From Oscillospiraceae bacterium (lineage in GTDB: Bacteria; Bacillota; Clostridia; Oscillospirales; Oscillospiraceae): a DNA stretch of 64,000 bases. This document shows, piece by piece, positions 1-64,000 of the stretch (position 1 is its first letter; each line of letters opens with the position of its first letter). The translations under genes and the position numbers were made by a program. A model generated the notes under the pieces. It was given only the letters and a program-made list of their open reading frames with translations. It did no database searches and was not told the origin of the DNA. The stretch covers positions 1-64,000 of the forward strand of contig JAEEZZ010000025.1 in the NCBI GenBank assembly GCA_016292255.1. The letters run 5' to 3'.

Positions 1-1
1 A

Positions 2-1603
<1,602 letters not shown>

Positions 1604-1613
1604 GTATATATAC

Positions 1614-1654
1614 CCGCGGGGCAGCCAGTTTTCTGGCTGCCCCGCGGATTTTTT
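1614..1654 (+). terminator. Intrinsic terminator after glpK
   Basis: 15-bp stem CCGCGGGGCAGCCAG-TTTT-CTGGCTGCCCCGCGG followed by ATTTTTT. Confidence 0.9.
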
Positions 1655-1680
1655 GCGGGCTATCCGCCCGCGCTGCGTCG

Positions 1681-3024
1681 CTACATATAGCGATTCTTTA
1701 ACTCCGAGAACGGCGCCAAGTAGGCCCGGTCGAAGCTCTCCAGGCCGGAGAGGTGGACCAGGAGGGCCAGGAGGCCGAAGGTCAGGCCCCAGAGACCGGC
1801 CAGGGCCGCACAGACGGTGAGGGCGAAGCGGCAGAGGCGGATAGCGTCGGCAAAGCTCTTGCCCGGCAGGGCGAAGCCGCAGATCCCTGCCGCAGCCACT
1901 AAGATCAGGGCCGCCGGGGAGATCAGATTGGCCTCCACCGCAGCCGTGCCCACCACCAGGCCGCCGATGATGGACACCGGCTGGGACACGGCCTTGGGGG
2001 CGGAGAGCCCTGCCTCCTGCAGCAGCTCAAAGGCCGCCAGCAGGCCCAGGATCTCCAGCACCGTGGGGAAGGGCACCTTCTGCTTGCTCTCGATGATGGC
2101 CTCCAAAAGGGGCGTGGGCAGCATCTCCTGGTGGTATTCCGCCATAGCCACATAGAGGGCCGGCAGCAGCAGGGCGCAGGCCAGGGCCACCAGCCGCAGC
2201 AGCTTGAGGAAGCGGGCGGAGAGGTAGTCCGTATCCTTATCCTCGGCGGCCTCCAACAGATAGCCCAGATTCACCGGGGCCAGGTAGCCCACGGGGAGGC
2301 CGTCTACAAAGAGGCCCACCCGCCCCGCCAGCAGTCCGGCGGCGAATTTGTCGGTGCGCTCGGTGTATTGCAGCAGGGGGAAGGCTGTGCGCCGCTTCCC
2401 CGGCAGCACGTGCTCCACCGCGGCGGGGGTCAGCAGATCCTCCGTGTCGATGGAGGCCAGACGATGCTGCATCCGCCGCACCGTCTCCGGATCCGTGAGG
2501 CCCTCCAGCCAGAGCAGGCTCACCCCCGTGCGGCTCTCCCGGCCCACGGAGGTCTCCCAGAGCCGGAGCCGGGACGTCCGCAGATGGCGGCGCAGCAGGC
2601 CGGTATTCGTCCGGGCCGTCTCGGTGAAGGCGTCCTTGGGGCCCCGGGTGGTGCTCTCCACCTCCGGCTCCGAGGGGCCCCGCTTCTCCCCGGTCTTCGT
2701 CTCAAAGGCCGCGATCCCGGCCCCCGGCACGATCAGCAGGCAGAAGCCCGTCAGCAGCTTTTCCTCAGCCTCCGCCACATCCTCGCAGACCGCGGCCACA
2801 GCCGTCTGCGCGCCGGCGCTTACAGCCCGCTCCAGCAGGGCCCCCGGCAGGGGCCTGCCGGAGAGCTGCTCCAGGGGGCGGATCACCAGCTCCCCGATCT
2901 CGGAGCCGGACACCAGACCGTCCAGAAAGCAGAGGGTGCAGGCCGTCCCCGCGACGCTGAGCTCCCGGGCCGTGAAATCCGCCGCGTCGGCAAAGCGGGC
3001 GGATAATTCAGAAAAATAGTCCAT
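1681..3024 (-). CDS. Spore germination protein, GerA (GerAA/KA) family
   Basis: GRVGLFVDGLPVGYLAPVN, YVAMAEYHQEMLPTPLL and PFPTVLEILGLLAAFELLQEAGL...VSIIGGLVVGTAAVEA motifs typical of GerA; start MDYFSE at 3024. Confidence 0.9.
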   Translation of the reverse strand: MDYFSELSARFADAADFTARELSVAGTACTLCFLDGLVSGSEIGELVIRPLEQLSGRPLPGALLERAVSAGAQTAVAAVCEDVAEAEEKLLTGFCLLIVPGAGIAAFETKTGEKRGPSEPEVESTTRGPKDAFTETARTNTGLLRRHLRTSRLRLWETSVGRESRTGVSLLWLEGLTDPETVRRMQHRLASIDTEDLLTPAAVEHVLPGKRRTAFPLLQYTERTDKFAAGLLAGRVGLFVDGLPVGYLAPVNLGYLLEAAEDKDTDYLSARFLKLLRLVALACALLLPALYVAMAEYHQEMLPTPLLEAIIESKQKVPFPTVLEILGLLAAFELLQEAGLSAPKAVSQPVSIIGGLVVGTAAVEANLISPAALILVAAAGICGFALPGKSFADAIRLCRFALTVCAALAGLWGLTFGLLALLVHLSGLESFDRAYLAPFSELKNRYM

Positions 3025-3132
3025 TGGGACGCCTCCTTTTGGAAAAGCTTGCCCGATCCGGGAAAAACTATTCCTGCGGCGGAAAAACAGCGGATTTTGT
3101 TGGGTTTTTTCCTGTATTTTTTCAAAAAAGTA

Positions 3133-3161
3133 TTGCATTTCTATATAAGATGTGCTATAAT
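3133..3161 (+). promoter_or_regulatory. Sigma-A type promoter for rimP-nusA operon
   Basis: TTGCAT-17 nt-TATAAT with TG extended -10 (TGTGCTATAAT) and an A-rich element (TTTTTCAAAAAAG) upstream. Confidence 0.75.
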
Positions 3162-3189
3162 TGCACCGTTATTAGGGTAGGAAGTAGTT

Positions 3190-3216
3190 AGAGAGGCCGT
3201 CAAGCCTCTCTTTCTT
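3190..3216 (+). terminator. Leader hairpin / candidate attenuator upstream of rimP
   Basis: AGAGAGGC-CGTCAA-GCCTCTCT then TTCTT, about 30 nt after the -10 and before the first gene. Confidence 0.5.
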
Positions 3217-3289
3217 AATGTAATATCCGATTTTCGATGCGTTTTTGGCCTGCGAAGGCAGGAAAGTCGGTGCCCCGGGGGACTGCGAT

Positions 3290-3312
3290 GGCGCACCGGT
3301 GTGCGCCGCTAC
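3290..3312 (+). repeat. GGCGCACCGGTGTGCGCCGCTAC hairpin repeat (copy 1)
   Basis: Stem GGCGCAC, tetraloop CGGT, stem GTGCGCC, then GCTAC; same string at 20945, 20972 and 55247. Confidence 0.85.
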
Positions 3313-3322
3313 AGGAGGTTCT

Positions 3323-3778
3323 ATGAAAGTTACGGATCGGGTTTGGGGCTTTGCCCAGCCGGTGGTGGAGGCCCACGGCTGCTCCCTGTGGGACGTGGAA
3401 TACGTCCGGGAGGGCGGCGAATGGTTCCTGCGCCTGTATATCGACAAGGACGGCGGCGTAAATATCAACGACTGCGAGGCCATCTCCCGGGACATGGATC
3501 CCATTTTGGATCGGGAGGATCCCATCGAGGGCAGCTACCGCTTTGAGGTCTGCTCCGCCGGGCTTGAACGGCCTCTGAAACGGCCCTCCGACTTCGAGGC
3601 CTTCCTCGGCGCGGACGTGCTGGTGAAGCTCTACCGGCCCGTGAACGGCGTCCGGGAATACCCCTGCGTGCTGCGGGGCTACGACAACGGAGATATCACC
3701 GTGGAATACGGCGGTGAAACATTGACATTTCAGAAATCCCAGGTCGCGCTGGTGCGATTGCGTGTGGATTTTTCGTAA
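3323..3778 (+). CDS. rimP: Ribosome maturation factor RimP
   Basis: WDVEYVREGGEWFLRLYIDKDGGVNINDCEAISR and YRFEVCSAGLERPLK RimP motifs; sits before nusA. Confidence 0.95.
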   Translation: MKVTDRVWGFAQPVVEAHGCSLWDVEYVREGGEWFLRLYIDKDGGVNINDCEAISRDMDPILDREDPIEGSYRFEVCSAGLERPLKRPSDFEAFLGADVLVKLYRPVNGVREYPCVLRGYDNGDITVEYGGETLTFQKSQVALVRLRVDFS

Positions 3779-3796
3779 TTGCAGGAGGTTAGCACA

Positions 3797-4864
3797 ATGA
3801 ATCAGAATACAAGCACGGAAATTTTCGCCGCACTGCGGCAGCTGGAGCGGGATCGGGGCATTCCCGTGGAGTACATGACCGAGCGCATCACCCAGGCGCT
3901 TCTGGCCGCCTACAAAAAGGATCGGGTCGGCTATGTGGACAACGTCTTTGTGGAGCTCACCGAGAAGTCCCTCAAGATGTACGCCCAGAAGGAAGTGGTG
4001 GACGAGGTCCTGACCCCTGCCACCGAGATCCAGCTGGAGGCCGCCCGCCGGATCGAGCCCAACTGTGAGCTGGGCGATCTGGTCAACGAGGAGATCCAGA
4101 CCCAGGCCTTCGGCCGCATCGCCGCCCAGACCGCCAAGCAGGTCATCATCCAGGGCATCCGCGAGGCGGAGCACGGCATGATCTACGACAAGTTCTCCTC
4201 CAAGGAGCATGAGATCCTGACGGCCACCGTCTCCCGGGTGGACAACAACTCCGGCGACATCGCCGTCCGCATCGGCCAGGGCACCGACCGCACCGAGGCC
4301 TGGCTGACCCAGAGCGAGCAGGTACGGGGCGAGCGTTACCACGAGGGCGATCTGATCCGCATCTATGTGGTGGAGGTTCGCCGCAGCACCCGCGGGCCCC
4401 AGATCGTGGTCTCCCGCACCCACCCCGGCTTGGTGAAGCGGCTGTTTGAGCTGAACGTCCCCGAGATCGCCTCCGGCGAGGTGGAGATCAAATCCATCGC
4501 CCGGGAAGCGGGCTCCCGCTCCAAGCTGGCCGTCTACGCCGTGGACGAGAACCTGGATCCCGTGGGCACCTGTGTGGGCCCCCGGGGCACCCGTGTGGCC
4601 GCTGTGGTGGATGAGCTCCACGGCGAGAAGATGGACATCGTGGTCTGGAGCGAGGATCCCGCCAAGTTCGTGGCAGCTGCCCTGGCTCCCGCCGACGTGG
4701 TCAGCGTGACCATGGCCGAGGGCGAGAAGGCCTGCCGGGTCATCGTCCCCGACGATCAGCTCTCCCTTGCCATCGGCAAGGAGGGCCAGAACGCCCGCCT
4801 GGCCGCAAGACTGACGGGATATAAGATCGATATCAAGCCTGAGTCGCAAGCCAACGAAGAATGA
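3797..4864 (+). CDS. nusA: Transcription termination/antitermination factor NusA
   Basis: GPQIVVSRTHPGLVKRLFELNVPEI and IAREAGSRSKLAVYAVDENLDPVGTCVGPRGTRV NusA S1/KH motifs. Confidence 0.97.
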   Translation: MNQNTSTEIFAALRQLERDRGIPVEYMTERITQALLAAYKKDRVGYVDNVFVELTEKSLKMYAQKEVVDEVLTPATEIQLEAARRIEPNCELGDLVNEEIQTQAFGRIAAQTAKQVIIQGIREAEHGMIYDKFSSKEHEILTATVSRVDNNSGDIAVRIGQGTDRTEAWLTQSEQVRGERYHEGDLIRIYVVEVRRSTRGPQIVVSRTHPGLVKRLFELNVPEIASGEVEIKSIAREAGSRSKLAVYAVDENLDPVGTCVGPRGTRVAAVVDELHGEKMDIVVWSEDPAKFVAAALAPADVVSVTMAEGEKACRVIVPDDQLSLAIGKEGQNARLAARLTGYKIDIKPESQANEE

Positions 4865-4965
4865 AAATATGAAACTATGAAAATATGAAAATATTTCGGA
4901 GTTTTTCAAATTGCAATTTGAAAAACGCATTCATAGCCTCATAGTTTCATAGTTTCATAGTTCAG
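4861..4965. repeat. SSR-armed palindromic repeat (copy A)
   Basis: Left arm ATGAAAAT ATGAAACT ATGAAAAT ATGAAAAT; perfect 26-bp palindrome GTTTTTCAAATTGCAATTTGAAAAAC at 4901-4926; right arm is the inverted equivalent (AGCCTCAT AGTTTCAT AGTTTCAT AGTT). Confidence 0.9.
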
Positions 4966-4982
4966 GAAAGGAGGGTTTCCGA

Positions 4983-5264
4983 ATGCCGAAGCACATTCCC
5001 GAGCGCCAATGTCTGGGCTGCCGGGAGATGAAGCCCAAGGCCGAGCTGGTGCGGGTGGTTCGATCCCCGGAGGGGACGGTAAGCCTGGATCTGCGGGGCA
5101 AGGCCCCGGGCCGGGGCGCTTACATCTGCCCCAGCGCGGACTGCCTGAAAAAGGCCCAGCGCTCCAAGGCTCTGAGCCGCAGTCTCGGCGTGGAGATCCC
5201 TCCGGCAATTTTTGAAGCGCTTGCCGCGCAGATGGAGGCAGCAGATGGAACAGACAACGGATAA
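4983..5264 (+). CDS. ylxR: YlxR family RNA-binding protein (RNase P modulator RnpM-like)
   Basis: ERQCLGCREMKPKAELVRVVRSPEG...GRGAYICPSADCLKKA motif; location in nusA-infB operon. Confidence 0.93.
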   Translation: MPKHIPERQCLGCREMKPKAELVRVVRSPEGTVSLDLRGKAPGRGAYICPSADCLKKAQRSKALSRSLGVEIPPAIFEALAAQMEAADGTDNG

Positions 5265-5634
5265 GGCCATCGGCCTGCTGGGGCTTGCCCGCAAGGCCGG
5301 AAAGCTGGAGACCGGAGAGGAGACCGTGGGCTCCCTGCTGCTGCAAAAGCGGGCGCGGCTGACCCTGCTGGCCGCAGACGCCGGAAGCGCCGTGGCCCGC
5401 AAGATGCACGGTCTGGCCGAGGGCACCCGCCAGCGGATCCTGGCGCTGCCCTACGATAAGCTGACCCTGGGTGCAGCCCTGGGAAAGCAAAGCGTCTCCG
5501 TGGCGGCATTTGCAGACGTTTCCATGGCCCTGGCCTTTGTCAAGGCCCTCCCCCCGGGCCTTGCAGCCCCTGAGCTTTTAGAGGATTTAGAGCGCCGCGT
5601 CGCCAGAGTCAAGGCGAAGCGGAAGAAGAATTGA
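5245..5634 (+). CDS. L7Ae-family ribosomal protein-like (YlxQ)
   Basis: [28 protein letters not shown]; location nusA-ylxR-ylxQ-infB. Confidence 0.88.
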
Positions 5635-5672
5635 CAGTTGCGTGTTTTGCCGGCTGTCAACTGTCAGTTGTT
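5629..5672. repeat. Short inverted repeat between ylxQ and infB
   Basis: TTGACAGTTG ... CTGTCAACTGTCAGTTG. Confidence 0.6.
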
Positions 5673-5686
5673 TTGGAGGTGGCTAT

Positions 5687-8059
<2,373 letters not shown>

Positions 8060-8060
8060 G

Positions 8061-8103
8061 CGATACGGATATGGGCGGCGTTGTGCCGCCCATATCTGTA
8101 TCG
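8061..8103. repeat. Large hairpin immediately after infB stop (left boundary of 4HB element)
   Basis: CGATACGGATATGGGCGGC-GTTGT-GCCGCCCATATCTGTATCG, 19-bp arms with one mismatch; no T-tract after it. Confidence 0.75.
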
Positions 8104-8190
8104 CATGAAGTATTGCTGACGCGATATGAAGTATGCTCCGCATATGAAGTACGCAGGGCGTATGAAGTATCGCTTCGCAATATGATTTCG
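8104..8190 (+). repeat. Left micro-hairpin array (ATGAAG-[hairpin])n
   Basis: ATGAAGTA(T) at 8105, 8126, 8144, 8162 and degenerate ATGATTTC at 8182 (18-21 nt period); spacers are mini-hairpins, e.g. TATGC-TCC-GCATA and TACGC-AGG-GCGTA. Confidence 0.85.
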
Positions 8191-8207
8191 GCGTGAGAGG
8201 AACGGAA

Positions 8208-8576
8208 ATGAGAGAAGATAAGCTGTCGGTTTTATCCATGCGTTTTTCAGTGGAGATTTTCCGACTGACGCAATGGCTGCAGAGCAGAAAGGAATACATC
8301 GTTTCCAACCAGCTTGGACGCAGTGGGCTTTCCATTGGCGCAAACATTCGGGAAGCGCAATACGCCCACAGCAAGCCGGATTTTATCGCAAAGCTGCAAA
8401 TCGCGTTGAAGGAAGCCAATGAATCCGGGTATTGGCTTGATCTGCTTCATGAGACAAACCTGCTCTCTGACGAAAACTACAAGCATCTTTCCGGCGCCTG
8501 CGGAGAGCTGCGGGCCATCTTGATCCATTCCATCAAAACCGCGAAGGCAAATGTGAATCATAAAGAATCCAGCTAA
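8208..8576 (+). CDS. Four-helix-bundle protein, S23 / 23S-rRNA intervening-sequence protein family
   Basis: SNQLGRSGLSIGANIREAQYAHSKPDFIAKLQIALKEANESGYWLDLLHETNLL matches the family signature (QLxRSGxSIGANxxEAxxAxSxxDFxxKLxIAxKEAxExxYWLxLL). Confidence 0.92.
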   Translation: MREDKLSVLSMRFSVEIFRLTQWLQSRKEYIVSNQLGRSGLSIGANIREAQYAHSKPDFIAKLQIALKEANESGYWLDLLHETNLLSDENYKHLSGACGELRAILIHSIKTAKANVNHKESS

Positions 8577-8587
8577 TTGAACGTCAA

Positions 8588-8665
8588 TGTGCGAAGCATA
8601 CTTCATGTCGAAGACACTTCATATGCGAAGCACACTTCATATCTCCAACGGAGATACTTCATTCC
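8588..8665 (-). repeat. Right micro-hairpin array, inverted relative to the left array
   Basis: On the minus strand ATGAAGTAT-CTCC-GTT-GGAGAT, ATGAAGTGTGC-TTC-GCAT, ATGAAGTGTC-TTC-GACATGAAGTAT. Confidence 0.85.
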
Positions 8666-8687
8666 TGACATAAAAGGAGGCTTTACC

Positions 8688-9176
8688 ATGCCCTCAAATC
8701 GAATTGGCAGAATCAACGAGGAGATCCAGCGGGAGCTGTCTGACCTGCTGCGGACGGTGAAGGATCCCCGGGTGCAGAAGACGATGGTCTCCGTGACCCG
8801 GGTGGACACCACATCCGATCTGCGCTACGCCAAGGTCTTCGTCTCCGTCTATGACAAAGAACAGAGCAAGGAAGTCATGAAGGGGCTCAAGGCCGCGGGC
8901 GGCTACCTGCGCCATGAGCTGGCCAACCGGCTGAGTCTCCGCTACACGCCGGAGCTGGTGTGGACGGAGGATCACTCCATCACCTACGGCGCCCGGATCC
9001 TGGACATCCTCTCCACCCTGGACATCCCCAAGGACGAGGAGGAATCCCCTGTATGGGGCGGCGTCCACGACGCCCCGAGCTTTCCGCAGTCGGAAAGCTC
9101 CGGGATATCAGAACCGTCTGCCCCTGCGGAGAACGACGCGGAAGGGACATCTTTGGAAGGCGAGGAAGAACAGTGA
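8688..9176 (+). CDS. rbfA: 30S ribosome-binding factor RbfA
   Basis: RIGRINEEIQRELSDLLRTVKDPRVQKTMVSVTRVDTTSDLRYAKVFVSV; extended acidic C-terminus. Confidence 0.95.
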   Translation: MPSNRIGRINEEIQRELSDLLRTVKDPRVQKTMVSVTRVDTTSDLRYAKVFVSVYDKEQSKEVMKGLKAAGGYLRHELANRLSLRYTPELVWTEDHSITYGARILDILSTLDIPKDEEESPVWGGVHDAPSFPQSESSGISEPSAPAENDAEGTSLEGEEEQ

Positions 9177-10183
9177 GCGTGCAGTTTTCCCTGGCGGAGG
9201 CCGCCGCGTTCCTGCGGGGCCATGACAACTATCTGATCCTCTCCCACCGTCGCCCGGATGGGGACACGGTGGGCTCCTGTGCTGCCCTCTGCCGGGGGCT
9301 CCGGGCCCTGGGCAAGACGGCCTGGCTCTACCCCAACCCCCAGTTTACGCCCCGATTCGCGCCGTATCTGGACGGCCTTGTAGGGTGGCCTGACCTCAGG
9401 CCGCCGTTCGGTGGGTGTTCAAACGAGGGAGGCGGCGGCCAGGGGTCTGGCCGCCCTACTGCCTGCGTAATCTCCTGCGACGTGGCCTCCCGGGGGCTGC
9501 TGCCCTTCGGGATGGAGGACGCCGCCGTGGAGCTGGCCCTGGATCACCACGGCACCAACGACGGCTTTGCCGCCCGGACCCACAGCGACGAGACCAGAGC
9601 CGCCTGCGGGGAGCTCATTCTGGAGCTGCTGTCCCTGCTGGGCGTCCGGCTGGACAAGGAGATGGGCGAGGCCCTCTACGTGGCCATCTCCACCGACACG
9701 GGCTGCTTCCGCTACACCAACGTCACCGCCGACACCTTCCGCTGCGCCGCCGCCTGCATGGACGCCGGAGCGGAGATCTTCCCCATCAACCGCGTCTTCT
9801 TTGAGGCCAAGCGCCGCCCGCGCCTGGCCCTGGAGGCCTGGCTGGTGGAGCACATGGAATACTTCGCCCAGGGCCGGGTGGCAGTCTCGGCCATTCCCCA
9901 GGCGCTGATGGAACGCCTGCAGCTCACCGAGGACGACATTGACGACATTTCCGGCTTCGGCCGCGCCATCGAAGGCGTGGATGTGGCCGTCATGCTTCGG
10001 GAGGTGGAGGGCGGCAAGGGGAAGATCTCCCTGCGCTGCAGCCCCGCCTTCAACGCCGCCGCGATCTGCGCCAAGCTGGGCGGAGGCGGTCACCCCGGCG
10101 CCGCCGGCGCCTCCGTAGAAGGCGGCATTCCAGCCGCCAGAACGGCCATTCTGAAGGCCATCGGGGAGGAAATAGAGCTGTAA
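9173..10183 (+). CDS. DHH/DHHA1 family phosphoesterase (NrnA-like bifunctional oligoribonuclease)
   Basis: LILSHRRPDGDTVGSCAALCRGLR, ALDHHGTND and LGGGGHPGAAGA motifs; GTG start overlaps rbfA TGA. Confidence 0.93.
   Translation: MSVQFSLAEAAAFLRGHDNYLILSHRRPDGDTVGSCAALCRGLRALGKTAWLYPNPQFTPRFAPYLDGLVGWPDLRPPFGGCSNEGGGGQGSGRPTACVISCDVASRGLLPFGMEDAAVELALDHHGTNDGFAARTHSDETRAACGELILELLSLLGVRLDKEMGEALYVAISTDTGCFRYTNVTADTFRCAAACMDAGAEIFPINRVFFEAKRRPRLALEAWLVEHMEYFAQGRVAVSAIPQALMERLQLTEDDIDDISGFGRAIEGVDVAVMLREVEGGKGKISLRCSPAFNAAAICAKLGGGGHPGAAGASVEGGIPAARTAILKAIGEEIEL
9380..9459. repeat. GTAGGG...CCCTAC inverted repeat inside the DHH phosphoesterase CDS
   Basis: GTAGGGTGGCCTGACCTCAGGCCGCC ... GGCGGCCAGGGGTCTGGCCGCCCTAC, 22/26 complementary terminal arms. 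Confidence 0.8.
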
Positions 10184-10281
10184 ACGAAAAACAAATAACG
10201 AAAAATGAAAAACAATTTGAAATCCGTCGCGAAGCGACACCTCAGTTTTTCGTTCTGCCTTTTTCGTTTTTCGTTTTCCCA
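10184..10281. repeat. SSR-armed inverted repeat with a different core
   Basis: Left arm AACGAAAAACAAATAACGAAAAATGAAAAAC; core AATTTGAAATCCGTCGCGAAGCGACACCTCAG; right arm TTTTTCGTTCTGCCTTTTTCGTTTTTCGTTTTCC. Confidence 0.8.
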
Positions 10282-10308
10282 GCGATTACCCTTGACAAGG
10301 AGAATTCC

Positions 10309-11196
10309 ATGCCGAACGGAATACTGATCGTAGACAAGCCCGCGGGCTGGACGTCTCAGGACGTGGCGGCCAAGCTGCGGGGGGTCTATCATGAAAAACG
10401 GGTGGGCCACGGGGGCACCCTGGATCCCATGGCCACCGGGGTGCTGCCCATCTTCCTGGGCCGGGCCACCCGGGCCGTGCCCTTCTTCGAGCACGCCGAC
10501 AAGGTCTATGAGGCCGTGCTGCAGCTGGGCCTGGTCACCGACACCCAGGACAGCACCGGCCGGGTGCTGGAGGAGCATCCGGTTGACATAACGCAAGATC
10601 AGCTGGAGGCCGTCCTGCCCCGCTTCCGGGGGGAGATCCGGCAGATCCCGCCCATGTACTCCGCCGTGAAGGTAAACGGGCAGAAGCTCTACGCCCTGGC
10701 CCGGAAGGGCCAGGAGGTGGAACGGGAGCCGCGGGAGGTTCATATTTTTGAGTTGACGCTCCTTGATCGGGATAACGCTCAATTCTCAATTCTCAATTCT
10801 CAATTCGCCCTGCGCGTCCACTGCTCCAAGGGTACCTACGTTCGCACCCTGTGCCACGACATCGGCGCGGCCCTGGGCTGCGGGGGCTGCATGGCGGCCC
10901 TGCGGCGGACCCGGGCGGGGCGCTACGGCATCCGGCAGGCCCACCCCCTGGACGAGATCCTGGCGGATCCGGACCCGGAACGCTTCCTGCTGCCCATTGA
11001 CAGTCTCTTTGCCGACCGGCCCCGCTGCACCATCAACGAGGCGGGGGAGAAAAAGCTCCGCAACGGCGCCAGCCTCCGCACCGGCAAGCTGGCCGACGGG
11101 GAATACCGGGTCTACGGCCCCGGTGGGGACTTCCTGGCCCTCTGCGCCGTAAGCCGGGGAGAGCTCAGCACGATCAAGAGCTTTTTTGAGGTTTGA
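10309..11196 (+). CDS. truB: tRNA pseudouridine(55) synthase TruB
   Basis: GILIVDKPAGWTSQDVAAKLRG, VGHGGTLDPMATGVLPIFLGRATR and CSKGTYVRTLCHDIG motifs. Confidence 0.97.
   Translation: MPNGILIVDKPAGWTSQDVAAKLRGVYHEKRVGHGGTLDPMATGVLPIFLGRATRAVPFFEHADKVYEAVLQLGLVTDTQDSTGRVLEEHPVDITQDQLEAVLPRFRGEIRQIPPMYSAVKVNGQKLYALARKGQEVEREPREVHIFELTLLDRDNAQFSILNSQFALRVHCSKGTYVRTLCHDIGAALGCGGCMAALRRTRAGRYGIRQAHPLDEILADPDPERFLLPIDSLFADRPRCTINEAGEKKLRNGASLRTGKLADGEYRVYGPGGDFLALCAVSRGELSTIKSFFEV
10779..10806. repeat. TCAATTC heptamer array embedded in truB
   Basis: TCAATTC TCAATTC TCAATTC TCAATTC, translated in frame as AQFSILNSQF. Confidence 0.8.
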
Positions 11197-11247
11197 ACGA
11201 AAGGCAGGCAGATTGCCTGCGCTACACTTACGCATTGAGGACGAGTT

Positions 11248-12186
11248 ATGCAATCTGTTATCGCGCTCGGCTTTTTTGACGGTGTCCACCTGGGCCACGG
11301 GGATCTGCTGTCCCAGACGGCGGCCCTGGCCGCGGAAAAGGGCTGCCGCTCTCTTGCCTTGACCTTTGACCGGAGCCCCGGCAAGGACGGGCGGCTGCTG
11401 ACCGCCGTGGCCGACCGGGTCCGGCTCATGCAGAGCCTCTACGGCCTGGACGGGGTCGTGGTGCTGCCCTTTACCGAGGAATTCATGCACCGCCGCTGGG
11501 ACGATTTCCTGGAGGGTCTGGTGCGGGACTACGGGGCCGCCCATCTGGTCTGCGGCTGGGACTACCGCTTCGGCTACCTGGGCCAGGGGACTCCCGCCCT
11601 GCTGCAGGAATGGTGCCGCGCCCGCGGCCTGGGCTGCCACGTGGCGGAAAAGCGCGTCATCGACGGGATCACCGTCTCCGCCACCCATCTGAAAACGCTG
11701 ATCGAGGCCGGGGACGTGGAGACCGCCGCCCGCTTCTACGGCCACCCCCACACCCTCTCCGGCACCGTGCGGCCCGGAAAGCACCTGGGGCACACCCTGG
11801 GCTTCCCCACGGCCAATCTGCTGCCCGATCCCGAGCTTGTCCTGCCCAAGGATGGGGTCTACGCGGTGATTGGGTATGTGCCGGTGCAGGGCGGGAGCGG
11901 ACAAGCAATGCTTGTCCCTACAGAGCGGAAAAAATACGTGGGCGTCTGCAACGTGGGAACCAACCCCACGGTAGGCGGCAGACAGCGCACCGTAGAGACC
12001 TGGCTCTCCGGCTTTGCGGGGGAGCTCTACGGCCGGGAGCTGACAGTGGATTTCTATCACCGTCTGCGGGACGAGATCAAGTTTCCCTCCGTGGACGCAC
12101 TGAAAGAGGAGATATACAAAAACCAGGCCCAGGCAGAGGCTTATTTTCGGACAAATCATGCGCTACGAAAGGAGATTGCCCCATGA
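11248..12186 (+). CDS. ribF: Bifunctional riboflavin kinase / FAD synthetase
   Basis: IALGFFDGVHLGH, VCGWDYRFGYLGQG, GHTLGFPTANL and YVGVCNVGTNPTVGG motifs. Confidence 0.96.
   Translation: MQSVIALGFFDGVHLGHGDLLSQTAALAAEKGCRSLALTFDRSPGKDGRLLTAVADRVRLMQSLYGLDGVVVLPFTEEFMHRRWDDFLEGLVRDYGAAHLVCGWDYRFGYLGQGTPALLQEWCRARGLGCHVAEKRVIDGITVSATHLKTLIEAGDVETAARFYGHPHTLSGTVRPGKHLGHTLGFPTANLLPDPELVLPKDGVYAVIGYVPVQGGSGQAMLVPTERKKYVGVCNVGTNPTVGGRQRTVETWLSGFAGELYGRELTVDFYHRLRDEIKFPSVDALKEEIYKNQAQAEAYFRTNHALRKEIAP
11893..11922. repeat. GGACAAGCA-AT-GCTTGTCCCTACA hairpin inside ribF
   Basis: Inverted repeat GGACAAGC(A/T)GCTTGTCC ending CCCTAC, encoding GSGQAMLVPT. Confidence 0.7.
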
Positions 12187-13319
12187 ACAACCCGTTTTTC
12201 CCGGAGATCCATGGCAAATTCGGCTTCGGCTGTATGCGTTTCCCCAAGCTTGGCGAGGAGATCGACCAGGAGCAGGTCTGCCGGATGGTGGACGCGTTTC
12301 TGGCCTCCGGTCTGAACTACTTTGACACCGCCCACGGCTATCACAGCGGGCTCAGCGAGACCACCCTCAAGGCCTGTCTCAGCTCCCGCTATCCCCGCGA
12401 CCGCTATCTGCTGACGGACAAGCTCACCGGCTCCTATTTCACCACCGAGGCGGAGATCCGCCCCCTCTTTGAGAGCCAGCTTGCAGCCTGCGGCGTGGAT
12501 TACTTCGACTTCTATCTGATGCACGCCCAAAACGCCCGCAACTTTGAGCAGTTCAAGGCCTGCCGGGCCTATGAGACCGCCTTCCAGCTCAAGGCCGAGG
12601 GCAAGATCCGCCATGTGGGTCTTTCCTTCCACGACACGGCGGAGGTCCTGGACAAGATCCTCAACACCTACCCCCAGGTCGAGGCGGTGCAGATCCAATT
12701 CAACTACCTGGACGACGGCGACCTGGCCGTGGATTCCCGCCGGGTCTACGAGACCTGTGTGAAGCACGGCAAGCCCGTCATCATCATGGAGCCCATCAAG
12801 GGCGGCACGCTGACGAATCTGCCCGAGGAATGCATGGCCTTCTGCCGGGAGCTGGGCAAGTCCCCCGCGGAGCTGGCCCTGCGCTACGCCGCCGGGCCGG
12901 AGCAGGTGTTCATGGTGCTCTCCGGCATGAGCAGCATCCAGCAGATGGAGGAAAACCTCAGCTTTATGGTGGAGCCCCAGCCGCTGAACCGGGCCGAGGC
13001 TGCCGCTGTGGACAAGATCCGCGGCCATTTACGCAGCATGAAACTCATCGGCTGCACCGGCTGCCGTTACTGCGTGGACGGCTGCCCCATGGGGATCCTG
13101 ATCCCCGATCTGTTCCACACCCTGGACTTCCGCAGCGAAAAGCACGACTGGAACCAGGATCGCTACTACCGCACCGTGCTGACTGCGGAGCACGGAAAGG
13201 CCTCCGACTGCCTGGGCTGCGGCGCCTGCGAGGGCGTATGCCCCCAGAATCTGCCCATCCGGGACTATCTGGCCCAGATCGCGGAGAAGTTCGAGAACCA
13301 GGAAGATGACGACGATTGA
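12183..13319 (+). CDS. Aldo/keto reductase with C-terminal 4Fe-4S binding domain
   Basis: FGFGCMRFP, YFDTAHGYHSGLSE, and two Cys clusters CTGCRYCVDGCPMGI and CLGCGACEGVCPQNLPI. Confidence 0.92.
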   Translation: MNNPFFPEIHGKFGFGCMRFPKLGEEIDQEQVCRMVDAFLASGLNYFDTAHGYHSGLSETTLKACLSSRYPRDRYLLTDKLTGSYFTTEAEIRPLFESQLAACGVDYFDFYLMHAQNARNFEQFKACRAYETAFQLKAEGKIRHVGLSFHDTAEVLDKILNTYPQVEAVQIQFNYLDDGDLAVDSRRVYETCVKHGKPVIIMEPIKGGTLTNLPEECMAFCRELGKSPAELALRYAAGPEQVFMVLSGMSSIQQMEENLSFMVEPQPLNRAEAAAVDKIRGHLRSMKLIGCTGCRYCVDGCPMGILIPDLFHTLDFRSEKHDWNQDRYYRTVLTAEHGKASDCLGCGACEGVCPQNLPIRDYLAQIAEKFENQEDDDD

Positions 13320-13352
13320 TCTTTCCCCACAAATAAACAGGAGGAACCAGAG

Positions 13353-14231
13353 ATGAAAGAACTGAAGCAAGGCTTTTTTACCGGCGAGCGCGCCCTGTTC
13401 GGCGAGCACGATCTGCGGGTGGTGGACTCCGTCTTTGACGCGGGCGAATCTCCCCTGAAGGAATGTCACGATCTGGAGCTGCGGGGCGACCTGTTCCGCT
13501 GGAAGTACCCCCTGTGGTACTGCAAGAACGTGGACGTGGAGGGCTGCACCTGGTTTGAGATGGCCCGGGCCGGCGTCTGGTACACCGACAACATCCGGGT
13601 CAAAAACGCTGTGATCCAGGCCCCCAAGAACTTCCGCCGCTGCAACGGCCTCACCCTGGAGGACGTGGCCTTCACCAACCCCACCGAGACCATCTGGGCC
13701 TGCAAAAACGTGAAGATGAAGAACGTCAGCGCCGCCGGGGCTCCCTACTTCTGCATGAACAGCGAGAACCTGGAGATCGACGGGCTGACCCTGGACGGCA
13801 ACTACTCCTTTGACGGGGCCAAGAACGTGGTGATCCGCAACTCCCGGATGCTGACCAAGGACGCCTTCTGGAACACGGAGAACGTCACGGTCTACGACTC
13901 CTTTATCTCCGGGGAGTACCTGGGCTGGAACGCCAAGAATCTGACCCTGGTGAACTGCACCATTGAGAGCCTGCAGGGAATGTGCTACATCGAGAATCTG
14001 AAAATGGTCAACTGCAAGCTGATCCACACCACCCTGGCCTTTGAGTATTCCAGCGTGGAGGCGGAGATCAGCTCCAGGATCGACAGCGTGCTCAACCCCA
14101 GCTCCGGCACCATCAGCGCCCCCGCCATCGGGGAGCTGATTATGGAGAAGGACTTCATCGATCCCGGCAAGACCCGGATCGTCTGCAAGGACATTGCCGA
14201 AAGCTTCGAGCACCCGGAGTGGAGACGCTGA
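13353..14231 (+). CDS. DUF3737 family right-handed beta-helix-like protein
   Basis: KELKQGFFTGERALFGEHDLRVVDSVFDAGESPLKEC and repeated N-x-x-V/I strands. Confidence 0.85.
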   Translation: MKELKQGFFTGERALFGEHDLRVVDSVFDAGESPLKECHDLELRGDLFRWKYPLWYCKNVDVEGCTWFEMARAGVWYTDNIRVKNAVIQAPKNFRRCNGLTLEDVAFTNPTETIWACKNVKMKNVSAAGAPYFCMNSENLEIDGLTLDGNYSFDGAKNVVIRNSRMLTKDAFWNTENVTVYDSFISGEYLGWNAKNLTLVNCTIESLQGMCYIENLKMVNCKLIHTTLAFEYSSVEAEISSRIDSVLNPSSGTISAPAIGELIMEKDFIDPGKTRIVCKDIAESFEHPEWRR

Positions 14232-14331
14232 CTTGAATTGAAAATTGAGAATTGAAAGTTTTCAGAGTTTTTCAAATTGCAATTTGAAAAACACATTCAT
14301 TTTCAACTTTTCACTTTCAACTTTCAACTGA
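14232..14331. repeat. SSR-armed palindromic repeat (copy B)
   Basis: Core GTTTTTCAAATTGCAATTTGAAAAAC at 14267-14292 identical to copy A; arms AATTGAAA-type (left) and inverted AGTTGAAA-type (right) differ from copy A arms. Confidence 0.9.
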
Positions 14332-14341
14332 CAAGGAGGCC

Positions 14342-15502
14342 ATGATGCAACGCTACAACTTTGACAATCCTCCCTCCCGGCGGGGAAGTCTGTGCTATAA
14401 GTGGGACTGCGGTCCCGATGAGCTGCCCATGTGGATCGCGGACATGGATTTCGAGGCCGCCCCGGAGATCCGGGCCGCCCTACAAAAGCGGCTGGATCAC
14501 GGCATCTTCGGCTACGACGACATGGGCCCGGATTGGTACGAGGCCTACATGGGCTGGTGGCGGGAGCGCCACGGGCTGACCATGGAGCGGGAAAATCTGA
14601 TCTTCTCCACCGGCGTGGTGGCCTCCATTTCCTCCCTGGTGCGGAAGCTCACCACCCCCAACGAAAACGTGCTGATCCAGACCCCGGTGTACAACATCTT
14701 CTTCAACTCCATTGTGAACAACGGGGCCCGGGTGCTGGAAAGCCCGCTGATCCGGGAGGGCGAGGGCTGGGCCATCGACTTTGCAGATCTGGAAGCCAAG
14801 CTGGCGGATCCCCAGACCACGCTGATGATCCTCTGCAACCCCCACAACCCTGTGGGACGGATCTGGACCCGGGCGGAGCTGGCCCGGATCGGCGCCCTGT
14901 GCCAAAAGCACCACGTTACGGTGATCTCCGATGAGATCCACTGCGATCTCACCGCCCCCGGCCTGAGCTATCAGCCCTTCGCCGCCGTGGACGAGGTCTG
15001 CCGGGCCGTTTCTATCACCTGCATCGCCCCCACCAAGACCTTCAACCTGGCCGGGATGCACAGCTCCGCCGTCTACGCGGCGGACCCGGTGCTGCGGCAC
15101 AAGGCCTGGCGGGCCCTGAACACCGACGAGGTAGCGGAGCCCAACAGCTTCGCCGCCCCTGCCGCCATCGCGGCCTTCACGCAAGGCGGGCCTTGGCTGG
15201 ATGCGGCCCGGGACTACATCTGGGCAAACAAGGCGCTGGTGAAGGACTTTGCAGATCGGGAGCTGCCCGGGGTCAAGCTGACCGTCAGCCAGGCCACCTA
15301 CCTGCTCTGGGTGGACGTGTCCGCTCTGACGGAGAACGTGCAGGACTTCACCCACCGGCTTCGGGCCGAGACGGGCCTCTGGGTCACCCCCGGCACCGCC
15401 TACGGCAAGGCCGGCGAGGGCTTCTTCCGGCTGAACGTGGCCTGTCCCCGCGCCACCGTGGAGGACGCTCTGGGGCGCTTGCAGCGCTTTCTGCGGGGAT
15501 AA
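14342..15502 (+). CDS. MalY/PatB family PLP-dependent aminotransferase / cystathionine beta-lyase
   Basis: WIADMDFEAAPEI, VIISDEIHCDL-like VISDEIHCDLTAPG, ITCIAPTKTFNLAGMHSSAVYA (PLP Lys). Confidence 0.92.
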   Translation: MMQRYNFDNPPSRRGSLCYKWDCGPDELPMWIADMDFEAAPEIRAALQKRLDHGIFGYDDMGPDWYEAYMGWWRERHGLTMERENLIFSTGVVASISSLVRKLTTPNENVLIQTPVYNIFFNSIVNNGARVLESPLIREGEGWAIDFADLEAKLADPQTTLMILCNPHNPVGRIWTRAELARIGALCQKHHVTVISDEIHCDLTAPGLSYQPFAAVDEVCRAVSITCIAPTKTFNLAGMHSSAVYAADPVLRHKAWRALNTDEVAEPNSFAAPAAIAAFTQGGPWLDAARDYIWANKALVKDFADRELPGVKLTVSQATYLLWVDVSALTENVQDFTHRLRAETGLWVTPGTAYGKAGEGFFRLNVACPRATVEDALGRLQRFLRG

Positions 15503-15506
15503 AAAA

Positions 15507-15545
15507 CAGCGAGGATGTGAACCGCATCCTCGCTGCTATTTTATT
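15507..15545. terminator. Bidirectional terminator between convergent genes
   Basis: CAGCGAGGATG-N7-CATCCTCGCTG flanked by AAAAAA and TATTTTATT. Confidence 0.8.
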
Positions 15546-16344
15546 ATGCCAAATTCAGGTGCTTCTTGGTCATGAACCAGGTCAGGAAGTAGTAGACCCC
15601 GCCGAAGAATGTGAGCTGGGCCATGGAAAACCAGAGCATGGTGGAGGGGATGGTGTTTACCGCGTCCATCTCCATGGCAAGGGAGCCCGTTGTGGAATAC
15701 TCGGCGGCAATGACGGCCACCATGACGACGGAGCTGATCAGCTGCTGGGCGAAGTACAGGACGAAGAAGAACAGGACGCTCTTGCCGGTCTTGCCGGTGG
15801 CGAAGCTGTGGCCGATGGAAATGGCCGCAGAGATCATCAGGATCGTCACCAGGATCCCCATGCCGAGGATGCAGCCCAGGCGAAGCAGCATGGAGCCGGT
15901 GTCAATCCCCACCTGGTTGAGGATCGCACTGAGGTTGAGGCCCATGGCCTTGTATGAATTCACCCCCAGGGTGGCAATGCGAACGCCCAGGTAAACCGCA
16001 CCGAAGGACAGCAGCACCGCCACGAAGCTCACCAGCAGGTGGCTCAGCAGGATGGTGCTGACGTTGACGGGCAGGGTGTGAGTCAGATAGCCCTCGTCGC
16101 TGTGGACGGACTTCGCGAAGCGGACCATCATCAGGATCATAGTGGTGACCACCATCGCGGCGCAGCTCAGGAAGAAGGTCCCGATCAGGAAGACGGCGAT
16201 GACGTTGGTGACCGGAGAATCCACGGTATCCACCAGCCAGATGGAGCCCCGGGCCAGCAGGGACATGGCCAGCAGGCCCAGCAGCAGGGGCAGCATGGCC
16301 CGGGCCGCGGCGTGAGATTCGTGCTTTACCAATTTCAGAAACAT
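15544..16344 (-). CDS. ABC-2 type membrane permease
   Basis: Six-TM hydrophobic pattern; overlaps downstream end of ATPase gene in the same operon. Confidence 0.75.
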   Translation of the reverse strand: MFLKLVKHESHAAARAMLPLLLGLLAMSLLARGSIWLVDTVDSPVTNVIAVFLIGTFFLSCAAMVVTTMILMMVRFAKSVHSDEGYLTHTLPVNVSTILLSHLLVSFVAVLLSFGAVYLGVRIATLGVNSYKAMGLNLSAILNQVGIDTGSMLLRLGCILGMGILVTILMISAAISIGHSFATGKTGKSVLFFFVLYFAQQLISSVVMVAVIAAEYSTTGSLAMEMDAVNTIPSTMLWFSMAQLTFFGGVYYFLTWFMTKKHLNLA

Positions 16345-17033
16345 TTGAATTCCTCCCTGAACAGGGCGTCCACCGACATACCCATCTGCTCGCGGATTTC
16401 GTCCACGGGGGTATGACGGATGATGTGGCCGCCGTTGATGAATACGACCTCGTCCAAAAGCTGCTCCACGTCCGCGATCAGGTGGGTGGAGATGATGACG
16501 GCAGCGCTGGGGTCGTAGTTGCCGATGATGGTGTTGAGAATGTAGTCCCGGGCAGCCGGGTCCACGCCGCCGATGGGCTCATCCAGCAGGTAGAGCTTCG
16601 CCCGACGGCTCATCACCAGGATCAGCTGCACCTTCTCCCGGGTGCCCTTGGACATTTGCTTGATCCGCTGGGTCTCCGCAATATTCAAATGCTCCAGCAT
16701 TTTCACGGCCCGCTCCCGGTCAAAGTCGGCGTAGAAGTCCTGGAAGTAGTCCAGGATCTGCCGCACGCTCATCCAGTTGGCCAGATAGGTGCGCTCCGGC
16801 AGATAGGAGACGATGGCCTTGGTCTCCACGCCGGGGGCCTTGCCGTCGATCAGGATCCGTCCCTCGGTGGGGGTCAGCAGGCCGTTGGCCAGCTTGATCA
16901 TGGTGGACTTGCCGCTGCCGTTGGGCCCCAGCAGGCCCACGATACGGCCCGGCTCGATGTTTAGATTGATGTGATCCAGGGCCAGGACGGTTCCGTACCG
17001 CTTGGTCAGATTCTCACAGGTAAAAATCGGCAT
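16335..17033 (-). CDS. ABC transporter ATP-binding protein
   Basis: GLLGPNGSGKST Walker A, KGTREKVQLILV signature, LYLLDEP Walker B. Confidence 0.93.
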   Translation of the reverse strand: MPIFTCENLTKRYGTVLALDHINLNIEPGRIVGLLGPNGSGKSTMIKLANGLLTPTEGRILIDGKAPGVETKAIVSYLPERTYLANWMSVRQILDYFQDFYADFDRERAVKMLEHLNIAETQRIKQMSKGTREKVQLILVMSRRAKLYLLDEPIGGVDPAARDYILNTIIGNYDPSAAVIISTHLIADVEQLLDEVVFINGGHIIRHTPVDEIREQMGMSVDALFREEFKCF

Positions 17034-17036
17034 TAA

Positions 17037-17411
17037 TCATTCCTCCTCTTTGTGTTCCAGCTTCCGATGAAGCAGCTCTGCGGTCTCCGCTGAGGTAAAT
17101 CCAAGCTCCTGCATACTTTGCAGAAAGCGCTCTGTCTGCATTTCCGCCAGGGCCTCCCGGGCCCGGGCGATCACGGCCTGGTCTTCGGTGACGAAGTGGC
17201 CGGAGGTCCGCTGGCTGTAGATCAGCCCGCCCCGCTCCAGCTCCGTCAGCGCCTTCTGCATGGTGTTGGGGTTGACCCCCGCCTCCTGGGCAAAGACGCG
17301 CACCGAGGGCAGCCGTTCCCCCGGCGGCAGCGCGCCGGATACGATCATCCGCTCTACCCGCTCCATCACCTGGGCGTAGATCGGAGACTCGTTGTGAAAT
17401 TCCCACCGCAT
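17037..17411 (-). CDS. GntR family (YtrA subfamily) transcriptional regulator
   Basis: PIYAQVMERVERMIVSGALPPGERLPSVRVFAQEAGVNPNTMQKALTELERGGLI wHTH. Confidence 0.93.
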   Translation of the reverse strand: MRWEFHNESPIYAQVMERVERMIVSGALPPGERLPSVRVFAQEAGVNPNTMQKALTELERGGLIYSQRTSGHFVTEDQAVIARAREALAEMQTERFLQSMQELGFTSAETAELLHRKLEHKEEE

Positions 17412-17511
17412 GGCGTCGCCTCCTGTTCTTATTGTGTGGTTGTATTATTGTTTTACTGTGTTATTGTTATAATACAATTTTGGTCATTTGTCAAGCACTA
17501 TTTTAAAAAAA

Positions 17512-17539
17512 TAGGGGCCGATGTGGTCATCGGCCCCTA
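17512..17539. repeat. TAGGGGCCGATG-TGGT-CATCGGCCCCTA inverted repeat
   Basis: Perfect 12-bp arms, 4-nt loop; resembles the GTAGGG...CCCTAC repeat type. Confidence 0.75.
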
Positions 17540-17563
17540 CGGGTGAAAGGATTCCGTTCTTTT

Positions 17564-18298
17564 TCAGTTCTTCCGCATCTGGTGCAGGAAGGCCCACACG
17601 GCCACGGACAGCAGACCCAGGGCCCAGGCCAGGACCACCCAGAGGTGGGACAGAGCGCTACTCAGGGTGCCGGCGTAGGCCGCCCGGCCCAGCTCTACCC
17701 CGTGGTAGAAGGGCAGGATGTTGGAAACGGTTTTGAAGAAGCCCCCCACCAGCTCCACATCGAACCAGATCCCGGCGAACCAGCCGGTGAGGTTGGTGAG
17801 CAGCGCGCCGCAGATGCCGCCCACCTGCTTATCCGTCAGCAGGCTGCCGCAGAGCAGGCCGGTTCCGATAAAGATCCAGCCCACCGGAACCGTCGTCAGC
17901 AGGCAGAGCAGAAGCCGCGGCGTCCAGGGCAGGCCCAAAATCACGCCGAAAAGCAGGGTGATGGCGGACTGCGCCAGGGCAATAGGCACCATGGGCAGCG
18001 CGTAGCCCAGGATATAGTCCAGGGGCCGCAGGGGCGTGGTATAGAGCCGGAGCAGCAGGGCGGAGCTGCGATCCCGGGAGATCAGCGTGGCGGAAAACAG
18101 GCTCATAAAGGACAGGCCGAAGACCGCAATGCCCGGGGTCAGCTGATCCAGCGGGAACAGTTCCTTGGGGACATTGGCCTGAATGGCCGTCAGCAGGCCC
18201 AGCAGCACCAGAGGAAAGCCCAGGCCGAAGCAGAGGTTCAGCGGATCCCGCAGGATCTCCTTGGCGTTTCGCTTTGCCAACAGCAATGCACGTTTCAT
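17564..18298 (-). CDS. ABC-2 type transporter permease
   Basis: LAKRNAKEILRDPLNLCFGLGFPLVLL N-terminus and six TM segments; partner of the adjacent ATPase. Confidence 0.85.
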   Translation of the reverse strand: MKRALLLAKRNAKEILRDPLNLCFGLGFPLVLLGLLTAIQANVPKELFPLDQLTPGIAVFGLSFMSLFSATLISRDRSSALLLRLYTTPLRPLDYILGYALPMVPIALAQSAITLLFGVILGLPWTPRLLLCLLTTVPVGWIFIGTGLLCGSLLTDKQVGGICGALLTNLTGWFAGIWFDVELVGGFFKTVSNILPFYHGVELGRAAYAGTLSSALSHLWVVLAWALGLLSVAVWAFLHQMRKN

Positions 18299-19023
18299 TT
18301 CGCCGCCTCCTTTGCCAGAGCGATAAAGGCCTTTTCCAGAGAATCGGTGCCGGTGGCCGCCTCCAGCTCCGCCGCGGTGCCCACCTGCAGCAGATGGCCG
18401 GCGCCCATGACGCCGATCCGGTCGGAGAGCTCCTCGGCCTCCTCCATGTAGTGGGTGGTAAGGATAATGGTCATATTCCCCTTGAGGCTCCGGATCACTT
18501 CCCAGAGGGCGGAGCGGGCCAGCACGTCCAGGCCCAGGGTGGGCTCGTCCAGGAAGAGGATCTTCGGCTCCAGGATCAGAGCCATGGCGATGCTCAGCCG
18601 CCGCTGCCAGCCGCCGGAAAGCTTCCCCGCCGGACGGGTCAGCACCTCCTGCAGGCCAAGCTGACCGGAGAGGGCCTCGATCCGCCGCTTGGTCTCCGCC
18701 TTGTCCGCGCCGGAGATCCCGGCCATCAGCTCCAGATTCTCCCGCACGGTGAGCTTGGGGGCCACGGCGGTCTCCTGGGGCGAAACGGCCAGCAGCTTCT
18801 TTACCTCCTCCGGCTCCCTTGTGATGCTCTTGCCCAGCAGCAGGGCGTCGCCCCCATCGGGGCGGGTGAGGCAGGAGAGCATCTTAATGGTGGTGGTCTT
18901 GCCCGCGCCGTTGACGCCCAGCAGGGCAAACAGCTCTCCCTGCCGCACCGTCAGCCGCAGGCCGTTCACCGCGGTCAGCGCTCCGTAGCGTTTGGTAAGG
19001 CCTTCGATCTCAATGGCATTCAT
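18295..19023 (-). CDS. ABC transporter ATP-binding protein
   Basis: LLGVNGAGKTTTIKML, LSGGWQRRLSIAMAL, ILFLDEPTLGLD; start MNAIEIEGLTKRYG. Confidence 0.95.
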   Translation of the reverse strand: MNAIEIEGLTKRYGALTAVNGLRLTVRQGELFALLGVNGAGKTTTIKMLSCLTRPDGGDALLLGKSITREPEEVKKLLAVSPQETAVAPKLTVRENLELMAGISGADKAETKRRIEALSGQLGLQEVLTRPAGKLSGGWQRRLSIAMALILEPKILFLDEPTLGLDVLARSALWEVIRSLKGNMTIILTTHYMEEAEELSDRIGVMGAGHLLQVGTAAELEAATGTDSLEKAFIALAKEAAK

Positions 19024-19583
19024 GATTCTTCCTCCCATCTTGCTTTGATGCCTTGGAAGGCGTCCGTCAGCATACGGCTGACGACCTCCTCCTCCAGGTT
19101 CAGATAGCCCGTGGCCAGCATCACGGCGATGCCGTGGACCACGGCCCACATTTCCAGGTGAAACAGCGCCGCCGCCTGCCCCGAAAGCCCCGTGGTGCTC
19201 CCGGCCCGGGCCGTATCTGCGGGCCAATCCGGATCCTCCGGGCTGGCCGTCTCTCCGATCCGGCTTCGCATAAAGAGCAGGCGGAACAGGGTGGGCTCCG
19301 CCCGGGCGAAGCCGATATAGGCCATACCCCGGGCCTTATAGGGCGGGTAGGAGGAGCTTGCCACGGCGTCCTCCACAAAGCGGTGGTAGACCGCCAGGGC
19401 CTCCTCCACCACGGCCTGCCGCAGGGCCTCCATGGAGGGATAATTCTTGAAGATAGGCTGGGTGGAGCAGCCCAGGGCGGCGGCCAGCGCCCTGGCGTTC
19501 AGCGCCTGGGGCCCCTGCTCCCGGACCAGGCGCAGCGCGGTCTCCCGGATGGCGGTCTCCGTGATTCGAACCTGGGCGGCCAT
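19020..19583 (-). CDS. TetR/AcrR family transcriptional regulator
   Basis: ETALRLVREQGPQALNARALAAALGCSTQPIFKNYPSMEALRQAV HTH; overlaps ABC ATPase start. Confidence 0.93.
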   Translation of the reverse strand: MAAQVRITETAIRETALRLVREQGPQALNARALAAALGCSTQPIFKNYPSMEALRQAVVEEALAVYHRFVEDAVASSSYPPYKARGMAYIGFARAEPTLFRLLFMRSRIGETASPEDPDWPADTARAGSTTGLSGQAAALFHLEMWAVVHGIAVMLATGYLNLEEEVVSRMLTDAFQGIKARWEEES

Positions 19584-19589
19584 AGATTT

Positions 19590-19635
19590 CCCTCCCTGCT
19601 ATAAAATAACACTTGTTATTTTATAGCAGGGAGGG
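19590..19635. promoter_or_regulatory. 46-bp perfect palindrome upstream of tetR (candidate operator)
   Basis: CCCTCCCTGCTATAAAATAACA-CT-TGTTATTTTATAGCAGGGAGGG, 22-bp arms, immediately upstream of the TetR start; includes its SD and a -10-like TATAAA/T. Confidence 0.85.
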
Positions 19636-19650
19636 CCTTTTGTCAAGCAG

Positions 19651-19690
19651 AAAAACAGCCTGCAGCGTTTGGATGCTGCAGGCTGTCTTT
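19651..19690 (-). terminator. Terminator after ECF S-component gene
   Basis: CAGCCTGCAGC-N8-GCTGCAGGCTG; T-tract on minus strand. Confidence 0.75.
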
Positions 19691-20220
19691 TATGGCTGCG
19701 TGCGGTTCTCCAGGATCCGCAGGAGGGTGCTCAGGGGGACGATCAGCGTCCCCAGGGCCAGGTTCCCTGCGGCATGGATCGCGTCCCAGGGAAAGCCCGC
19801 GGCGATCCAGGTCAGGGTCCTCTTCCAATCCCCCTGCAGGAAGGCGTAGCACTGAAAGGGTGCGTACAGGGTCCCGTAGGCCAGGCCGAACAGGGCGCAG
19901 GCCACGGCATACACCGGGACGCCCCACCGGGCCGGAAGCTGCCTGGGCAGCAGCATGGTGACGCCCCAGAGGATCGGCCAGAGGTAGAGGTAGGGGATCC
20001 ACCAGGTGCTGAAGCCCCAGAGGGTTCCCTCCAGCCCGATAAACAGGAAGACGGGGATCAAGGCCCACTTCCGATAGACCAGAGTGTAGACCATGGTGAG
20101 GGTGCTGACCAGCTCCACGTTGGGCAGAAACTCCAGCGCCTGCTTGGAGAGGAACATCAGTCCCCCCAGCATGGAAAACAGGATCGCGTGCCGTGCGTCA
20201 AGCCCGGTCTCGGCCTCCAT
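19690..20220 (-). CDS. ECF transporter S component-like membrane protein
   Basis: Multi-TM protein with ECF-S style; ATGA overlap with upstream DUF4430 gene. Confidence 0.65.
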   Translation of the reverse strand: MEAETGLDARHAILFSMLGGLMFLSKQALEFLPNVELVSTLTMVYTLVYRKWALIPVFLFIGLEGTLWGFSTWWIPYLYLWPILWGVTMLLPRQLPARWGVPVYAVACALFGLAYGTLYAPFQCYAFLQGDWKRTLTWIAAGFPWDAIHAAGNLALGTLIVPLSTLLRILENRTQP

Positions 20221-20732
20221 CAGCCCTTGGTGGCGACGAAGGCGTAGGTGGTGCCCTCGGTGATGGCAGTAGAATCCACGCCGGTCATGGCGTACTCGCC
20301 GTTCTCATAGAAGGCCCAGTACATACCGTTGGCGTCGTAGTCCAGGGTCTCCTCCCCGACGGTCTTGACGTAGAGGCCGTACTCGCTCTCGTCGCCGGCG
20401 ATCAGATCCAGGCCCACCAGCGCCTCGCCCACGGTGGCGGCGTCGGTGTGGATGGCGTAGGAGCTGGTCTCCCCGTTGGAGAAGGTCACGTCAAAGTAGA
20501 AGAGCTTGCTGCCCTCGCCCAGCTCCTGCTTCTCGCCCTCTGCGGGTTGGGCTGCAGCGGTGGTGTCGGGGGCCGGCGCCTCGGTCTTGGGGGCCTCGGT
20601 CTGGGCCTGGGTCTGGGCCGGGGTCTTGGGGGCCTCGGTGGTTTTCTCGTTTTGTGTGCATCCGGTCAGCGCTGCCGCCGCAAGCAGCAGAACCAGGAGC
20701 AGGCACAGAAGGGATCTGCGGGTGTGTTTCAT
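20220..20732 (-). CDS. DUF4430 domain lipoprotein
   Basis: Lipobox LTGC; FYFDVTFSNGETSSYAIHTDAATVGEALVGLDLIAGDESEYGLYVKTVGEETLDYDANGMYWAFYENGEYAMTGVDSTAITEGTTYAFVAT. Confidence 0.85.
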   Translation of the reverse strand: MKHTRRSLLCLLLVLLLAAAALTGCTQNEKTTEAPKTPAQTQAQTEAPKTEAPAPDTTAAAQPAEGEKQELGEGSKLFYFDVTFSNGETSSYAIHTDAATVGEALVGLDLIAGDESEYGLYVKTVGEETLDYDANGMYWAFYENGEYAMTGVDSTAITEGTTYAFVATKG

Positions 20733-20944
20733 GTGCGTTTTCTCCTTTTTTTGTTTTTTGACTGCAAAGGCTCTGCCGTCTTTGGGGAGACGCAAACGCC
20801 CTCCCTGCGGTCATCAACCGGTACCGATGCAGGCATCGGCCCCGGCGGACCGCCCCGGAGCTCGCGGCGGCGACATTGCGTTGGGTCAGTCTTCCGGCTC
20901 ATGGCGGAACGGACGGACCTTCTCGGGGTGAGACAGCTTTCCGT

Positions 20945-20994
20945 GGCGCACCGGTGTGCGCCGATTGCCGTGGCGCACCGGTGTGCGCCGCTAC
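20945..20994 (+). repeat. Two tandem copies of the GGCGCACCGGTGTGCGCC hairpin repeat
   Basis: CCGTGGCGCACCGGTGTGCGCCGATTG CCGTGGCGCACCGGTGTGCGCCGCTAC. Confidence 0.85.
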
Positions 20995-21237
20995 GAAAAA
21001 CTGTCTGTAATCCCAATGGTCTGTTCCCGCTTTGCGGCAAGCGGTCAGTCCGGTCAAAAATGCCATCTACGGCCACGGTCTGGCGCAGGTTTTCGACCTG
21101 CTTCCTGATTAAGTGCTGGGCACGCCCGACTTTGCAGAGGACATTATAACAAGTCCCCACATTTTTGTCAACAAAGCGCCGTGCATATTTCCGCGCCGGA
21201 CACGTATGCTGTACAAACAGATCCGGGAGGGACAAAT

Positions 21238-22440
21238 ATGCGAAAAATGCTTTGTATGATCCTGCTTGCGGGAATGCTGTTGGGCCTGCTCCCGCGGGCT
21301 GCAGCCGAGGCCCCGGCAGAAGCGGCAGCCGAGACCCCGGCGGAGGACGCGGTGGAGGCCGCAGCGGAGGCGCCGGTGGAGGTCCATGCGCCCTCGGCCA
21401 TTCTGATGGATGCGGCCACAGGGACGGTATTGTTTGAGAAAAACGCCGACGATCGGCGGGAGCCCGCCAGCGTCACCAAGGTGATGACCCTGCTGCTGGT
21501 GATGGAGGCCCTGGACGCGGGGCAGATCGGCTGGAACGACCGGGTGACTGCCTCCGCGGCCGCTGCGGGCAAGGGCGGCAGCCAGATCTATCTGGAGGAG
21601 GGGGAGCAGCTCTCTATGGACGAGATGCTGAAATCCGTGGTGGTCAGCTCCGCCAACGACTGCGCCACTGCCCTGGCGGAGCACGTGGCCGGCAGCGAGG
21701 CGGCCTTCACGGCAAAGATGAACCTCCGGGCGGCAGAGCTGGGGATGAACAACACCCATTTCGTCAACTGCACGGGGCTGGACGACGAGCCCGAGGCCAA
21801 GGAGCACCTGACCACTGCCCGGGACATTGCGATCATGTCCCGGGAGCTGCTGCGGCACGACGCCATCCGCCGCTACACCACGATCTGGATGGACACGGTG
21901 CGGGACGGAGCCTTCGGCCTGTCCAACACCAACAAGCTGGTGCGCTTCTACGAGGGCACCACCGGTCTCAAGACCGGCTACACCTCCCGGGCCGGGCACT
22001 GTCTCTCCGCCTCCGCCAAGCGGAACGGGATCGAGCTGATCGCGGTGATCCTGGGGGCTGATTCCTCCTCCCACCGCTTTGAGGACGCAAAGGCCCTGCT
22101 GAATTGGGGCTTTGCCAACTACGCCCTGGTGGATCCCACGGAGGGCTTCACGCCCACGGCTGTGCCGGTGATCCTGGGCACCCGGGACACGGTCACGCCC
22201 CTCCCGGCAGACTGCGGCCCGATCCTGTTGGAGAAGGCAAAGGCCGCGGCCGTGACCCGGGAGGTGGAGCTGGCGGAGAACTGCGAGGCCCCGGTGGAAC
22301 AGGGGCAGGTGCTGGGGACCCTTCGGCTTCTGGCCGGGAAGGAGGTGCTGGCCGAGCTTCCCCTCACCGTCCCGGAGGCCGTCCCCCGGCTCAGTTTCGG
22401 ACAGATCTGGCTGCGGGTGCTGGCGGCGATCGTGGAGTAG
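21238..22440 (+). CDS. D-alanyl-D-alanine carboxypeptidase (DacF-like, peptidase S11)
   Basis: PASVTKVMTLLLVMEAL (SxxK), SSANDCATALAEHVAGS (SxN), KTGYTSRAGHC (KTG); signal peptide. Confidence 0.95.
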   Translation: MRKMLCMILLAGMLLGLLPRAAAEAPAEAAAETPAEDAVEAAAEAPVEVHAPSAILMDAATGTVLFEKNADDRREPASVTKVMTLLLVMEALDAGQIGWNDRVTASAAAAGKGGSQIYLEEGEQLSMDEMLKSVVVSSANDCATALAEHVAGSEAAFTAKMNLRAAELGMNNTHFVNCTGLDDEPEAKEHLTTARDIAIMSRELLRHDAIRRYTTIWMDTVRDGAFGLSNTNKLVRFYEGTTGLKTGYTSRAGHCLSASAKRNGIELIAVILGADSSSHRFEDAKALLNWGFANYALVDPTEGFTPTAVPVILGTRDTVTPLPADCGPILLEKAKAAAVTREVELAENCEAPVEQGQVLGTLRLLAGKEVLAELPLTVPEAVPRLSFGQIWLRVLAAIVE

Positions 22441-22445
22441 TGCGC

Positions 22446-22482
22446 AAAAAAGGGGCCTCTGTCGGTTGACAGAGGCCCCTTG
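22446..22482. terminator. Bidirectional terminator
   Basis: GGGGCCTCTGTC-GGTT-GACAGAGGCCCC with A-tract on left. Confidence 0.8.
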
Positions 22483-22495
22483 GTTATGCGTTGGC

Positions 22496-25400
22496 TCAGC
22501 CCGCGACATACTTGTAGATCTGCGGAAGAACCATAGATGCGGTGGCGGCGGAGGTGTAGTTCATGAATCTCGGGCTGTTCACGTTATACAGGATCCGGCC
22601 ATACTCTCCGACGGTCGCCGTTGCGTTGCCGTCGGCGTCGATCACGATCGTCCAGGTAGTCGTGCCGCTGCCGGTGTGATTCAGGCTCTTGGCCGCAGTC
22701 GCGCCGATCACGCCCTCAGAGGTGGTCATCGTCCACGCACCGGCCTCTCCGCCGAGGGTGATCTGGATCGCGTCATCTGCAAAGAGCTTTCCGTCCTCAA
22801 CGACGGTCGCCGCAGTGGTAAAATACTTCTGGACTCCCATCGCCGCGCAGGCAACATTGTTCGTCTCGCTGACGAAAATGATCGTGTCGCCTGCCTTCAG
22901 CGTGGAGGCATCCGTTACCTTGACGTAATGAGGCGTCGAGGGCTCAATGCCATTCTGCACAGTCCAGTCAGAGTTGATGAAGGGCGTAATGCCGCCGTTT
23001 TTGGCGGTCTGATCCTTGATGTAGCTGACCAGCAGTGCGCGGGCCTGGCCCTCATCCTCGCCCTGGATCATGTCGAACTGGGTGGAGTAGATGATACGGT
23101 CGGGATCGTTGGCTACAAAGTCGCAGTTGTGATTGTTGAGCCACTTCACATAGTTGCCGCCGCCGTTGAAGCGGTAGTTGTTGATGACCACGGTGAACAC
23201 CTGATCGGATTTGACCGGCTGACCGTTGTAGGTCATGTTCACCACGCGGTCGTCCTCTTCTCTGGACACGTCGATGTCATAGTGGAAGCCTTCGCCCATG
23301 ATGATATCATAGTAGGTCAGGTCGCCGCTGGTGACGTAGGGCTTGCCATCGCCGTCCAGCTTGATCTTGGTGGCGGCGAACTCGAGCCACTCCTTGACCT
23401 CTTCGCCGCTCATGGTGATCTGGTAGAACCAGTTCTCGAAGCGGTAGAGGCCGAACATATCGCCCAGGTAGATATCGCCCGCGGGGATCAGGTTGGCCTT
23501 GTCGCCGGCGGTCAGAGGTGCGGAGATGGACAGCATAGCGGGAATGTCGTCCTCGGTCTTATCGGGGGTGTTCTCGCCGGTGCGGTCATAGGCACCCCAG
23601 ATCTGCACCGTGTTGATCAGATCCATAAAGGCGGAGGGGGCGGTGCCCAGGTTGGCGGCGGGGTAGTCGCCCAGGGCCTTGCCGATGGGCTGGAGCATAT
23701 AATTCTCCCAGGTATCGGTCTCGTAGGGCTGGAGCAGGGTGGCCAAACTTTCGTCCAGCGTATAGCCCTCCATGTTCTCGATGGACGGAGTCACGGTAAC
23801 ATTCTCGCCGTCCACGACCACCTTGACCTGGGCAATGGCCCGGGCCTTGGTGTAGGGCTGCAGAACGGGGATATCCTTGCCGTCGGAGTTCTGGATCATG
23901 GTGACCTTATTGCCGTGCTCATGGCCGGAGAACGCGAAGGCGATGGTGTTGGTCTGGTTGATCAGGCGGGCCATGAAGTCGGAGCCCTCGTCAGAGCCGA
24001 TGCCGCTGTGGGCCACGACGACGATCATGTCAGCCTTTTCGAGCATCTCAGCCTCATAGTGCTGATAGGTCTCGATGATGTCGGCAAAGTAGATTCCCTC
24101 CCAGTTGGCGGGGACATCCCACTTGGGGATATTGGGGTTGCCGAAGCCGATAATGGCGACCTTGTAGCCGCCGAAGTCCTTGATGACGTAGGGCTCGTTG
24201 TCTCTCCAGCAGGCCCAGTCCTTGGTCTCGTCGTTGTTGGTCTCGGCCTTGAGGTAGTTGGCCATGCACATGGTCAGCTGCTTTTCGGTGGAGGTGCTGG
24301 GGGAAACGGCATAGTCCATCTGACGGTTCAGGATCTCCAGACCGTAGTTGAACTCATGGTTGCCCACCAGCCACATATCGTAGCCAATGGTACGGAAGGC
24401 CAGGATCGCGGGATCCTTTGCCTCGGGCCTGTTGAAGGCGTAGTAGTAGGTCAGAGGCGCGCCCTGGAAGGTGTCGCCCATATCCACGGTGTAGAGATTA
24501 TCGCCGTAGATGGCTCTCTGCTCCTTGATGTAGGAGGAAACGCGGGTCAGGCCGCGCTTGTAGGTGCCGGACTTGTCATAGGGCAGGGTGTAGTCGGTGG
24601 CGTAGATCTGGCCGTGGAGGTCAGAGGTGACCAGGAACTCGAAGGAGGTGGGGCCGGTGACAGGCTCTTCGTCCATCAGATCCACATACGCATGGAGGAA
24701 GGTCACGATCTGGGCGCGGGTGCAGGTCGAGTTGGCGCCGAAGGTGCCGTCGCCCATGCCGGCGGTGATCTCGTTGGCGCGGGCCCACATGACGGCCTTG
24801 TAGTACCAATCGCCCTCGTTGACGTCGGTAAAGGTTTCAGTGGGCATCTCAAACGCGGGCTTGCCGGCCGCGGCGTAGAGGAAGGTCGCGATCTGGGCGC
24901 GGGTGCAGGTCGAGTTGGCGCCGAAGGTGCCGTCGCCCATGCCGGAGGTGATGCCCTGGGAGAGGGCCCACATCACGGGCTTGTAGTACCAGTCGCCCTC
25001 GTTGACGTCGGTAAACGTCTCGGTGGGCATCTGGAACTCGGGCTTGCCTGCCGCGGCGTAGAGGAAGGTGGCAACCTGGGCACGGGTGCAGCCCGCGTCG
25101 GGAGAGAAGGTGGTGGCAGTGGTGCCGGAGGTGATGCCGTTCTCAAGGGCCCAGTAGACGTGCTTGAAATACCACACGGTGGGATCCTTCACGTCGTCGA
25201 AGAGGAAGGGCTGGGTGATCCGGCCCTGGGGCTCGGCGTAGGTCTCGCCGATGACGCCGCCCAGCTCGGTGCCGATGTAGTCCATCAGCATCTCGTCCAT
25301 GGGGATGCCGGTGTCGAACTGGCTGGAAGCGGCCTTGAAGGCATAGTAGGTGTCGCCGCCGGCGGAGCAGAAGTTATTGGTGACAACGGCGTAGGTGGCG

Positions 25401-26878
25401 TTCTCATCGAAGGCCTTGCCGTTGATCTCCTGGATGGTGACACGCTGGATGGAAGCGGGCTTGTAGTAGGTGGAATCGGGATACTGCTCGCCCTTGTCGA
25501 AGGGAACGCGGGTATTGATCTCGTACTTCATGCCGCTGACCTGGGGGAAGCCGCCCACAGCACCGGGGGTGGAGTAGGTAGAAGCCTCCAGGGCCTCCAG
25601 CAGCTCGCTGCCCTTGACGTAGACGACCGCCACAGTGTTGCCGAAGGGCAGGACGGTGTTCACGTCGTTCATGGTGACGTTGCCGGCGTGGATCCAGGCG
25701 CGGATGCCGCCGCCGTTGGTGATGGCCACCACGTTCTCCTCGGGCACGCCGAGGGTCTCGGCGTCCATATCCTTGAGCACTCCCCAGCGCATGGAGTCGG
25801 TGATCAGGTCGCCGAGATTGGTTTCCATGTTGCGGTTGCCGGGCGCCTTGTCGCCGTTGAGCTCCACCTCGGATTTGGCGAAGACGGCGCCGTACTCGGC
25901 GTCCACCGCGTCCATGATCTCCTGTGCCGCGGCGGCAACGGTCTCGTCAACCGGTGCGTCCTCGCCCAGGGGGATCAGATAGTTGTCCTCGATGGTCTTG
26001 GTGGCATTGTCGATGATGATGCAGCCCACGTTCATGAAGGCCGTCTTGCTGGCCTTGGTGCCGGTGGACTGGATAGGCTCCCCATTGGGGCCCTCCGTCA
26101 TGACGGTGTGGGAGTGGCCGTCGATGAGGAAGTCCACATCGTCCTTGACCTCGTTGTACAGGTCCACGGAGCGGTAGGGCTCTGACTCGTCGTCCACGCC
26201 CAGGTGGACCAGGCCGATGATAATGTCAGCACCGGCATTCTTCAGCCCGGCAATGGCATCCTGTGCGCCGGAGAGGAATTTGCCGTTCTCGTTGGTGCCG
26301 AATTCGAGCTCCGTAATCAGACCGGGGTTGACCTTGGTCTGTGTCTCGGGGGTCTCCATGCCAAAGAAACCGATCCTGAGCCAACTGCCCGACGGGACAT
26401 CGGACAGGCACAGATTAATCATCGTATACGGGGCAAACGCAAGTTCGTCTGTCCCCTTTTTGTATACGTTTGCGCAGACAGTACAGAAATACTCCCCGAG
26501 GTTCTGCCTGAGCTGTTCATAGCCAAAGTCAAACTCGTGGTTGCCAAGGGTGACGACGTCGTAGCCCGCCTTCATCATAATCTGAGCGGCGGCGGCGCCC
26601 TTGTTGGTGGAAACGTAGGTGGTGCCCTGGCTGAAGTCGCCGGCGTCCACCAGGATCACGTTTGCGCCCCTGGCTTCGTAGTCGGCCCTGACCTTGGCCA
26701 CCTGCGCGAAGCCCATGAGCGCGCCATGGGTGTCGTTGGTGTGCAGAATCACGGTCTTACCGACAAGATCCTGCTCAACGTCCCGCACTTCCCCGGCGAA
26801 GACCACGGGCACCAGAGACAGCACCATGGCCAGCGTCAGCAGAAGCGCAACGATTCGCTTGGAAACGTTTGTCTTCAT
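22496..26878 (-). CDS. Surface bifunctional 5'-nucleotidase / metallophosphatase with two nucleotidase modules and internal SLH repeats
   Basis: Module 1: VILHTNDTHGAL, VDAGDFSQGT, TLGNHEFDFGY, ITNGGGIR. SLH x3 (WALENGITSG..., WALSQGITSG..., WARANEITAG...). Module 2: FLVTSDLHGQI, VDMGDTFQGAP, WLVGNHEFNYGL, VVAHSGIG, FSGHEH. Signal peptide. Confidence 0.93.
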   Translation of the reverse strand: MKTNVSKRIVALLLTLAMVLSLVPVVFAGEVRDVEQDLVGKTVILHTNDTHGALMGFAQVAKVRADYEARGANVILVDAGDFSQGTTYVSTNKGAAAAQIMMKAGYDVVTLGNHEFDFGYEQLRQNLGEYFCTVCANVYKKGTDELAFAPYTMINLCLSDVPSGSWLRIGFFGMETPETQTKVNPGLITELEFGTNENGKFLSGAQDAIAGLKNAGADIIIGLVHLGVDDESEPYRSVDLYNEVKDDVDFLIDGHSHTVMTEGPNGEPIQSTGTKASKTAFMNVGCIIIDNATKTIEDNYLIPLGEDAPVDETVAAAAQEIMDAVDAEYGAVFAKSEVELNGDKAPGNRNMETNLGDLITDSMRWGVLKDMDAETLGVPEENVVAITNGGGIRAWIHAGNVTMNDVNTVLPFGNTVAVVYVKGSELLEALEASTYSTPGAVGGFPQVSGMKYEINTRVPFDKGEQYPDSTYYKPASIQRVTIQEINGKAFDENATYAVVTNNFCSAGGDTYYAFKAASSQFDTGIPMDEMLMDYIGTELGGVIGETYAEPQGRITQPFLFDDVKDPTVWYFKHVYWALENGITSGTTATTFSPDAGCTRAQVATFLYAAAGKPEFQMPTETFTDVNEGDWYYKPVMWALSQGITSGMGDGTFGANSTCTRAQIATFLYAAAGKPAFEMPTETFTDVNEGDWYYKAVMWARANEITAGMGDGTFGANSTCTRAQIVTFLHAYVDLMDEEPVTGPTSFEFLVTSDLHGQIYATDYTLPYDKSGTYKRGLTRVSSYIKEQRAIYGDNLYTVDMGDTFQGAPLTYYYAFNRPEAKDPAILAFRTIGYDMWLVGNHEFNYGLEILNRQMDYAVSPSTSTEKQLTMCMANYLKAETNNDETKDWACWRDNEPYVIKDFGGYKVAIIGFGNPNIPKWDVPANWEGIYFADIIETYQHYEAEMLEKADMIVVVAHSGIGSDEGSDFMARLINQTNTIAFAFSGHEHGNKVTMIQNSDGKDIPVLQPYTKARAIAQVKVVVDGENVTVTPSIENMEGYTLDESLATLLQPYETDTWENYMLQPIGKALGDYPAANLGTAPSAFMDLINTVQIWGAYDRTGENTPDKTEDDIPAMLSISAPLTAGDKANLIPAGDIYLGDMFGLYRFENWFYQITMSGEEVKEWLEFAATKIKLDGDGKPYVTSGDLTYYDIIMGEGFHYDIDVSREEDDRVVNMTYNGQPVKSDQVFTVVINNYRFNGGGNYVKWLNNHNCDFVANDPDRIIYSTQFDMIQGEDEGQARALLVSYIKDQTAKNGGITPFINSDWTVQNGIEPSTPHYVKVTDASTLKAGDTIIFVSETNNVACAAMGVQKYFTTAATVVEDGKLFADDAIQITLGGEAGAWTMTTSEGVIGATAAKSLNHTGSGTTTWTIVIDADGNATATVGEYGRILYNVNSPRFMNYTSAATASMVLPQIYKYVAG

Positions 26879-26935
26879 AAAACGATCTCCTTTTTTGTTT
26901 TTTCTGAAAGTCCGAAGCGGACATTTTCAGTCGTA

Positions 26936-26964
26936 TCATTATAGCACATTTTTCCGACGCGGAC
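26936..26964 (-). promoter_or_regulatory. Promoter for the 5'-nucleotidase gene
   Basis: Minus strand TTGTCC-17 nt-TATAAT (TGTGCTATAAT). Confidence 0.6.
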
Positions 26965-27078
26965 AAGCGTTTTGCGCTCGGTTCGCGGCGGGGGAGCAGA
27001 GAATTTCCCCATGAAAACTTGTGCGTTTTGCACATGGGAGCTGCAGCGAAAAACCCGCAGTCCCTTCGGGAAGCATAG

Positions 27079-27106
27079 AAAAGCCGCAGCCCCTTCGGGC
27101 TGCGGC
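27079..27106 (-). terminator. Terminator after HU gene
   Basis: GCCGCAGCCC-CTTC-GGGCTGCGGC followed by T-tract on the minus strand. Confidence 0.8.
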
Positions 27107-27121
27107 CGAGATGCAATGCGA

Positions 27122-27397
27122 TTACTTGGCGACCTTGTTCTTCAGCGCCTGGCCGGCCTTGAACGCCGGGGTGCGGGAGGCGGGAACGGTCACGGTCTCA
27201 CCGGTGCGGGGGTTCTTGGCGGTGCGGGCTTCGCGGTCTCTGGTCTCAAAGGTGCCAAAGCCCACCAGCTGAACCTTCTCGCCGGCGGCGAGGGTCTCGG
27301 CCACGGTATCGAGCACGGCGGCAAGCGCCTTCTCAGCGTTCTTCTTGGACAGTTCGGTCTTTGCAGCAATGGCTGCCACGAGTTCGGTCTTGTTCAT
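27122..27397 (-). CDS. HU family DNA-binding protein
   Basis: MNKTELVAAIAAKTELSKKNAEKAL...VQLVGFGTFETRDREARTAKNPRTGETVTVPASRTPAFKAGQALK. Confidence 0.97.
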   Translation of the reverse strand: MNKTELVAAIAAKTELSKKNAEKALAAVLDTVAETLAAGEKVQLVGFGTFETRDREARTAKNPRTGETVTVPASRTPAFKAGQALKNKVAK

Positions 27398-27675
27398 GGA
27401 TAAATCCTCTTTCTTCAATAGAATAGTTTTCTGCTCCCGCTCCGCCGCGGCCTTCTGAGGAAGGGCTGCGCGGGGCAGGCGGACGGGGCTCCGTCGGCGT
27501 GGTCGAACGCCGGGCTGCGCGTTGCAGGGCAGCCGAGCCGCCCGGTTCCCCTTGTTTGGCTCACTTGGTAAAATCTATCATATTTTGTGAGATTTCGCAA
27601 GTATAAATTCAAAAAAAACTATGTTTTTTCTAAGAATTTTCAAGTTTTTTCTGTTTCCTGCCCCGGATCTCCGCC

Positions 27676-29310
27676 TTAGCGGATCCGCAGCAGCTTTGCG
27701 ATCTTCTCTCCCTTGGGGATCAGGCTGCAATCATCCGGGGTGATGATCTTCATCAGCACCACCAGGACGACGTAGATCACGCCCGCGCCGAGGATGGAGA
27801 AACCGGTCCGCAGCACCAGCGGCAGCCCCAGCCGCAGGGACAGACTGTTGAGCAGGAAGGCCACGCCGCCCATGGCCACCGCAGCCAGAGCAGGCTTGCC
27901 CACGATCCGCAGCAGCTTCGGCGGATCCTTCAGCTCCCGCCGGATGACGATCAGATCCAGCAGGGCGATCAGGGCATAGCAGGCAACGGTGCTGATGGGC
28001 ACGCCGATGATGTTGATCTCCGGGTTGCGAACCAGAACGTAGGTGATGATCACCTTGGCCACGCCGCCCACAAGCATATTGATCACCGGCAGGACGACGA
28101 AGCCGTGGGCCTGCAGGATGGCGTTCATCAGCAAAACGAAGGAGTTGAAGAACACGCAGGCGGCCAGGATCCGCATGAGGGTGGAGGCGATCGCCACGTC
28201 GGCAGGATCGGGGTAGCGGCCCAGCAGCTGCATGATGGGCTCCGAAAGCACCGCAAGCCCCACAGAGCAGGGCATGGCGATCAGCGCCATGACCCGGGTC
28301 CCGGATTCGGCGATGGTGTTCGCCCGGCGGCGCTGGTTCAGCGTGAGCTGTTCGGTCAGCGCGGGGATGGTGGAGATGGCAAGCGGCGTGATAAAGGCGC
28401 AGGGCATATTATAGACCGTCTGGGCGAAGTTGTAGATGCCCTTGAGTCCGTCCGCCTGGTCGGCAAGACCGGCGGGGCCCTTCAGCTGGGCCATAAAGAC
28501 CGCCGCGTCCACGGTCGTGATGATCTGCAGGCCAACGGAGCCCAGCGTAATGGGGATCGAGATCGCCAGCAGCTTTTTCATGGTAGCCCGCGTGGAGCTG
28601 ACGGTGGGATCGGTGCACTCCTCCAGCTCCGCGTCCGCCTTGCGCCGCCGCAGCACCATATAGACGGCGGCGACCACGGTGCCCAGGGTCACGCCCAGGA
28701 TGGCAAGGCCGGCGGCCTTGGCGTGGGCGTTGGAGAGGGCAGCCGCCTCCGGGCTGCCCGCAGGCAGGGCGCTGCCATCCGGCTGGGCCGTCAGCAGGCC
28801 GGCGTTCTTCTGCAGCATCATAAAGACGCCCGCCAGGGTAAGGCCGATCACCAGCTTGCCGGCCGCCTCGATGATCTGGGAAACGGAGGTGGGGATCATG
28901 TTGGACTGGCCCTGGAAGAAGCCCCGCTCCACAGACAGCACGCCCACGAACAGCACGGCGGGAGCCAGGCACAGAATGGCAAACCAGCTTTGCTCCGAGC
29001 TCATGACGCCGGCCAGCCAGCGGCAGAGCAGAGCCATGCCCAGGGTGCCCACGGTGCCGATGGTCAGAAAGAGGATCCGCGCCGCCCGGTAGGTCTGCCG
29101 GATCTGCTTCGTCTGGCCCAGGGTCTTGGCCTCGGAGATCATCCGGGACATGGCCACGGGCAGGCCGGTGGTGGACACCATCAGCAGAATATAGTAGATG
29201 TCATAGGCCGTGTAGAAATAGCCGAAGCCATCCTTGCCGAGGATCTGATTCAGCGGGAGCTTGTAGACCGCGCCGATGATCTTGACCACAACGGTGGCCA
29301 GCGCCAGCAC
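27676..29310 (-). CDS. Oligosaccharide flippase / SpoVB-like MATE-fold protein
   Basis: VVVKIIGAVYKLPLNQILGKDGFGYFYTAYDIYYILLMVSTTGLPVAMSRMISEA; true start probably upstream (see findings). Confidence 0.9.
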   Translation of the reverse strand: MLALATVVVKIIGAVYKLPLNQILGKDGFGYFYTAYDIYYILLMVSTTGLPVAMSRMISEAKTLGQTKQIRQTYRAARILFLTIGTVGTLGMALLCRWLAGVMSSEQSWFAILCLAPAVLFVGVLSVERGFFQGQSNMIPTSVSQIIEAAGKLVIGLTLAGVFMMLQKNAGLLTAQPDGSALPAGSPEAAALSNAHAKAAGLAILGVTLGTVVAAVYMVLRRRKADAELEECTDPTVSSTRATMKKLLAISIPITLGSVGLQIITTVDAAVFMAQLKGPAGLADQADGLKGIYNFAQTVYNMPCAFITPLAISTIPALTEQLTLNQRRRANTIAESGTRVMALIAMPCSVGLAVLSEPIMQLLGRYPDPADVAIASTLMRILAACVFFNSFVLLMNAILQAHGFVVLPVINMLVGGVAKVIITYVLVRNPEINIIGVPISTVACYALIALLDLIVIRRELKDPPKLLRIVGKPALAAVAMGGVAFLLNSLSLRLGLPLVLRTGFSILGAGVIYVVLVVLMKIITPDDCSLIPKGEKIAKLLRIR

Positions 29311-29367
29311 CGCCGCGCCGCCTAAAAAGGTCTGTTTTTTGTTGGTATTACCGCGTTCCAGCTTCGT

Positions 29368-30696
29368 TCAGTCCTTTCCTTCCGTCTTTTCGTCATCCAG
29401 GAACACTTTGGGCATGGCGTGCTCCGCCAGCTCGCGCACCACGGCGTCCAGGTCGATGGTGGGCCACTTCCCGGCGGCATAGAGGATCTTGCCCCGCACC
29501 ATGGTCATCACCACGTCGTGGCCGGAGGCCGCGTAGCAGAGCTGAGAGAGCACGTCATGGCAGGGCATGAGATGGGGCTGGGTGAAGTCCAGCAGGATCA
29601 GATCCGCGTCCATGCCGACCTTGAGCATACCGCATTCCTTCTCCCGGCCCTGAGCCCGGGCTCCGCAGACCGTGGCCATCATCAGCGCCGCCTGGGGCGG
29701 CAGGGCCTGGGCGTCGGCGTGGACGTCCTTGGCCATCAGAGAGGCCGCCTTGATCTCTTCAAACAGATCCAGATTGTTGTTGGAGGAAGCGCCGTCGGTG
29801 CCCAGGGCCACGTTCATTCCGGCCTTGACCATGGCGATCACGTCCGCTCTGCCGGAGGCCAGCCTGAGGTTGGACACCGGGCAGTGGACAGCCGTGACCT
29901 TCCGCTTCGCCAGAAGCTGCATATCCTCCGGCTCCAGCCAGACGCAGTGGGCCGCCTGGGCGCGGGCAGTGAACACATGGTGGCAGTCCAGCACCTGGGC
30001 CGGGGTCAGGCCGTACTTCTCCTTGCATTCCTCGTGTTCTTTTTTGGTTTCGGACAGGTGGAGCTGCATCCCAAGCCCCTCGTTGCAGGCGTACTCCCCC
30101 AGGGCATCCCAGAGGTGATAGTTGGAGGTGTACTCCGCGTGGACGGAGGCCTCCGCCTTGATCCGTCCGTTGTCGTAGCCGTCCCACTGCTCCCGCAGCG
30201 CCCGGAGCTCCGCGCACTTGGGATCGGTCTCAAAGTCGAAGTCCTCGGACCAGAGGGTGATGCCCCGGCTGAGGTTGGCCTTGATCCCGCTCTCGGCCAC
30301 AGCCTCTGCGATGGCGCCGCAGTGGTCGTACATATCCGAGACGGAGGTGGTGCCGAAGCGCAGGCACTCGGCAATGGACAGCAGGGTGGCCGCCTTGACC
30401 GCCCGGTCGTCCAGCTTGGCCTCCCGGGGGAAGATGTAGTCAAACAGCCAGGTTTGCAGGTCGTGGCCCTCGCCGTAGCCCCGCAGCAGGCTCATGGGCA
30501 GGTGGGTGTGGCAGTTGATGAGGCCGGGCATCAGCACCATGCCCTCGCCGTTGATGATTTTCGCAGGCTTTTCCTGGGGCGGGTTCTTCCCGATGTAGGA
30601 AATCTTCCCGTCGGTCACGCCCAGAAAGGCAGCGTAGTAAACGTGCATGGCCTCGTCCATGGTGACGAGGGTGACGTTGGAGAATAAGGTATCCAT
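29368..30696 (-). CDS. Amidohydrolase (MTA/SAH deaminase family)
   Basis: MPGLINCHTHLPMSLLRGYGEG, MQLHLSETKKE, HCPVSNLRLASG, LGTDGASSNNNLDLFEEIK. Confidence 0.93.
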   Translation of the reverse strand: MDTLFSNVTLVTMDEAMHVYYAAFLGVTDGKISYIGKNPPQEKPAKIINGEGMVLMPGLINCHTHLPMSLLRGYGEGHDLQTWLFDYIFPREAKLDDRAVKAATLLSIAECLRFGTTSVSDMYDHCGAIAEAVAESGIKANLSRGITLWSEDFDFETDPKCAELRALREQWDGYDNGRIKAEASVHAEYTSNYHLWDALGEYACNEGLGMQLHLSETKKEHEECKEKYGLTPAQVLDCHHVFTARAQAAHCVWLEPEDMQLLAKRKVTAVHCPVSNLRLASGRADVIAMVKAGMNVALGTDGASSNNNLDLFEEIKAASLMAKDVHADAQALPPQAALMMATVCGARAQGREKECGMLKVGMDADLILLDFTQPHLMPCHDVLSQLCYAASGHDVVMTMVRGKILYAAGKWPTIDLDAVVRELAEHAMPKVFLDDEKTEGKD

Positions 30697-30719
30697 AGTG
30701 CTCCTTTCAGTCGCAATGA

Positions 30720-30957
30720 AGTATGCCTTGGGGCATGTGAAGTATCGCCTGTCGGCGCTATGAAGTATCTTCTTCTAAGATATGAAGTATCCGCTTCGCG
30801 TATATTTTTAAAGCAATACAGGTACAGGAGCTAATCTTTCCCTCTGCGTCAAATATGGATCAGCCATACTTCATAAGCGGAGCGTCTTCACGCGGCGCAG
30901 CCGTACTTCATATTTGCGCAAGCAAATACTTCATTTGCGAAGCATCCCTACTCCTTC
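30720..30957. repeat. ORF-less relative of the 4HB-associated micro-hairpin inverted arrays
   Basis: ATGAAGTAT units with self-complementary spacers (ATGCC-TTGG-GGCAT, TATCTT-CTTCT-AAGATA); after ~75 nt of non-repeat sequence, inverted units (ATACTTCAT, GTACTTCATATTTGCGCAAGCAAATACTTCAT). Confidence 0.85.
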
Positions 30958-31871
30958 GGCAGGAACTCTTCCTTCAGCAGGGAGGTCTCCGGGACGTAGT
31001 CCAGATCCAGGGGATCGAAGGACTCCAGGCCCTCCAGGACGAAGTCCACCAGCTTGGGCTGGGGGTGCTCCTCCAGCTTCAGCAGCATGGGCTCGGCGAT
31101 GCTCCGGAAGGCCGCCACCTCGTAGCCCAGGGAGGTATCGATGGCGTAGTGGGCCGTGCTCTTGAAGGGAGAGATGTACTTTCTTTCGCCCAGACGGACG
31201 TTCCGCCACATCCCCAGGGTCTCCTCTGCGGAGGCGCCCCGGAAGTAGTAATCCCGGACGATCCGGCGCAGCAGCCGCATCCAGACCCGGTCAAAGACCT
31301 CCACGTCCTCCTCGTAGATCGAGGACGCGGGGGACACGAACAGACGGGTGGCCTCCGGGTTCTTGCCGGTGAACATGGGGTTCAGGCCGTGGATGCCCTC
31401 GAAGATGACCACCTCCTGATCGTGGAGCTGGATGGTGCGGTACTTCTCCGGCACCTGATCCTGGATCTGGAAGTCAAAATAGGGAACTACGATCTCCCCG
31501 CCCTTATCCAGGGCCTCCAGGTGCTGGCCGATCAGCGCGATGTCCAGGCCCTCGGGGGCCTCCAGATCCGGCTCGCCGTCCTTGGTCTTGGGGAAGTCCG
31601 GCTCGTTCTTGGAGCGGTAGTAGTCGTCCAGGGAGATCATATGGGTGAAGACGCCCCGATCCGCCAGGGCCTGCCGCAGGCGGGAGGCCGTAGTGGTCTT
31701 GCCCGAGGAGGAGGGGCCCGCCAGCAGGACGACCCGGCTCCGGTTCAGACGGCTCACTACCGTATCGGCGGCGGCGTTGACCCGGTTGTCGTAGAGGTTG
31801 TCGCACTTGGTCACGTAGGCCTTGGGGTTGGTGCGGATGGCGGTATTGATATCATTCAGTTCAATTCGCAT
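30948..31871 (-). CDS. Nucleoside (uridine) kinase family protein
   Basis: VVLLAGPSSSGKTTTASRLRQAL, MISLDDYYRSK, VVIFEGIHGLNP. Confidence 0.9.
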   Translation of the reverse strand: MRIELNDINTAIRTNPKAYVTKCDNLYDNRVNAAADTVVSRLNRSRVVLLAGPSSSGKTTTASRLRQALADRGVFTHMISLDDYYRSKNEPDFPKTKDGEPDLEAPEGLDIALIGQHLEALDKGGEIVVPYFDFQIQDQVPEKYRTIQLHDQEVVIFEGIHGLNPMFTGKNPEATRLFVSPASSIYEEDVEVFDRVWMRLLRRIVRDYYFRGASAEETLGMWRNVRLGERKYISPFKSTAHYAIDTSLGYEVAAFRSIAEPMLLKLEEHPQPKLVDFVLEGLESFDPLDLDYVPETSLLKEEFLPKE

Positions 31872-31896
31872 AATGATAACTCCTTTTCTCTTGAGT

Positions 31897-33384
31897 CTAT
31901 GGGTTTAATCGATTTATTATACCCGCTTTTCCGTCGCTTGTCAATTCTTCCAGCAGCGCCGTTTTTTCCTGCAGCAGGGCTTCGATCCGCTCCACGTATT
32001 GCTTGGGGTACTTGGGATTGCACTGGCGTTCCAGCCGGTGATCCGGCAGCAGCCGCTTGCTGACGGCCCCGCCCCCCAGGGCCAGGATGTCGGTGAGCTC
32101 CTCCATCATATAGATGTTGTACAGGCACAGATCCCCGTCCCGGCACCAGCCCACGTTTTCCAGGCTGCCGGTCATATACTTCTGCCGGTAGAGGTAGTAG
32201 GGGGCGTAGCCCTTGCCGGAGAGGGTGGCGTTGGCGTGCTCCACCATGGTCTCCACCGCGGCCTGGGGCGGCAGGTCCTCCCTGCGAGAGAAGAGATCCG
32301 CGCCCTTTTTCAGAGCCAGGGTGTGGACGGTGACGTTGGAGGGATTCAGGGCCAGGACCCGATCCAGGGATCGGGCGAAGCCCGCGGGATCGTCTCCGGG
32401 CAGGCCCGCGATCAGATCCATGTTGATGCTGGTGAAGCCCGCTCCGACCGCCTGGGCGTAGGCCCGCTCCACGTCGGCTGCGGTGTGGGGCCGGCCTACG
32501 GCCCGGAGCACGGCGTCGTTCATGGTCTGAGGGTTGATGCTGACCCGGTTGGCCCCCAGATCCCGGATCACCGCCAGCTTCTCCGTGTCGATGGTGTCGG
32601 GCCGCCCGGCCTCCACTGTGTATTCCATCAGACGGGACAGGTCAAAATGCCGGTTGACCGTCTCCATCAGCAGGCGCATCTGCTCTGCGGACAGGGTGGT
32701 GGGGGTGCCGCCGCCGATGTAGAGGGTGCGGAGGCTCAGCCCCGCCCGCTTCATCCCGGCTCCCACGGTCTCGATCTCCCGGAGCAGGCAGTCCAGATAA
32801 GGCGTCAGCAGCTTCCCCGCGCTGCCCTCGGTCTGGCTCACGAAGGAGCAGTAGCTGCAGCGGGTGGGGCAGAAGGGGATGCCGATGTAGACGGAGACGT
32901 CGGAAGGGATCAGCCGCCGGACGGCCTCCAGGGAGGCCAGGCTGGCCCGGACGCAGAGCTGCCGCCGGGCCGGGGTGACGAAGAAGCTCTGATCCAGCAG
33001 CCGGTCGGCGCTCTCCGCCGTGCCCCCCTCCAGCAGATGGCGGGTGGTGAGCTTGGTGGGGCGGACGCCGGACAGGGCCCCCCAGGGAGGCGCGGCGGGA
33101 AGCTGGGGCAGGGCCGCCAGATAGTAGGCCCGCTGCAAAATGCGGCGGCGCAGGGCGTAACTCTCCTTCTCCAGCGGCAGGCGCTGGACGCCGTGGGTGG
33201 TCTTCCCGCCCCGGGTGATCCTGGCGGTGGCGGTCAGATATTTCGTTCCGTAGCTGAGCCGGGAGACCGCCCCGTCCCCCCGGAAGGGCTGCTCGCAGAA
33301 CTCCATGGGCTCCTCGGGAAAGAGGCAGAGCTGGAGCTGCTCCAGGGCGTAGCGGTCGCTGTGGCCGGATAGATATAGCTTCAT
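31897..33384 (-). CDS. hemZ: Coproporphyrinogen dehydrogenase HemZ (radical SAM)
   Basis: VYIGIPFCPTRCSYCSFVSQ (CxxxCxxC), LYIGGGTPTTLS, RVSINPQTMND; start MKLYLSGHSDRYALEQLQL. Confidence 0.94.
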   Translation of the reverse strand: MKLYLSGHSDRYALEQLQLCLFPEEPMEFCEQPFRGDGAVSRLSYGTKYLTATARITRGGKTTHGVQRLPLEKESYALRRRILQRAYYLAALPQLPAAPPWGALSGVRPTKLTTRHLLEGGTAESADRLLDQSFFVTPARRQLCVRASLASLEAVRRLIPSDVSVYIGIPFCPTRCSYCSFVSQTEGSAGKLLTPYLDCLLREIETVGAGMKRAGLSLRTLYIGGGTPTTLSAEQMRLLMETVNRHFDLSRLMEYTVEAGRPDTIDTEKLAVIRDLGANRVSINPQTMNDAVLRAVGRPHTAADVERAYAQAVGAGFTSINMDLIAGLPGDDPAGFARSLDRVLALNPSNVTVHTLALKKGADLFSRREDLPPQAAVETMVEHANATLSGKGYAPYYLYRQKYMTGSLENVGWCRDGDLCLYNIYMMEELTDILALGGGAVSKRLLPDHRLERQCNPKYPKQYVERIEALLQEKTALLEELTSDGKAGIINRLNP

Positions 33385-33482
33385 GGCAAAATCATCCTCA
33401 TTGTCAGAAAAACTATTTGGAATAGTATAACACGCAGGCGGGGTCAATGCAAGAAAAACCCTTCTCCGAGGCCAAATTGCCC

Positions 33483-33511
33483 TTGTCAAGCACGGCTTCC
33501 TGGGGTATAAT
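33483..33511 (+). promoter_or_regulatory. Promoter for M3 oligoendopeptidase
   Basis: TTGTCA-17 nt-TATAAT. Confidence 0.65.
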
Positions 33512-33563
33512 ACGGGATAGGGACGAATAAAACACCTATTTTTGTTACGAGAGGAGCGATCCC

Positions 33564-35267
33564 ATGAAATTTTCCGAAATGAAATACACCCGCCCCGACC
33601 CGAAGACTGTCATCGCCGAGATGCAGGCCTTCACCCAGCGGCTCAAGGACGCCAAGAGCTACGCCGAGGCCCGCGGCGTCTTCCTGGAAGAGGAGGAATG
33701 GAACAAGCACCCGGAGACCATGGGCACCCTGGCCTACGTCCGCCACTCCATCGACACCCGGGATCAGTTCTACGACAAGGAGATCGAGTTCTGGGACGAG
33801 ATCGGCCCGGAGCTGGAGGAATACCAGCAGGAATGGCTGGCGGCTCTGGTGGACTCTCCCTTCCGCAAGGACTTCGAGGCCGAGTACGGCGACCTGCTCT
33901 TCGTCAACGCGGAGATCGACCGGAAGACCTTCTCCCCGGAGATCATTTCCGAGCTGCAAAAGGAAAACGAGCTGACCACCGAGTACGGCAAGCTGATTGC
34001 CTCCGCCCAGATCCCCTTTGAGGGAGGGGTCTACACCCTGTCCCAGATGAGCCCTTTCAAGACCTGCGCCGACGATGCGAAGCGTCTGGCCGCCTGGAAA
34101 GCCGACGGCCAATGGTACAAGGACAACCAGCCCCGGCTGGATTCCCTTTACGACGAGCTGGTCCATCTCCGGGACGCCATGGGCCGGAAGCTGGGCTTTG
34201 ACGGCTACACGCAGCTGGGCTACTACCGGATGGAGCGCAACTGCTACGGCAAGGAGGACGTGGAGAAGTTCCGCGCCGCGGTGCAGAAGTACCTGGTGCC
34301 CGTGGCGGACTCCGTGATGCGGGCGCAGGCCAAGCGCCTGGGCAAGTCCTACCCCCTGTCCTTCGCGGACGCCGCTCTGGACTTCCGCAGCGGCAATCCC
34401 CGTCCCGCCGGCACCCCGGAGGACATTCTGAACCAGGGCCAGAAATTCTATGACGCCCTCTCCCCCGAGACCAGCGAGTTCTTCCGGGCCATGCGGGAAA
34501 ACGAGCTGATGGATGTGCTCTCCACCGAGGGCAAGGAGGGCGGCGGCTACCAGACGGAGCTGCCTCTGTACCAGGTCCCCTTCATCTTCGCCAACTTCAA
34601 CGGCACCCAGCACGACGTGGAGGTGGTCACCCACGAGGCGGGCCACGCCTTTGAATACTGGATGAACCGCACCCGGATCCCCACCGAGTATTCCTGCCCC
34701 AGCGCGGAGGCCTGCGAGGTCCACTCCATGAGCATGGAGTTCTTCGGCTGGCAGAACGCCGAGGGCTTCTTCGGCCCCGACGCCCGGAAATTCCTGTACA
34801 GCCATCTGGCAGGCGCCATCACCTTCATCCCCTACGGCACCATGGTGGATCACTTCCAGCACATTGTCTACGAAAAGCCGGAGCTGAGCCCCGCCCAGCG
34901 CCACGCGGAATGGAAGCGGCTCCTGGGGATCTATATGCCCTGGATGAAGCTGGACGGGGAGATCCCCTTCTACGCCGAGGGCGAGGGCTGGCAGCGGCAG
35001 GCCCACATCTACGAAACCCCCTTCTACTACATCGACTACTGTCTGGCCCAGACCGTGGCCCTGGAGATCTGGGCCATGATCCAGAAGGATCCCAAGGACG
35101 CCTGGAAGCACTACATGGCCTACACCGTCCAGGGCGGCAGCCACACCTTCGTGGATCTGCTGAAAAACGCCGATCTCAAGACGCCCTTCGACGAGGTCTG
35201 CCTGCGGGAGGTCTGCGAGACTGCCACCAAGTGGCTGGCGGACTTCGATCTGACCGGGATCGAATAA
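33564..35267 (+). CDS. M3 family oligoendopeptidase
   Basis: VVTHEAGHAFEYWMN (HExxH) and GYTQLGYYRMERNCY; QKFYDALSPET. Confidence 0.95.
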   Translation: MKFSEMKYTRPDPKTVIAEMQAFTQRLKDAKSYAEARGVFLEEEEWNKHPETMGTLAYVRHSIDTRDQFYDKEIEFWDEIGPELEEYQQEWLAALVDSPFRKDFEAEYGDLLFVNAEIDRKTFSPEIISELQKENELTTEYGKLIASAQIPFEGGVYTLSQMSPFKTCADDAKRLAAWKADGQWYKDNQPRLDSLYDELVHLRDAMGRKLGFDGYTQLGYYRMERNCYGKEDVEKFRAAVQKYLVPVADSVMRAQAKRLGKSYPLSFADAALDFRSGNPRPAGTPEDILNQGQKFYDALSPETSEFFRAMRENELMDVLSTEGKEGGGYQTELPLYQVPFIFANFNGTQHDVEVVTHEAGHAFEYWMNRTRIPTEYSCPSAEACEVHSMSMEFFGWQNAEGFFGPDARKFLYSHLAGAITFIPYGTMVDHFQHIVYEKPELSPAQRHAEWKRLLGIYMPWMKLDGEIPFYAEGEGWQRQAHIYETPFYYIDYCLAQTVALEIWAMIQKDPKDAWKHYMAYTVQGGSHTFVDLLKNADLKTPFDEVCLREVCETATKWLADFDLTGIE

Positions 35268-35274
35268 GCAGAAA

Positions 35275-35312
35275 AGAACGGATTTCTCGCTGCGCTCGAA
35301 ATGACGGGCGGG
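35275..35312. repeat. Intergenic repeat of the TTTCTCGCTGCGCTCGAAATGAC type
   Basis: GAACGGATTTCTCGCTGCGCTCGAAATGACGGG between M3 peptidase and polymerase genes. Confidence 0.5.
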
Positions 35313-35358
35313 GCAGCTTGAATTGACAGGCGGGTACTCCGTGGAAAGGAGGCGCAGG

Positions 35359-36867
35359 ATGGATCCGCAAAAGCAATATCTTGCCATTGATCTCAAATCC
35401 TTCTACGCCTCCGTGGAGTGCGTGGAGCGGGGGCTGGATCCCCTGAACACGGCGCTGGTGGTGGCGGACGAGAGCCGCACGGACAAGACCATCTGCCTGG
35501 CGGTGTCCCCCGCCCTCAAGGCCTACGGGATCCCCGGGCGGCCCCGGCTGTTCGAGGTCAAGCGCACCCTGGAGCAGGTGAACGCCCGCCGTCTTTCCGC
35601 TGCGCCGGGGCGGGCCTTCACCGGGGCCTCCGCCCTGGCGGACGAGCTGCGGGCCAACCCCGCTCTGAAGCTGGAGCCCATCATCGCCCCGCCCCGGATG
35701 GCCCGCTATATGGACGCCAGCGCGGGGATCTACCAGACCTATCTGAACTACGTGGCCCCGGAGGACGTCCACGTCTATTCCATCGACGAGGTCTTCATCG
35801 ACGTGACGGCCTACCTGCGGACCTACGGCTGCAGCGCCCGGGAGCTGGCCATGCGGATGATCCGGGACGTGCTGGCCCGGACGGGGATCACCGCCACCGC
35901 AGGCATCGGCACCAATCTCTACCTGTGCAAGATCGCCATGGACATCGTGGCAAAAAAAATGCCCCCGGACAAGGACGGGGTGCGGATCGCAGAGCTGGAC
36001 GAGCGGAGCTACCGGGAGCAGCTCTGGGAGCACCGGCCCCTGACGGATTTCTGGCGGGTGGGCCGGGGCATCGCCCGGAAGCTGGCCGCCAACGGCATCA
36101 CCACCATGGGCGACATCGCCCGCTGCTCCCTGGGCACAGACCGGGATCGCTGGAACGAGGAGCTGCTGTTCAAGCTCTTCGGCGTCAACGCGGAGTTGCT
36201 GATCGACCACGCCTGGGGCGTGGAGCCCTGCACCATGGCGGACATCAAGGCCTACCGCTCCGAGGAAAACTCCCTGTCTGTGGGCCAGGTGCTGACCCGG
36301 CCCTACCGCTTCGAGGAGGCCGGGATCATCGTCCGGGAGATGGCGGACTCCCTGGTGCTGGATCTGGTGAAAAAGGGCCTGGCCACCGATCAGATCGTGC
36401 TGTCGGTGGGCTACGACGTGGAGAACCTGGCCCCGTCGGCGGGAGCGGCGCCCTTTGCGGGCAAGGTGGAGCGGGACGGCTACGGGCGCTTCATGCCCCG
36501 GGGCGCCCACGGCTCCCAGAACCTGGGCGGCCACACCGCCTCCACCCGGCAGATCACCCAGGCCGCGGCAGCCCTCTTTGCCCGGATCGCGGATCCGGCT
36601 CTGACGGTGCGGCGGCTCACCATCGCGGCGAACCATGTGCGCCCGGAGCGGGAGCTGGAAGCGGAGCCCCGGCAGCTGAGCCTGTTCTCCGGCCAGGAGG
36701 CCGACGAGGCGCGGGAGGAAGCGGCGGCCAAGGAGCGCCGCCAACAGGAGGCCATTCTTGCCATTCGGGAGAAGTTCGGCAAAAACGCCGTCTTCAAGGG
36801 TATGGATCTCCAGGAGGCCGCTACCGCCCGGGCGCGGAATGAACAGGTAGGCGGGCACAAGGCCTGA
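35359..36867 (+). CDS. Y-family DNA polymerase (DinB/UmuC-like)
   Basis: YLAIDLKSFYASVECVERGLDP, VYSIDEVFIDVT, TATAGIGTNLYLCKIAMDIVAKK. Confidence 0.95.
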   Translation: MDPQKQYLAIDLKSFYASVECVERGLDPLNTALVVADESRTDKTICLAVSPALKAYGIPGRPRLFEVKRTLEQVNARRLSAAPGRAFTGASALADELRANPALKLEPIIAPPRMARYMDASAGIYQTYLNYVAPEDVHVYSIDEVFIDVTAYLRTYGCSARELAMRMIRDVLARTGITATAGIGTNLYLCKIAMDIVAKKMPPDKDGVRIAELDERSYREQLWEHRPLTDFWRVGRGIARKLAANGITTMGDIARCSLGTDRDRWNEELLFKLFGVNAELLIDHAWGVEPCTMADIKAYRSEENSLSVGQVLTRPYRFEEAGIIVREMADSLVLDLVKKGLATDQIVLSVGYDVENLAPSAGAAPFAGKVERDGYGRFMPRGAHGSQNLGGHTASTRQITQAAAALFARIADPALTVRRLTIAANHVRPERELEAEPRQLSLFSGQEADEAREEAAAKERRQQEAILAIREKFGKNAVFKGMDLQEAATARARNEQVGGHKA

Positions 36868-36885
36868 GCCGACGGCTCTGGCCTT

Positions 36886-36950
36886 GGGAATGCAAAATGC
36901 ATAATGCATAATGCAAAATTAAGCTGTTCTCAAATTGCCACTTGAAGCAG
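36886..36950. repeat. Degenerate half copy of an SSR-armed repeat
   Basis: AATGCAAA ATGCAT AATGCAT AATGCAAA arm followed by CTGTTCTCAAATTGCCACTTGAAGCAG, resembling the 26-bp core; right arm not present. Confidence 0.65.
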
Positions 36951-36983
36951 AAAGAATAGGCTGTCCCGATGATTTGGGAGAGC

Positions 36984-37187
36984 CTATTCTTCTTTTTCAT
37001 ACCGCAGAATGTCGGAAACCTGGCAATCCAAGGCGGCACAGAGCGCATCCAGGGTTTTTGTCGTCATAGGCATTCCCTTACGGATACGGTGAATCGTATT
37101 GGCTGAAAAGCCCAGCTTATAAATCAGATGGTACTCTGTCAGTCCTTTTCGATACAGCGTTTCATAAAAAGGCCGGTAGCTGATCAA
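36984..37187 (-). CDS. Small XRE/Cro-type HTH regulator
   Basis: HLIYKLGFSANTIHRIRKGMPMTTKTLDALCAALDCQVSDILRYE. Confidence 0.88.
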   Translation of the reverse strand: MISYRPFYETLYRKGLTEYHLIYKLGFSANTIHRIRKGMPMTTKTLDALCAALDCQVSDILRYEKEE

Positions 37188-37312
37188 TTTGCATCACCGA
37201 GAAAAGTGTACCACATTCTCCCCCTTGACTACGCCTAATATATTGACTATAACGCAACCCTCCCTGTGATTTGCAATTGCCCATCCGCCTTTTGAGAGGG
37301 AGAAAACCCGCG

Positions 37313-37347
37313 TGCAGCATCGTTGCACGCGGGTTTATAATCATTAT
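37313..37347 (-). terminator. Terminator after RNase Y gene
   Basis: AACCCGCGTGCA-N7-TGCACGCGGGTT with T-tract on the minus strand. Confidence 0.8.
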
Positions 37348-38891
37348 TTGGCGTAATCTACGGCCTTGGTCTCGCGGATCAGGTTGATCTTGATCTGGCC
37401 GGGGTATTCCAGCTCGGCTTCGATCTTCTTGGCGATATCGTGGGCCAGCAGGATCATGTTGTCCTCGGACACGTCCTCGGGGCGAACCATGATACGAACC
37501 TCGCGGCCGGCCTGGATGGCGTAGGCCTTCTCCACGCCGGGGAAGGAACCGGTGAGCTCCTCCAGCTTCTCCAGACGGCGGACGTAGTTCTCCACGTTCT
37601 CGCGGCGGGCGCCGGGACGGGCTGCGGAAATGGCGTCGGCGGCCTGCACCAGGCAGGCGACGATGGTCTTGGCCTCCACGTCGCCGTGGTGGGCCTCGAT
37701 GGCATGGATGACCTCGGGGGATTCCTTATACTTCCGGGCCAGCTCCACGCCCAGCTGGACGTGGCTGCCCTCCATCTCGTGGTCCACGCTCTTGCCCAGG
37801 TCATGCAGCAGACCTGCGCGCTTGGCCAGGGCTACGTCCTCGCCCAGCTCGGAGGCCAGCAGGCCCGCGATGTGGGCCACCTCCATGGAGTGGTTCAGCA
37901 CGTTCTGTCCGTAGGAGGTACGGTACTTCTGGCGGCCCAGAAGCTTGATGAGCTCGGGGTGCAGGCCCTGCACGCCGGTCTCGAACACGGCGCGCTCGCC
38001 CTCCCGCTTGATGGTGGTCTCCACCTCCCGGCGGGCCTTCTCCACCATATCCTCGATGCGGGTGGGATGGATGCGGCCGTCGGCGATCAGCTTCTCCAGG
38101 GCGACCCGGGCGATCTCACGCCGGACGGGGTCGAAGGAGGAGACTGTGATGGCCTCCGGGGTATCGTCGATGATCAGATCGACGCCGGTGATGGTTTCCA
38201 GGGTGCGGATGTTGCGGCCCTCACGGCCGATGATGCGGCCCTTCATCTCGTCGTTGGGCAGGGAGACGACGGAGACGGTGGCTTCCGCCGCGTGGTCGGC
38301 GGCGCAGCGCTGGATGGCGGTGGAGATGATCTCACGGGCAAGCTGGTCGGCGTTGTCCTTGAGCTCGGCCTCAATGTCCTTGAGCTTGACGGCGGCGTCG
38401 TGACGCGCCTCCTGCTCCACGTTCTTGATGATCAGGACCTTGGCTTCCTCCTGGCTCAGGCCGGAGATCTTCTCCAGCATTTCCAGCTGGGACTTCTTGA
38501 TGAGGCTGACCTCCTCCTGCGTAGCGGCCACGGCCTGCTGACGCTTGCGGAGCTCCTCCTCCTTGCGTTCGAAGTTGTCGAGCTTCTTGTCAAGGGACTC
38601 TTCCTTCTGCTGCAAGCGGCGTTCCTGCTTGCTCAGCTCGGTGCGTCGTTCCTTGATCTCCTTTTCGTTTTCTGTACGGGTTTTATGGATTTCCTCCTTG
38701 GCCTCCAGGAGCATTTCACGTTTTTTGCTCTCGCCGGCCTTGATGGCCTCATTATACAGGCGCGTGGCTTCCTCGTCCGCGCTCTTGATTTTTACAATCG
38801 CATCCTTCTTCATTTTGCTGAACACAAGAAGGGTAGCAGCCGCGCCTATGATCAGACCCAGAATGGGCAAAATAACATGCCAAATATCCAT
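37344..38891 (-). CDS. rny: Ribonuclease Y
   Basis: N-terminal TM, coiled coil, [57 protein letters not shown] (KH) and HD domain [19 protein letters not shown]. Confidence 0.97.
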
Positions 38892-39101
38892 ATACTCCGC
38901 ACACCTCCTTTCATAATGAATTGGGTATGCCGAGAAAAAGAAATACCCGAACCGGCCCCTCAAACAGCGGTCGGGCACACTAATCCACCGGTTATTTTAC
39001 CGATAAATGGAGCGCTTGTCAAGCATAATTTTATGTCAATCTTGCATTTTTCGTAGATATGCAGTATAGTTATTTATCATAACAGAGAGGGGGGGGCGCC
39101 T

Positions 39102-39944
39102 ATGATCCTGCGCTGCACGATGACCCGGCGAACCAAGCTGCTCTCGGCGCTGCGGCGGGAGCTGCGGATCTCCGACGGGCTGGTGCGGCGGCTGAAGCCG
39201 CTGGACGTCTTTCGCGTCAATGGGGAGAGCGCCCACACCAACCGCATCCTGGAGCCCGGAGACGAGCTCTGCGTGACGATCCGCGAGGACGCGCCGGACT
39301 TCCCGGCGGAGGACGGGCCGCTGAACGTGCTCTATGAGGACGAGTGCCTCATCGCGCTGGACAAGCCCCAGGGGATCCTGGTGCACCCCAGCTTCTCCCG
39401 GCAGACCGGGACGCTGGCGAACCTGCTGCTGGGCTATTACCGCCGCACGGGGCAGCCCTGCGCGGTCCACGTGCTGACCCGGCTGGATCGGGACACCATG
39501 GGCGTGGTGATCTACGCCAAGAACGCCTGGGCCCACTGGCTGCTGATGGAGGAGCTGGACGCAGGGCGGGTCGAAAAGACCTACGAGGCCCTGACCGTGG
39601 GCGGGCCGGAGGCGGACAGCGGGCTCATCGATCTACCCATCACCCGGCGGCCGGCACCCAGCCTGCTGCGCTGCGTCAGCCCGGACGGCAAGCCCGCCCA
39701 GACGCGCTACCGTGTGCTGGAACGGGGCCCCATCTGCCGCCTGGAGCTGCAGCCCGTGACAGGCCGGACGCACCAGCTCCGGGTGCACTGTGCCCACGAG
39801 GGCTTCCCCATCCTGGGCGACCCCCAATATGGGCCGGACCCGGCGGCCTCCGGCCAGCAGCTGGTGGCCCGGCAGATCTGCCTGGATCATCCCCAGACCG
39901 GTGCGCGCCTGTGCATCGAATCGAACATACAGCTGTCCCGCTGA
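39102..39944 (+). CDS. RluA family pseudouridine synthase
   Basis: IALDKPQGILVHPS, VLTRLDRDTMGVVIYAKN, LQPVTGRTHQLRVHCAHEGFPILGDPQYG. Confidence 0.94.
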   Translation: MILRCTMTRRTKLLSALRRELRISDGLVRRLKPLDVFRVNGESAHTNRILEPGDELCVTIREDAPDFPAEDGPLNVLYEDECLIALDKPQGILVHPSFSRQTGTLANLLLGYYRRTGQPCAVHVLTRLDRDTMGVVIYAKNAWAHWLLMEELDAGRVEKTYEALTVGGPEADSGLIDLPITRRPAPSLLRCVSPDGKPAQTRYRVLERGPICRLELQPVTGRTHQLRVHCAHEGFPILGDPQYGPDPAASGQQLVARQICLDHPQTGARLCIESNIQLSR

Positions 39945-39966
39945 GCCTTGCGCGGGCAAAACAATT

Positions 39967-40010
39967 CCCCTCCTTCACCCCGATTTGCACCGGGGGAAGG
40001 AGGGGAAAAG
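39967..40010. terminator. Terminator hairpin between convergent genes
   Basis: CCCCTCCTTCACCCCG ... CGGGGGAAGGAGGGG. Confidence 0.7.
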
Positions 40011-40029
40011 CATTCCGTGCTCTGTTGGA

Positions 40030-42471
40030 TCAGTTCATCATCGCAGCCTTGTACAGGAAGGTGATGATCTGTGCACGGGTGCAGGTGCTGTTGGAGCCGA
40101 AGAGGCCGTCGCCGATGCCCTTGGTGATACCGTTTTCTGCGGCCCAAAGGACGGCGTTGCAGAACCAATCGTTCGCGGTCACGTCGCTGAAGCTGCTTTC
40201 GGTAGAAGTGGGGGCGGGCTTGCCGTTGGCGGCCCAGAGGAAGGTCATGGCCTGGGCGCGGGTGCAGGGCTGGCCGACACCGAAGGTCCCGTCTTCCATA
40301 CCCTTGGCGATCTTATTCTCCACAGCCCACATAACAGCCTTGCAGTACCAGGCGTTGGAATCGACGTCGCTGAAGCTGCTCTCGGTAGAAGTGGGGGCGG
40401 GCTTGCCGTTGGCGGCCCAGAGGAAGGTCACGATCTGCTCACGGGTGCAGGCGTTGTCAGCACCGAAGTGGGTGTCGTCCACGCCGTTGGTGATGGCGGG
40501 CTCGTGGCCGATGGCCCACATCACGGGGTTGAAGTAGTAGTCTTCGCTGGTGACATCCACGAAACGGTCCATGGCAATAAACCGGATGCCGTTCTCTGCG
40601 GCGTAGGTCGCGGCAGCACTGTCGGAATAACCGTAAACGGTGAAGCCTTCGATCAGATAGGGAACGCCCTTGTGGCCTTCTTGATAGCCATAGCCAAAGG
40701 CCATATCGCCGATGGTGGTGACGCTGGCGGGGATTCTCACGCTGGTCATGGAAGTGCAGTTCATGAACGCCCACTCGCCGATGGTGGTGACGCCTTCGGG
40801 GATGTTCACGTTGGTCAGTGAGGAGCATCTGCTGAACGCATCGTCGCCGATGGTAGTGACGCCTTCGGGGATGTCCACGTTGGTCAGATTGATGCAGTAA
40901 TAGAACGCGGCTCTATCGATGCTGGTAAGGCTGTCGGGGAGGGTCACGTCGGTCAAGGATGTGCAGCCCAGAAATGCACCCTCGCCGATGTAAGTAACGC
41001 TGTCGGGAATGGTCACGCCGGTGAGCGCCTCACAGCCGTCAAACGCGTACGCGCAGATCTCGGTGAGGTTGTTGGGAAGGGTCACGTTGGTGACGGCCTC
41101 GCAACAGTAGAACGCAAACTCGCCGATCCTTGTCACGCCGTCTTCCAGGTTCACATCGGTGATCATGTCCGCAAAACAATTCCAGGGCGCCGGATCCATG
41201 TAGTCATAGTCTGCCATCGCGCCGTTGCCGGAGATGTTCAGCAGACCGGTTTCCATATCAAAGCTCCAGGTCAGCTCGTCGCCCGATACGCCGCAGGTGC
41301 CGGTGAAAACCGTGGTGTCAGACAGGGGAACAAAATTGAAGCCATTGTCCTTCGCATAGCGGTAGGCAGCGGAGCAGTATTCACCGCGGATGGTAAAGTC
41401 TTCGATCGGCGCATAATAATAGTATTCGTCTTCATCGCCAAAACGGTATCCAAATGCATAGGCCTCGATGGTCGTAACGCTTGCGGGGATCGTCACTTCG
41501 GTCATGGCGCAATTGAAAAACGCACATTCTTCAATGTACTTCACGCTGTCCGGGATCGTCACGTTCTTCAGCGCTTCGCAGCCAGAGAACGCACTATAGT
41601 AAATTTCGTTTACAGTGCTCGGGATGGTCACTTCGGTCAGGCTTGTGCAGTTGGAGAATGCAAACGTGTCGATGCAAGTCAGGCCCTTCGACATTCTCAC
41701 CTCGGTCAGAGCAGGGCAGTAGATGAACGCAGCTGAGGGGATCTCCGTCACACCGCTGCCAATGGTCACCTTCTGCAGAGCGGAGTTGAACTCGCACATA
41801 CTATAGCCCAATTCCGTCACGCTGTCAGGGATCACCAGCTCGGTCAGGCGGTTGCATCCGGAAAACGCATGCGGCCCAATGATCATCACGCTGTCGGGGA
41901 TCCGATAAGAAGCATCCTCTTTGCCGGCGGGATATTGGAGCAGCTCAGAGCCCTTACCGTCGAGCAGGACGCCGTCCTGGCTGAAGAAGTACTCGTTTTC
42001 GGGTGCAACACGGATGGCGGTCATTCCGTAGCAGGCGCGGAACGCGCTCTCGCAGATGGTGTCCACATTTTCGGGGATCGTGATCTCGGTGAGTGCGGCG
42101 CAGCCCCAGAACGCGCTCTGGCCGATGTTCTTCAGGCTGTTGGGAAGCGAAACGGAGCCCAGCTCTTTGCAGCCCGCGAAGATCGCGCCGCCGGTGCCGG
42201 TGATTCCCTCGTGGATCTCGGCGCTCTTTACGTACTCACTCAGTTCATCGTCATGCCAGGGAAGATCTTCGTCGGTATCCCAGTTGCTGCGGATATCGCC
42301 TTCGCCGTCGATGGTCAGAAGGCCGGTGTCGGTGTCAAGGGTCCACTTAACGTTGTCGCCGATGGAGCCGCTTAGGGTCTCCGCATGGGCGGTGATGCTT
42401 ATTTGCGGAAGCAGCGCGCAGAACAGCGCAAGGCAAAGCGCTAAAGCAGTCCATTTTTTGATCGTTTTCAT
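40030..42471 (-). CDS. BspA-type leucine-rich-repeat surface protein with C-terminal SLH repeats
   Basis: Repeats LTEITIPENVDTICESAFRAC, LTGVTIPDSVTYIGEGAFLGC etc.; three C-terminal SLH repeats with CTRAQ/CTREQ; signal peptide MKTIKKWTALALCLALFCALLPQISITAHA. Confidence 0.93.
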   Translation of the reverse strand: MKTIKKWTALALCLALFCALLPQISITAHAETLSGSIGDNVKWTLDTDTGLLTIDGEGDIRSNWDTDEDLPWHDDELSEYVKSAEIHEGITGTGGAIFAGCKELGSVSLPNSLKNIGQSAFWGCAALTEITIPENVDTICESAFRACYGMTAIRVAPENEYFFSQDGVLLDGKGSELLQYPAGKEDASYRIPDSVMIIGPHAFSGCNRLTELVIPDSVTELGYSMCEFNSALQKVTIGSGVTEIPSAAFIYCPALTEVRMSKGLTCIDTFAFSNCTSLTEVTIPSTVNEIYYSAFSGCEALKNVTIPDSVKYIEECAFFNCAMTEVTIPASVTTIEAYAFGYRFGDEDEYYYYAPIEDFTIRGEYCSAAYRYAKDNGFNFVPLSDTTVFTGTCGVSGDELTWSFDMETGLLNISGNGAMADYDYMDPAPWNCFADMITDVNLEDGVTRIGEFAFYCCEAVTNVTLPNNLTEICAYAFDGCEALTGVTIPDSVTYIGEGAFLGCTSLTDVTLPDSLTSIDRAAFYYCINLTNVDIPEGVTTIGDDAFSRCSSLTNVNIPEGVTTIGEWAFMNCTSMTSVRIPASVTTIGDMAFGYGYQEGHKGVPYLIEGFTVYGYSDSAAATYAAENGIRFIAMDRFVDVTSEDYYFNPVMWAIGHEPAITNGVDDTHFGADNACTREQIVTFLWAANGKPAPTSTESSFSDVDSNAWYCKAVMWAVENKIAKGMEDGTFGVGQPCTRAQAMTFLWAANGKPAPTSTESSFSDVTANDWFCNAVLWAAENGITKGIGDGLFGSNSTCTRAQIITFLYKAAMMN

Positions 42472-42659
42472 TTTTTCGTTCTCCTTTTCGGTTTGAAGTT
42501 CCCCCGCATCGGGGTTTCTGTCTATAAGACTCTTTTCAGGCGAAAAAGGTTTACAAATTTTGAAAAAAATATTGTGTAGCTTTTGTGAAGATATATTTCT
42601 ATAAAAAAACCGTACTCCCGCGCCGTTCGTCGGCTTCTCAGCCTGCGTCGAACGCAGCG

Positions 42660-42746
42660 AAAAACCCCATGACCGCCGATCGCTCGGCGGCCATGGGGTT
42701 TCGCTTGCCCGGAGCGGTTTCCCGCTCCGGGCGTTATTGGTTTTTT
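42660..42746. terminator. Successive strong hairpins downstream of the subtilase gene
   Basis: CCCCATGACCGCCGA-TCGC-TCGGCGGCCATGGGG and GCCCGGAGCGG-TTTC-CCGCTCCGGGC, with T-tracts. Confidence 0.75.
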
Positions 42747-42787
42747 CTGTGAACGCGCTTGCGCGGTTCACGGAGGCATGGGAAGGA

Positions 42788-45700
42788 TTAGTCAGCCAGG
42801 GCGTTGCCGGTGTAGTACCGGTACAGGTACAGAACCACAGTCACACGCGGGCAGGGAGTGCTCTCAGCGAACACGCCGTCCTCGCCCTTCTCCAGGCCGT
42901 TCTCGTAAGCCCAGATCGCAGCATTCTTATACCAGGCATCATCGGGGACGTCGGTGTAAGGATTCTCGGCGGTGACTGCGGGCTTGCCCTCAGCGGCGTA
43001 GAAGAACTGCAGCATCTGCGCACGGGTGACCTCCATGTTGGGACCGAAGGTGCCATCGGGGAAGCCCTTGGTCAGGCCCTTAGACAGACCCCACATCACG
43101 TACTTGTAGAACCAGTCGCTCTCGGAAACATCGGAGAAGGTCTCGGTGGGCATCTCGAAGTCCGTGGGCTTGCCGTTCACAGCGTACAGGAAGGTCATCG
43201 CCTGGGCACGGGTCACGATCGTGGCGGGGGAGAAGTGGGTCTCATCCATGCCCTTGGCATAGCCGTGGGTGTAGGCCCATTCAATGGCCTCATGCTCAGG
43301 CGTGCCGTAGGGATACTCCTCCAGGTCGACGAAGTGGCTGATCTTGCAGTCGTGCTCGTCTTCTCTGTTGGCGTAGAACTGGATGGTGTACATATTCTCC
43401 TTGCCGGTCTGCAGGCCGTAGATGGAGAAGTAGTCCTTGCTGGAGTAGTACTCGAGGTACTGAGCCTTGTTGCTGTAGGTGACATCGGCGCTCTTGACGT
43501 AGTAGGTAGCGTCGGCGTCGGCGGCCTCAAGGATCCACAGGTTGTGATCCTCGCCCAGGCCCAGGCCAGTCTTGTTGCTCTCGTCCAGAGTAGCGGTCAG
43601 GGTGTTGCCCTCAGCGTCCTCGAACTTGACGCCTTCCTCGGTGATGCGGACAGTCCAAACGGTGTCAGCGTCGGGGTTGACGATCTTGTTGTCGGTGGGA
43701 ACAACGTCCTTGCCGGCGAGGTACTTCTCGGAGGCAACGTCAGTGGAAAGGGCCTTGTTGAAGCCGCTGTTCACGATGACGACCTCGTCGCCGTCCTTCA
43801 GCTCATGGACCAGGTTGTAGATCTTGTCTTCACCGATCTCGATCACGAGAGGATCTTCGTCGACAGCGACGTTGTCGTTGCGCTCCACAGTGGTAACGAC
43901 CACGTTGGTGTTGATGTCAGCGTCCTCGTAGGTGAACTTCAGGGTGGCCAGGACATTCTCAGCAGCGATCTCGTCAGCGGAAGCGTAGGCGAAGACGATG
44001 ACGCCGGTCTTCAGCGCGGGCTCTTCGCCCTCAGCGGGCTCAAAGATCTCGTGGTGGATGGACTTGAGGGAAACGCCGGAGACAGTGTCGACATAGGTCA
44101 GCTTGTCCGCGTCGTAGGTGACCTTGATCAGGCCGTTGGTGACAGCGACGTCCTCAGACAGCTTGATCTCCACGTTGCCGTTGGAAACAGAGGTCTCGTC
44201 AACGGGCAGCTTCAGAGGCTCAACGCTCAGGCCGGCCTTGGCAGCGTTGGTGCCGCCGACAACAGCGTTGGTGGTCTCGCCGAGCTTCTGCATCTCGACG
44301 TTGTTGTCGATGGCAGAATCCATGCGGGCGTAGCCCAGGTCGAGATCAGCCTTCAGGAAGGCGGGCGTGACAGCCTCGTAGTTCTTGGCAGGCACTTCAG
44401 CGGAATCACCCGTATCCGCCAGGCTGATGACCTTGACAGTATCAAGCCAGAACTCATAACCGTCGTAGTTCGAGTCGTGGAATGCGATGTAGACAGTCTG
44501 ACCGGCGTAATCGGAGAGATCGAACTCATAAGCGGTCCAATCGTCATCATAGCCTGTGGTCGGGTTGAGGTTGGAAAGCAGGGTCATCTCCTGAGTGTTC
44601 GTGGAGGTGCCGACATAAACATCGACGGGCTCGGGGTATTCTGCGTTCGCGTTGGTTGCGTAGAAGGAAAGCTTTGCTCCCTCCGCAGGCAAGGCAACAG
44701 CAGGCGAGATTGCCCAGTTGTCCGCCTGGTAAGCACCGACATTGTCGATGAAGGAGGCGCTCATGATGAAGTGAGTTCCATCATTCGCATGGGTGGAGTA
44801 ATCATAGTTTCCAGGATTGTTGGTGGACCAGTACCAGTTGACACTTTCCGTACCGTTGAAGGTCCAGCCATCAGCCTCGGGATCGGTCTCGAAGGACCAG
44901 CTGGCAATGGCGTTGGGATCGGGTTCGGGTTCGGGTTCGGGTTCGGGCTCTTCGATCTCGCCGAGGGAGAGCATGCTGTCGAAGGTGCCCACCAGGCCGG
45001 AGACGTTCTCAGCCTCCAGGGTGCCGATCAGGCAGACCACGTCGTCCATGTCCTCAGCGGTGAAGTCGAGGTACCACAGCTTCTTGGTGCCGTTATCAGC
45101 GATCACGATGCCCTGATCGCCCAGCTCCACGCCGCCTTCGCCGGTGAGGCCAACGGTGGTGATGAAGGCCATGGAGACCTCGCCCAACTCGAAGCTGATG
45201 CCGGTGTTGAGAATCTCGCCGTAGCTCAGTTTACCGGTCACAGGCTTGATGTCAATCTCGTAGAGAGTGCCATCAGTGGTCAGCAGATAGTAGATGTACA
45301 CGTCGTCGCTGCCGTCCTTAGCGGTACCCGCGAAGCAGATGCCAGACATGTTGGGGAACAGCGAGCTCAGATTCCAGCCGGAGTAGTCGGGCATAACCAG
45401 CCAGCCGACATTGGTGGTGAACAGGAACTTGTGGTTATCCACAACGCCTGCGTCATCGGTGAACATCGGGAAGTTGGCCACGTCCAGTGCAGGATACTGG
45501 CTGTAGAAGCTGTCGACGCCGTTCCAGATATCGGTGGTCTCGAAGGTCTCGGCATCCAGGATGCTGAAGTTGGTGCCCATGCCGGCGAGGTAGACGTCGC
45601 CGCCACGGCCGCCGGAGGTCACGTCGCCGGGAGCCTCAACACCGTTTCTGGAAGCGGTGGCGTCGGCCAGGCTGATCTTGGTGAAGCGGGTGCCGCGCTC

Positions 45701-48700
45701 ATCGGTGACCTGCGCGGTAACGAAGGCTTCGATGCTCTTGAGGCCCTTGACCTTGACGTTGATGGTCTCGGTCAGGTGCTCGCCGGCTTCATTGGTATCA
45801 ACGGTGGTAACAGTGATGGTGGTTTCGCCTTCCTTCAGGCCGGTGATGACGCCGTCCTCGAAGGTGATGATGCTGGGATCGGCGATCTCAGCGGTGTACT
45901 CGTTGGTCTCGCCCAGCTTGACCTTGATCTTGACCTCAGCGGTGTCGCCCTCGAACATCACGACGTCGGTGGGGTTGACCTTCAGGCTAAGATCAGTAGC
46001 GGGGGTGTACTCGTACAGGCCGGTGACAGGCCACACATTGGTATTGAAGTTGCCGGTCTCGCCGACGCGGGAGGTGTCGTTGACGTCGATCGCATACAGG
46101 TGAGCAAAGTCGTCAACGCCGTCGTAGTGGGATACGTACAGGAACTCATTCTCCGCATCGTAGACGGAGGAGGCCCAAATCTGATTGGTAGAGTCAGCCA
46201 CGCCGGTCAGGTCGAGGCCGGTCTCGCCGACCAGCTCCCACATCACGGAGCCTTCATGGTTCATGGTGAAGAGGTACAGATTGCCGCTCTCGGTCATGAC
46301 GTAGAACAGAGGAGCGTTATCGTCGGTGCTCTCGCCATCGTCATAGAAGCCGCGTCCGGCGTAGGCGATGGTAGCCATGGGATCGCTGCCGAAGACGTAG
46401 CTGCTCAGGTTGAAGTAGAGAATGCTGCCTGCAACGGGATCCATCATGGTCAGATAGGTACCGTTGTTGTTGGGGCCGAGGACGGGGCCAACTTCGTAGC
46501 CCATACCGGCAAAGGCGTCGCGGACGTCCTGCGGCAGCTCGACTGCGTCGGAGGGGATCCACATGGAGACGATGCCGCCGTAGGTCTCGAGCTCGTAGGT
46601 GTCGGCGTCGAAGCCATACATGGTGTCGTCGGTAGAACCGTAGACCATGTCGCCCACCAGGGCGCCCCAACGGAGCTGGCCGACCTCAGCGAGGGCTTCC
46701 CAGTTCTCGGTGTCGTTGGAGTTGAAGACAGAGGCCTGGCCCTTGCCGTTCTCGTCCCAGATAATGCCGCGGAGCTCCGCAGCGGGAGGCTCGGTGACGT
46801 TGACGGTGACAGTGGCAGTCAGAGGCTCGCCATTCTCAGCCTTCGCCACAGTGGTGACGGTGATGGTGGCAGTGCCGATGTCGGTGGAGGTGACAGTGCC
46901 CCTGTCATCGACAGTAGCAACGTTCTCGTTGTCGCTGGCGAAGGTCACGTCCTTGTCGGTCAGCGTCCAGGGCAGAACAGTGACGGTGATGTCCTTGGAC
47001 TGGCCCTTGAACATGTTGATCTCCTCGGGCTCAACGATCAGATCGGTAGCCTCGTCGGTGGGCGTGATGATGGCGCTGGTGCCGGGGATGATGATCAGGC
47101 CGCAGACGTTGGCGTACAGACGGCCGGAGATGTTGGAGTAGCCGCTGCCGGTGCCGACGGTGTTGGCACGGTCGGCCACGCCGGTCTCGGTGTTGACGAT
47201 CCACAGGTAGTGGTCGTAGTCGCCGGTGGCGCTGTAGTTGGAGACGGCGTAGAGGATACCCTTGTTGTGGTCCCAGGCGAAGCCGCCGCCGTTGCTGTAG
47301 TTGTAGAAGCCCAGGTAAGCGGTGCCGACGGGAGCGGCGGTGATGACGCCCTCGTACTGCGGCTCGACGGGCTCGTCGCTGATCTTGTCGCCCTGGATCT
47401 GCACGGCATCAACGTAGAGATAGTACTGGTCTCTGCCGCCGTCGTGACGGATGGCAACGTAGACCTCTTCCTCGCTCAGGTAGTCGGCAAGGTCAACCTT
47501 CACGTTGGTCCATTCGGCAACCGCCGGGGTCTGGGGAACGACCTCGACCATTTCGTCCGGGTTCTTGGTGGTGCCGACATAGACGTCATAGTTCTCCTCC
47601 CACGTGGAAGAGGACTTTTTGACCCAGAAGGAGAGCTCCGCGTTCTCGTACTCAGTCAGGTCGATGGCCGGGGAAATCGCCCAGTCGTCCACGTTCGCGC
47701 TGGAGCACCAGCGGGAGCCGATGCCGCCGGTGCCTTCATAGGCGGCGCCGGTGTTGTAGCTGAAGGTGTTGCCGTCGCCGTCCCTGTCAAGCATGGTCCA
47801 GTCATTCAGCTCGGCCGAGGAGTTGAAGAACCAGCCGTTGTCGTAGACGGGAATCTCGACCATCTCGAGAGCGTCCAGCGTGAACTTGTAGAGCTTGGCA
47901 GCGGAGCTGCCGCCGTAGTTCGCGGTGTAGAAGTTGCCGTCGTCGTCGATGGCAAGGGCGTTGAAATTGGCGGAAGCGGAATCCGCCGCGGCCAGTCTGG
48001 CGAACTCGGTCAGCGCGCCGGTGACCAGATCCATGGTGTACAGCTTGTTGTTGTTGCCCAGGACGTAGAGCTGCTTGTCACGGTAGTTGAAGGCCATGTC
48101 AAGGATGGTGCTAACCGTGTCGCTGTACTTGCCGACCATCATGACCTCGTCCATGGCGTTGACGTCGGCCACATAGAAGCTGCCGTCGTTGCCGGCCATG
48201 AAGATGTAGCCGTTCACGTACTCAGCGGCGGTCACAGTCACGTTGATGTTGGCAAACAGATCAACGCCGGTCAGGCTGCCGCCGGAGTTATCGCTGCTGA
48301 CCTCGTCGGGATTGATCTCCCAGACACGGTCGCCGCTGCCCACGCCGGTGGTGCTGCGCGCGCCGACAAAGCCGAGCATGGTGCCGCCGAGCTCGTCGCC
48401 GCTGTCGCCGCCGCCCAGGTTGACCTTGAAGGCGACCTCGTTGCCGGCGTAGTCGCCCACGAGCAGGGTGACTTCCTTGGGCAGAGTCCCTTCGATGTTC
48501 AGAGGAACCTCGAGGACTTCGCCAGCGGCAGTCTGCTCGGGAACAGTGCCGAAGTAGAGCTTGCTGCCGGACTTGTTGGTCACAGCAACATAGGCAACGT
48601 AGTTGTTGTCGGAGCACTTGACCACGATGTTGCCGGTGATCAGATCCTGCATCGCACCAATGACGGTAGGAGCAGTGTCGTCAACGGTAACCGTGTACTT

Positions 48701-51700
48701 GATGCCAGCGCCGTCGCCGACGATGCCGGACTCAAGAACGCTCTTGAAGCCATCGTTGTCCAGGCCGCCGGTGGTGGCAACCTCGCCGTTGTTCTTGGCG
48801 TTCACAACGCCGTAGTACTCGGGCAGAGCATAGAAGCCGACGGTGACCTTGTCGCCTTCCTTGACGCCGGTGGAACCGAGGGTCTTGCCGACGTTGTAGT
48901 TGCGGGTGCCGACGTTCTGCCAGGTGGCGCCGTTCACGTAGTAGTAAGGCGCGAAATTCTGGCCGGCAGCAGCCTGGCTGTAGATGACCTTGCCGTCCTC
49001 ATCGGTCACGGCAAAGGCCTGGGTGGCGATGTTGCGGATGGGCATATAGGTGAAGGACTGGATGGTGGTTTCGCTGTTCATGGCCAGACGGTCAACGGGG
49101 AACTTGTCCTCGATGGCGTAGGGGTTGCCCATGTAGACAGTGGCGCCGTTGGCGTCCTTCACGGTCATGTAGTTGATGTTGTTGTTCTTGAAGTAGGGGC
49201 GCTTGCCGGTGCCGTAGGCATTGTCGATGACGGAGGTACGGTCCAGCATGGAGGCGTCCGTCCAGGAGCCGTAGAAGGCGAGGATGGGGATGGAATGGAC
49301 AACGTCCATGCTGCCCTCTTCGTCAGCCACGGGATCCACGTAGGTGTAGCCCTGGATGTAGGCAGCGTTGAAGAGGTAGTCGATGACTTCCTTGGCGGTG
49401 TCGGTCAGCTTGATGTTGACAGTCACCTCGGTGGGGCCATTGGCAGTGATGATGGGAGTCGCAGCGGACTGCAGGATCAGGTGAGCGTCGTAGGTGGTGA
49501 TCTTGCCATCGCCGTCGACGTCAGCGATCTCAGCGTCAAACGCAGCGTCTTCCGCCAGCTCGCCGGCAACATGATCCAGGATAGCCTGGGCGTCGGCTTC
49601 GTTGGTCTCGCCGTCGCCGTTGACGTCAGCCTCAATACGGTAAGCGTTCTCGTAGGTCTCGCCGTTCACAACGTAGGAGACTTCATAGCCGGGATCGCTG
49701 ATGCCGAACCATCTGGCCAGGAAGGAGCTGATGCCGCGGGTGGCAGTATTCTGCACCAGGCCGTAGCCGGCGTTGCCTGCGAAATCCTGCAGGAACAGAT
49801 CGGTGCGGAGGGTGAACTGCTTGGTGCCCTCGATGGGGTTCACGGTGAACTTGTAGCTGTATTCGCCGGTGCGGTCGGGATCGTCGCCCAGCTCCGCCTT
49901 GACCTTGCCGTCCTTGGCAGAGTCGGGGAACATGGTGGAGCCTTCATCCATCAGGATGTAGGACTGAGCGGCGGAAGCGTCAGCCACGTTGCCGAGGCCG
50001 GCGCCGACACGGAACACGGGCCAATATTCGCCATTGGCATCGTAGACGGGATGGGCGGTGGACATCAGCAGAGAGTTGATCAGCTGACGGGCCGTCAGGC
50101 CGGTCTTCTCGCACAGGCCGTTCTCGCGGATGTACTGACCCATAATGGCAGCCATACCGGCGACCTGGGGAGAGGCCATGGAGGTACCGGACATGACCTC
50201 GTACTGGTCATGGCCGCCGCCTTCGTTGTTCAGGCCGTTGACGGAGTAGATGCTGCCGCCGGGGGCCAGGATCTCGGGCTTCAGAACCAGAGTGCCGGGC
50301 ATACCGTAGGAGGAGAACTCGGAAACGGTCACGGTGTCGGTGACCTCGGGAACCTGAACTTCCAGCTCTTCGGCAATGCTCATGGTGCCCTTGTAGTACA
50401 GGACAGTCTCGCCATCGGTGACAGCCTCGGAGTCAGCCTTGATGGCGTCGCCGTCAGCCTTCAGGATGGAAACAGCAGGAGCAGTGTAGCTGTAGCCGGT
50501 GAGGTTCATGTTGATGGTACCGGCCTGGTTGTTGATGATGATGACGCCGATCGCACCCTGGGCCACAGCAGCGTTGGCCTTCGCGAAGAAGGAGGAGGAG
50601 CCGCGGTAGCACATTGCGATCTTGCCGGTCAGGACCTCGGAGCCGAGGGCCATGAACTGGTCGCCTTCCTGACCGACGTGGTCGTTGTCGTCAACGCCGG
50701 GGCCGTCCACCAGGACGTACTCGTACTCCTGGCCGGCGATGGTGGCGATGGGCTCATTGCCGTAGCCGGAGGTCTCGGAGTAGAACACATGGCGGTCACC
50801 GAAGACCAGGGGCATACCGGTCTGACCCATGTTGTCCACAGAGGCAACGGTCAGGGAGTTGGTGAAGGAGCCGGGGCTGCCGGCGGTGTCATACTTGACA
50901 TCGTCCATGTAGATGTAGGGATACATGTCACCGTCGTAGGGCGTGCTGTACCAGCCGTAGCTGTTGCCGGCGGACATGGCGACGACCATGCCGTTGTCGA
51001 TCAGCTTGTTCATAATGGCCTCGTAGCCAGCGGAGAAGCTGAAGCCGGCGCTGCCGGAGCCCAGAGACAGGTTCGCGGAGTCGCAGCCCAGAACGATGGC
51101 GTCCTCGATGGCGACCATGTAGTCGGAATCGTAAGCGCCGCCGCCCTTGCCGAAGACCTTCATGACCACAAGCTGAGCGTCGGGGGCGACACCCTGGGTG
51201 CCGACAGCCTCGAGAGCGGGCTTGTACTCTTCGCCGACCTTGATGAAGCGGTTGGCAGTGGAGATACCGGAGACGTGGGAACCATGCTCGCCCTGGGTAT
51301 CCTGGTCATGGTCAACGTAGGTGACGTTCTTGTCAACGTAGTTGTAGCCGTAGGGGATCTTGGTGGTGCGGTAAGCAGCTTCGCCGGAACCGATGTTGGC
51401 GTTCAGCTCACCCTTGACAGCCTCGATCTTCTCGGCAGTCAGCAGATCCAGGGAAGCGACGTACTCGTCGTAGGTCATGCCCTTTTCTTCTGCAGTCTGT
51501 GCAAAGGCGTACTCGAGGCCTTCGCCGGAGAAGGACTGGTGCAGGGTGTCAGCACCGGTATCGATGATGGCAACCTTGCTGCCGGCACCGGTATAGCCGT
51601 TGGCCCAGGTGATGTTGGAGCCGATCATGTAGGAAGCGGAGCCGTTGTTGGGCTCGTCAGCGTCCACCTCGGTCTGAGGCTCGTAACGGTTCTCAACGAA

Positions 51701-52195
51701 AACTTCCTTGACACCGTCGATAGCCTTGATGGCATCGAGCTTGCCATAGGTGACGTTCGCGGAGATGATGTTGGCCGCAAGAGTCAGGTTCCACTGGACG
51801 TCCAGCTTGCCACCGATCGCCTGCTCAATCTTGGCGGTCATGGCAGCCTGGTCGGCGCGGAGGCCCTCGCGGTAGGCCATAGCCGCGGCGTTGTTCGCGA
51901 TGTTCTCGGTGCTGAAGCCGGCATCCAGAGTGGAAGCCTTATCCAGAACGATAGACACACGAACCACGTCAGTCAGCGCATGGTCTTCCATGGGGACGGA
52001 GGCGTCATTCGCTTCGGCTTCGCCGAGCTTCAGACTCTCCAGGGCGCTGGCGTCTGTCGGGATGAGCTCAAGCTCTCTCGTCGTCGGCTCGGTCTTGGTG
52101 GTCTCGGCGCTGGCCGCGGGGACCAACAGAGAGCCGACCATGGCGAGCACAAGGACTACCGACAGAAACCGGCGGAACAGCGATGTGTTCTTCAT
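42788..52195 (-). CDS. Very large (about 3.1k aa) S8 subtilisin-family surface protease with PA insert, dockerin-like, Big_2-like, cohesin-like and C-terminal SLH domains
   Basis: Catalytic motifs VAIIDTGADTLHQSF (D), GEHGSHVSGI (H), SGTSMASPQVAGMAAI (S); ADVNGDGETNEADAQAILDHV...ADVDGDGKITTYDAHLILQSA dockerin pair; three C-terminal SLH repeats; signal peptide. Confidence 0.95.
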   Translation of the reverse strand: MKNTSLFRRFLSVVLVLAMVGSLLVPAASAETTKTEPTTRELELIPTDASALESLKLGEAEANDASVPMEDHALTDVVRVSIVLDKASTLDAGFSTENIANNAAAMAYREGLRADQAAMTAKIEQAIGGKLDVQWNLTLAANIISANVTYGKLDAIKAIDGVKEVFVENRYEPQTEVDADEPNNGSASYMIGSNITWANGYTGAGSKVAIIDTGADTLHQSFSGEGLEYAFAQTAEEKGMTYDEYVASLDLLTAEKIEAVKGELNANIGSGEAAYRTTKIPYGYNYVDKNVTYVDHDQDTQGEHGSHVSGISTANRFIKVGEEYKPALEAVGTQGVAPDAQLVVMKVFGKGGGAYDSDYMVAIEDAIVLGCDSANLSLGSGSAGFSFSAGYEAIMNKLIDNGMVVAMSAGNSYGWYSTPYDGDMYPYIYMDDVKYDTAGSPGSFTNSLTVASVDNMGQTGMPLVFGDRHVFYSETSGYGNEPIATIAGQEYEYVLVDGPGVDDNDHVGQEGDQFMALGSEVLTGKIAMCYRGSSSFFAKANAAVAQGAIGVIIINNQAGTINMNLTGYSYTAPAVSILKADGDAIKADSEAVTDGETVLYYKGTMSIAEELEVQVPEVTDTVTVSEFSSYGMPGTLVLKPEILAPGGSIYSVNGLNNEGGGHDQYEVMSGTSMASPQVAGMAAIMGQYIRENGLCEKTGLTARQLINSLLMSTAHPVYDANGEYWPVFRVGAGLGNVADASAAQSYILMDEGSTMFPDSAKDGKVKAELGDDPDRTGEYSYKFTVNPIEGTKQFTLRTDLFLQDFAGNAGYGLVQNTATRGISSFLARWFGISDPGYEVSYVVNGETYENAYRIEADVNGDGETNEADAQAILDHVAGELAEDAAFDAEIADVDGDGKITTYDAHLILQSAATPIITANGPTEVTVNIKLTDTAKEVIDYLFNAAYIQGYTYVDPVADEEGSMDVVHSIPILAFYGSWTDASMLDRTSVIDNAYGTGKRPYFKNNNINYMTVKDANGATVYMGNPYAIEDKFPVDRLAMNSETTIQSFTYMPIRNIATQAFAVTDEDGKVIYSQAAAGQNFAPYYYVNGATWQNVGTRNYNVGKTLGSTGVKEGDKVTVGFYALPEYYGVVNAKNNGEVATTGGLDNDGFKSVLESGIVGDGAGIKYTVTVDDTAPTVIGAMQDLITGNIVVKCSDNNYVAYVAVTNKSGSKLYFGTVPEQTAAGEVLEVPLNIEGTLPKEVTLLVGDYAGNEVAFKVNLGGGDSGDELGGTMLGFVGARSTTGVGSGDRVWEINPDEVSSDNSGGSLTGVDLFANINVTVTAAEYVNGYIFMAGNDGSFYVADVNAMDEVMMVGKYSDTVSTILDMAFNYRDKQLYVLGNNNKLYTMDLVTGALTEFARLAAADSASANFNALAIDDDGNFYTANYGGSSAAKLYKFTLDALEMVEIPVYDNGWFFNSSAELNDWTMLDRDGDGNTFSYNTGAAYEGTGGIGSRWCSSANVDDWAISPAIDLTEYENAELSFWVKKSSSTWEENYDVYVGTTKNPDEMVEVVPQTPAVAEWTNVKVDLADYLSEEEVYVAIRHDGGRDQYYLYVDAVQIQGDKISDEPVEPQYEGVITAAPVGTAYLGFYNYSNGGGFAWDHNKGILYAVSNYSATGDYDHYLWIVNTETGVADRANTVGTGSGYSNISGRLYANVCGLIIIPGTSAIITPTDEATDLIVEPEEINMFKGQSKDITVTVLPWTLTDKDVTFASDNENVATVDDRGTVTSTDIGTATITVTTVAKAENGEPLTATVTVNVTEPPAAELRGIIWDENGKGQASVFNSNDTENWEALAEVGQLRWGALVGDMVYGSTDDTMYGFDADTYELETYGGIVSMWIPSDAVELPQDVRDAFAGMGYEVGPVLGPNNNGTYLTMMDPVAGSILYFNLSSYVFGSDPMATIAYAGRGFYDDGESTDDNAPLFYVMTESGNLYLFTMNHEGSVMWELVGETGLDLTGVADSTNQIWASSVYDAENEFLYVSHYDGVDDFAHLYAIDVNDTSRVGETGNFNTNVWPVTGLYEYTPATDLSLKVNPTDVVMFEGDTAEVKIKVKLGETNEYTAEIADPSIITFEDGVITGLKEGETTITVTTVDTNEAGEHLTETINVKVKGLKSIEAFVTAQVTDERGTRFTKISLADATASRNGVEAPGDVTSGGRGGDVYLAGMGTNFSILDAETFETTDIWNGVDSFYSQYPALDVANFPMFTDDAGVVDNHKFLFTTNVGWLVMPDYSGWNLSSLFPNMSGICFAGTAKDGSDDVYIYYLLTTDGTLYEIDIKPVTGKLSYGEILNTGISFELGEVSMAFITTVGLTGEGGVELGDQGIVIADNGTKKLWYLDFTAEDMDDVVCLIGTLEAENVSGLVGTFDSMLSLGEIEEPEPEPEPEPDPNAIASWSFETDPEADGWTFNGTESVNWYWSTNNPGNYDYSTHANDGTHFIMSASFIDNVGAYQADNWAISPAVALPAEGAKLSFYATNANAEYPEPVDVYVGTSTNTQEMTLLSNLNPTTGYDDDWTAYEFDLSDYAGQTVYIAFHDSNYDGYEFWLDTVKVISLADTGDSAEVPAKNYEAVTPAFLKADLDLGYARMDSAIDNNVEMQKLGETTNAVVGGTNAAKAGLSVEPLKLPVDETSVSNGNVEIKLSEDVAVTNGLIKVTYDADKLTYVDTVSGVSLKSIHHEIFEPAEGEEPALKTGVIVFAYASADEIAAENVLATLKFTYEDADINTNVVVTTVERNDNVAVDEDPLVIEIGEDKIYNLVHELKDGDEVVIVNSGFNKALSTDVASEKYLAGKDVVPTDNKIVNPDADTVWTVRITEEGVKFEDAEGNTLTATLDESNKTGLGLGEDHNLWILEAADADATYYVKSADVTYSNKAQYLEYYSSKDYFSIYGLQTGKENMYTIQFYANREDEHDCKISHFVDLEEYPYGTPEHEAIEWAYTHGYAKGMDETHFSPATIVTRAQAMTFLYAVNGKPTDFEMPTETFSDVSESDWFYKYVMWGLSKGLTKGFPDGTFGPNMEVTRAQMLQFFYAAEGKPAVTAENPYTDVPDDAWYKNAAIWAYENGLEKGEDGVFAESTPCPRVTVVLYLYRYYTGNALAD

Positions 52196-52278
52196 TGTCA
52201 TGTCTCCTTTTTAAATTTTTTATATCATCCGCCCGGTTCCCTCGAACGGGTAATATACAAGACTCTACTGCATACTAT

Positions 52279-52307
52279 ATTTTACCAGAAAATCATCTTA
52301 AGGTCAA
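52279..52307 (-). promoter_or_regulatory. Promoter for the subtilase gene
   Basis: Minus strand TTGACC-17 nt-TAAAAT; A-tract element further upstream. Confidence 0.7.
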
Positions 52308-52390
52308 GATTTCCTTTTGGTTTTTTGAAAAAATATTCTGAAAGCTGTTTATAAGCAGCTAATGCCCGGGGACGTATTATAATGTATAGA

Positions 52391-52424
52391 AAGACGCCGA
52401 CGGAGCAAACTCCGTCGGCGTCTT
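52391..52424 (-). terminator. Terminator after metallophosphoesterase gene
   Basis: AAGACGCCGACGGAG-CAAA-CTCCGTCGGCGTCTT. Confidence 0.8.
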
Positions 52425-52432
52425 TCCGATCC

Positions 52433-53269
52433 TCAAAGCGCTGTCTCGCCCCGCAGGATCACCGTAACCAGCTCGGGCTTGTTTTCGACCCGCAGGGGGA
52501 AGGAGGAATTGCCCAGCCCGCGGCTGACGCACATCACCGTATCCCCCAGCCGGTACATCCCGGCCGTGTATTTGGGCAGCGGGCCCTGCCCCGGCGCAAA
52601 GAGCGCCCCTACCCCAGGCAGACGGAACTGCCCGCCGTGGGCGTGGCCCGTGAATACCAGATCCACCCCCGCCTGCCGGTAGTACTTGGCGTAATGGGGC
52701 TTGTGGGAGAGCAGGATGTTCAGCTCCTCCGGCGGGCGATCCGCCATCAGCCTGCGAAGCGTGTCCGTCCGCGCCTGATTGCAGTCCACCCCGATCAGCC
52801 GGAAGCCCTTGCCCAGGCCAAGCGTCACCGCCTCGTTGCGAAGGACGATCACCCCTGCCGCCTCCAGGGCACGGTAGAAGGAGGTCTGCTTCTCCACGCT
52901 CATGCGGTGCTCGTGGTTCCCCGTGACGTAGTAGCACGGGGCAAGCTTCGCAAAACGCCGCGCCGCATCCAGCGCCCGCTCCAGATCGGGGTGGTAGCTG
53001 TCCATCAGGTCGCCGGTGAGCACCAGCAGATCGGGCAGCTGGGCCTCCACCAGGGCCATCAGACGGCAGTTGTCCCTGCCGAAGACCTTGTTGTGCAGGT
53101 CGGAGATCTGGGTGATCCGGAAGCCCTCCAGGGCACCCTGCACCTTGGGCGAGCGGAACACGTAATGGGACGCGGTCAGATCCGTATTCTGGTGGTAGAA
53201 ATAGGGGACGGAGGCTGCCGCCAGCGCGGTCCCCGCCGCGGCAAAGGCCGCCACAGTTCCTTTTTTCAT
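52433..53269 (-). CDS. Membrane-anchored metallophosphoesterase (YkuE/YaeI-like)
   Basis: ITQISDLHNKVFG, VLTGDLMDS, YYVTGNHEHR, LLSHKPHY, LVFTGHAHGGQFRLPG. Confidence 0.93.
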   Translation of the reverse strand: MKKGTVAAFAAAGTALAAASVPYFYHQNTDLTASHYVFRSPKVQGALEGFRITQISDLHNKVFGRDNCRLMALVEAQLPDLLVLTGDLMDSYHPDLERALDAARRFAKLAPCYYVTGNHEHRMSVEKQTSFYRALEAAGVIVLRNEAVTLGLGKGFRLIGVDCNQARTDTLRRLMADRPPEELNILLSHKPHYAKYYRQAGVDLVFTGHAHGGQFRLPGVGALFAPGQGPLPKYTAGMYRLGDTVMCVSRGLGNSSFPLRVENKPELVTVILRGETAL

Positions 53270-53284
53270 GGGGCTCCTCCTTCT

Positions 53285-54346
53285 CTATTGTCCGTTGTTG
53301 AGATACTCTGCGATCAGGTAGTTCACCACCAGACCGTAGGATTTGACGCCGGGCTCGTTGAAGCTCTTGAGATAGGCGTCGTTCACCGCCTGGGCGGCGT
53401 CCTGCACCACGCCCACGTACTGCCGGTTATGCTCCACCTGGACGTCGCTGTCCCGGAGCATTTCCGCCGGGCAGAGATCCCAAAGGCTCCGCGCCGCAGA
53501 GGGGCTGTCCTCAAGGAGGGCGTTGTAGCAGTAGATAAAGGCGTTGTAGTAGCCCGAGTAGCGGAACAGGTCGCTCTCGGAGGCCCGACAGGCCAGGAAG
53601 CCGAGATAGTTGGCCTCGTCCTCCCGGGCCACCGCCAGGCTGTGGCCCAGCTCGTGGCAGATGGTATAGGGTTGGGCCAGGCCGAAGGTCTCCGTGGAGA
53701 CCCCAGGCTCCCCGGTGAGACAGACGAAGATCCCGGTGGTCCCCGTATAGGCGAAGGCCTTACTCACCAGCAGGGGCTTCGCCCCCGGCACAGACAGGGA
53801 ATAGCGGTCGTTATACGCCGCCAGCCGCCCGTAGGCGGCCACCGCCTCGTCGGACATGGCGGAGAAGGACGGCAGAACGATATTCCCCTCCGCGTCCCGC
53901 TCCACCCGGGTGGCATAGCTGCCGGCCATCTCCGCGTAGTAGGTCGCGGCGGCCTTGAGCTGCGGCGTGGCATATTGCCCCACCTGCAGGCCCGTCTGCT
54001 CGCCGATAGTGGGGGCGAAGTGGTTGAGCCCCCAGAGGCCCACAAACAGGAAAACCAGCAGCAGCGCCAGCTCCAGCAGGGCCGTGAACCAGCCCAGCAC
54101 CCGCTTCTTGCGGATGGCGACCACCAGGCCGACGATCACCAGCAGCACCAGCAGCACCAGCAGAAGCTCCCAGGCCGGGAAGGGGCACCAGCCCCAGACC
54201 GTCCCCAGAAGGCCCATGGCTTTCCGGGAGAAGCCCGTGTAGAAGGAGAACCAGAACTGGGGCAGCAGTCTGGCCAGCAGCACCGACACTGCGGTGAGCA
54301 CAGTCAGGATCCCGGCGCCGATCAGATGGCGGACAGGCTTGAACAT
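53285..54346 (-). CDS. DUF3810 domain membrane protein (predicted zinc-peptidase-like)
   Basis: N-terminal TM segments; YTICHELGHSLAVAREDEANYLGFLAC (HExxH...E) motif. Confidence 0.88.
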   Translation of the reverse strand: MFKPVRHLIGAGILTVLTAVSVLLARLLPQFWFSFYTGFSRKAMGLLGTVWGWCPFPAWELLLVLLVLLVIVGLVVAIRKKRVLGWFTALLELALLLVFLFVGLWGLNHFAPTIGEQTGLQVGQYATPQLKAAATYYAEMAGSYATRVERDAEGNIVLPSFSAMSDEAVAAYGRLAAYNDRYSLSVPGAKPLLVSKAFAYTGTTGIFVCLTGEPGVSTETFGLAQPYTICHELGHSLAVAREDEANYLGFLACRASESDLFRYSGYYNAFIYCYNALLEDSPSAARSLWDLCPAEMLRDSDVQVEHNRQYVGVVQDAAQAVNDAYLKSFNEPGVKSYGLVVNYLIAEYLNNGQ

Positions 54347-54347
54347 A

Positions 54348-54380
54348 GGGGACTCCTTCCCGTTGCACGGGGGAGTCCCC
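54348..54380 (-). promoter_or_regulatory. Hairpin enclosing the SD of the DUF3810 gene
   Basis: Minus strand GGGGACTCC ... AAGGAGTCCCC-TATG; the AAGGAG SD lies in the 3' stem. Confidence 0.5.
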
Positions 54381-54391
54381 GTCAACTTATC

Positions 54392-54994
54392 TTATTGCAG
54401 ATCCTCGCCGCGGAAGTACTTGCCCAGGGGCTTGTAGAGCAGCAGCACCACGATGACGGACAGGATCATCTCGCCCAGCATATACCAGCCGTTGTAGAGC
54501 ATGGAGTAGATCCAGGGATTGGTCATGGTCATGCCCATGAACTCATCCGGCATCCACACGCCCCAGATCCATGCGCCGGAAACCAGGTGGCACAGGAAGC
54601 GCAGGGTGAAGGTGACGATCACGCCGACCACAACGGCGGTAGGCTTGCTGGTATCCCGGAAGACCTTATTGAAAATACCGGACAGGCCCAGGACCGTGTA
54701 GGCCACCACGTAGTCCAGCATCACAATGCCCGCGGCCATCACGAAGGTCTCGCCGTAGGACACGTTTTTCAGACCCAGGACCAGCTGGATCAGACTGTAG
54801 GCAAAGGACGTGGCAAGGCCCCAGCCGATGCCGTGCCGGTGGGAAATCAGGATGATGGGGAGCATACTGCAGATGGTCAGACCGCCGCCGAAGGGCAGCT
54901 CGATCTCGAACAGGCTCAGCACCGTGGCAATGGCCACCATCAGGGCGCACTCGACGAATTTACGCATGGGGAAGCGTTTGTTTTGGGTACTCAT
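54392..54994 (-). CDS. thiT: Energy-coupled thiamine transporter ThiT
   Basis: ALMVAIATVLSLFEIELPFGGGLTICSMLPIILISHRHGIGWGL and LRFLCHLVSGAWIWG motifs; TPP riboswitch upstream. Confidence 0.93.
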   Translation of the reverse strand: MSTQNKRFPMRKFVECALMVAIATVLSLFEIELPFGGGLTICSMLPIILISHRHGIGWGLATSFAYSLIQLVLGLKNVSYGETFVMAAGIVMLDYVVAYTVLGLSGIFNKVFRDTSKPTAVVVGVIVTFTLRFLCHLVSGAWIWGVWMPDEFMGMTMTNPWIYSMLYNGWYMLGEMILSVIVVLLLYKPLGKYFRGEDLQ

Positions 54995-55056
54995 GTTTCT
55001 GTCTCCTCTGTTTAATAAAAATCCCGACGAACGCACGCCGCCGGAATTCAAAGGAG

Positions 55057-55158
55057 CAGACACCCTTTTCCTACGACGGTATGATCCGTATCAGGTTCAC
55101 GGGTGAGAGCGCCATTCTCGCTCAGTCTCAGCCGGATCGGTCCGACTCCCCGAAGAGC
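55057..55158 (-). ncRNA. TPP riboswitch
   Basis: Minus strand GGGGAGTCGGACCGATCCGGCTGAGACTGAG...CACCCGTGAACCTGATACGGATCATACCGTCGTAGGAA: THI-box signatures (GCTGAGA, CCTGAT..GGAT.ATACC, CGTAGG). Confidence 0.95.
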
Positions 55159-55246
55159 GTCCATATTGTACCGCGAAAGTGCGGAAAAGTCAAGTGGGAG
55201 ACGCGGGGTATTTTGCATTTGCGCCGGCGGCCGGGGTGCATCCCGT

Positions 55247-55269
55247 GGCGCACCGGTGTGCGCCGCTAC
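55247..55269 (+). repeat. GGCGCACCGGTGTGCGCCGCTAC hairpin repeat
   Basis: Identical 23-mer to that at 3290 and 20972; contributes the stop codon of the minus-strand CDS. Confidence 0.85.
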
Positions 55270-56093
55270 CGCCCCGTTCCCTCATTTTGCATTTTGCATT
55301 TTGCATTCGCGCCGGCGGCTGCGGTCAGCAGCATGGCGCACAGGCAGAAGGCGCTGATGAGCATGGCCCCGTTGACCAGCGCCTCGAAGCGGCGCATGAC
55401 CCCCAGCACAGACACGCCCCGGGCCAGGGTGCGGAAGGCCGCGGGCTCCCCCGCCAGCGCTGGGGAGAGGATCCCGCCTGTAACAGCAGACGCCCCCGCA
55501 GCCAGCAGAGCCGCGGCCCACCAGGGCCAGCAGGGCATTCTTTGATCCTCCCCCAGGGCTCCCCGCAGGCAGAGCCCGGCCCCGGGCAAGGTCAGGGCGG
55601 CCCAGACCCGCAGCGCGTCTGTGGGCGCGCCCGGGCCGGGCCGCAGCCACGGCACATGGATCTGGGGCAGGCTGAACAGCAGCACGATCCCGTAGAGCCC
55701 GCCGCTGACCCAGAGCAGGATCCCCGCGCATCGGCCTGCGGCGGCAGGGCCGAGCCGGGCCGCCCAGGCCGCCAGCAGAAACAGCAGCAGCGCCGCCAAC
55801 AGGTTTCCCGCCGTCTCCGGGAAGGCAAAGCTCCCCGCCCAGGCCGCGGCTGCCGCCCCGGCCACCAGCAGCGGCGTCAGACCGGCAAGCCAGCGGGGCC
55901 CTGCCCCGGCCGCCGGGCCCCGCCGATTCAGCAGCAGCGTCAGGCCGGAGAGGGTCAGGGCAGCCGCGACGCCCCCCGCCAGCGTCCACAGCCAATGGAT
56001 CCGGCAGCAGTACTGAAACACCGGGACGCCTGCGGCGCTCAGCGCCAGCGCCCCCAGCTGCCGGGCGGAGATCCGATCCCGCCGCTTATCCAT
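55266..56093 (-). CDS. Polytopic membrane protein, possible divergent GerB-type spore germination permease
   Basis: MDKRRDRISARQLGALALSAAGVPVFQYCC plus about 8 TM segments; follows a Ger(x)C-like ORF with 8-nt overlap. Confidence 0.55.
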   Translation of the reverse strand: MDKRRDRISARQLGALALSAAGVPVFQYCCRIHWLWTLAGGVAAALTLSGLTLLLNRRGPAAGAGPRWLAGLTPLLVAGAAAAAWAGSFAFPETAGNLLAALLLFLLAAWAARLGPAAAGRCAGILLWVSGGLYGIVLLFSLPQIHVPWLRPGPGAPTDALRVWAALTLPGAGLCLRGALGEDQRMPCWPWWAAALLAAGASAVTGGILSPALAGEPAAFRTLARGVSVLGVMRRFEALVNGAMLISAFCLCAMLLTAAAGANAKCKMQNEGTGR

Positions 56094-56577
56094 CGACCCG
56101 GAAGCCGCCGTCCGCCGCGTGGATCACCGGAATGGCAGGGCGCTGCCCCAGGGCCAGGGCCGCCCGCACGTCCAGGATGGTCACGTCGGAGGGGTGCGCG
56201 TCCAGATAGGCCCCCAGGGCCTCCGCATCCGGCGCAGGCTCCGGCGTCAGATAGATCCCCGCCGCGGGGCGGAACTCCGTCTCCTCCGCCACGGCCTCCA
56301 CCGCGCCCTCGGCAGGCTCCGTGATAATCACCTGCTCCGCGGTGGGGAGAAACACCTGGCCGCTGACCTCCTCCCGCAGCCGATCCAGCGCCTGCCGCAG
56401 GGTATCGCCCACCGCACGCACGCCGGAGCCGATGTCCACCACGTATTCTTCTCCCGCCTTGGTGACGATCACCGTCTTCACGGGCAGCAGCTTCGAGGCG
56501 TCCACGGCCCGGAAGGGCAGCAGCCCCATGGCCGTGAGCACCCCTGCCGCAAGCAGGACAAATAACAGCTTTTTCAT
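56086..56577 (-). CDS. Short secreted protein, possible truncated Ger(x)C-like
   Basis: Signal peptide, then DTLRQALDRLREEVSGQVFLPTAEQVIITEPA resembling the Ger(x)C N-terminal domain; coupled to the GerB-like ORF. Confidence 0.5.
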   Translation of the reverse strand: MKKLLFVLLAAGVLTAMGLLPFRAVDASKLLPVKTVIVTKAGEEYVVDIGSGVRAVGDTLRQALDRLREEVSGQVFLPTAEQVIITEPAEGAVEAVAEETEFRPAAGIYLTPEPAPDAEALGAYLDAHPSDVTILDVRAALALGQRPAIPVIHAADGGFRVDG

Positions 56578-56847
56578 GGTCGTTTCCTCCGTTTTTCCAG
56601 GTTTCTATCGGCATTTTGCACGTTTTTCAAAAAAATATTCCGGCCAGCGCCGCGGAACCGGCCCGACGCGCCGCCAAGGCAAAGGATCGGTATATCTGCC
56701 AATTTTGTATCGTTTTCCCCCTATATCTTGTGCCGGATGCACAAAAATTTCAATTTGTAACCGTTCTGTTCCCGTCTTTTTATGTGTCGATATTCTGAAT
56801 TTTGTTGGTTTTTTCACGGTTTTTTCAAATGAATTTCAAAAAAATAC

Positions 56848-56876
56848 TTGCAAAATCAAAATAATCGTGCTAAAAT
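56848..56876 (+). promoter_or_regulatory. Promoter for SLH protein gene
   Basis: TTGCAA-17 nt-TAAAAT (TCGTGCTAAAAT) preceded by TTTCAAAAAAATA. Confidence 0.65.
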
Positions 56877-56950
56877 GGTTACGAAATGATACCAAATGGT
56901 TCGTTTTTTCTTTTGCTTCCCCATCGTCCAAACCAGAAAGTGAGGGTTCT

Positions 56951-58285
56951 ATGACGAAAAAAATCATCGCTGTGCTGCTTGTGTTCTGTCTGTGCGCGAG
57001 CCTGGTCCCCATGGTCAGCTCCGAAGAGCCCACCCTGCAAAACAGCGTCGACCTGGATCAGCTGGTGGAACACGGGATCGCCCTGTGCCGGGCCCTGGAA
57101 TCCGGCGGAAGCTATGACAGCGTCGTCAACACCAGCCTCGGCTGTGTGGGTATGGGCATTTTGGGCTGGATCAATTCCGCCGCGCTGCAGCTGCTGCGCT
57201 GGTGCGGTACCGAGTCCAAAGGCGGCGACCCCGAATACTGCAGATCCATTTTGGGCGACGATCTCTTCAACGAGGTCATGAACGCCCCCATCCCCTCTTG
57301 GAATGCCGACGACCTGATGCCCTCCTGGGGCTATTGGGGCAGCCGGATCTTCAACGAGCAGGAGCTGGCCGCTGCCAGAACGCTGCTCGGCTCCGAGCTG
57401 GGCATTCGCGTGCAGAACAATCTGGCACGCCTGTACATCACTCGCCAGGCCCAGCACGGCTGGGACGCCGGCGTCCGGACGGAAGCCGGTCTGCTCTACT
57501 ACTGCTCCGCAGAAAACCACTACGGATCCGGCGGCGTCAAGAGCTTTATGCGGGCTGTCCGGAACGCCCTCGGCTTAGAGGAAGACGATCTGATCCTCTC
57601 CCTGGATCAGTTCCACCAGGGCACTGAGCTGGCCGCCGCGGCCGGTGAGGTGAACACCCTTGCCTACCGCAGAAAGGTCTACAAGTACCTGACCGAGACC
57701 CTGGGCCTCTCCTCCGGACCGGACACCGATGTGGTCATCCCCTTTACCGATCTGCCCGATCCCGATCACTGGGCCTATGACGCGATCGTCTGGGCCTACA
57801 CCAACGGCATCACCGCCGGCACCTCTCCCACCACCTTCTCCCCCGACGGGACTCTGACCCGCGCCCAGGCCATGACCTTCCTTTGGGCCATCGCCGGAAA
57901 GCCGGAGGCCTACAACAAGGTCAACCCCTTCGAGGACGTCCACGAGGGCGATTGGTTCTACTCCGCTGTGCTTTGGGCCGTGGAGATGGGATACACCGCC
58001 GGCACCTCTCCCACCACCTTCTCCCCCGACCGGGAGGTCACCACCGGCGAGATGCTCACCTTCCTGTGGGCGTTTACGGGCCGCTTCGATTACGGCGTCA
58101 ATGACAATCCGTTCTCCGATATCTCCGAGGGCGACTATTTCTACCGCGCCGTGCTCTGGGCCTATTACTCCGGGATCCTTGTGGGCAACGAGGGAAGCGG
58201 CGACCAGCTGCTCCCGGAAACGCCCTGCATCCGCGCCTATGTCGTGACCTATCTGTATCGCTACATCATGAGCGAGTTTCACTGA
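56951..58285 (+). CDS. SLH-domain surface protein with N-terminal lysozyme-like domain (paralog 1)
   Basis: Signal peptide; NSVDLDQLVEHGIALCRALESGGSYDSV...QHGWDAGVRTEAGLLYYCSAENHYGSGGV; three SLH repeats. Confidence 0.88.
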   Translation: MTKKIIAVLLVFCLCASLVPMVSSEEPTLQNSVDLDQLVEHGIALCRALESGGSYDSVVNTSLGCVGMGILGWINSAALQLLRWCGTESKGGDPEYCRSILGDDLFNEVMNAPIPSWNADDLMPSWGYWGSRIFNEQELAAARTLLGSELGIRVQNNLARLYITRQAQHGWDAGVRTEAGLLYYCSAENHYGSGGVKSFMRAVRNALGLEEDDLILSLDQFHQGTELAAAAGEVNTLAYRRKVYKYLTETLGLSSGPDTDVVIPFTDLPDPDHWAYDAIVWAYTNGITAGTSPTTFSPDGTLTRAQAMTFLWAIAGKPEAYNKVNPFEDVHEGDWFYSAVLWAVEMGYTAGTSPTTFSPDREVTTGEMLTFLWAFTGRFDYGVNDNPFSDISEGDYFYRAVLWAYYSGILVGNEGSGDQLLPETPCIRAYVVTYLYRYIMSEFH

Positions 58286-58306
58286 TTCGCCCGCTTCCAC
58301 TTACGA

Positions 58307-58339
58307 AAACCGCCGAATTTGAAGTTCGGCGGTTTTTTT
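58307..58339 (+). terminator. Terminator after SLH paralog 1
   Basis: AAACCGCCGAA-TTTGAAG-TTCGGCGGTTTTTTT. Confidence 0.85.
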
Positions 58340-58340
58340 G

Positions 58341-58369
58341 TTGCAAATTGGGCATTTCTGTACTATAAT
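58341..58369 (+). promoter_or_regulatory. Promoter for MBOAT gene
   Basis: TTGCAA-17 nt-TATAAT directly after the preceding terminator. Confidence 0.7.
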
Positions 58370-58442
58370 GACGGGAGTATGCTGAGGCGGAACCGCAGCC
58401 CGCTCCGGGCCTGGCTCCGCACCCCCGAAAGGAGGCCCCGCT

Positions 58443-59849
58443 TTGGTCTTTTCCAGTATGTTGTTCGTGCTCCTGTTCTTTACCGCCAATATCATCACCC
58501 AGGCGCTGGTGAGCGATATTCGGAAAAAGAACATCGTCATGCTCTCGTTCTCCCTGGTCTTCTACGCCTGGGCCGGTCTGAGAGGCCTGGTGCTGATGCC
58601 GGTGCTGACCTTCATCTGCTGGCTCTCCGCCCTGCTGATTTCCCGCCGCGAGCGCCGGGAGGACAAAAAACCGATCCTCATCGGATGCGTGGTACTGGTG
58701 CTGGCGTTCCTGGGCTATTTCAAATACACCGGCTTCCTGGCCCGCAATCTGGGGCTGGAGGATCCCGGCATCGTCCTGCCTATCGGCATCAGCTTCTACA
58801 CCTTCCAGCTGCTGTCCTACGTGATCGACGTGTACCGGGGCGACGCGGAGGTCCAGAAAAAATATTGGCTGCTCCTGCTCTACGCAGGTCTGTTCCACCA
58901 GTGCATCGCGGGCCCCATCGTCCGCTACCGGGACGTGAATGAGGACATCCTCCACCGGAAGGTCAAGATGACGGAGCTGAGCCGGGGCATCACCCGCTTC
59001 GCCATCGGCCTGGCTAAGAAGGCCCTGCTGGCCGACGGCTGCCTCCGGCTGGTTGACGGTCTGATCGGCGACCGGGCCGGTCTGGCAGAGCGCCCCGTGC
59101 TGGGCCTCTGGCTGGTGGCCATCGCCTTCACCCTCCGGATCTATCTGGATTTCTCCGCCTACTCCGACATGGCCATCGGCATGGGCCTGATGTGCGGCTT
59201 CCACTACAAGGAGAACTTCAACTACCCCTACGTAGCGGATTCCGTCACGGACTTCTGGCGGCGCTGGCATATCTCCCTGTCCACCTTCTTCCGGGATTAC
59301 GTCTATATCCCCCTGGGGGGCAACCGCTGCTCCAAGAACCGCCACATCTTCAATCTTCTGGTGGTGTGGTTCCTCACCGGTATGTGGCACGGCGCCAGCT
59401 GGAACTATATCTTCTGGGGCCTGTATTACTTCGTCTTCCTGGTGATCGAGAAATACCTGGTGGACATCCGCCGAATCTCCAAGCCCCTGCGCCATGTGCT
59501 CACCTTGCTGATCGTGGTCTTCGGGTGGGTGATCTTCCAGTTTGAAGACAGCGGCGAGCTGTGGACCGTGCTCAAGGGGATGTTCGGTCTGAACGGCAAC
59601 GCCTTCCACGCCACGGGCGCCTGGCTGCTGTTCAAGAACAACATCTTCTTCCTGGCCTTCTGTATCCTGGCGGTGACGCCCGTCGGGAAGTACCTCGGAA
59701 GCATTCTGAAAAACCTGGGCCGCCGCAGCATGGGCTGGCTCCGGGTCTACAACGTCCTGGACACCGCGCTGCCGGTTCTGCTGCTGCTGCTGTCCATAAT
59801 GGCCCTGGCAGGACAGAGCTACAACGCCTTCCTGTACTCCCAGTTCTAA
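58443..59849 (+). CDS. MBOAT family O-acyltransferase (AlgI-like)
   Basis: PIGISFYTFQLLSYVIDVYRG, FRDYVYIPLGGNR, WFLTGMWHGASWNYIFWGLYY; TTG start with SD AAAGGAGG. Confidence 0.95.
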   Translation: MVFSSMLFVLLFFTANIITQALVSDIRKKNIVMLSFSLVFYAWAGLRGLVLMPVLTFICWLSALLISRRERREDKKPILIGCVVLVLAFLGYFKYTGFLARNLGLEDPGIVLPIGISFYTFQLLSYVIDVYRGDAEVQKKYWLLLLYAGLFHQCIAGPIVRYRDVNEDILHRKVKMTELSRGITRFAIGLAKKALLADGCLRLVDGLIGDRAGLAERPVLGLWLVAIAFTLRIYLDFSAYSDMAIGMGLMCGFHYKENFNYPYVADSVTDFWRRWHISLSTFFRDYVYIPLGGNRCSKNRHIFNLLVVWFLTGMWHGASWNYIFWGLYYFVFLVIEKYLVDIRRISKPLRHVLTLLIVVFGWVIFQFEDSGELWTVLKGMFGLNGNAFHATGAWLLFKNNIFFLAFCILAVTPVGKYLGSILKNLGRRSMGWLRVYNVLDTALPVLLLLLSIMALAGQSYNAFLYSQF

Positions 59850-59862
59850 GAAAGGAGTGCCT

Positions 59863-61407
59863 ATGAAACCCACAAAACAGGAATTTCAATCGTCCCGCTA
59901 CCTTGCCATTCAAATCAAGCAATTTCTGTTCCTCGGCTTTCTGGTGGTCTTCGGTCTGATCGGGCTGAGCCCCTTCCGCCCCTTCTACTCCGAGGTGGAA
60001 AAGCGGGATCTGAAGAAGCTTCCCACGCTGAGTCTGAAGGGGCTCTGGTACGGCGACTTCTTCTCCAACGACTATGACACCGGCAGCAGCGAGGAATCGG
60101 AAAACGAGAAATCGGAGGACAAGAAATCGGAGAAGGAGGAAACCAGCATCTCCGCCTGGTACTCCGACACCTATCCTCTGCGGGAGCTGCTGATCAGCAT
60201 GAATGCCAAGACGCAGTCCCTCTACGGCTTCCGGGGAGAGCAGATGCTCAACGAAGGAAAGGCCGACGAGATCCCCGAGGGTACTGTGGATCTGGAGGCT
60301 CTGGCCGCCCAGGCGGGCAAAACCACCACGGAGCCCGCCGCGCCCCCCGCCAGCTCCAAGCCCGCTCAGCCCGCCGAGACCAACAACGGCGGCACCCCCG
60401 TCAACACGGAGCCCAGCGTCCCCGCCACCACGGAGTACGACGGCCACGGGGCCGCGGACGTGGATCAGGATCTGGTGCAGGCCGGTTCCATCTATATTGC
60501 CAACGGCGCGGGCTACGGCGTCTACTATTTCAGCGAGGCCAACTCCGCCAAGTACTGCCTGCTGGTAAACAAGCTGGCCGAGAATCTGAAGGGCAAGGCC
60601 CAGCTCTACTCCATGCTCTGCCCCATCTCCGCAGGCGTGATGCTCTCCGAGCGGGTACAGGAATCCATCGGCTGCTCCGACGAGGCCAAGGCCGCCGACT
60701 GGTTCTACCGGAACATGGATCCCTCCGTGAAGACCGTCGCCATGGTCAACGCCCTGCGGGCCCACAACGACGAGTATATCTTCTTCCGCACCGACCACCA
60801 CTGGACCGCCCTGGGCGCCTACTACGCCTACCGGGAGTGGTGCAAGGTCAAGGGCGTGACGCCCCATGAGCTCTCCTACTTTGAGGACACCTACACCTTT
60901 GAGGGCTTCCTGGGCACCTTCTACAGCAACTCCGACCAGAATCCCTCTCTGGCCGCCAACCCGGACACGGTGATCGCCTACGTGCCCAAAGGCACCAACA
61001 CCATGACCATGTACAGCGACTACAACAGCGACGTATACAACGAATACACCTGGCGGATCATCTACGACGTCTCCAACTACCCGGACGGCGGACTCTACGG
61101 CACCTTCGCGGGCGGCGACCAGCCCTACAACTACGCCCACAACGAGGAGATCACCGACGGCTCCTCGGTGCTGGTGGTGAAGGACTCCTACGCCAACGCC
61201 TTCATTCCCTTCCTGATCGACCATTACGAGTACGTCTACTGGATCGACTTCCGCAACTACAAGAAGTGGTGCAGGCAGGAGGGCTACGACTGTGGCATCT
61301 CCAGCCTGGTAGAGCGGAAGGGGATCCAGGACGTGATCCTCTGCCAGAACATTTCCATCGTCTCGTCCTCCTCCGCACTGGAGGTCATGGAGGACATTTT
61401 CCGCTGA
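59863..61407 (+). CDS. DHHW family membrane-anchored protein (AlgX/AlgJ-like acetyltransferase partner)
   Basis: FRTDHHWTALGAYYAYREWC, LVVKDSYANAFIPFLIDHY; N-terminal TM and low-complexity linker. Confidence 0.92.
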   Translation: MKPTKQEFQSSRYLAIQIKQFLFLGFLVVFGLIGLSPFRPFYSEVEKRDLKKLPTLSLKGLWYGDFFSNDYDTGSSEESENEKSEDKKSEKEETSISAWYSDTYPLRELLISMNAKTQSLYGFRGEQMLNEGKADEIPEGTVDLEALAAQAGKTTTEPAAPPASSKPAQPAETNNGGTPVNTEPSVPATTEYDGHGAADVDQDLVQAGSIYIANGAGYGVYYFSEANSAKYCLLVNKLAENLKGKAQLYSMLCPISAGVMLSERVQESIGCSDEAKAADWFYRNMDPSVKTVAMVNALRAHNDEYIFFRTDHHWTALGAYYAYREWCKVKGVTPHELSYFEDTYTFEGFLGTFYSNSDQNPSLAANPDTVIAYVPKGTNTMTMYSDYNSDVYNEYTWRIIYDVSNYPDGGLYGTFAGGDQPYNYAHNEEITDGSSVLVVKDSYANAFIPFLIDHYEYVYWIDFRNYKKWCRQEGYDCGISSLVERKGIQDVILCQNISIVSSSSALEVMEDIFR

Positions 61408-61435
61408 ACGCACAGCACCATCGCATCTGCTGTCG

Positions 61436-61471
61436 AAGGGCGCCGCTCCCTGTGGGAGCGACGCCCTTTTT
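61436..61471 (+). terminator. Terminator after DHHW gene
   Basis: AAGGGCGCCGCTCCC-TGT-GGGAGCGACGCCCTTTTT. Confidence 0.85.
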
Positions 61472-61621
61472 GCGTTTTCCGGCCGAAGCCTGCCGAATCA
61501 TTTGGAACGACTTTGCTTGCGTCCGGCCCCGCCGCATGGTAAGATGTTCTCGAAATAAAAACCGGTTTTGTTTCGCATACGAACGCTCCAACTTTGCACA
61601 TTTCAAGAAAGCGAGGTTTCT

Positions 61622-62926
61622 ATGAAGCAAAAAATCATCGCCGTTCTGATCACCATATGCCTCTGCGCTGCACTGACGCCGGACGCCCGCGCGGAACAGT
61701 CCTCCCTGGAAAACAGCGTCAACCTGGATCAGCTGGTAGCCCACGGAATGCAGATCTACCTGGAGCTGGAGGGCAATTACGACTCCGTCAGGCCAAAGGA
61801 CTCCAACGCCCTGAGCATCGGCTTCCTGCAATGGCACGGCGTGTCCGCGCTGAATCTGATGAAGCGGATCTGCGAGGCCGTCCCGGCGCAGGCCGTCGAG
61901 ACGCTGGGCTCCGCCCTATACAACGAGATCCTGCAGACCCCGCTCTGGTCGAGTCAAAACGGCTGCGGCTGGAAGAACCGGGTCCTCAGCTCCGCCGAGG
62001 CCGAGGCGGTTCGCACGCTGATCAGCTCCGACGCAGGCATCACCTGTCAGAATCAGTACGCCCGGGAGATGATCCTGGAGGAGGCCGGGCACGGATGGGA
62101 TCGGGGCGTGCGGACGGAAGCCGCCCTGCTCTACTACTGCACAGTGGAGCACCAATACGGCGTGGGCGGCGTGTCCTACTTCATGCAGTACGTCCGCAGC
62201 ACCATGGGGATCACGGAGGCCGACACCATCGACTCTCTGGACGCCTTCCACGGCGCTGTGCTGGAGGCCGCCGATACATATTCCTCCATCCGCAGCTATC
62301 TCGGCGGCCGCAAAAAGGCCTACAATTTCATCGTCAACACCCTGCAGCTGTCCGCAGGCCCGGACAGCGACCCCACGCCCCTTACGGATCTGCCCGCGCC
62401 GGGGCACTGGGCACGGGACGCCATCCTGTGGGCCTGGTGCAGCAGCCCGCAGATCATGGGCGGCAGCTCCGAGACCTGCTTCTCCCCGGACAAGACCGTG
62501 ACCCGGGGGGAAGCCATCACCGTTCTCTGGAAGGCAGCGGGCTGCCCGGAGCCCGTGGGGACGGCGCTCCCCTTTGAGGACGTGGACCCGGACTCCGACT
62601 GCTGCAAACCCGTCCTCTGGGCCGCCGAGAACGGCATCACCTGCGGCACCTCGGCAAGCACCTTCTCGCCGGAGAACGAGGTGCTGCAGGGGGAGATGCT
62701 CACCTTCCTCTGGGCCGCGTTCGGACGGGAAGCGGCGGAGGGGGACCCGGAGTCCTTCGCCGAGCTGACGCCGGATCAGTTCTACTTCCAGCCGGTGCTC
62801 TGGGCCGCGGCAAAGGGCGTCCTGGTGGGCAGCGAGGAGGGGACCCCGGCGCCGATCTGCCCCACGGAGGCTTGCACCCGGGCATATGTTGTGGCCTACC
62901 TCTACCGTCTGTACCGTATGGCATAA
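61622..62926 (+). CDS. SLH-domain surface protein with N-terminal lysozyme-like domain (paralog 2)
   Basis: Signal peptide; NSVNLDQLVAHGMQIYLELEGNYDSVRPKDSNALSIGFLQWHGVSALNLMKRI; GHGWDRGVRTEAALLYYCTVEHQYGVGGV; C-terminal SLH repeats. Confidence 0.9.
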   Translation: MKQKIIAVLITICLCAALTPDARAEQSSLENSVNLDQLVAHGMQIYLELEGNYDSVRPKDSNALSIGFLQWHGVSALNLMKRICEAVPAQAVETLGSALYNEILQTPLWSSQNGCGWKNRVLSSAEAEAVRTLISSDAGITCQNQYAREMILEEAGHGWDRGVRTEAALLYYCTVEHQYGVGGVSYFMQYVRSTMGITEADTIDSLDAFHGAVLEAADTYSSIRSYLGGRKKAYNFIVNTLQLSAGPDSDPTPLTDLPAPGHWARDAILWAWCSSPQIMGGSSETCFSPDKTVTRGEAITVLWKAAGCPEPVGTALPFEDVDPDSDCCKPVLWAAENGITCGTSASTFSPENEVLQGEMLTFLWAAFGREAAEGDPESFAELTPDQFYFQPVLWAAAKGVLVGSEEGTPAPICPTEACTRAYVVAYLYRLYRMA

Positions 62927-62929
62927 AAA

Positions 62930-62966
62930 CAGCAGCCTTCTCCCGACGGAGAAGGCTGCTGCTCTT
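62930..62966. terminator. Bidirectional terminator
   Basis: CAGCAGCCTTCTCC-CGAC-GGAGAAGGCTGCTG. Confidence 0.8.
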
Positions 62967-62989
62967 CTTGTGCACAGAGACAGGCTGCG

Positions 62990-64000
62990 TTAATTTTCTG
63001 CGCAGAAGGTTTTATACAGGAAGGTGATGATCTGTGCGCGGGTGCAGGTCTGGCCGACGCCGAACATCCCGCCGCCGATACCGGCGGTGATGCCGTTCTC
63101 AGCGGCCCAGAGGACCGGCTTGTAATAGTACGCGCTGGGATCCACATCCGAGAACTGATTGCCCGTCGTCTGGGGTTCCGGCGCGCCGGCTGCCTTCCAC
63201 AGGAAGGTCACCGCCTGCTCACGGGTGCAGCTGTAGCCCACGCCGAACAGTTGGTTGCCGATACCGGCAGTAATCTTGTTCTCCAGGGCCCAGATCACCG
63301 CTTTGTAGTAGTATTGGCCGGGCTTCACATCGGTAAAGCTATTGTTCTGCTCCTCGGTCTTCGGGGACCCTTGGGACTTCCAGAGGAAGGTCACGATCTG
63401 CTCACGGGTGCAATCCTGGTGCGGGCCGAAATGGGTCGCATCCACACCTGCGGTAATCTCCAGATCCAGCGCCCACATGACTGCGTTGTAGAAGTAATCG
63501 CTCTCCAGGACGTCGTCAAAGGGATTCTCAAATACGAATCGGAAGCCGTTCATCTTCGCGTAGGTCTGCGCCTCACTCTTTGCTGCGCCGTAGATGGTAA
63601 AGCCTTCCACCTTCGCCGCATCGCTCTCCTCACTGCCGTAATAGCCAAACGCCATGCCCTGGATCGCCGTCACGGACGCAGGGATCGTCACAGAGCTCAT
63701 GGCAGGGCAGCCGAAAAATGCCAGCCATCCGACGCTCTGCAGTCCCTCCGGCAGGGTGACCGACGTCAGCGCAGCGCTGCCGAAGCAGGCCTCGTTGCCG
63801 ATCTGCGTCACGCTGGCAGGAATCACGTAGGAGCTGTCAGTCTTCGCGGCGGGGTATTGGATCAGCACCGTCTTCGCGCTGTCGTACAGCACGCCGTTGT
63901 CGCTGCAGTAATTCGTATTGCCGGCAGCTACGTTGATGGCCGTCAGGGCGGTGCAGCCGGAGAGAATACTTCTTTCAATGGTCTTCAGGCTCGCCGGGAG
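62990..64000 (-). CDS. BspA-type leucine-rich-repeat protein with C-terminal SLH repeats (partial, N-terminus beyond window)
   Basis: ALTSVTLPEGLQSVGWLAFFGC repeats and three SLH repeats; frame remains open to 64000 (…LSGCTALTAINVAAGNTNYCSDNGVLYDS). Confidence 0.9.
   Translation of the reverse strand, partial: LPASLKTIERSILSGCTALTAINVAAGNTNYCSDNGVLYDSAKTVLIQYPAAKTDSSYVIPASVTQIGNEACFGSAALTSVTLPEGLQSVGWLAFFGCPAMSSVTIPASVTAIQGMAFGYYGSEESDAAKVEGFTIYGAAKSEAQTYAKMNGFRFVFENPFDDVLESDYFYNAVMWALDLEITAGVDATHFGPHQDCTREQIVTFLWKSQGSPKTEEQNNSFTDVKPGQYYYKAVIWALENKITAGIGNQLFGVGYSCTREQAVTFLWKAAGAPEPQTTGNQFSDVDPSAYYYKPVLWAAENGITAGIGGGMFGVGQTCTRAQIITFLYKTFCAEN

Follow-up and report, generated by a model that had tools for sequence, protein, structure and literature searches.

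An inserted four-helix-bundle gene with inverted hairpin arrays between infB and rbfA: candidate coding member of a dispersed and probably mobile element family

Introduction

In a 64,000-nt stretch of an Oscillospiraceae genome (contig JAEEZZ010000025.1; hereafter the window), a small gene for a four-helix-bundle protein lies between infB and rbfA with arrays of short repeats on both sides. How did this gene come to be there, and what connects it to the repeats that surround it? Four-helix proteins of the PF05635/S23 type are common and of unknown function, and heptamer (STRR) arrays, although known for decades, have had no owner assigned to them. The related elements described here, found across many phyla, tie this long-orphan protein family to repeat arrays with no known owner. 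Should every four-helix gene prove to supply the trans-factor for the array motif beside it, the function of S23 proteins and the ownership of the arrays become testable together.

Results and Discussion

Structure and boundaries of the element

The element occupied positions 8105-8662 on the forward strand (558 bp, with the first ATGAAGT and the last ACTTCAT as its outermost heads), its ends being set by the arrays and by comparison with the empty infB-rbfA alleles of congeners. The left array (8105-8184, forward strand) consisted of four units, each an ATGAAGT head with a mini-hairpin, with heads at 8105, 8126, 8144 and 8162 (spacing 21, 18 and 18). The right array (8588-8662, reverse strand) consisted of four inverted units with ACTTCAT heads at 8600, 8616, 8634 and 8656 (spacing 16, 18 and 22). 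A short palindrome followed or preceded each head. Between the arrays lay the four-helix-bundle gene (8208-8576, forward strand, 122 aa), with infB (stop codon 8057-8059) and rbfA (ATG at 8688) as its neighbours. A preliminary description, made from the sequence alone, had claimed a 122-aa four-helix ORF at these coordinates, arrays that were direct on the left and inverted on the right, and a single unit formed by both. The ORF held in its coordinates and its matches to PF05635 and TIGR02436, the arrays held with a head spacing of 16-22 nt, and the unit held as 8105-8662, with dispersed ORF-less copies sharing its arms.

A long hairpin directly after infB (8060-8104, forward strand) was considered as part of the element and ruled out; because it is also present in the empty alleles of two relatives (G003 and G007), it is a host feature of the infB operon outside the element. 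Arrays of 6-mers facing an inverted array gave four matches in the window and none in five block shuffles. When 8060-8687 was folded as RNA, the left and right arms paired around the ORF (z -8.1, 20 shuffles). The GC content was 48.8% for the ORF, compared with 62.5% for rbfA and 61.3% for infB, and 43-45% for the arrays. TTA and TCA codons had been taken to suggest a foreign origin, a weak argument given that they accounted for 2 of 123 codons in the ORF, with rbfA having 2 of 163 and infB 2 of 806, though the GC difference does exist. An Rfam search of the window returned two riboswitches and nothing else, namely the cobalamin (20867-21144) and TPP (55051-55162) riboswitches, both on the reverse strand. 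Searches against defence families (PADLOC) and phage families (PHROGs) gave no match.

The encoded protein

The ORF belongs to the S23/23S rRNA IVP family, as both its profile scores and its four-helix fold fit. It matched PF05635 with E=3.6e-26 (91.9 bits against a curated cut-off of 33.8), its sole Pfam match and with no transposase domain, and TIGR02436 with E=2.3e-29 (101.8 bits against a cut-off of 24). The AF2 model (pLDDT 95) resembled 2rld_B (TM 0.87) and 2gsc_B (TM 0.80), with weaker fold matches to the DGR Avd structures 4dwl and 8ub7. The family assignment in the preliminary description was thus upheld by the profiles, and the Avd kinship as this weaker likeness of fold. Avd is a pentameric four-helix bundle, and the relatives 2rld and 2gsc were crystallised with five chains. 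Residues Q35, N46 and E49 were invariant across 96 four-helix sequences, and E72 and S42 nearly so. The dN/dS was 0.09-0.14 between those pairs of filled infB-rbfA sites for which dS could be computed, and the protein is therefore maintained by purifying selection. It is not known to have any catalytic motif or catalytic activity.

Presence and absence among congeners

The infB-rbfA interval was compared in 20 genomes of the genus, including the window's own (G000). The gene and its arrays were present in five (G000, G004, G006, G008 and G011), and the site was empty in seven (G001, G003, G007, G015, G017, G020 and G022). Remnants were found in four, with an internal deletion in G010, G012 and G016 and a single unit left in G002. 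Three others (G005, G018 and G021) carried a different, ORF-less array, and the interval was unresolved in G014. The coexistence of empty and filled sites among congeners demonstrated that the four-helix unit is an insertion, as the preliminary description had claimed. In an rbfA tree (~350 nt), filled and empty sites were interspersed, which does not separate loss from repeated insertion. Alignment of the relatives, proposed beforehand as a check, thus yielded empty sites and defined ends; the expected target-site duplication was not seen, none being clear at the two sites compared (infB-rbfA and 30716-30934), though the flanks had diverged.

Dispersed copies without the ORF

The genome of the window contained 98 pairs of ATGAAGT units. 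Most of them lay in elements built of four units, then a short core, then another four in inverted orientation, with ATGAAGT...ACTTCAT as the exact ends. The spacers between heads varied in sequence while keeping their self-complementarity: stems averaged 4.70 bp across 115 distinct spacers, whereas shuffling the halves gave 3.30 bp (sd 0.10). One ORF-less copy lay in the window at 30716-30934 (no strand assigned); it was common to G000 and G006, whereas at least 14 congeners had an orthologous gap without it. In G005, G011 and G013 this spot likewise held elements of that family, G011 having two in tandem. The folding of an ORF-less copy gave z -6.2 as RNA and -6.9 as DNA. The array elements were intergenic, often adjoining start codons or lying within operons.

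Among other genomes with the gene at the infB site, ATGAAGT pairs numbered 128 in G006, 48 in G004 and 25 in G011. No pairs occurred in nine congeners, including G008, in which the head has changed. Pairs were also present without a detected infB-site gene in G021 (51) and G007, in a set of mostly draft genomes. A reversed-pattern control for these counts was rejected, as ATGAAGTAT contains ATGAAGT in reverse order and the null is thereby invalid; genomes of other genera served as the control and gave 0-3 matches.

Two further ORF-less fold-back arrays were present in the window. One, at 4868-4959 in the gap after a nusA-like ORF, carried the ATGAAAC motif of a four-helix locus of the same genome (G000:C137). 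The other, at 10186-10272 upstream of a truB-like ORF, carried the GAAAAAC/CGAAAAA repeats of a further locus (G000:C79). Within the truB-like ORF itself (~10755-10785), heptamer-like AATTCTC repeats appeared to lie in frame (translation ...AQFSILNSQF...).

The motif travels with the protein

The element at the infB site of G008 had the head ATGAAGC instead of ATGAAGT. That genome contained 45 ATGAAGC matches, nearly all with array-type spacers (about 45 dispersed pairs), and no ATGAAGT pairs; G000 was the reverse, with no ATGAAGC pairs. Across 96 four-helix loci, protein similarity was correlated with motif (Mantel r 0.345; 0 of 2000 permutations as high). Motif sharing reached a mean cosine of 0.42 for non-syntenic pairs of at least 80% protein identity (n=16) and was ~0.02 below 50% identity. 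Syntenic pairs were removed on blastn evidence alone, and a common ancestry of the site is possible for some of those kept. Similar proteins with the same motif also occupied different loci in different families. Motif and protein are therefore linked across these loci, though the coupling is not strict. ATGAAAC arrays occurred in all six genomes with a fetched gene of the ATGAAAC type and also in 7 of the 17 (mostly drafts) without a detected gene of that type, so strict one-to-one pairing of gene and motif fails for this motif; G015 and G020, where no four-helix gene was found, were among these seven. The earlier suggestion that the protein recognises the arrays has only this co-variation as indirect support, and binding to DNA or RNA is inferred.

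Occurrence at other loci and in other phyla

All 12 four-helix genes of the window's genome had short repeat arrays nearby, judged by eye, with a motif peculiar to each locus. In a flank test, the upstream flank was locally aligned with the reverse complement of the downstream flank and the score compared with permuted pairings. Near flanks of 92 four-helix loci of the order scored a mean of 22.85 against 12.54 for permuted pairs (z 28.1), and those of 78 loci across phyla scored 22.27 against 13.04 (z 26.7). In 20,000 permutations the observed score was never reached in either set. Far-flank controls were far weaker (z 3.3 for the order, 7.3 across phyla), with some excess remaining. About half of the order-level loci did not score above the 95th percentile of mismatched pairs. 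At many loci, including several of these low scorers, both arms lay upstream of the ORF without bracketing it, so bracketing is one of two layouts. Inner hairpins of the TTCAAATTGCCATTTGAA (left) and ATTCGCAGAAT (right) types recurred beside arrays of different motifs (L016, L127, L138, L090 and others).

The same layout with other motifs does occur across phyla. On named plasmids, inverted heptamer arrays were visible by eye at 8 of 10 four-helix genes. In 150 kb of Nostoc plasmid sequence, picked for containing four-helix genes and scanned blind to gene positions, there was a four-helix gene inside each of the three inverted-array pairs whose enclosed stretch measured 390-402 nt. When the same AATTCGC arrays were paired differently, the enclosed lengths were 89, 631 and 1176 nt; the pair around 89 nt was ORF-less and had the motif of the adjacent gene-bearing element. 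The idea of a gene-array unit would have been refuted if all relatives had carried the gene with no empty allele, or if four-helix genes elsewhere had shown no association with such arrays. Neither was the case, as empty alleles exist and the association of four-helix genes with inverted arrays is strong at other loci too.

On a Pseudanabaena galeata plasmid (L312), a four-helix gene with inverted AAAAGCT arrays lay between cas6 and cas4. This placement may account for the reported link of the 23S rRNA IVP to CRISPR.

Proposed mechanism

We favour, with moderate confidence, the reading that the segment 8105-8662 is one copy, the coding one, of an element that is dispersed and probably mobile, with its four-helix protein acting as trans-factor for the motif of its own arrays; the mobility, the recognition and the chemistry are all inferences. 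In this view, a four-helix multimer would bind the repeated heads of its own arms, perhaps with one head per subunit. The substrate may be single-stranded DNA or RNA, in which left heads are paired with right heads and the mini-hairpins protrude. The protein would act in trans on coding and non-coding copies alike, promoting their copying or insertion, possibly with the assistance of host nucleases and polymerases. In transcripts, the arms are predicted to zip into a stem with the ORF in its loop, and we propose that RNase III could therefore cut the element out of the mRNA, by analogy with rRNA IVSs. Such excision would limit damage within operons such as infB-rbfA. A trans-factor role, if true, would also explain four-helix genes inside unrelated operons, such as the cas6-cas4 locus above. 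Support for the mobile reading rests on comparative sequence data, while movement, binding and RNA processing remain inferences. Arrays in genomes without a detected matching gene count against the trans-factor reading, with the caveat that these are mostly drafts. So do the lack of a known catalytic motif, the excess in far flanks (z 7.3), the missing target-site duplication, the many loci with both arms upstream and the low flank scores of about half of the order-level loci.

A bolder reading, toward which we lean slightly less than away, is that these elements form a mobile class spanning phyla. Here a four-helix protein that is not a transposase would read its own heads, each family having its own motif, and would cause coding and non-coding copies alike to spread, its mechanism differing from that of known transposases. 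Cyanobacterial STRR heptamers, along with many orphan intergenic repeats, would have been produced by this class.

Alternative explanations

The main rival, which remains possible, is that the arrays are moved by another enzyme (an HUH/Y1 transposase, an RT or group II intron machinery) and that the four-helix gene is a passenger or accessory in one of many array elements. It is favoured by the lack of known catalytic activity in the protein, by arrays in genomes without a matching gene, and by the fold relative Avd, which is an accessory factor of an RT. Against it, neither an RT nor a Y1 transposase tracked the arrays as a common partner across the draft congeners: G011 had its 25 ATGAAGT pairs with neither, and G006 its 128 with no Y1 match. 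Moreover, the Nostoc inverted-array pairs of ~400 nt enclosed four-helix genes only, and the motif follows the four-helix protein.

Domesticated regulation, in which the protein is an RNA- or DNA-binding regulator, the dispersed arrays are operator or UTR sites and movement is ancient or incidental, would fit the purifying selection, the strong RNA folding and the position of elements between genes, often beside start codons or in operons. We consider it unlikely, as the patchy presence and absence at two sites between close species, the decaying remnants and the tandem copy in G011 resemble element turnover rather than conserved operators, and proteins that are alike and share a motif are encoded at different loci in different families. 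Least likely is that local slippage and fold-back repair make the arrays, with four-helix genes merely tolerating or marking the sites and having no trans relation to them. Short tandem repeats that differ per locus and the absence of a target-site duplication would suit this reading; it leaves unexplained the 4+4 layout with covarying hairpins, the many dispersed copies of one motif, the motif switch in G008 and the motif-protein correlation at non-syntenic loci.

Comparison with known systems

The best reading of the units of arrays and four-helix genes is an IVS- and REPIN-like element class. IVSs of 23S rRNA that encode S23/IVP proteins, as in Coxiella, have inverted ends that pair into a long stem whose loop contains the ORF; they are patchy and are regarded as selfish (PMC4990558). 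The present element shares their protein family, inverted ends that form a stem around the ORF and a patchy distribution. It differs in lying outside rRNA genes, in arms that are arrays of heads with mini-hairpins or of heptamers, and in having dispersed ORF-less copies and a locus-specific motif. REPIN/RAYT systems (REPtrons) comprise a coding locus flanked by short tagged palindromes and dispersed non-coding copies, and are genome-specific (PMC3733652, PMC3116915). Genome-specific families of non-coding copies with the palindromic motif of the coding copy are common to both. However, RAYTs are HUH tyrosine transposases, whereas the present gene encodes a four-helix bundle without any match to a transposase domain, the heads are not GTAG/CGTC, and each arm has four units compared with single REPs.

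Cyanobacterial STRR heptamers and the TAACTGA repeats of Beggiatoaceae are intergenic tandem heptamer arrays (PMC4679880), and four-helix genes on plasmids of Nostoc, Pseudanabaena and Planktothrix have such arrays at their flanks. Four-helix, S23 or IVP proteins go unmentioned in the Beggiatoaceae paper, and no protein assigned to STRRs was found in the open-access literature searched. The DGR protein Avd is alike in fold (4dwl, 8ub7), with a sequence identity of only ~15% and, at this locus, no RT or template/variable repeat beside the gene; the immediate neighbours were infB and rbfA, and RT matches in the window's genome lay on other contigs. The open-access literature searched yielded no account connecting S23/IVP proteins with arrays, with subscription journals and preprints outside that search. 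The protein family, IVSs, REPINs and STRRs were already known; what appears to be new is the joining of four-helix/IVP genes to arrays, and there is a real chance that they form a class of their own.
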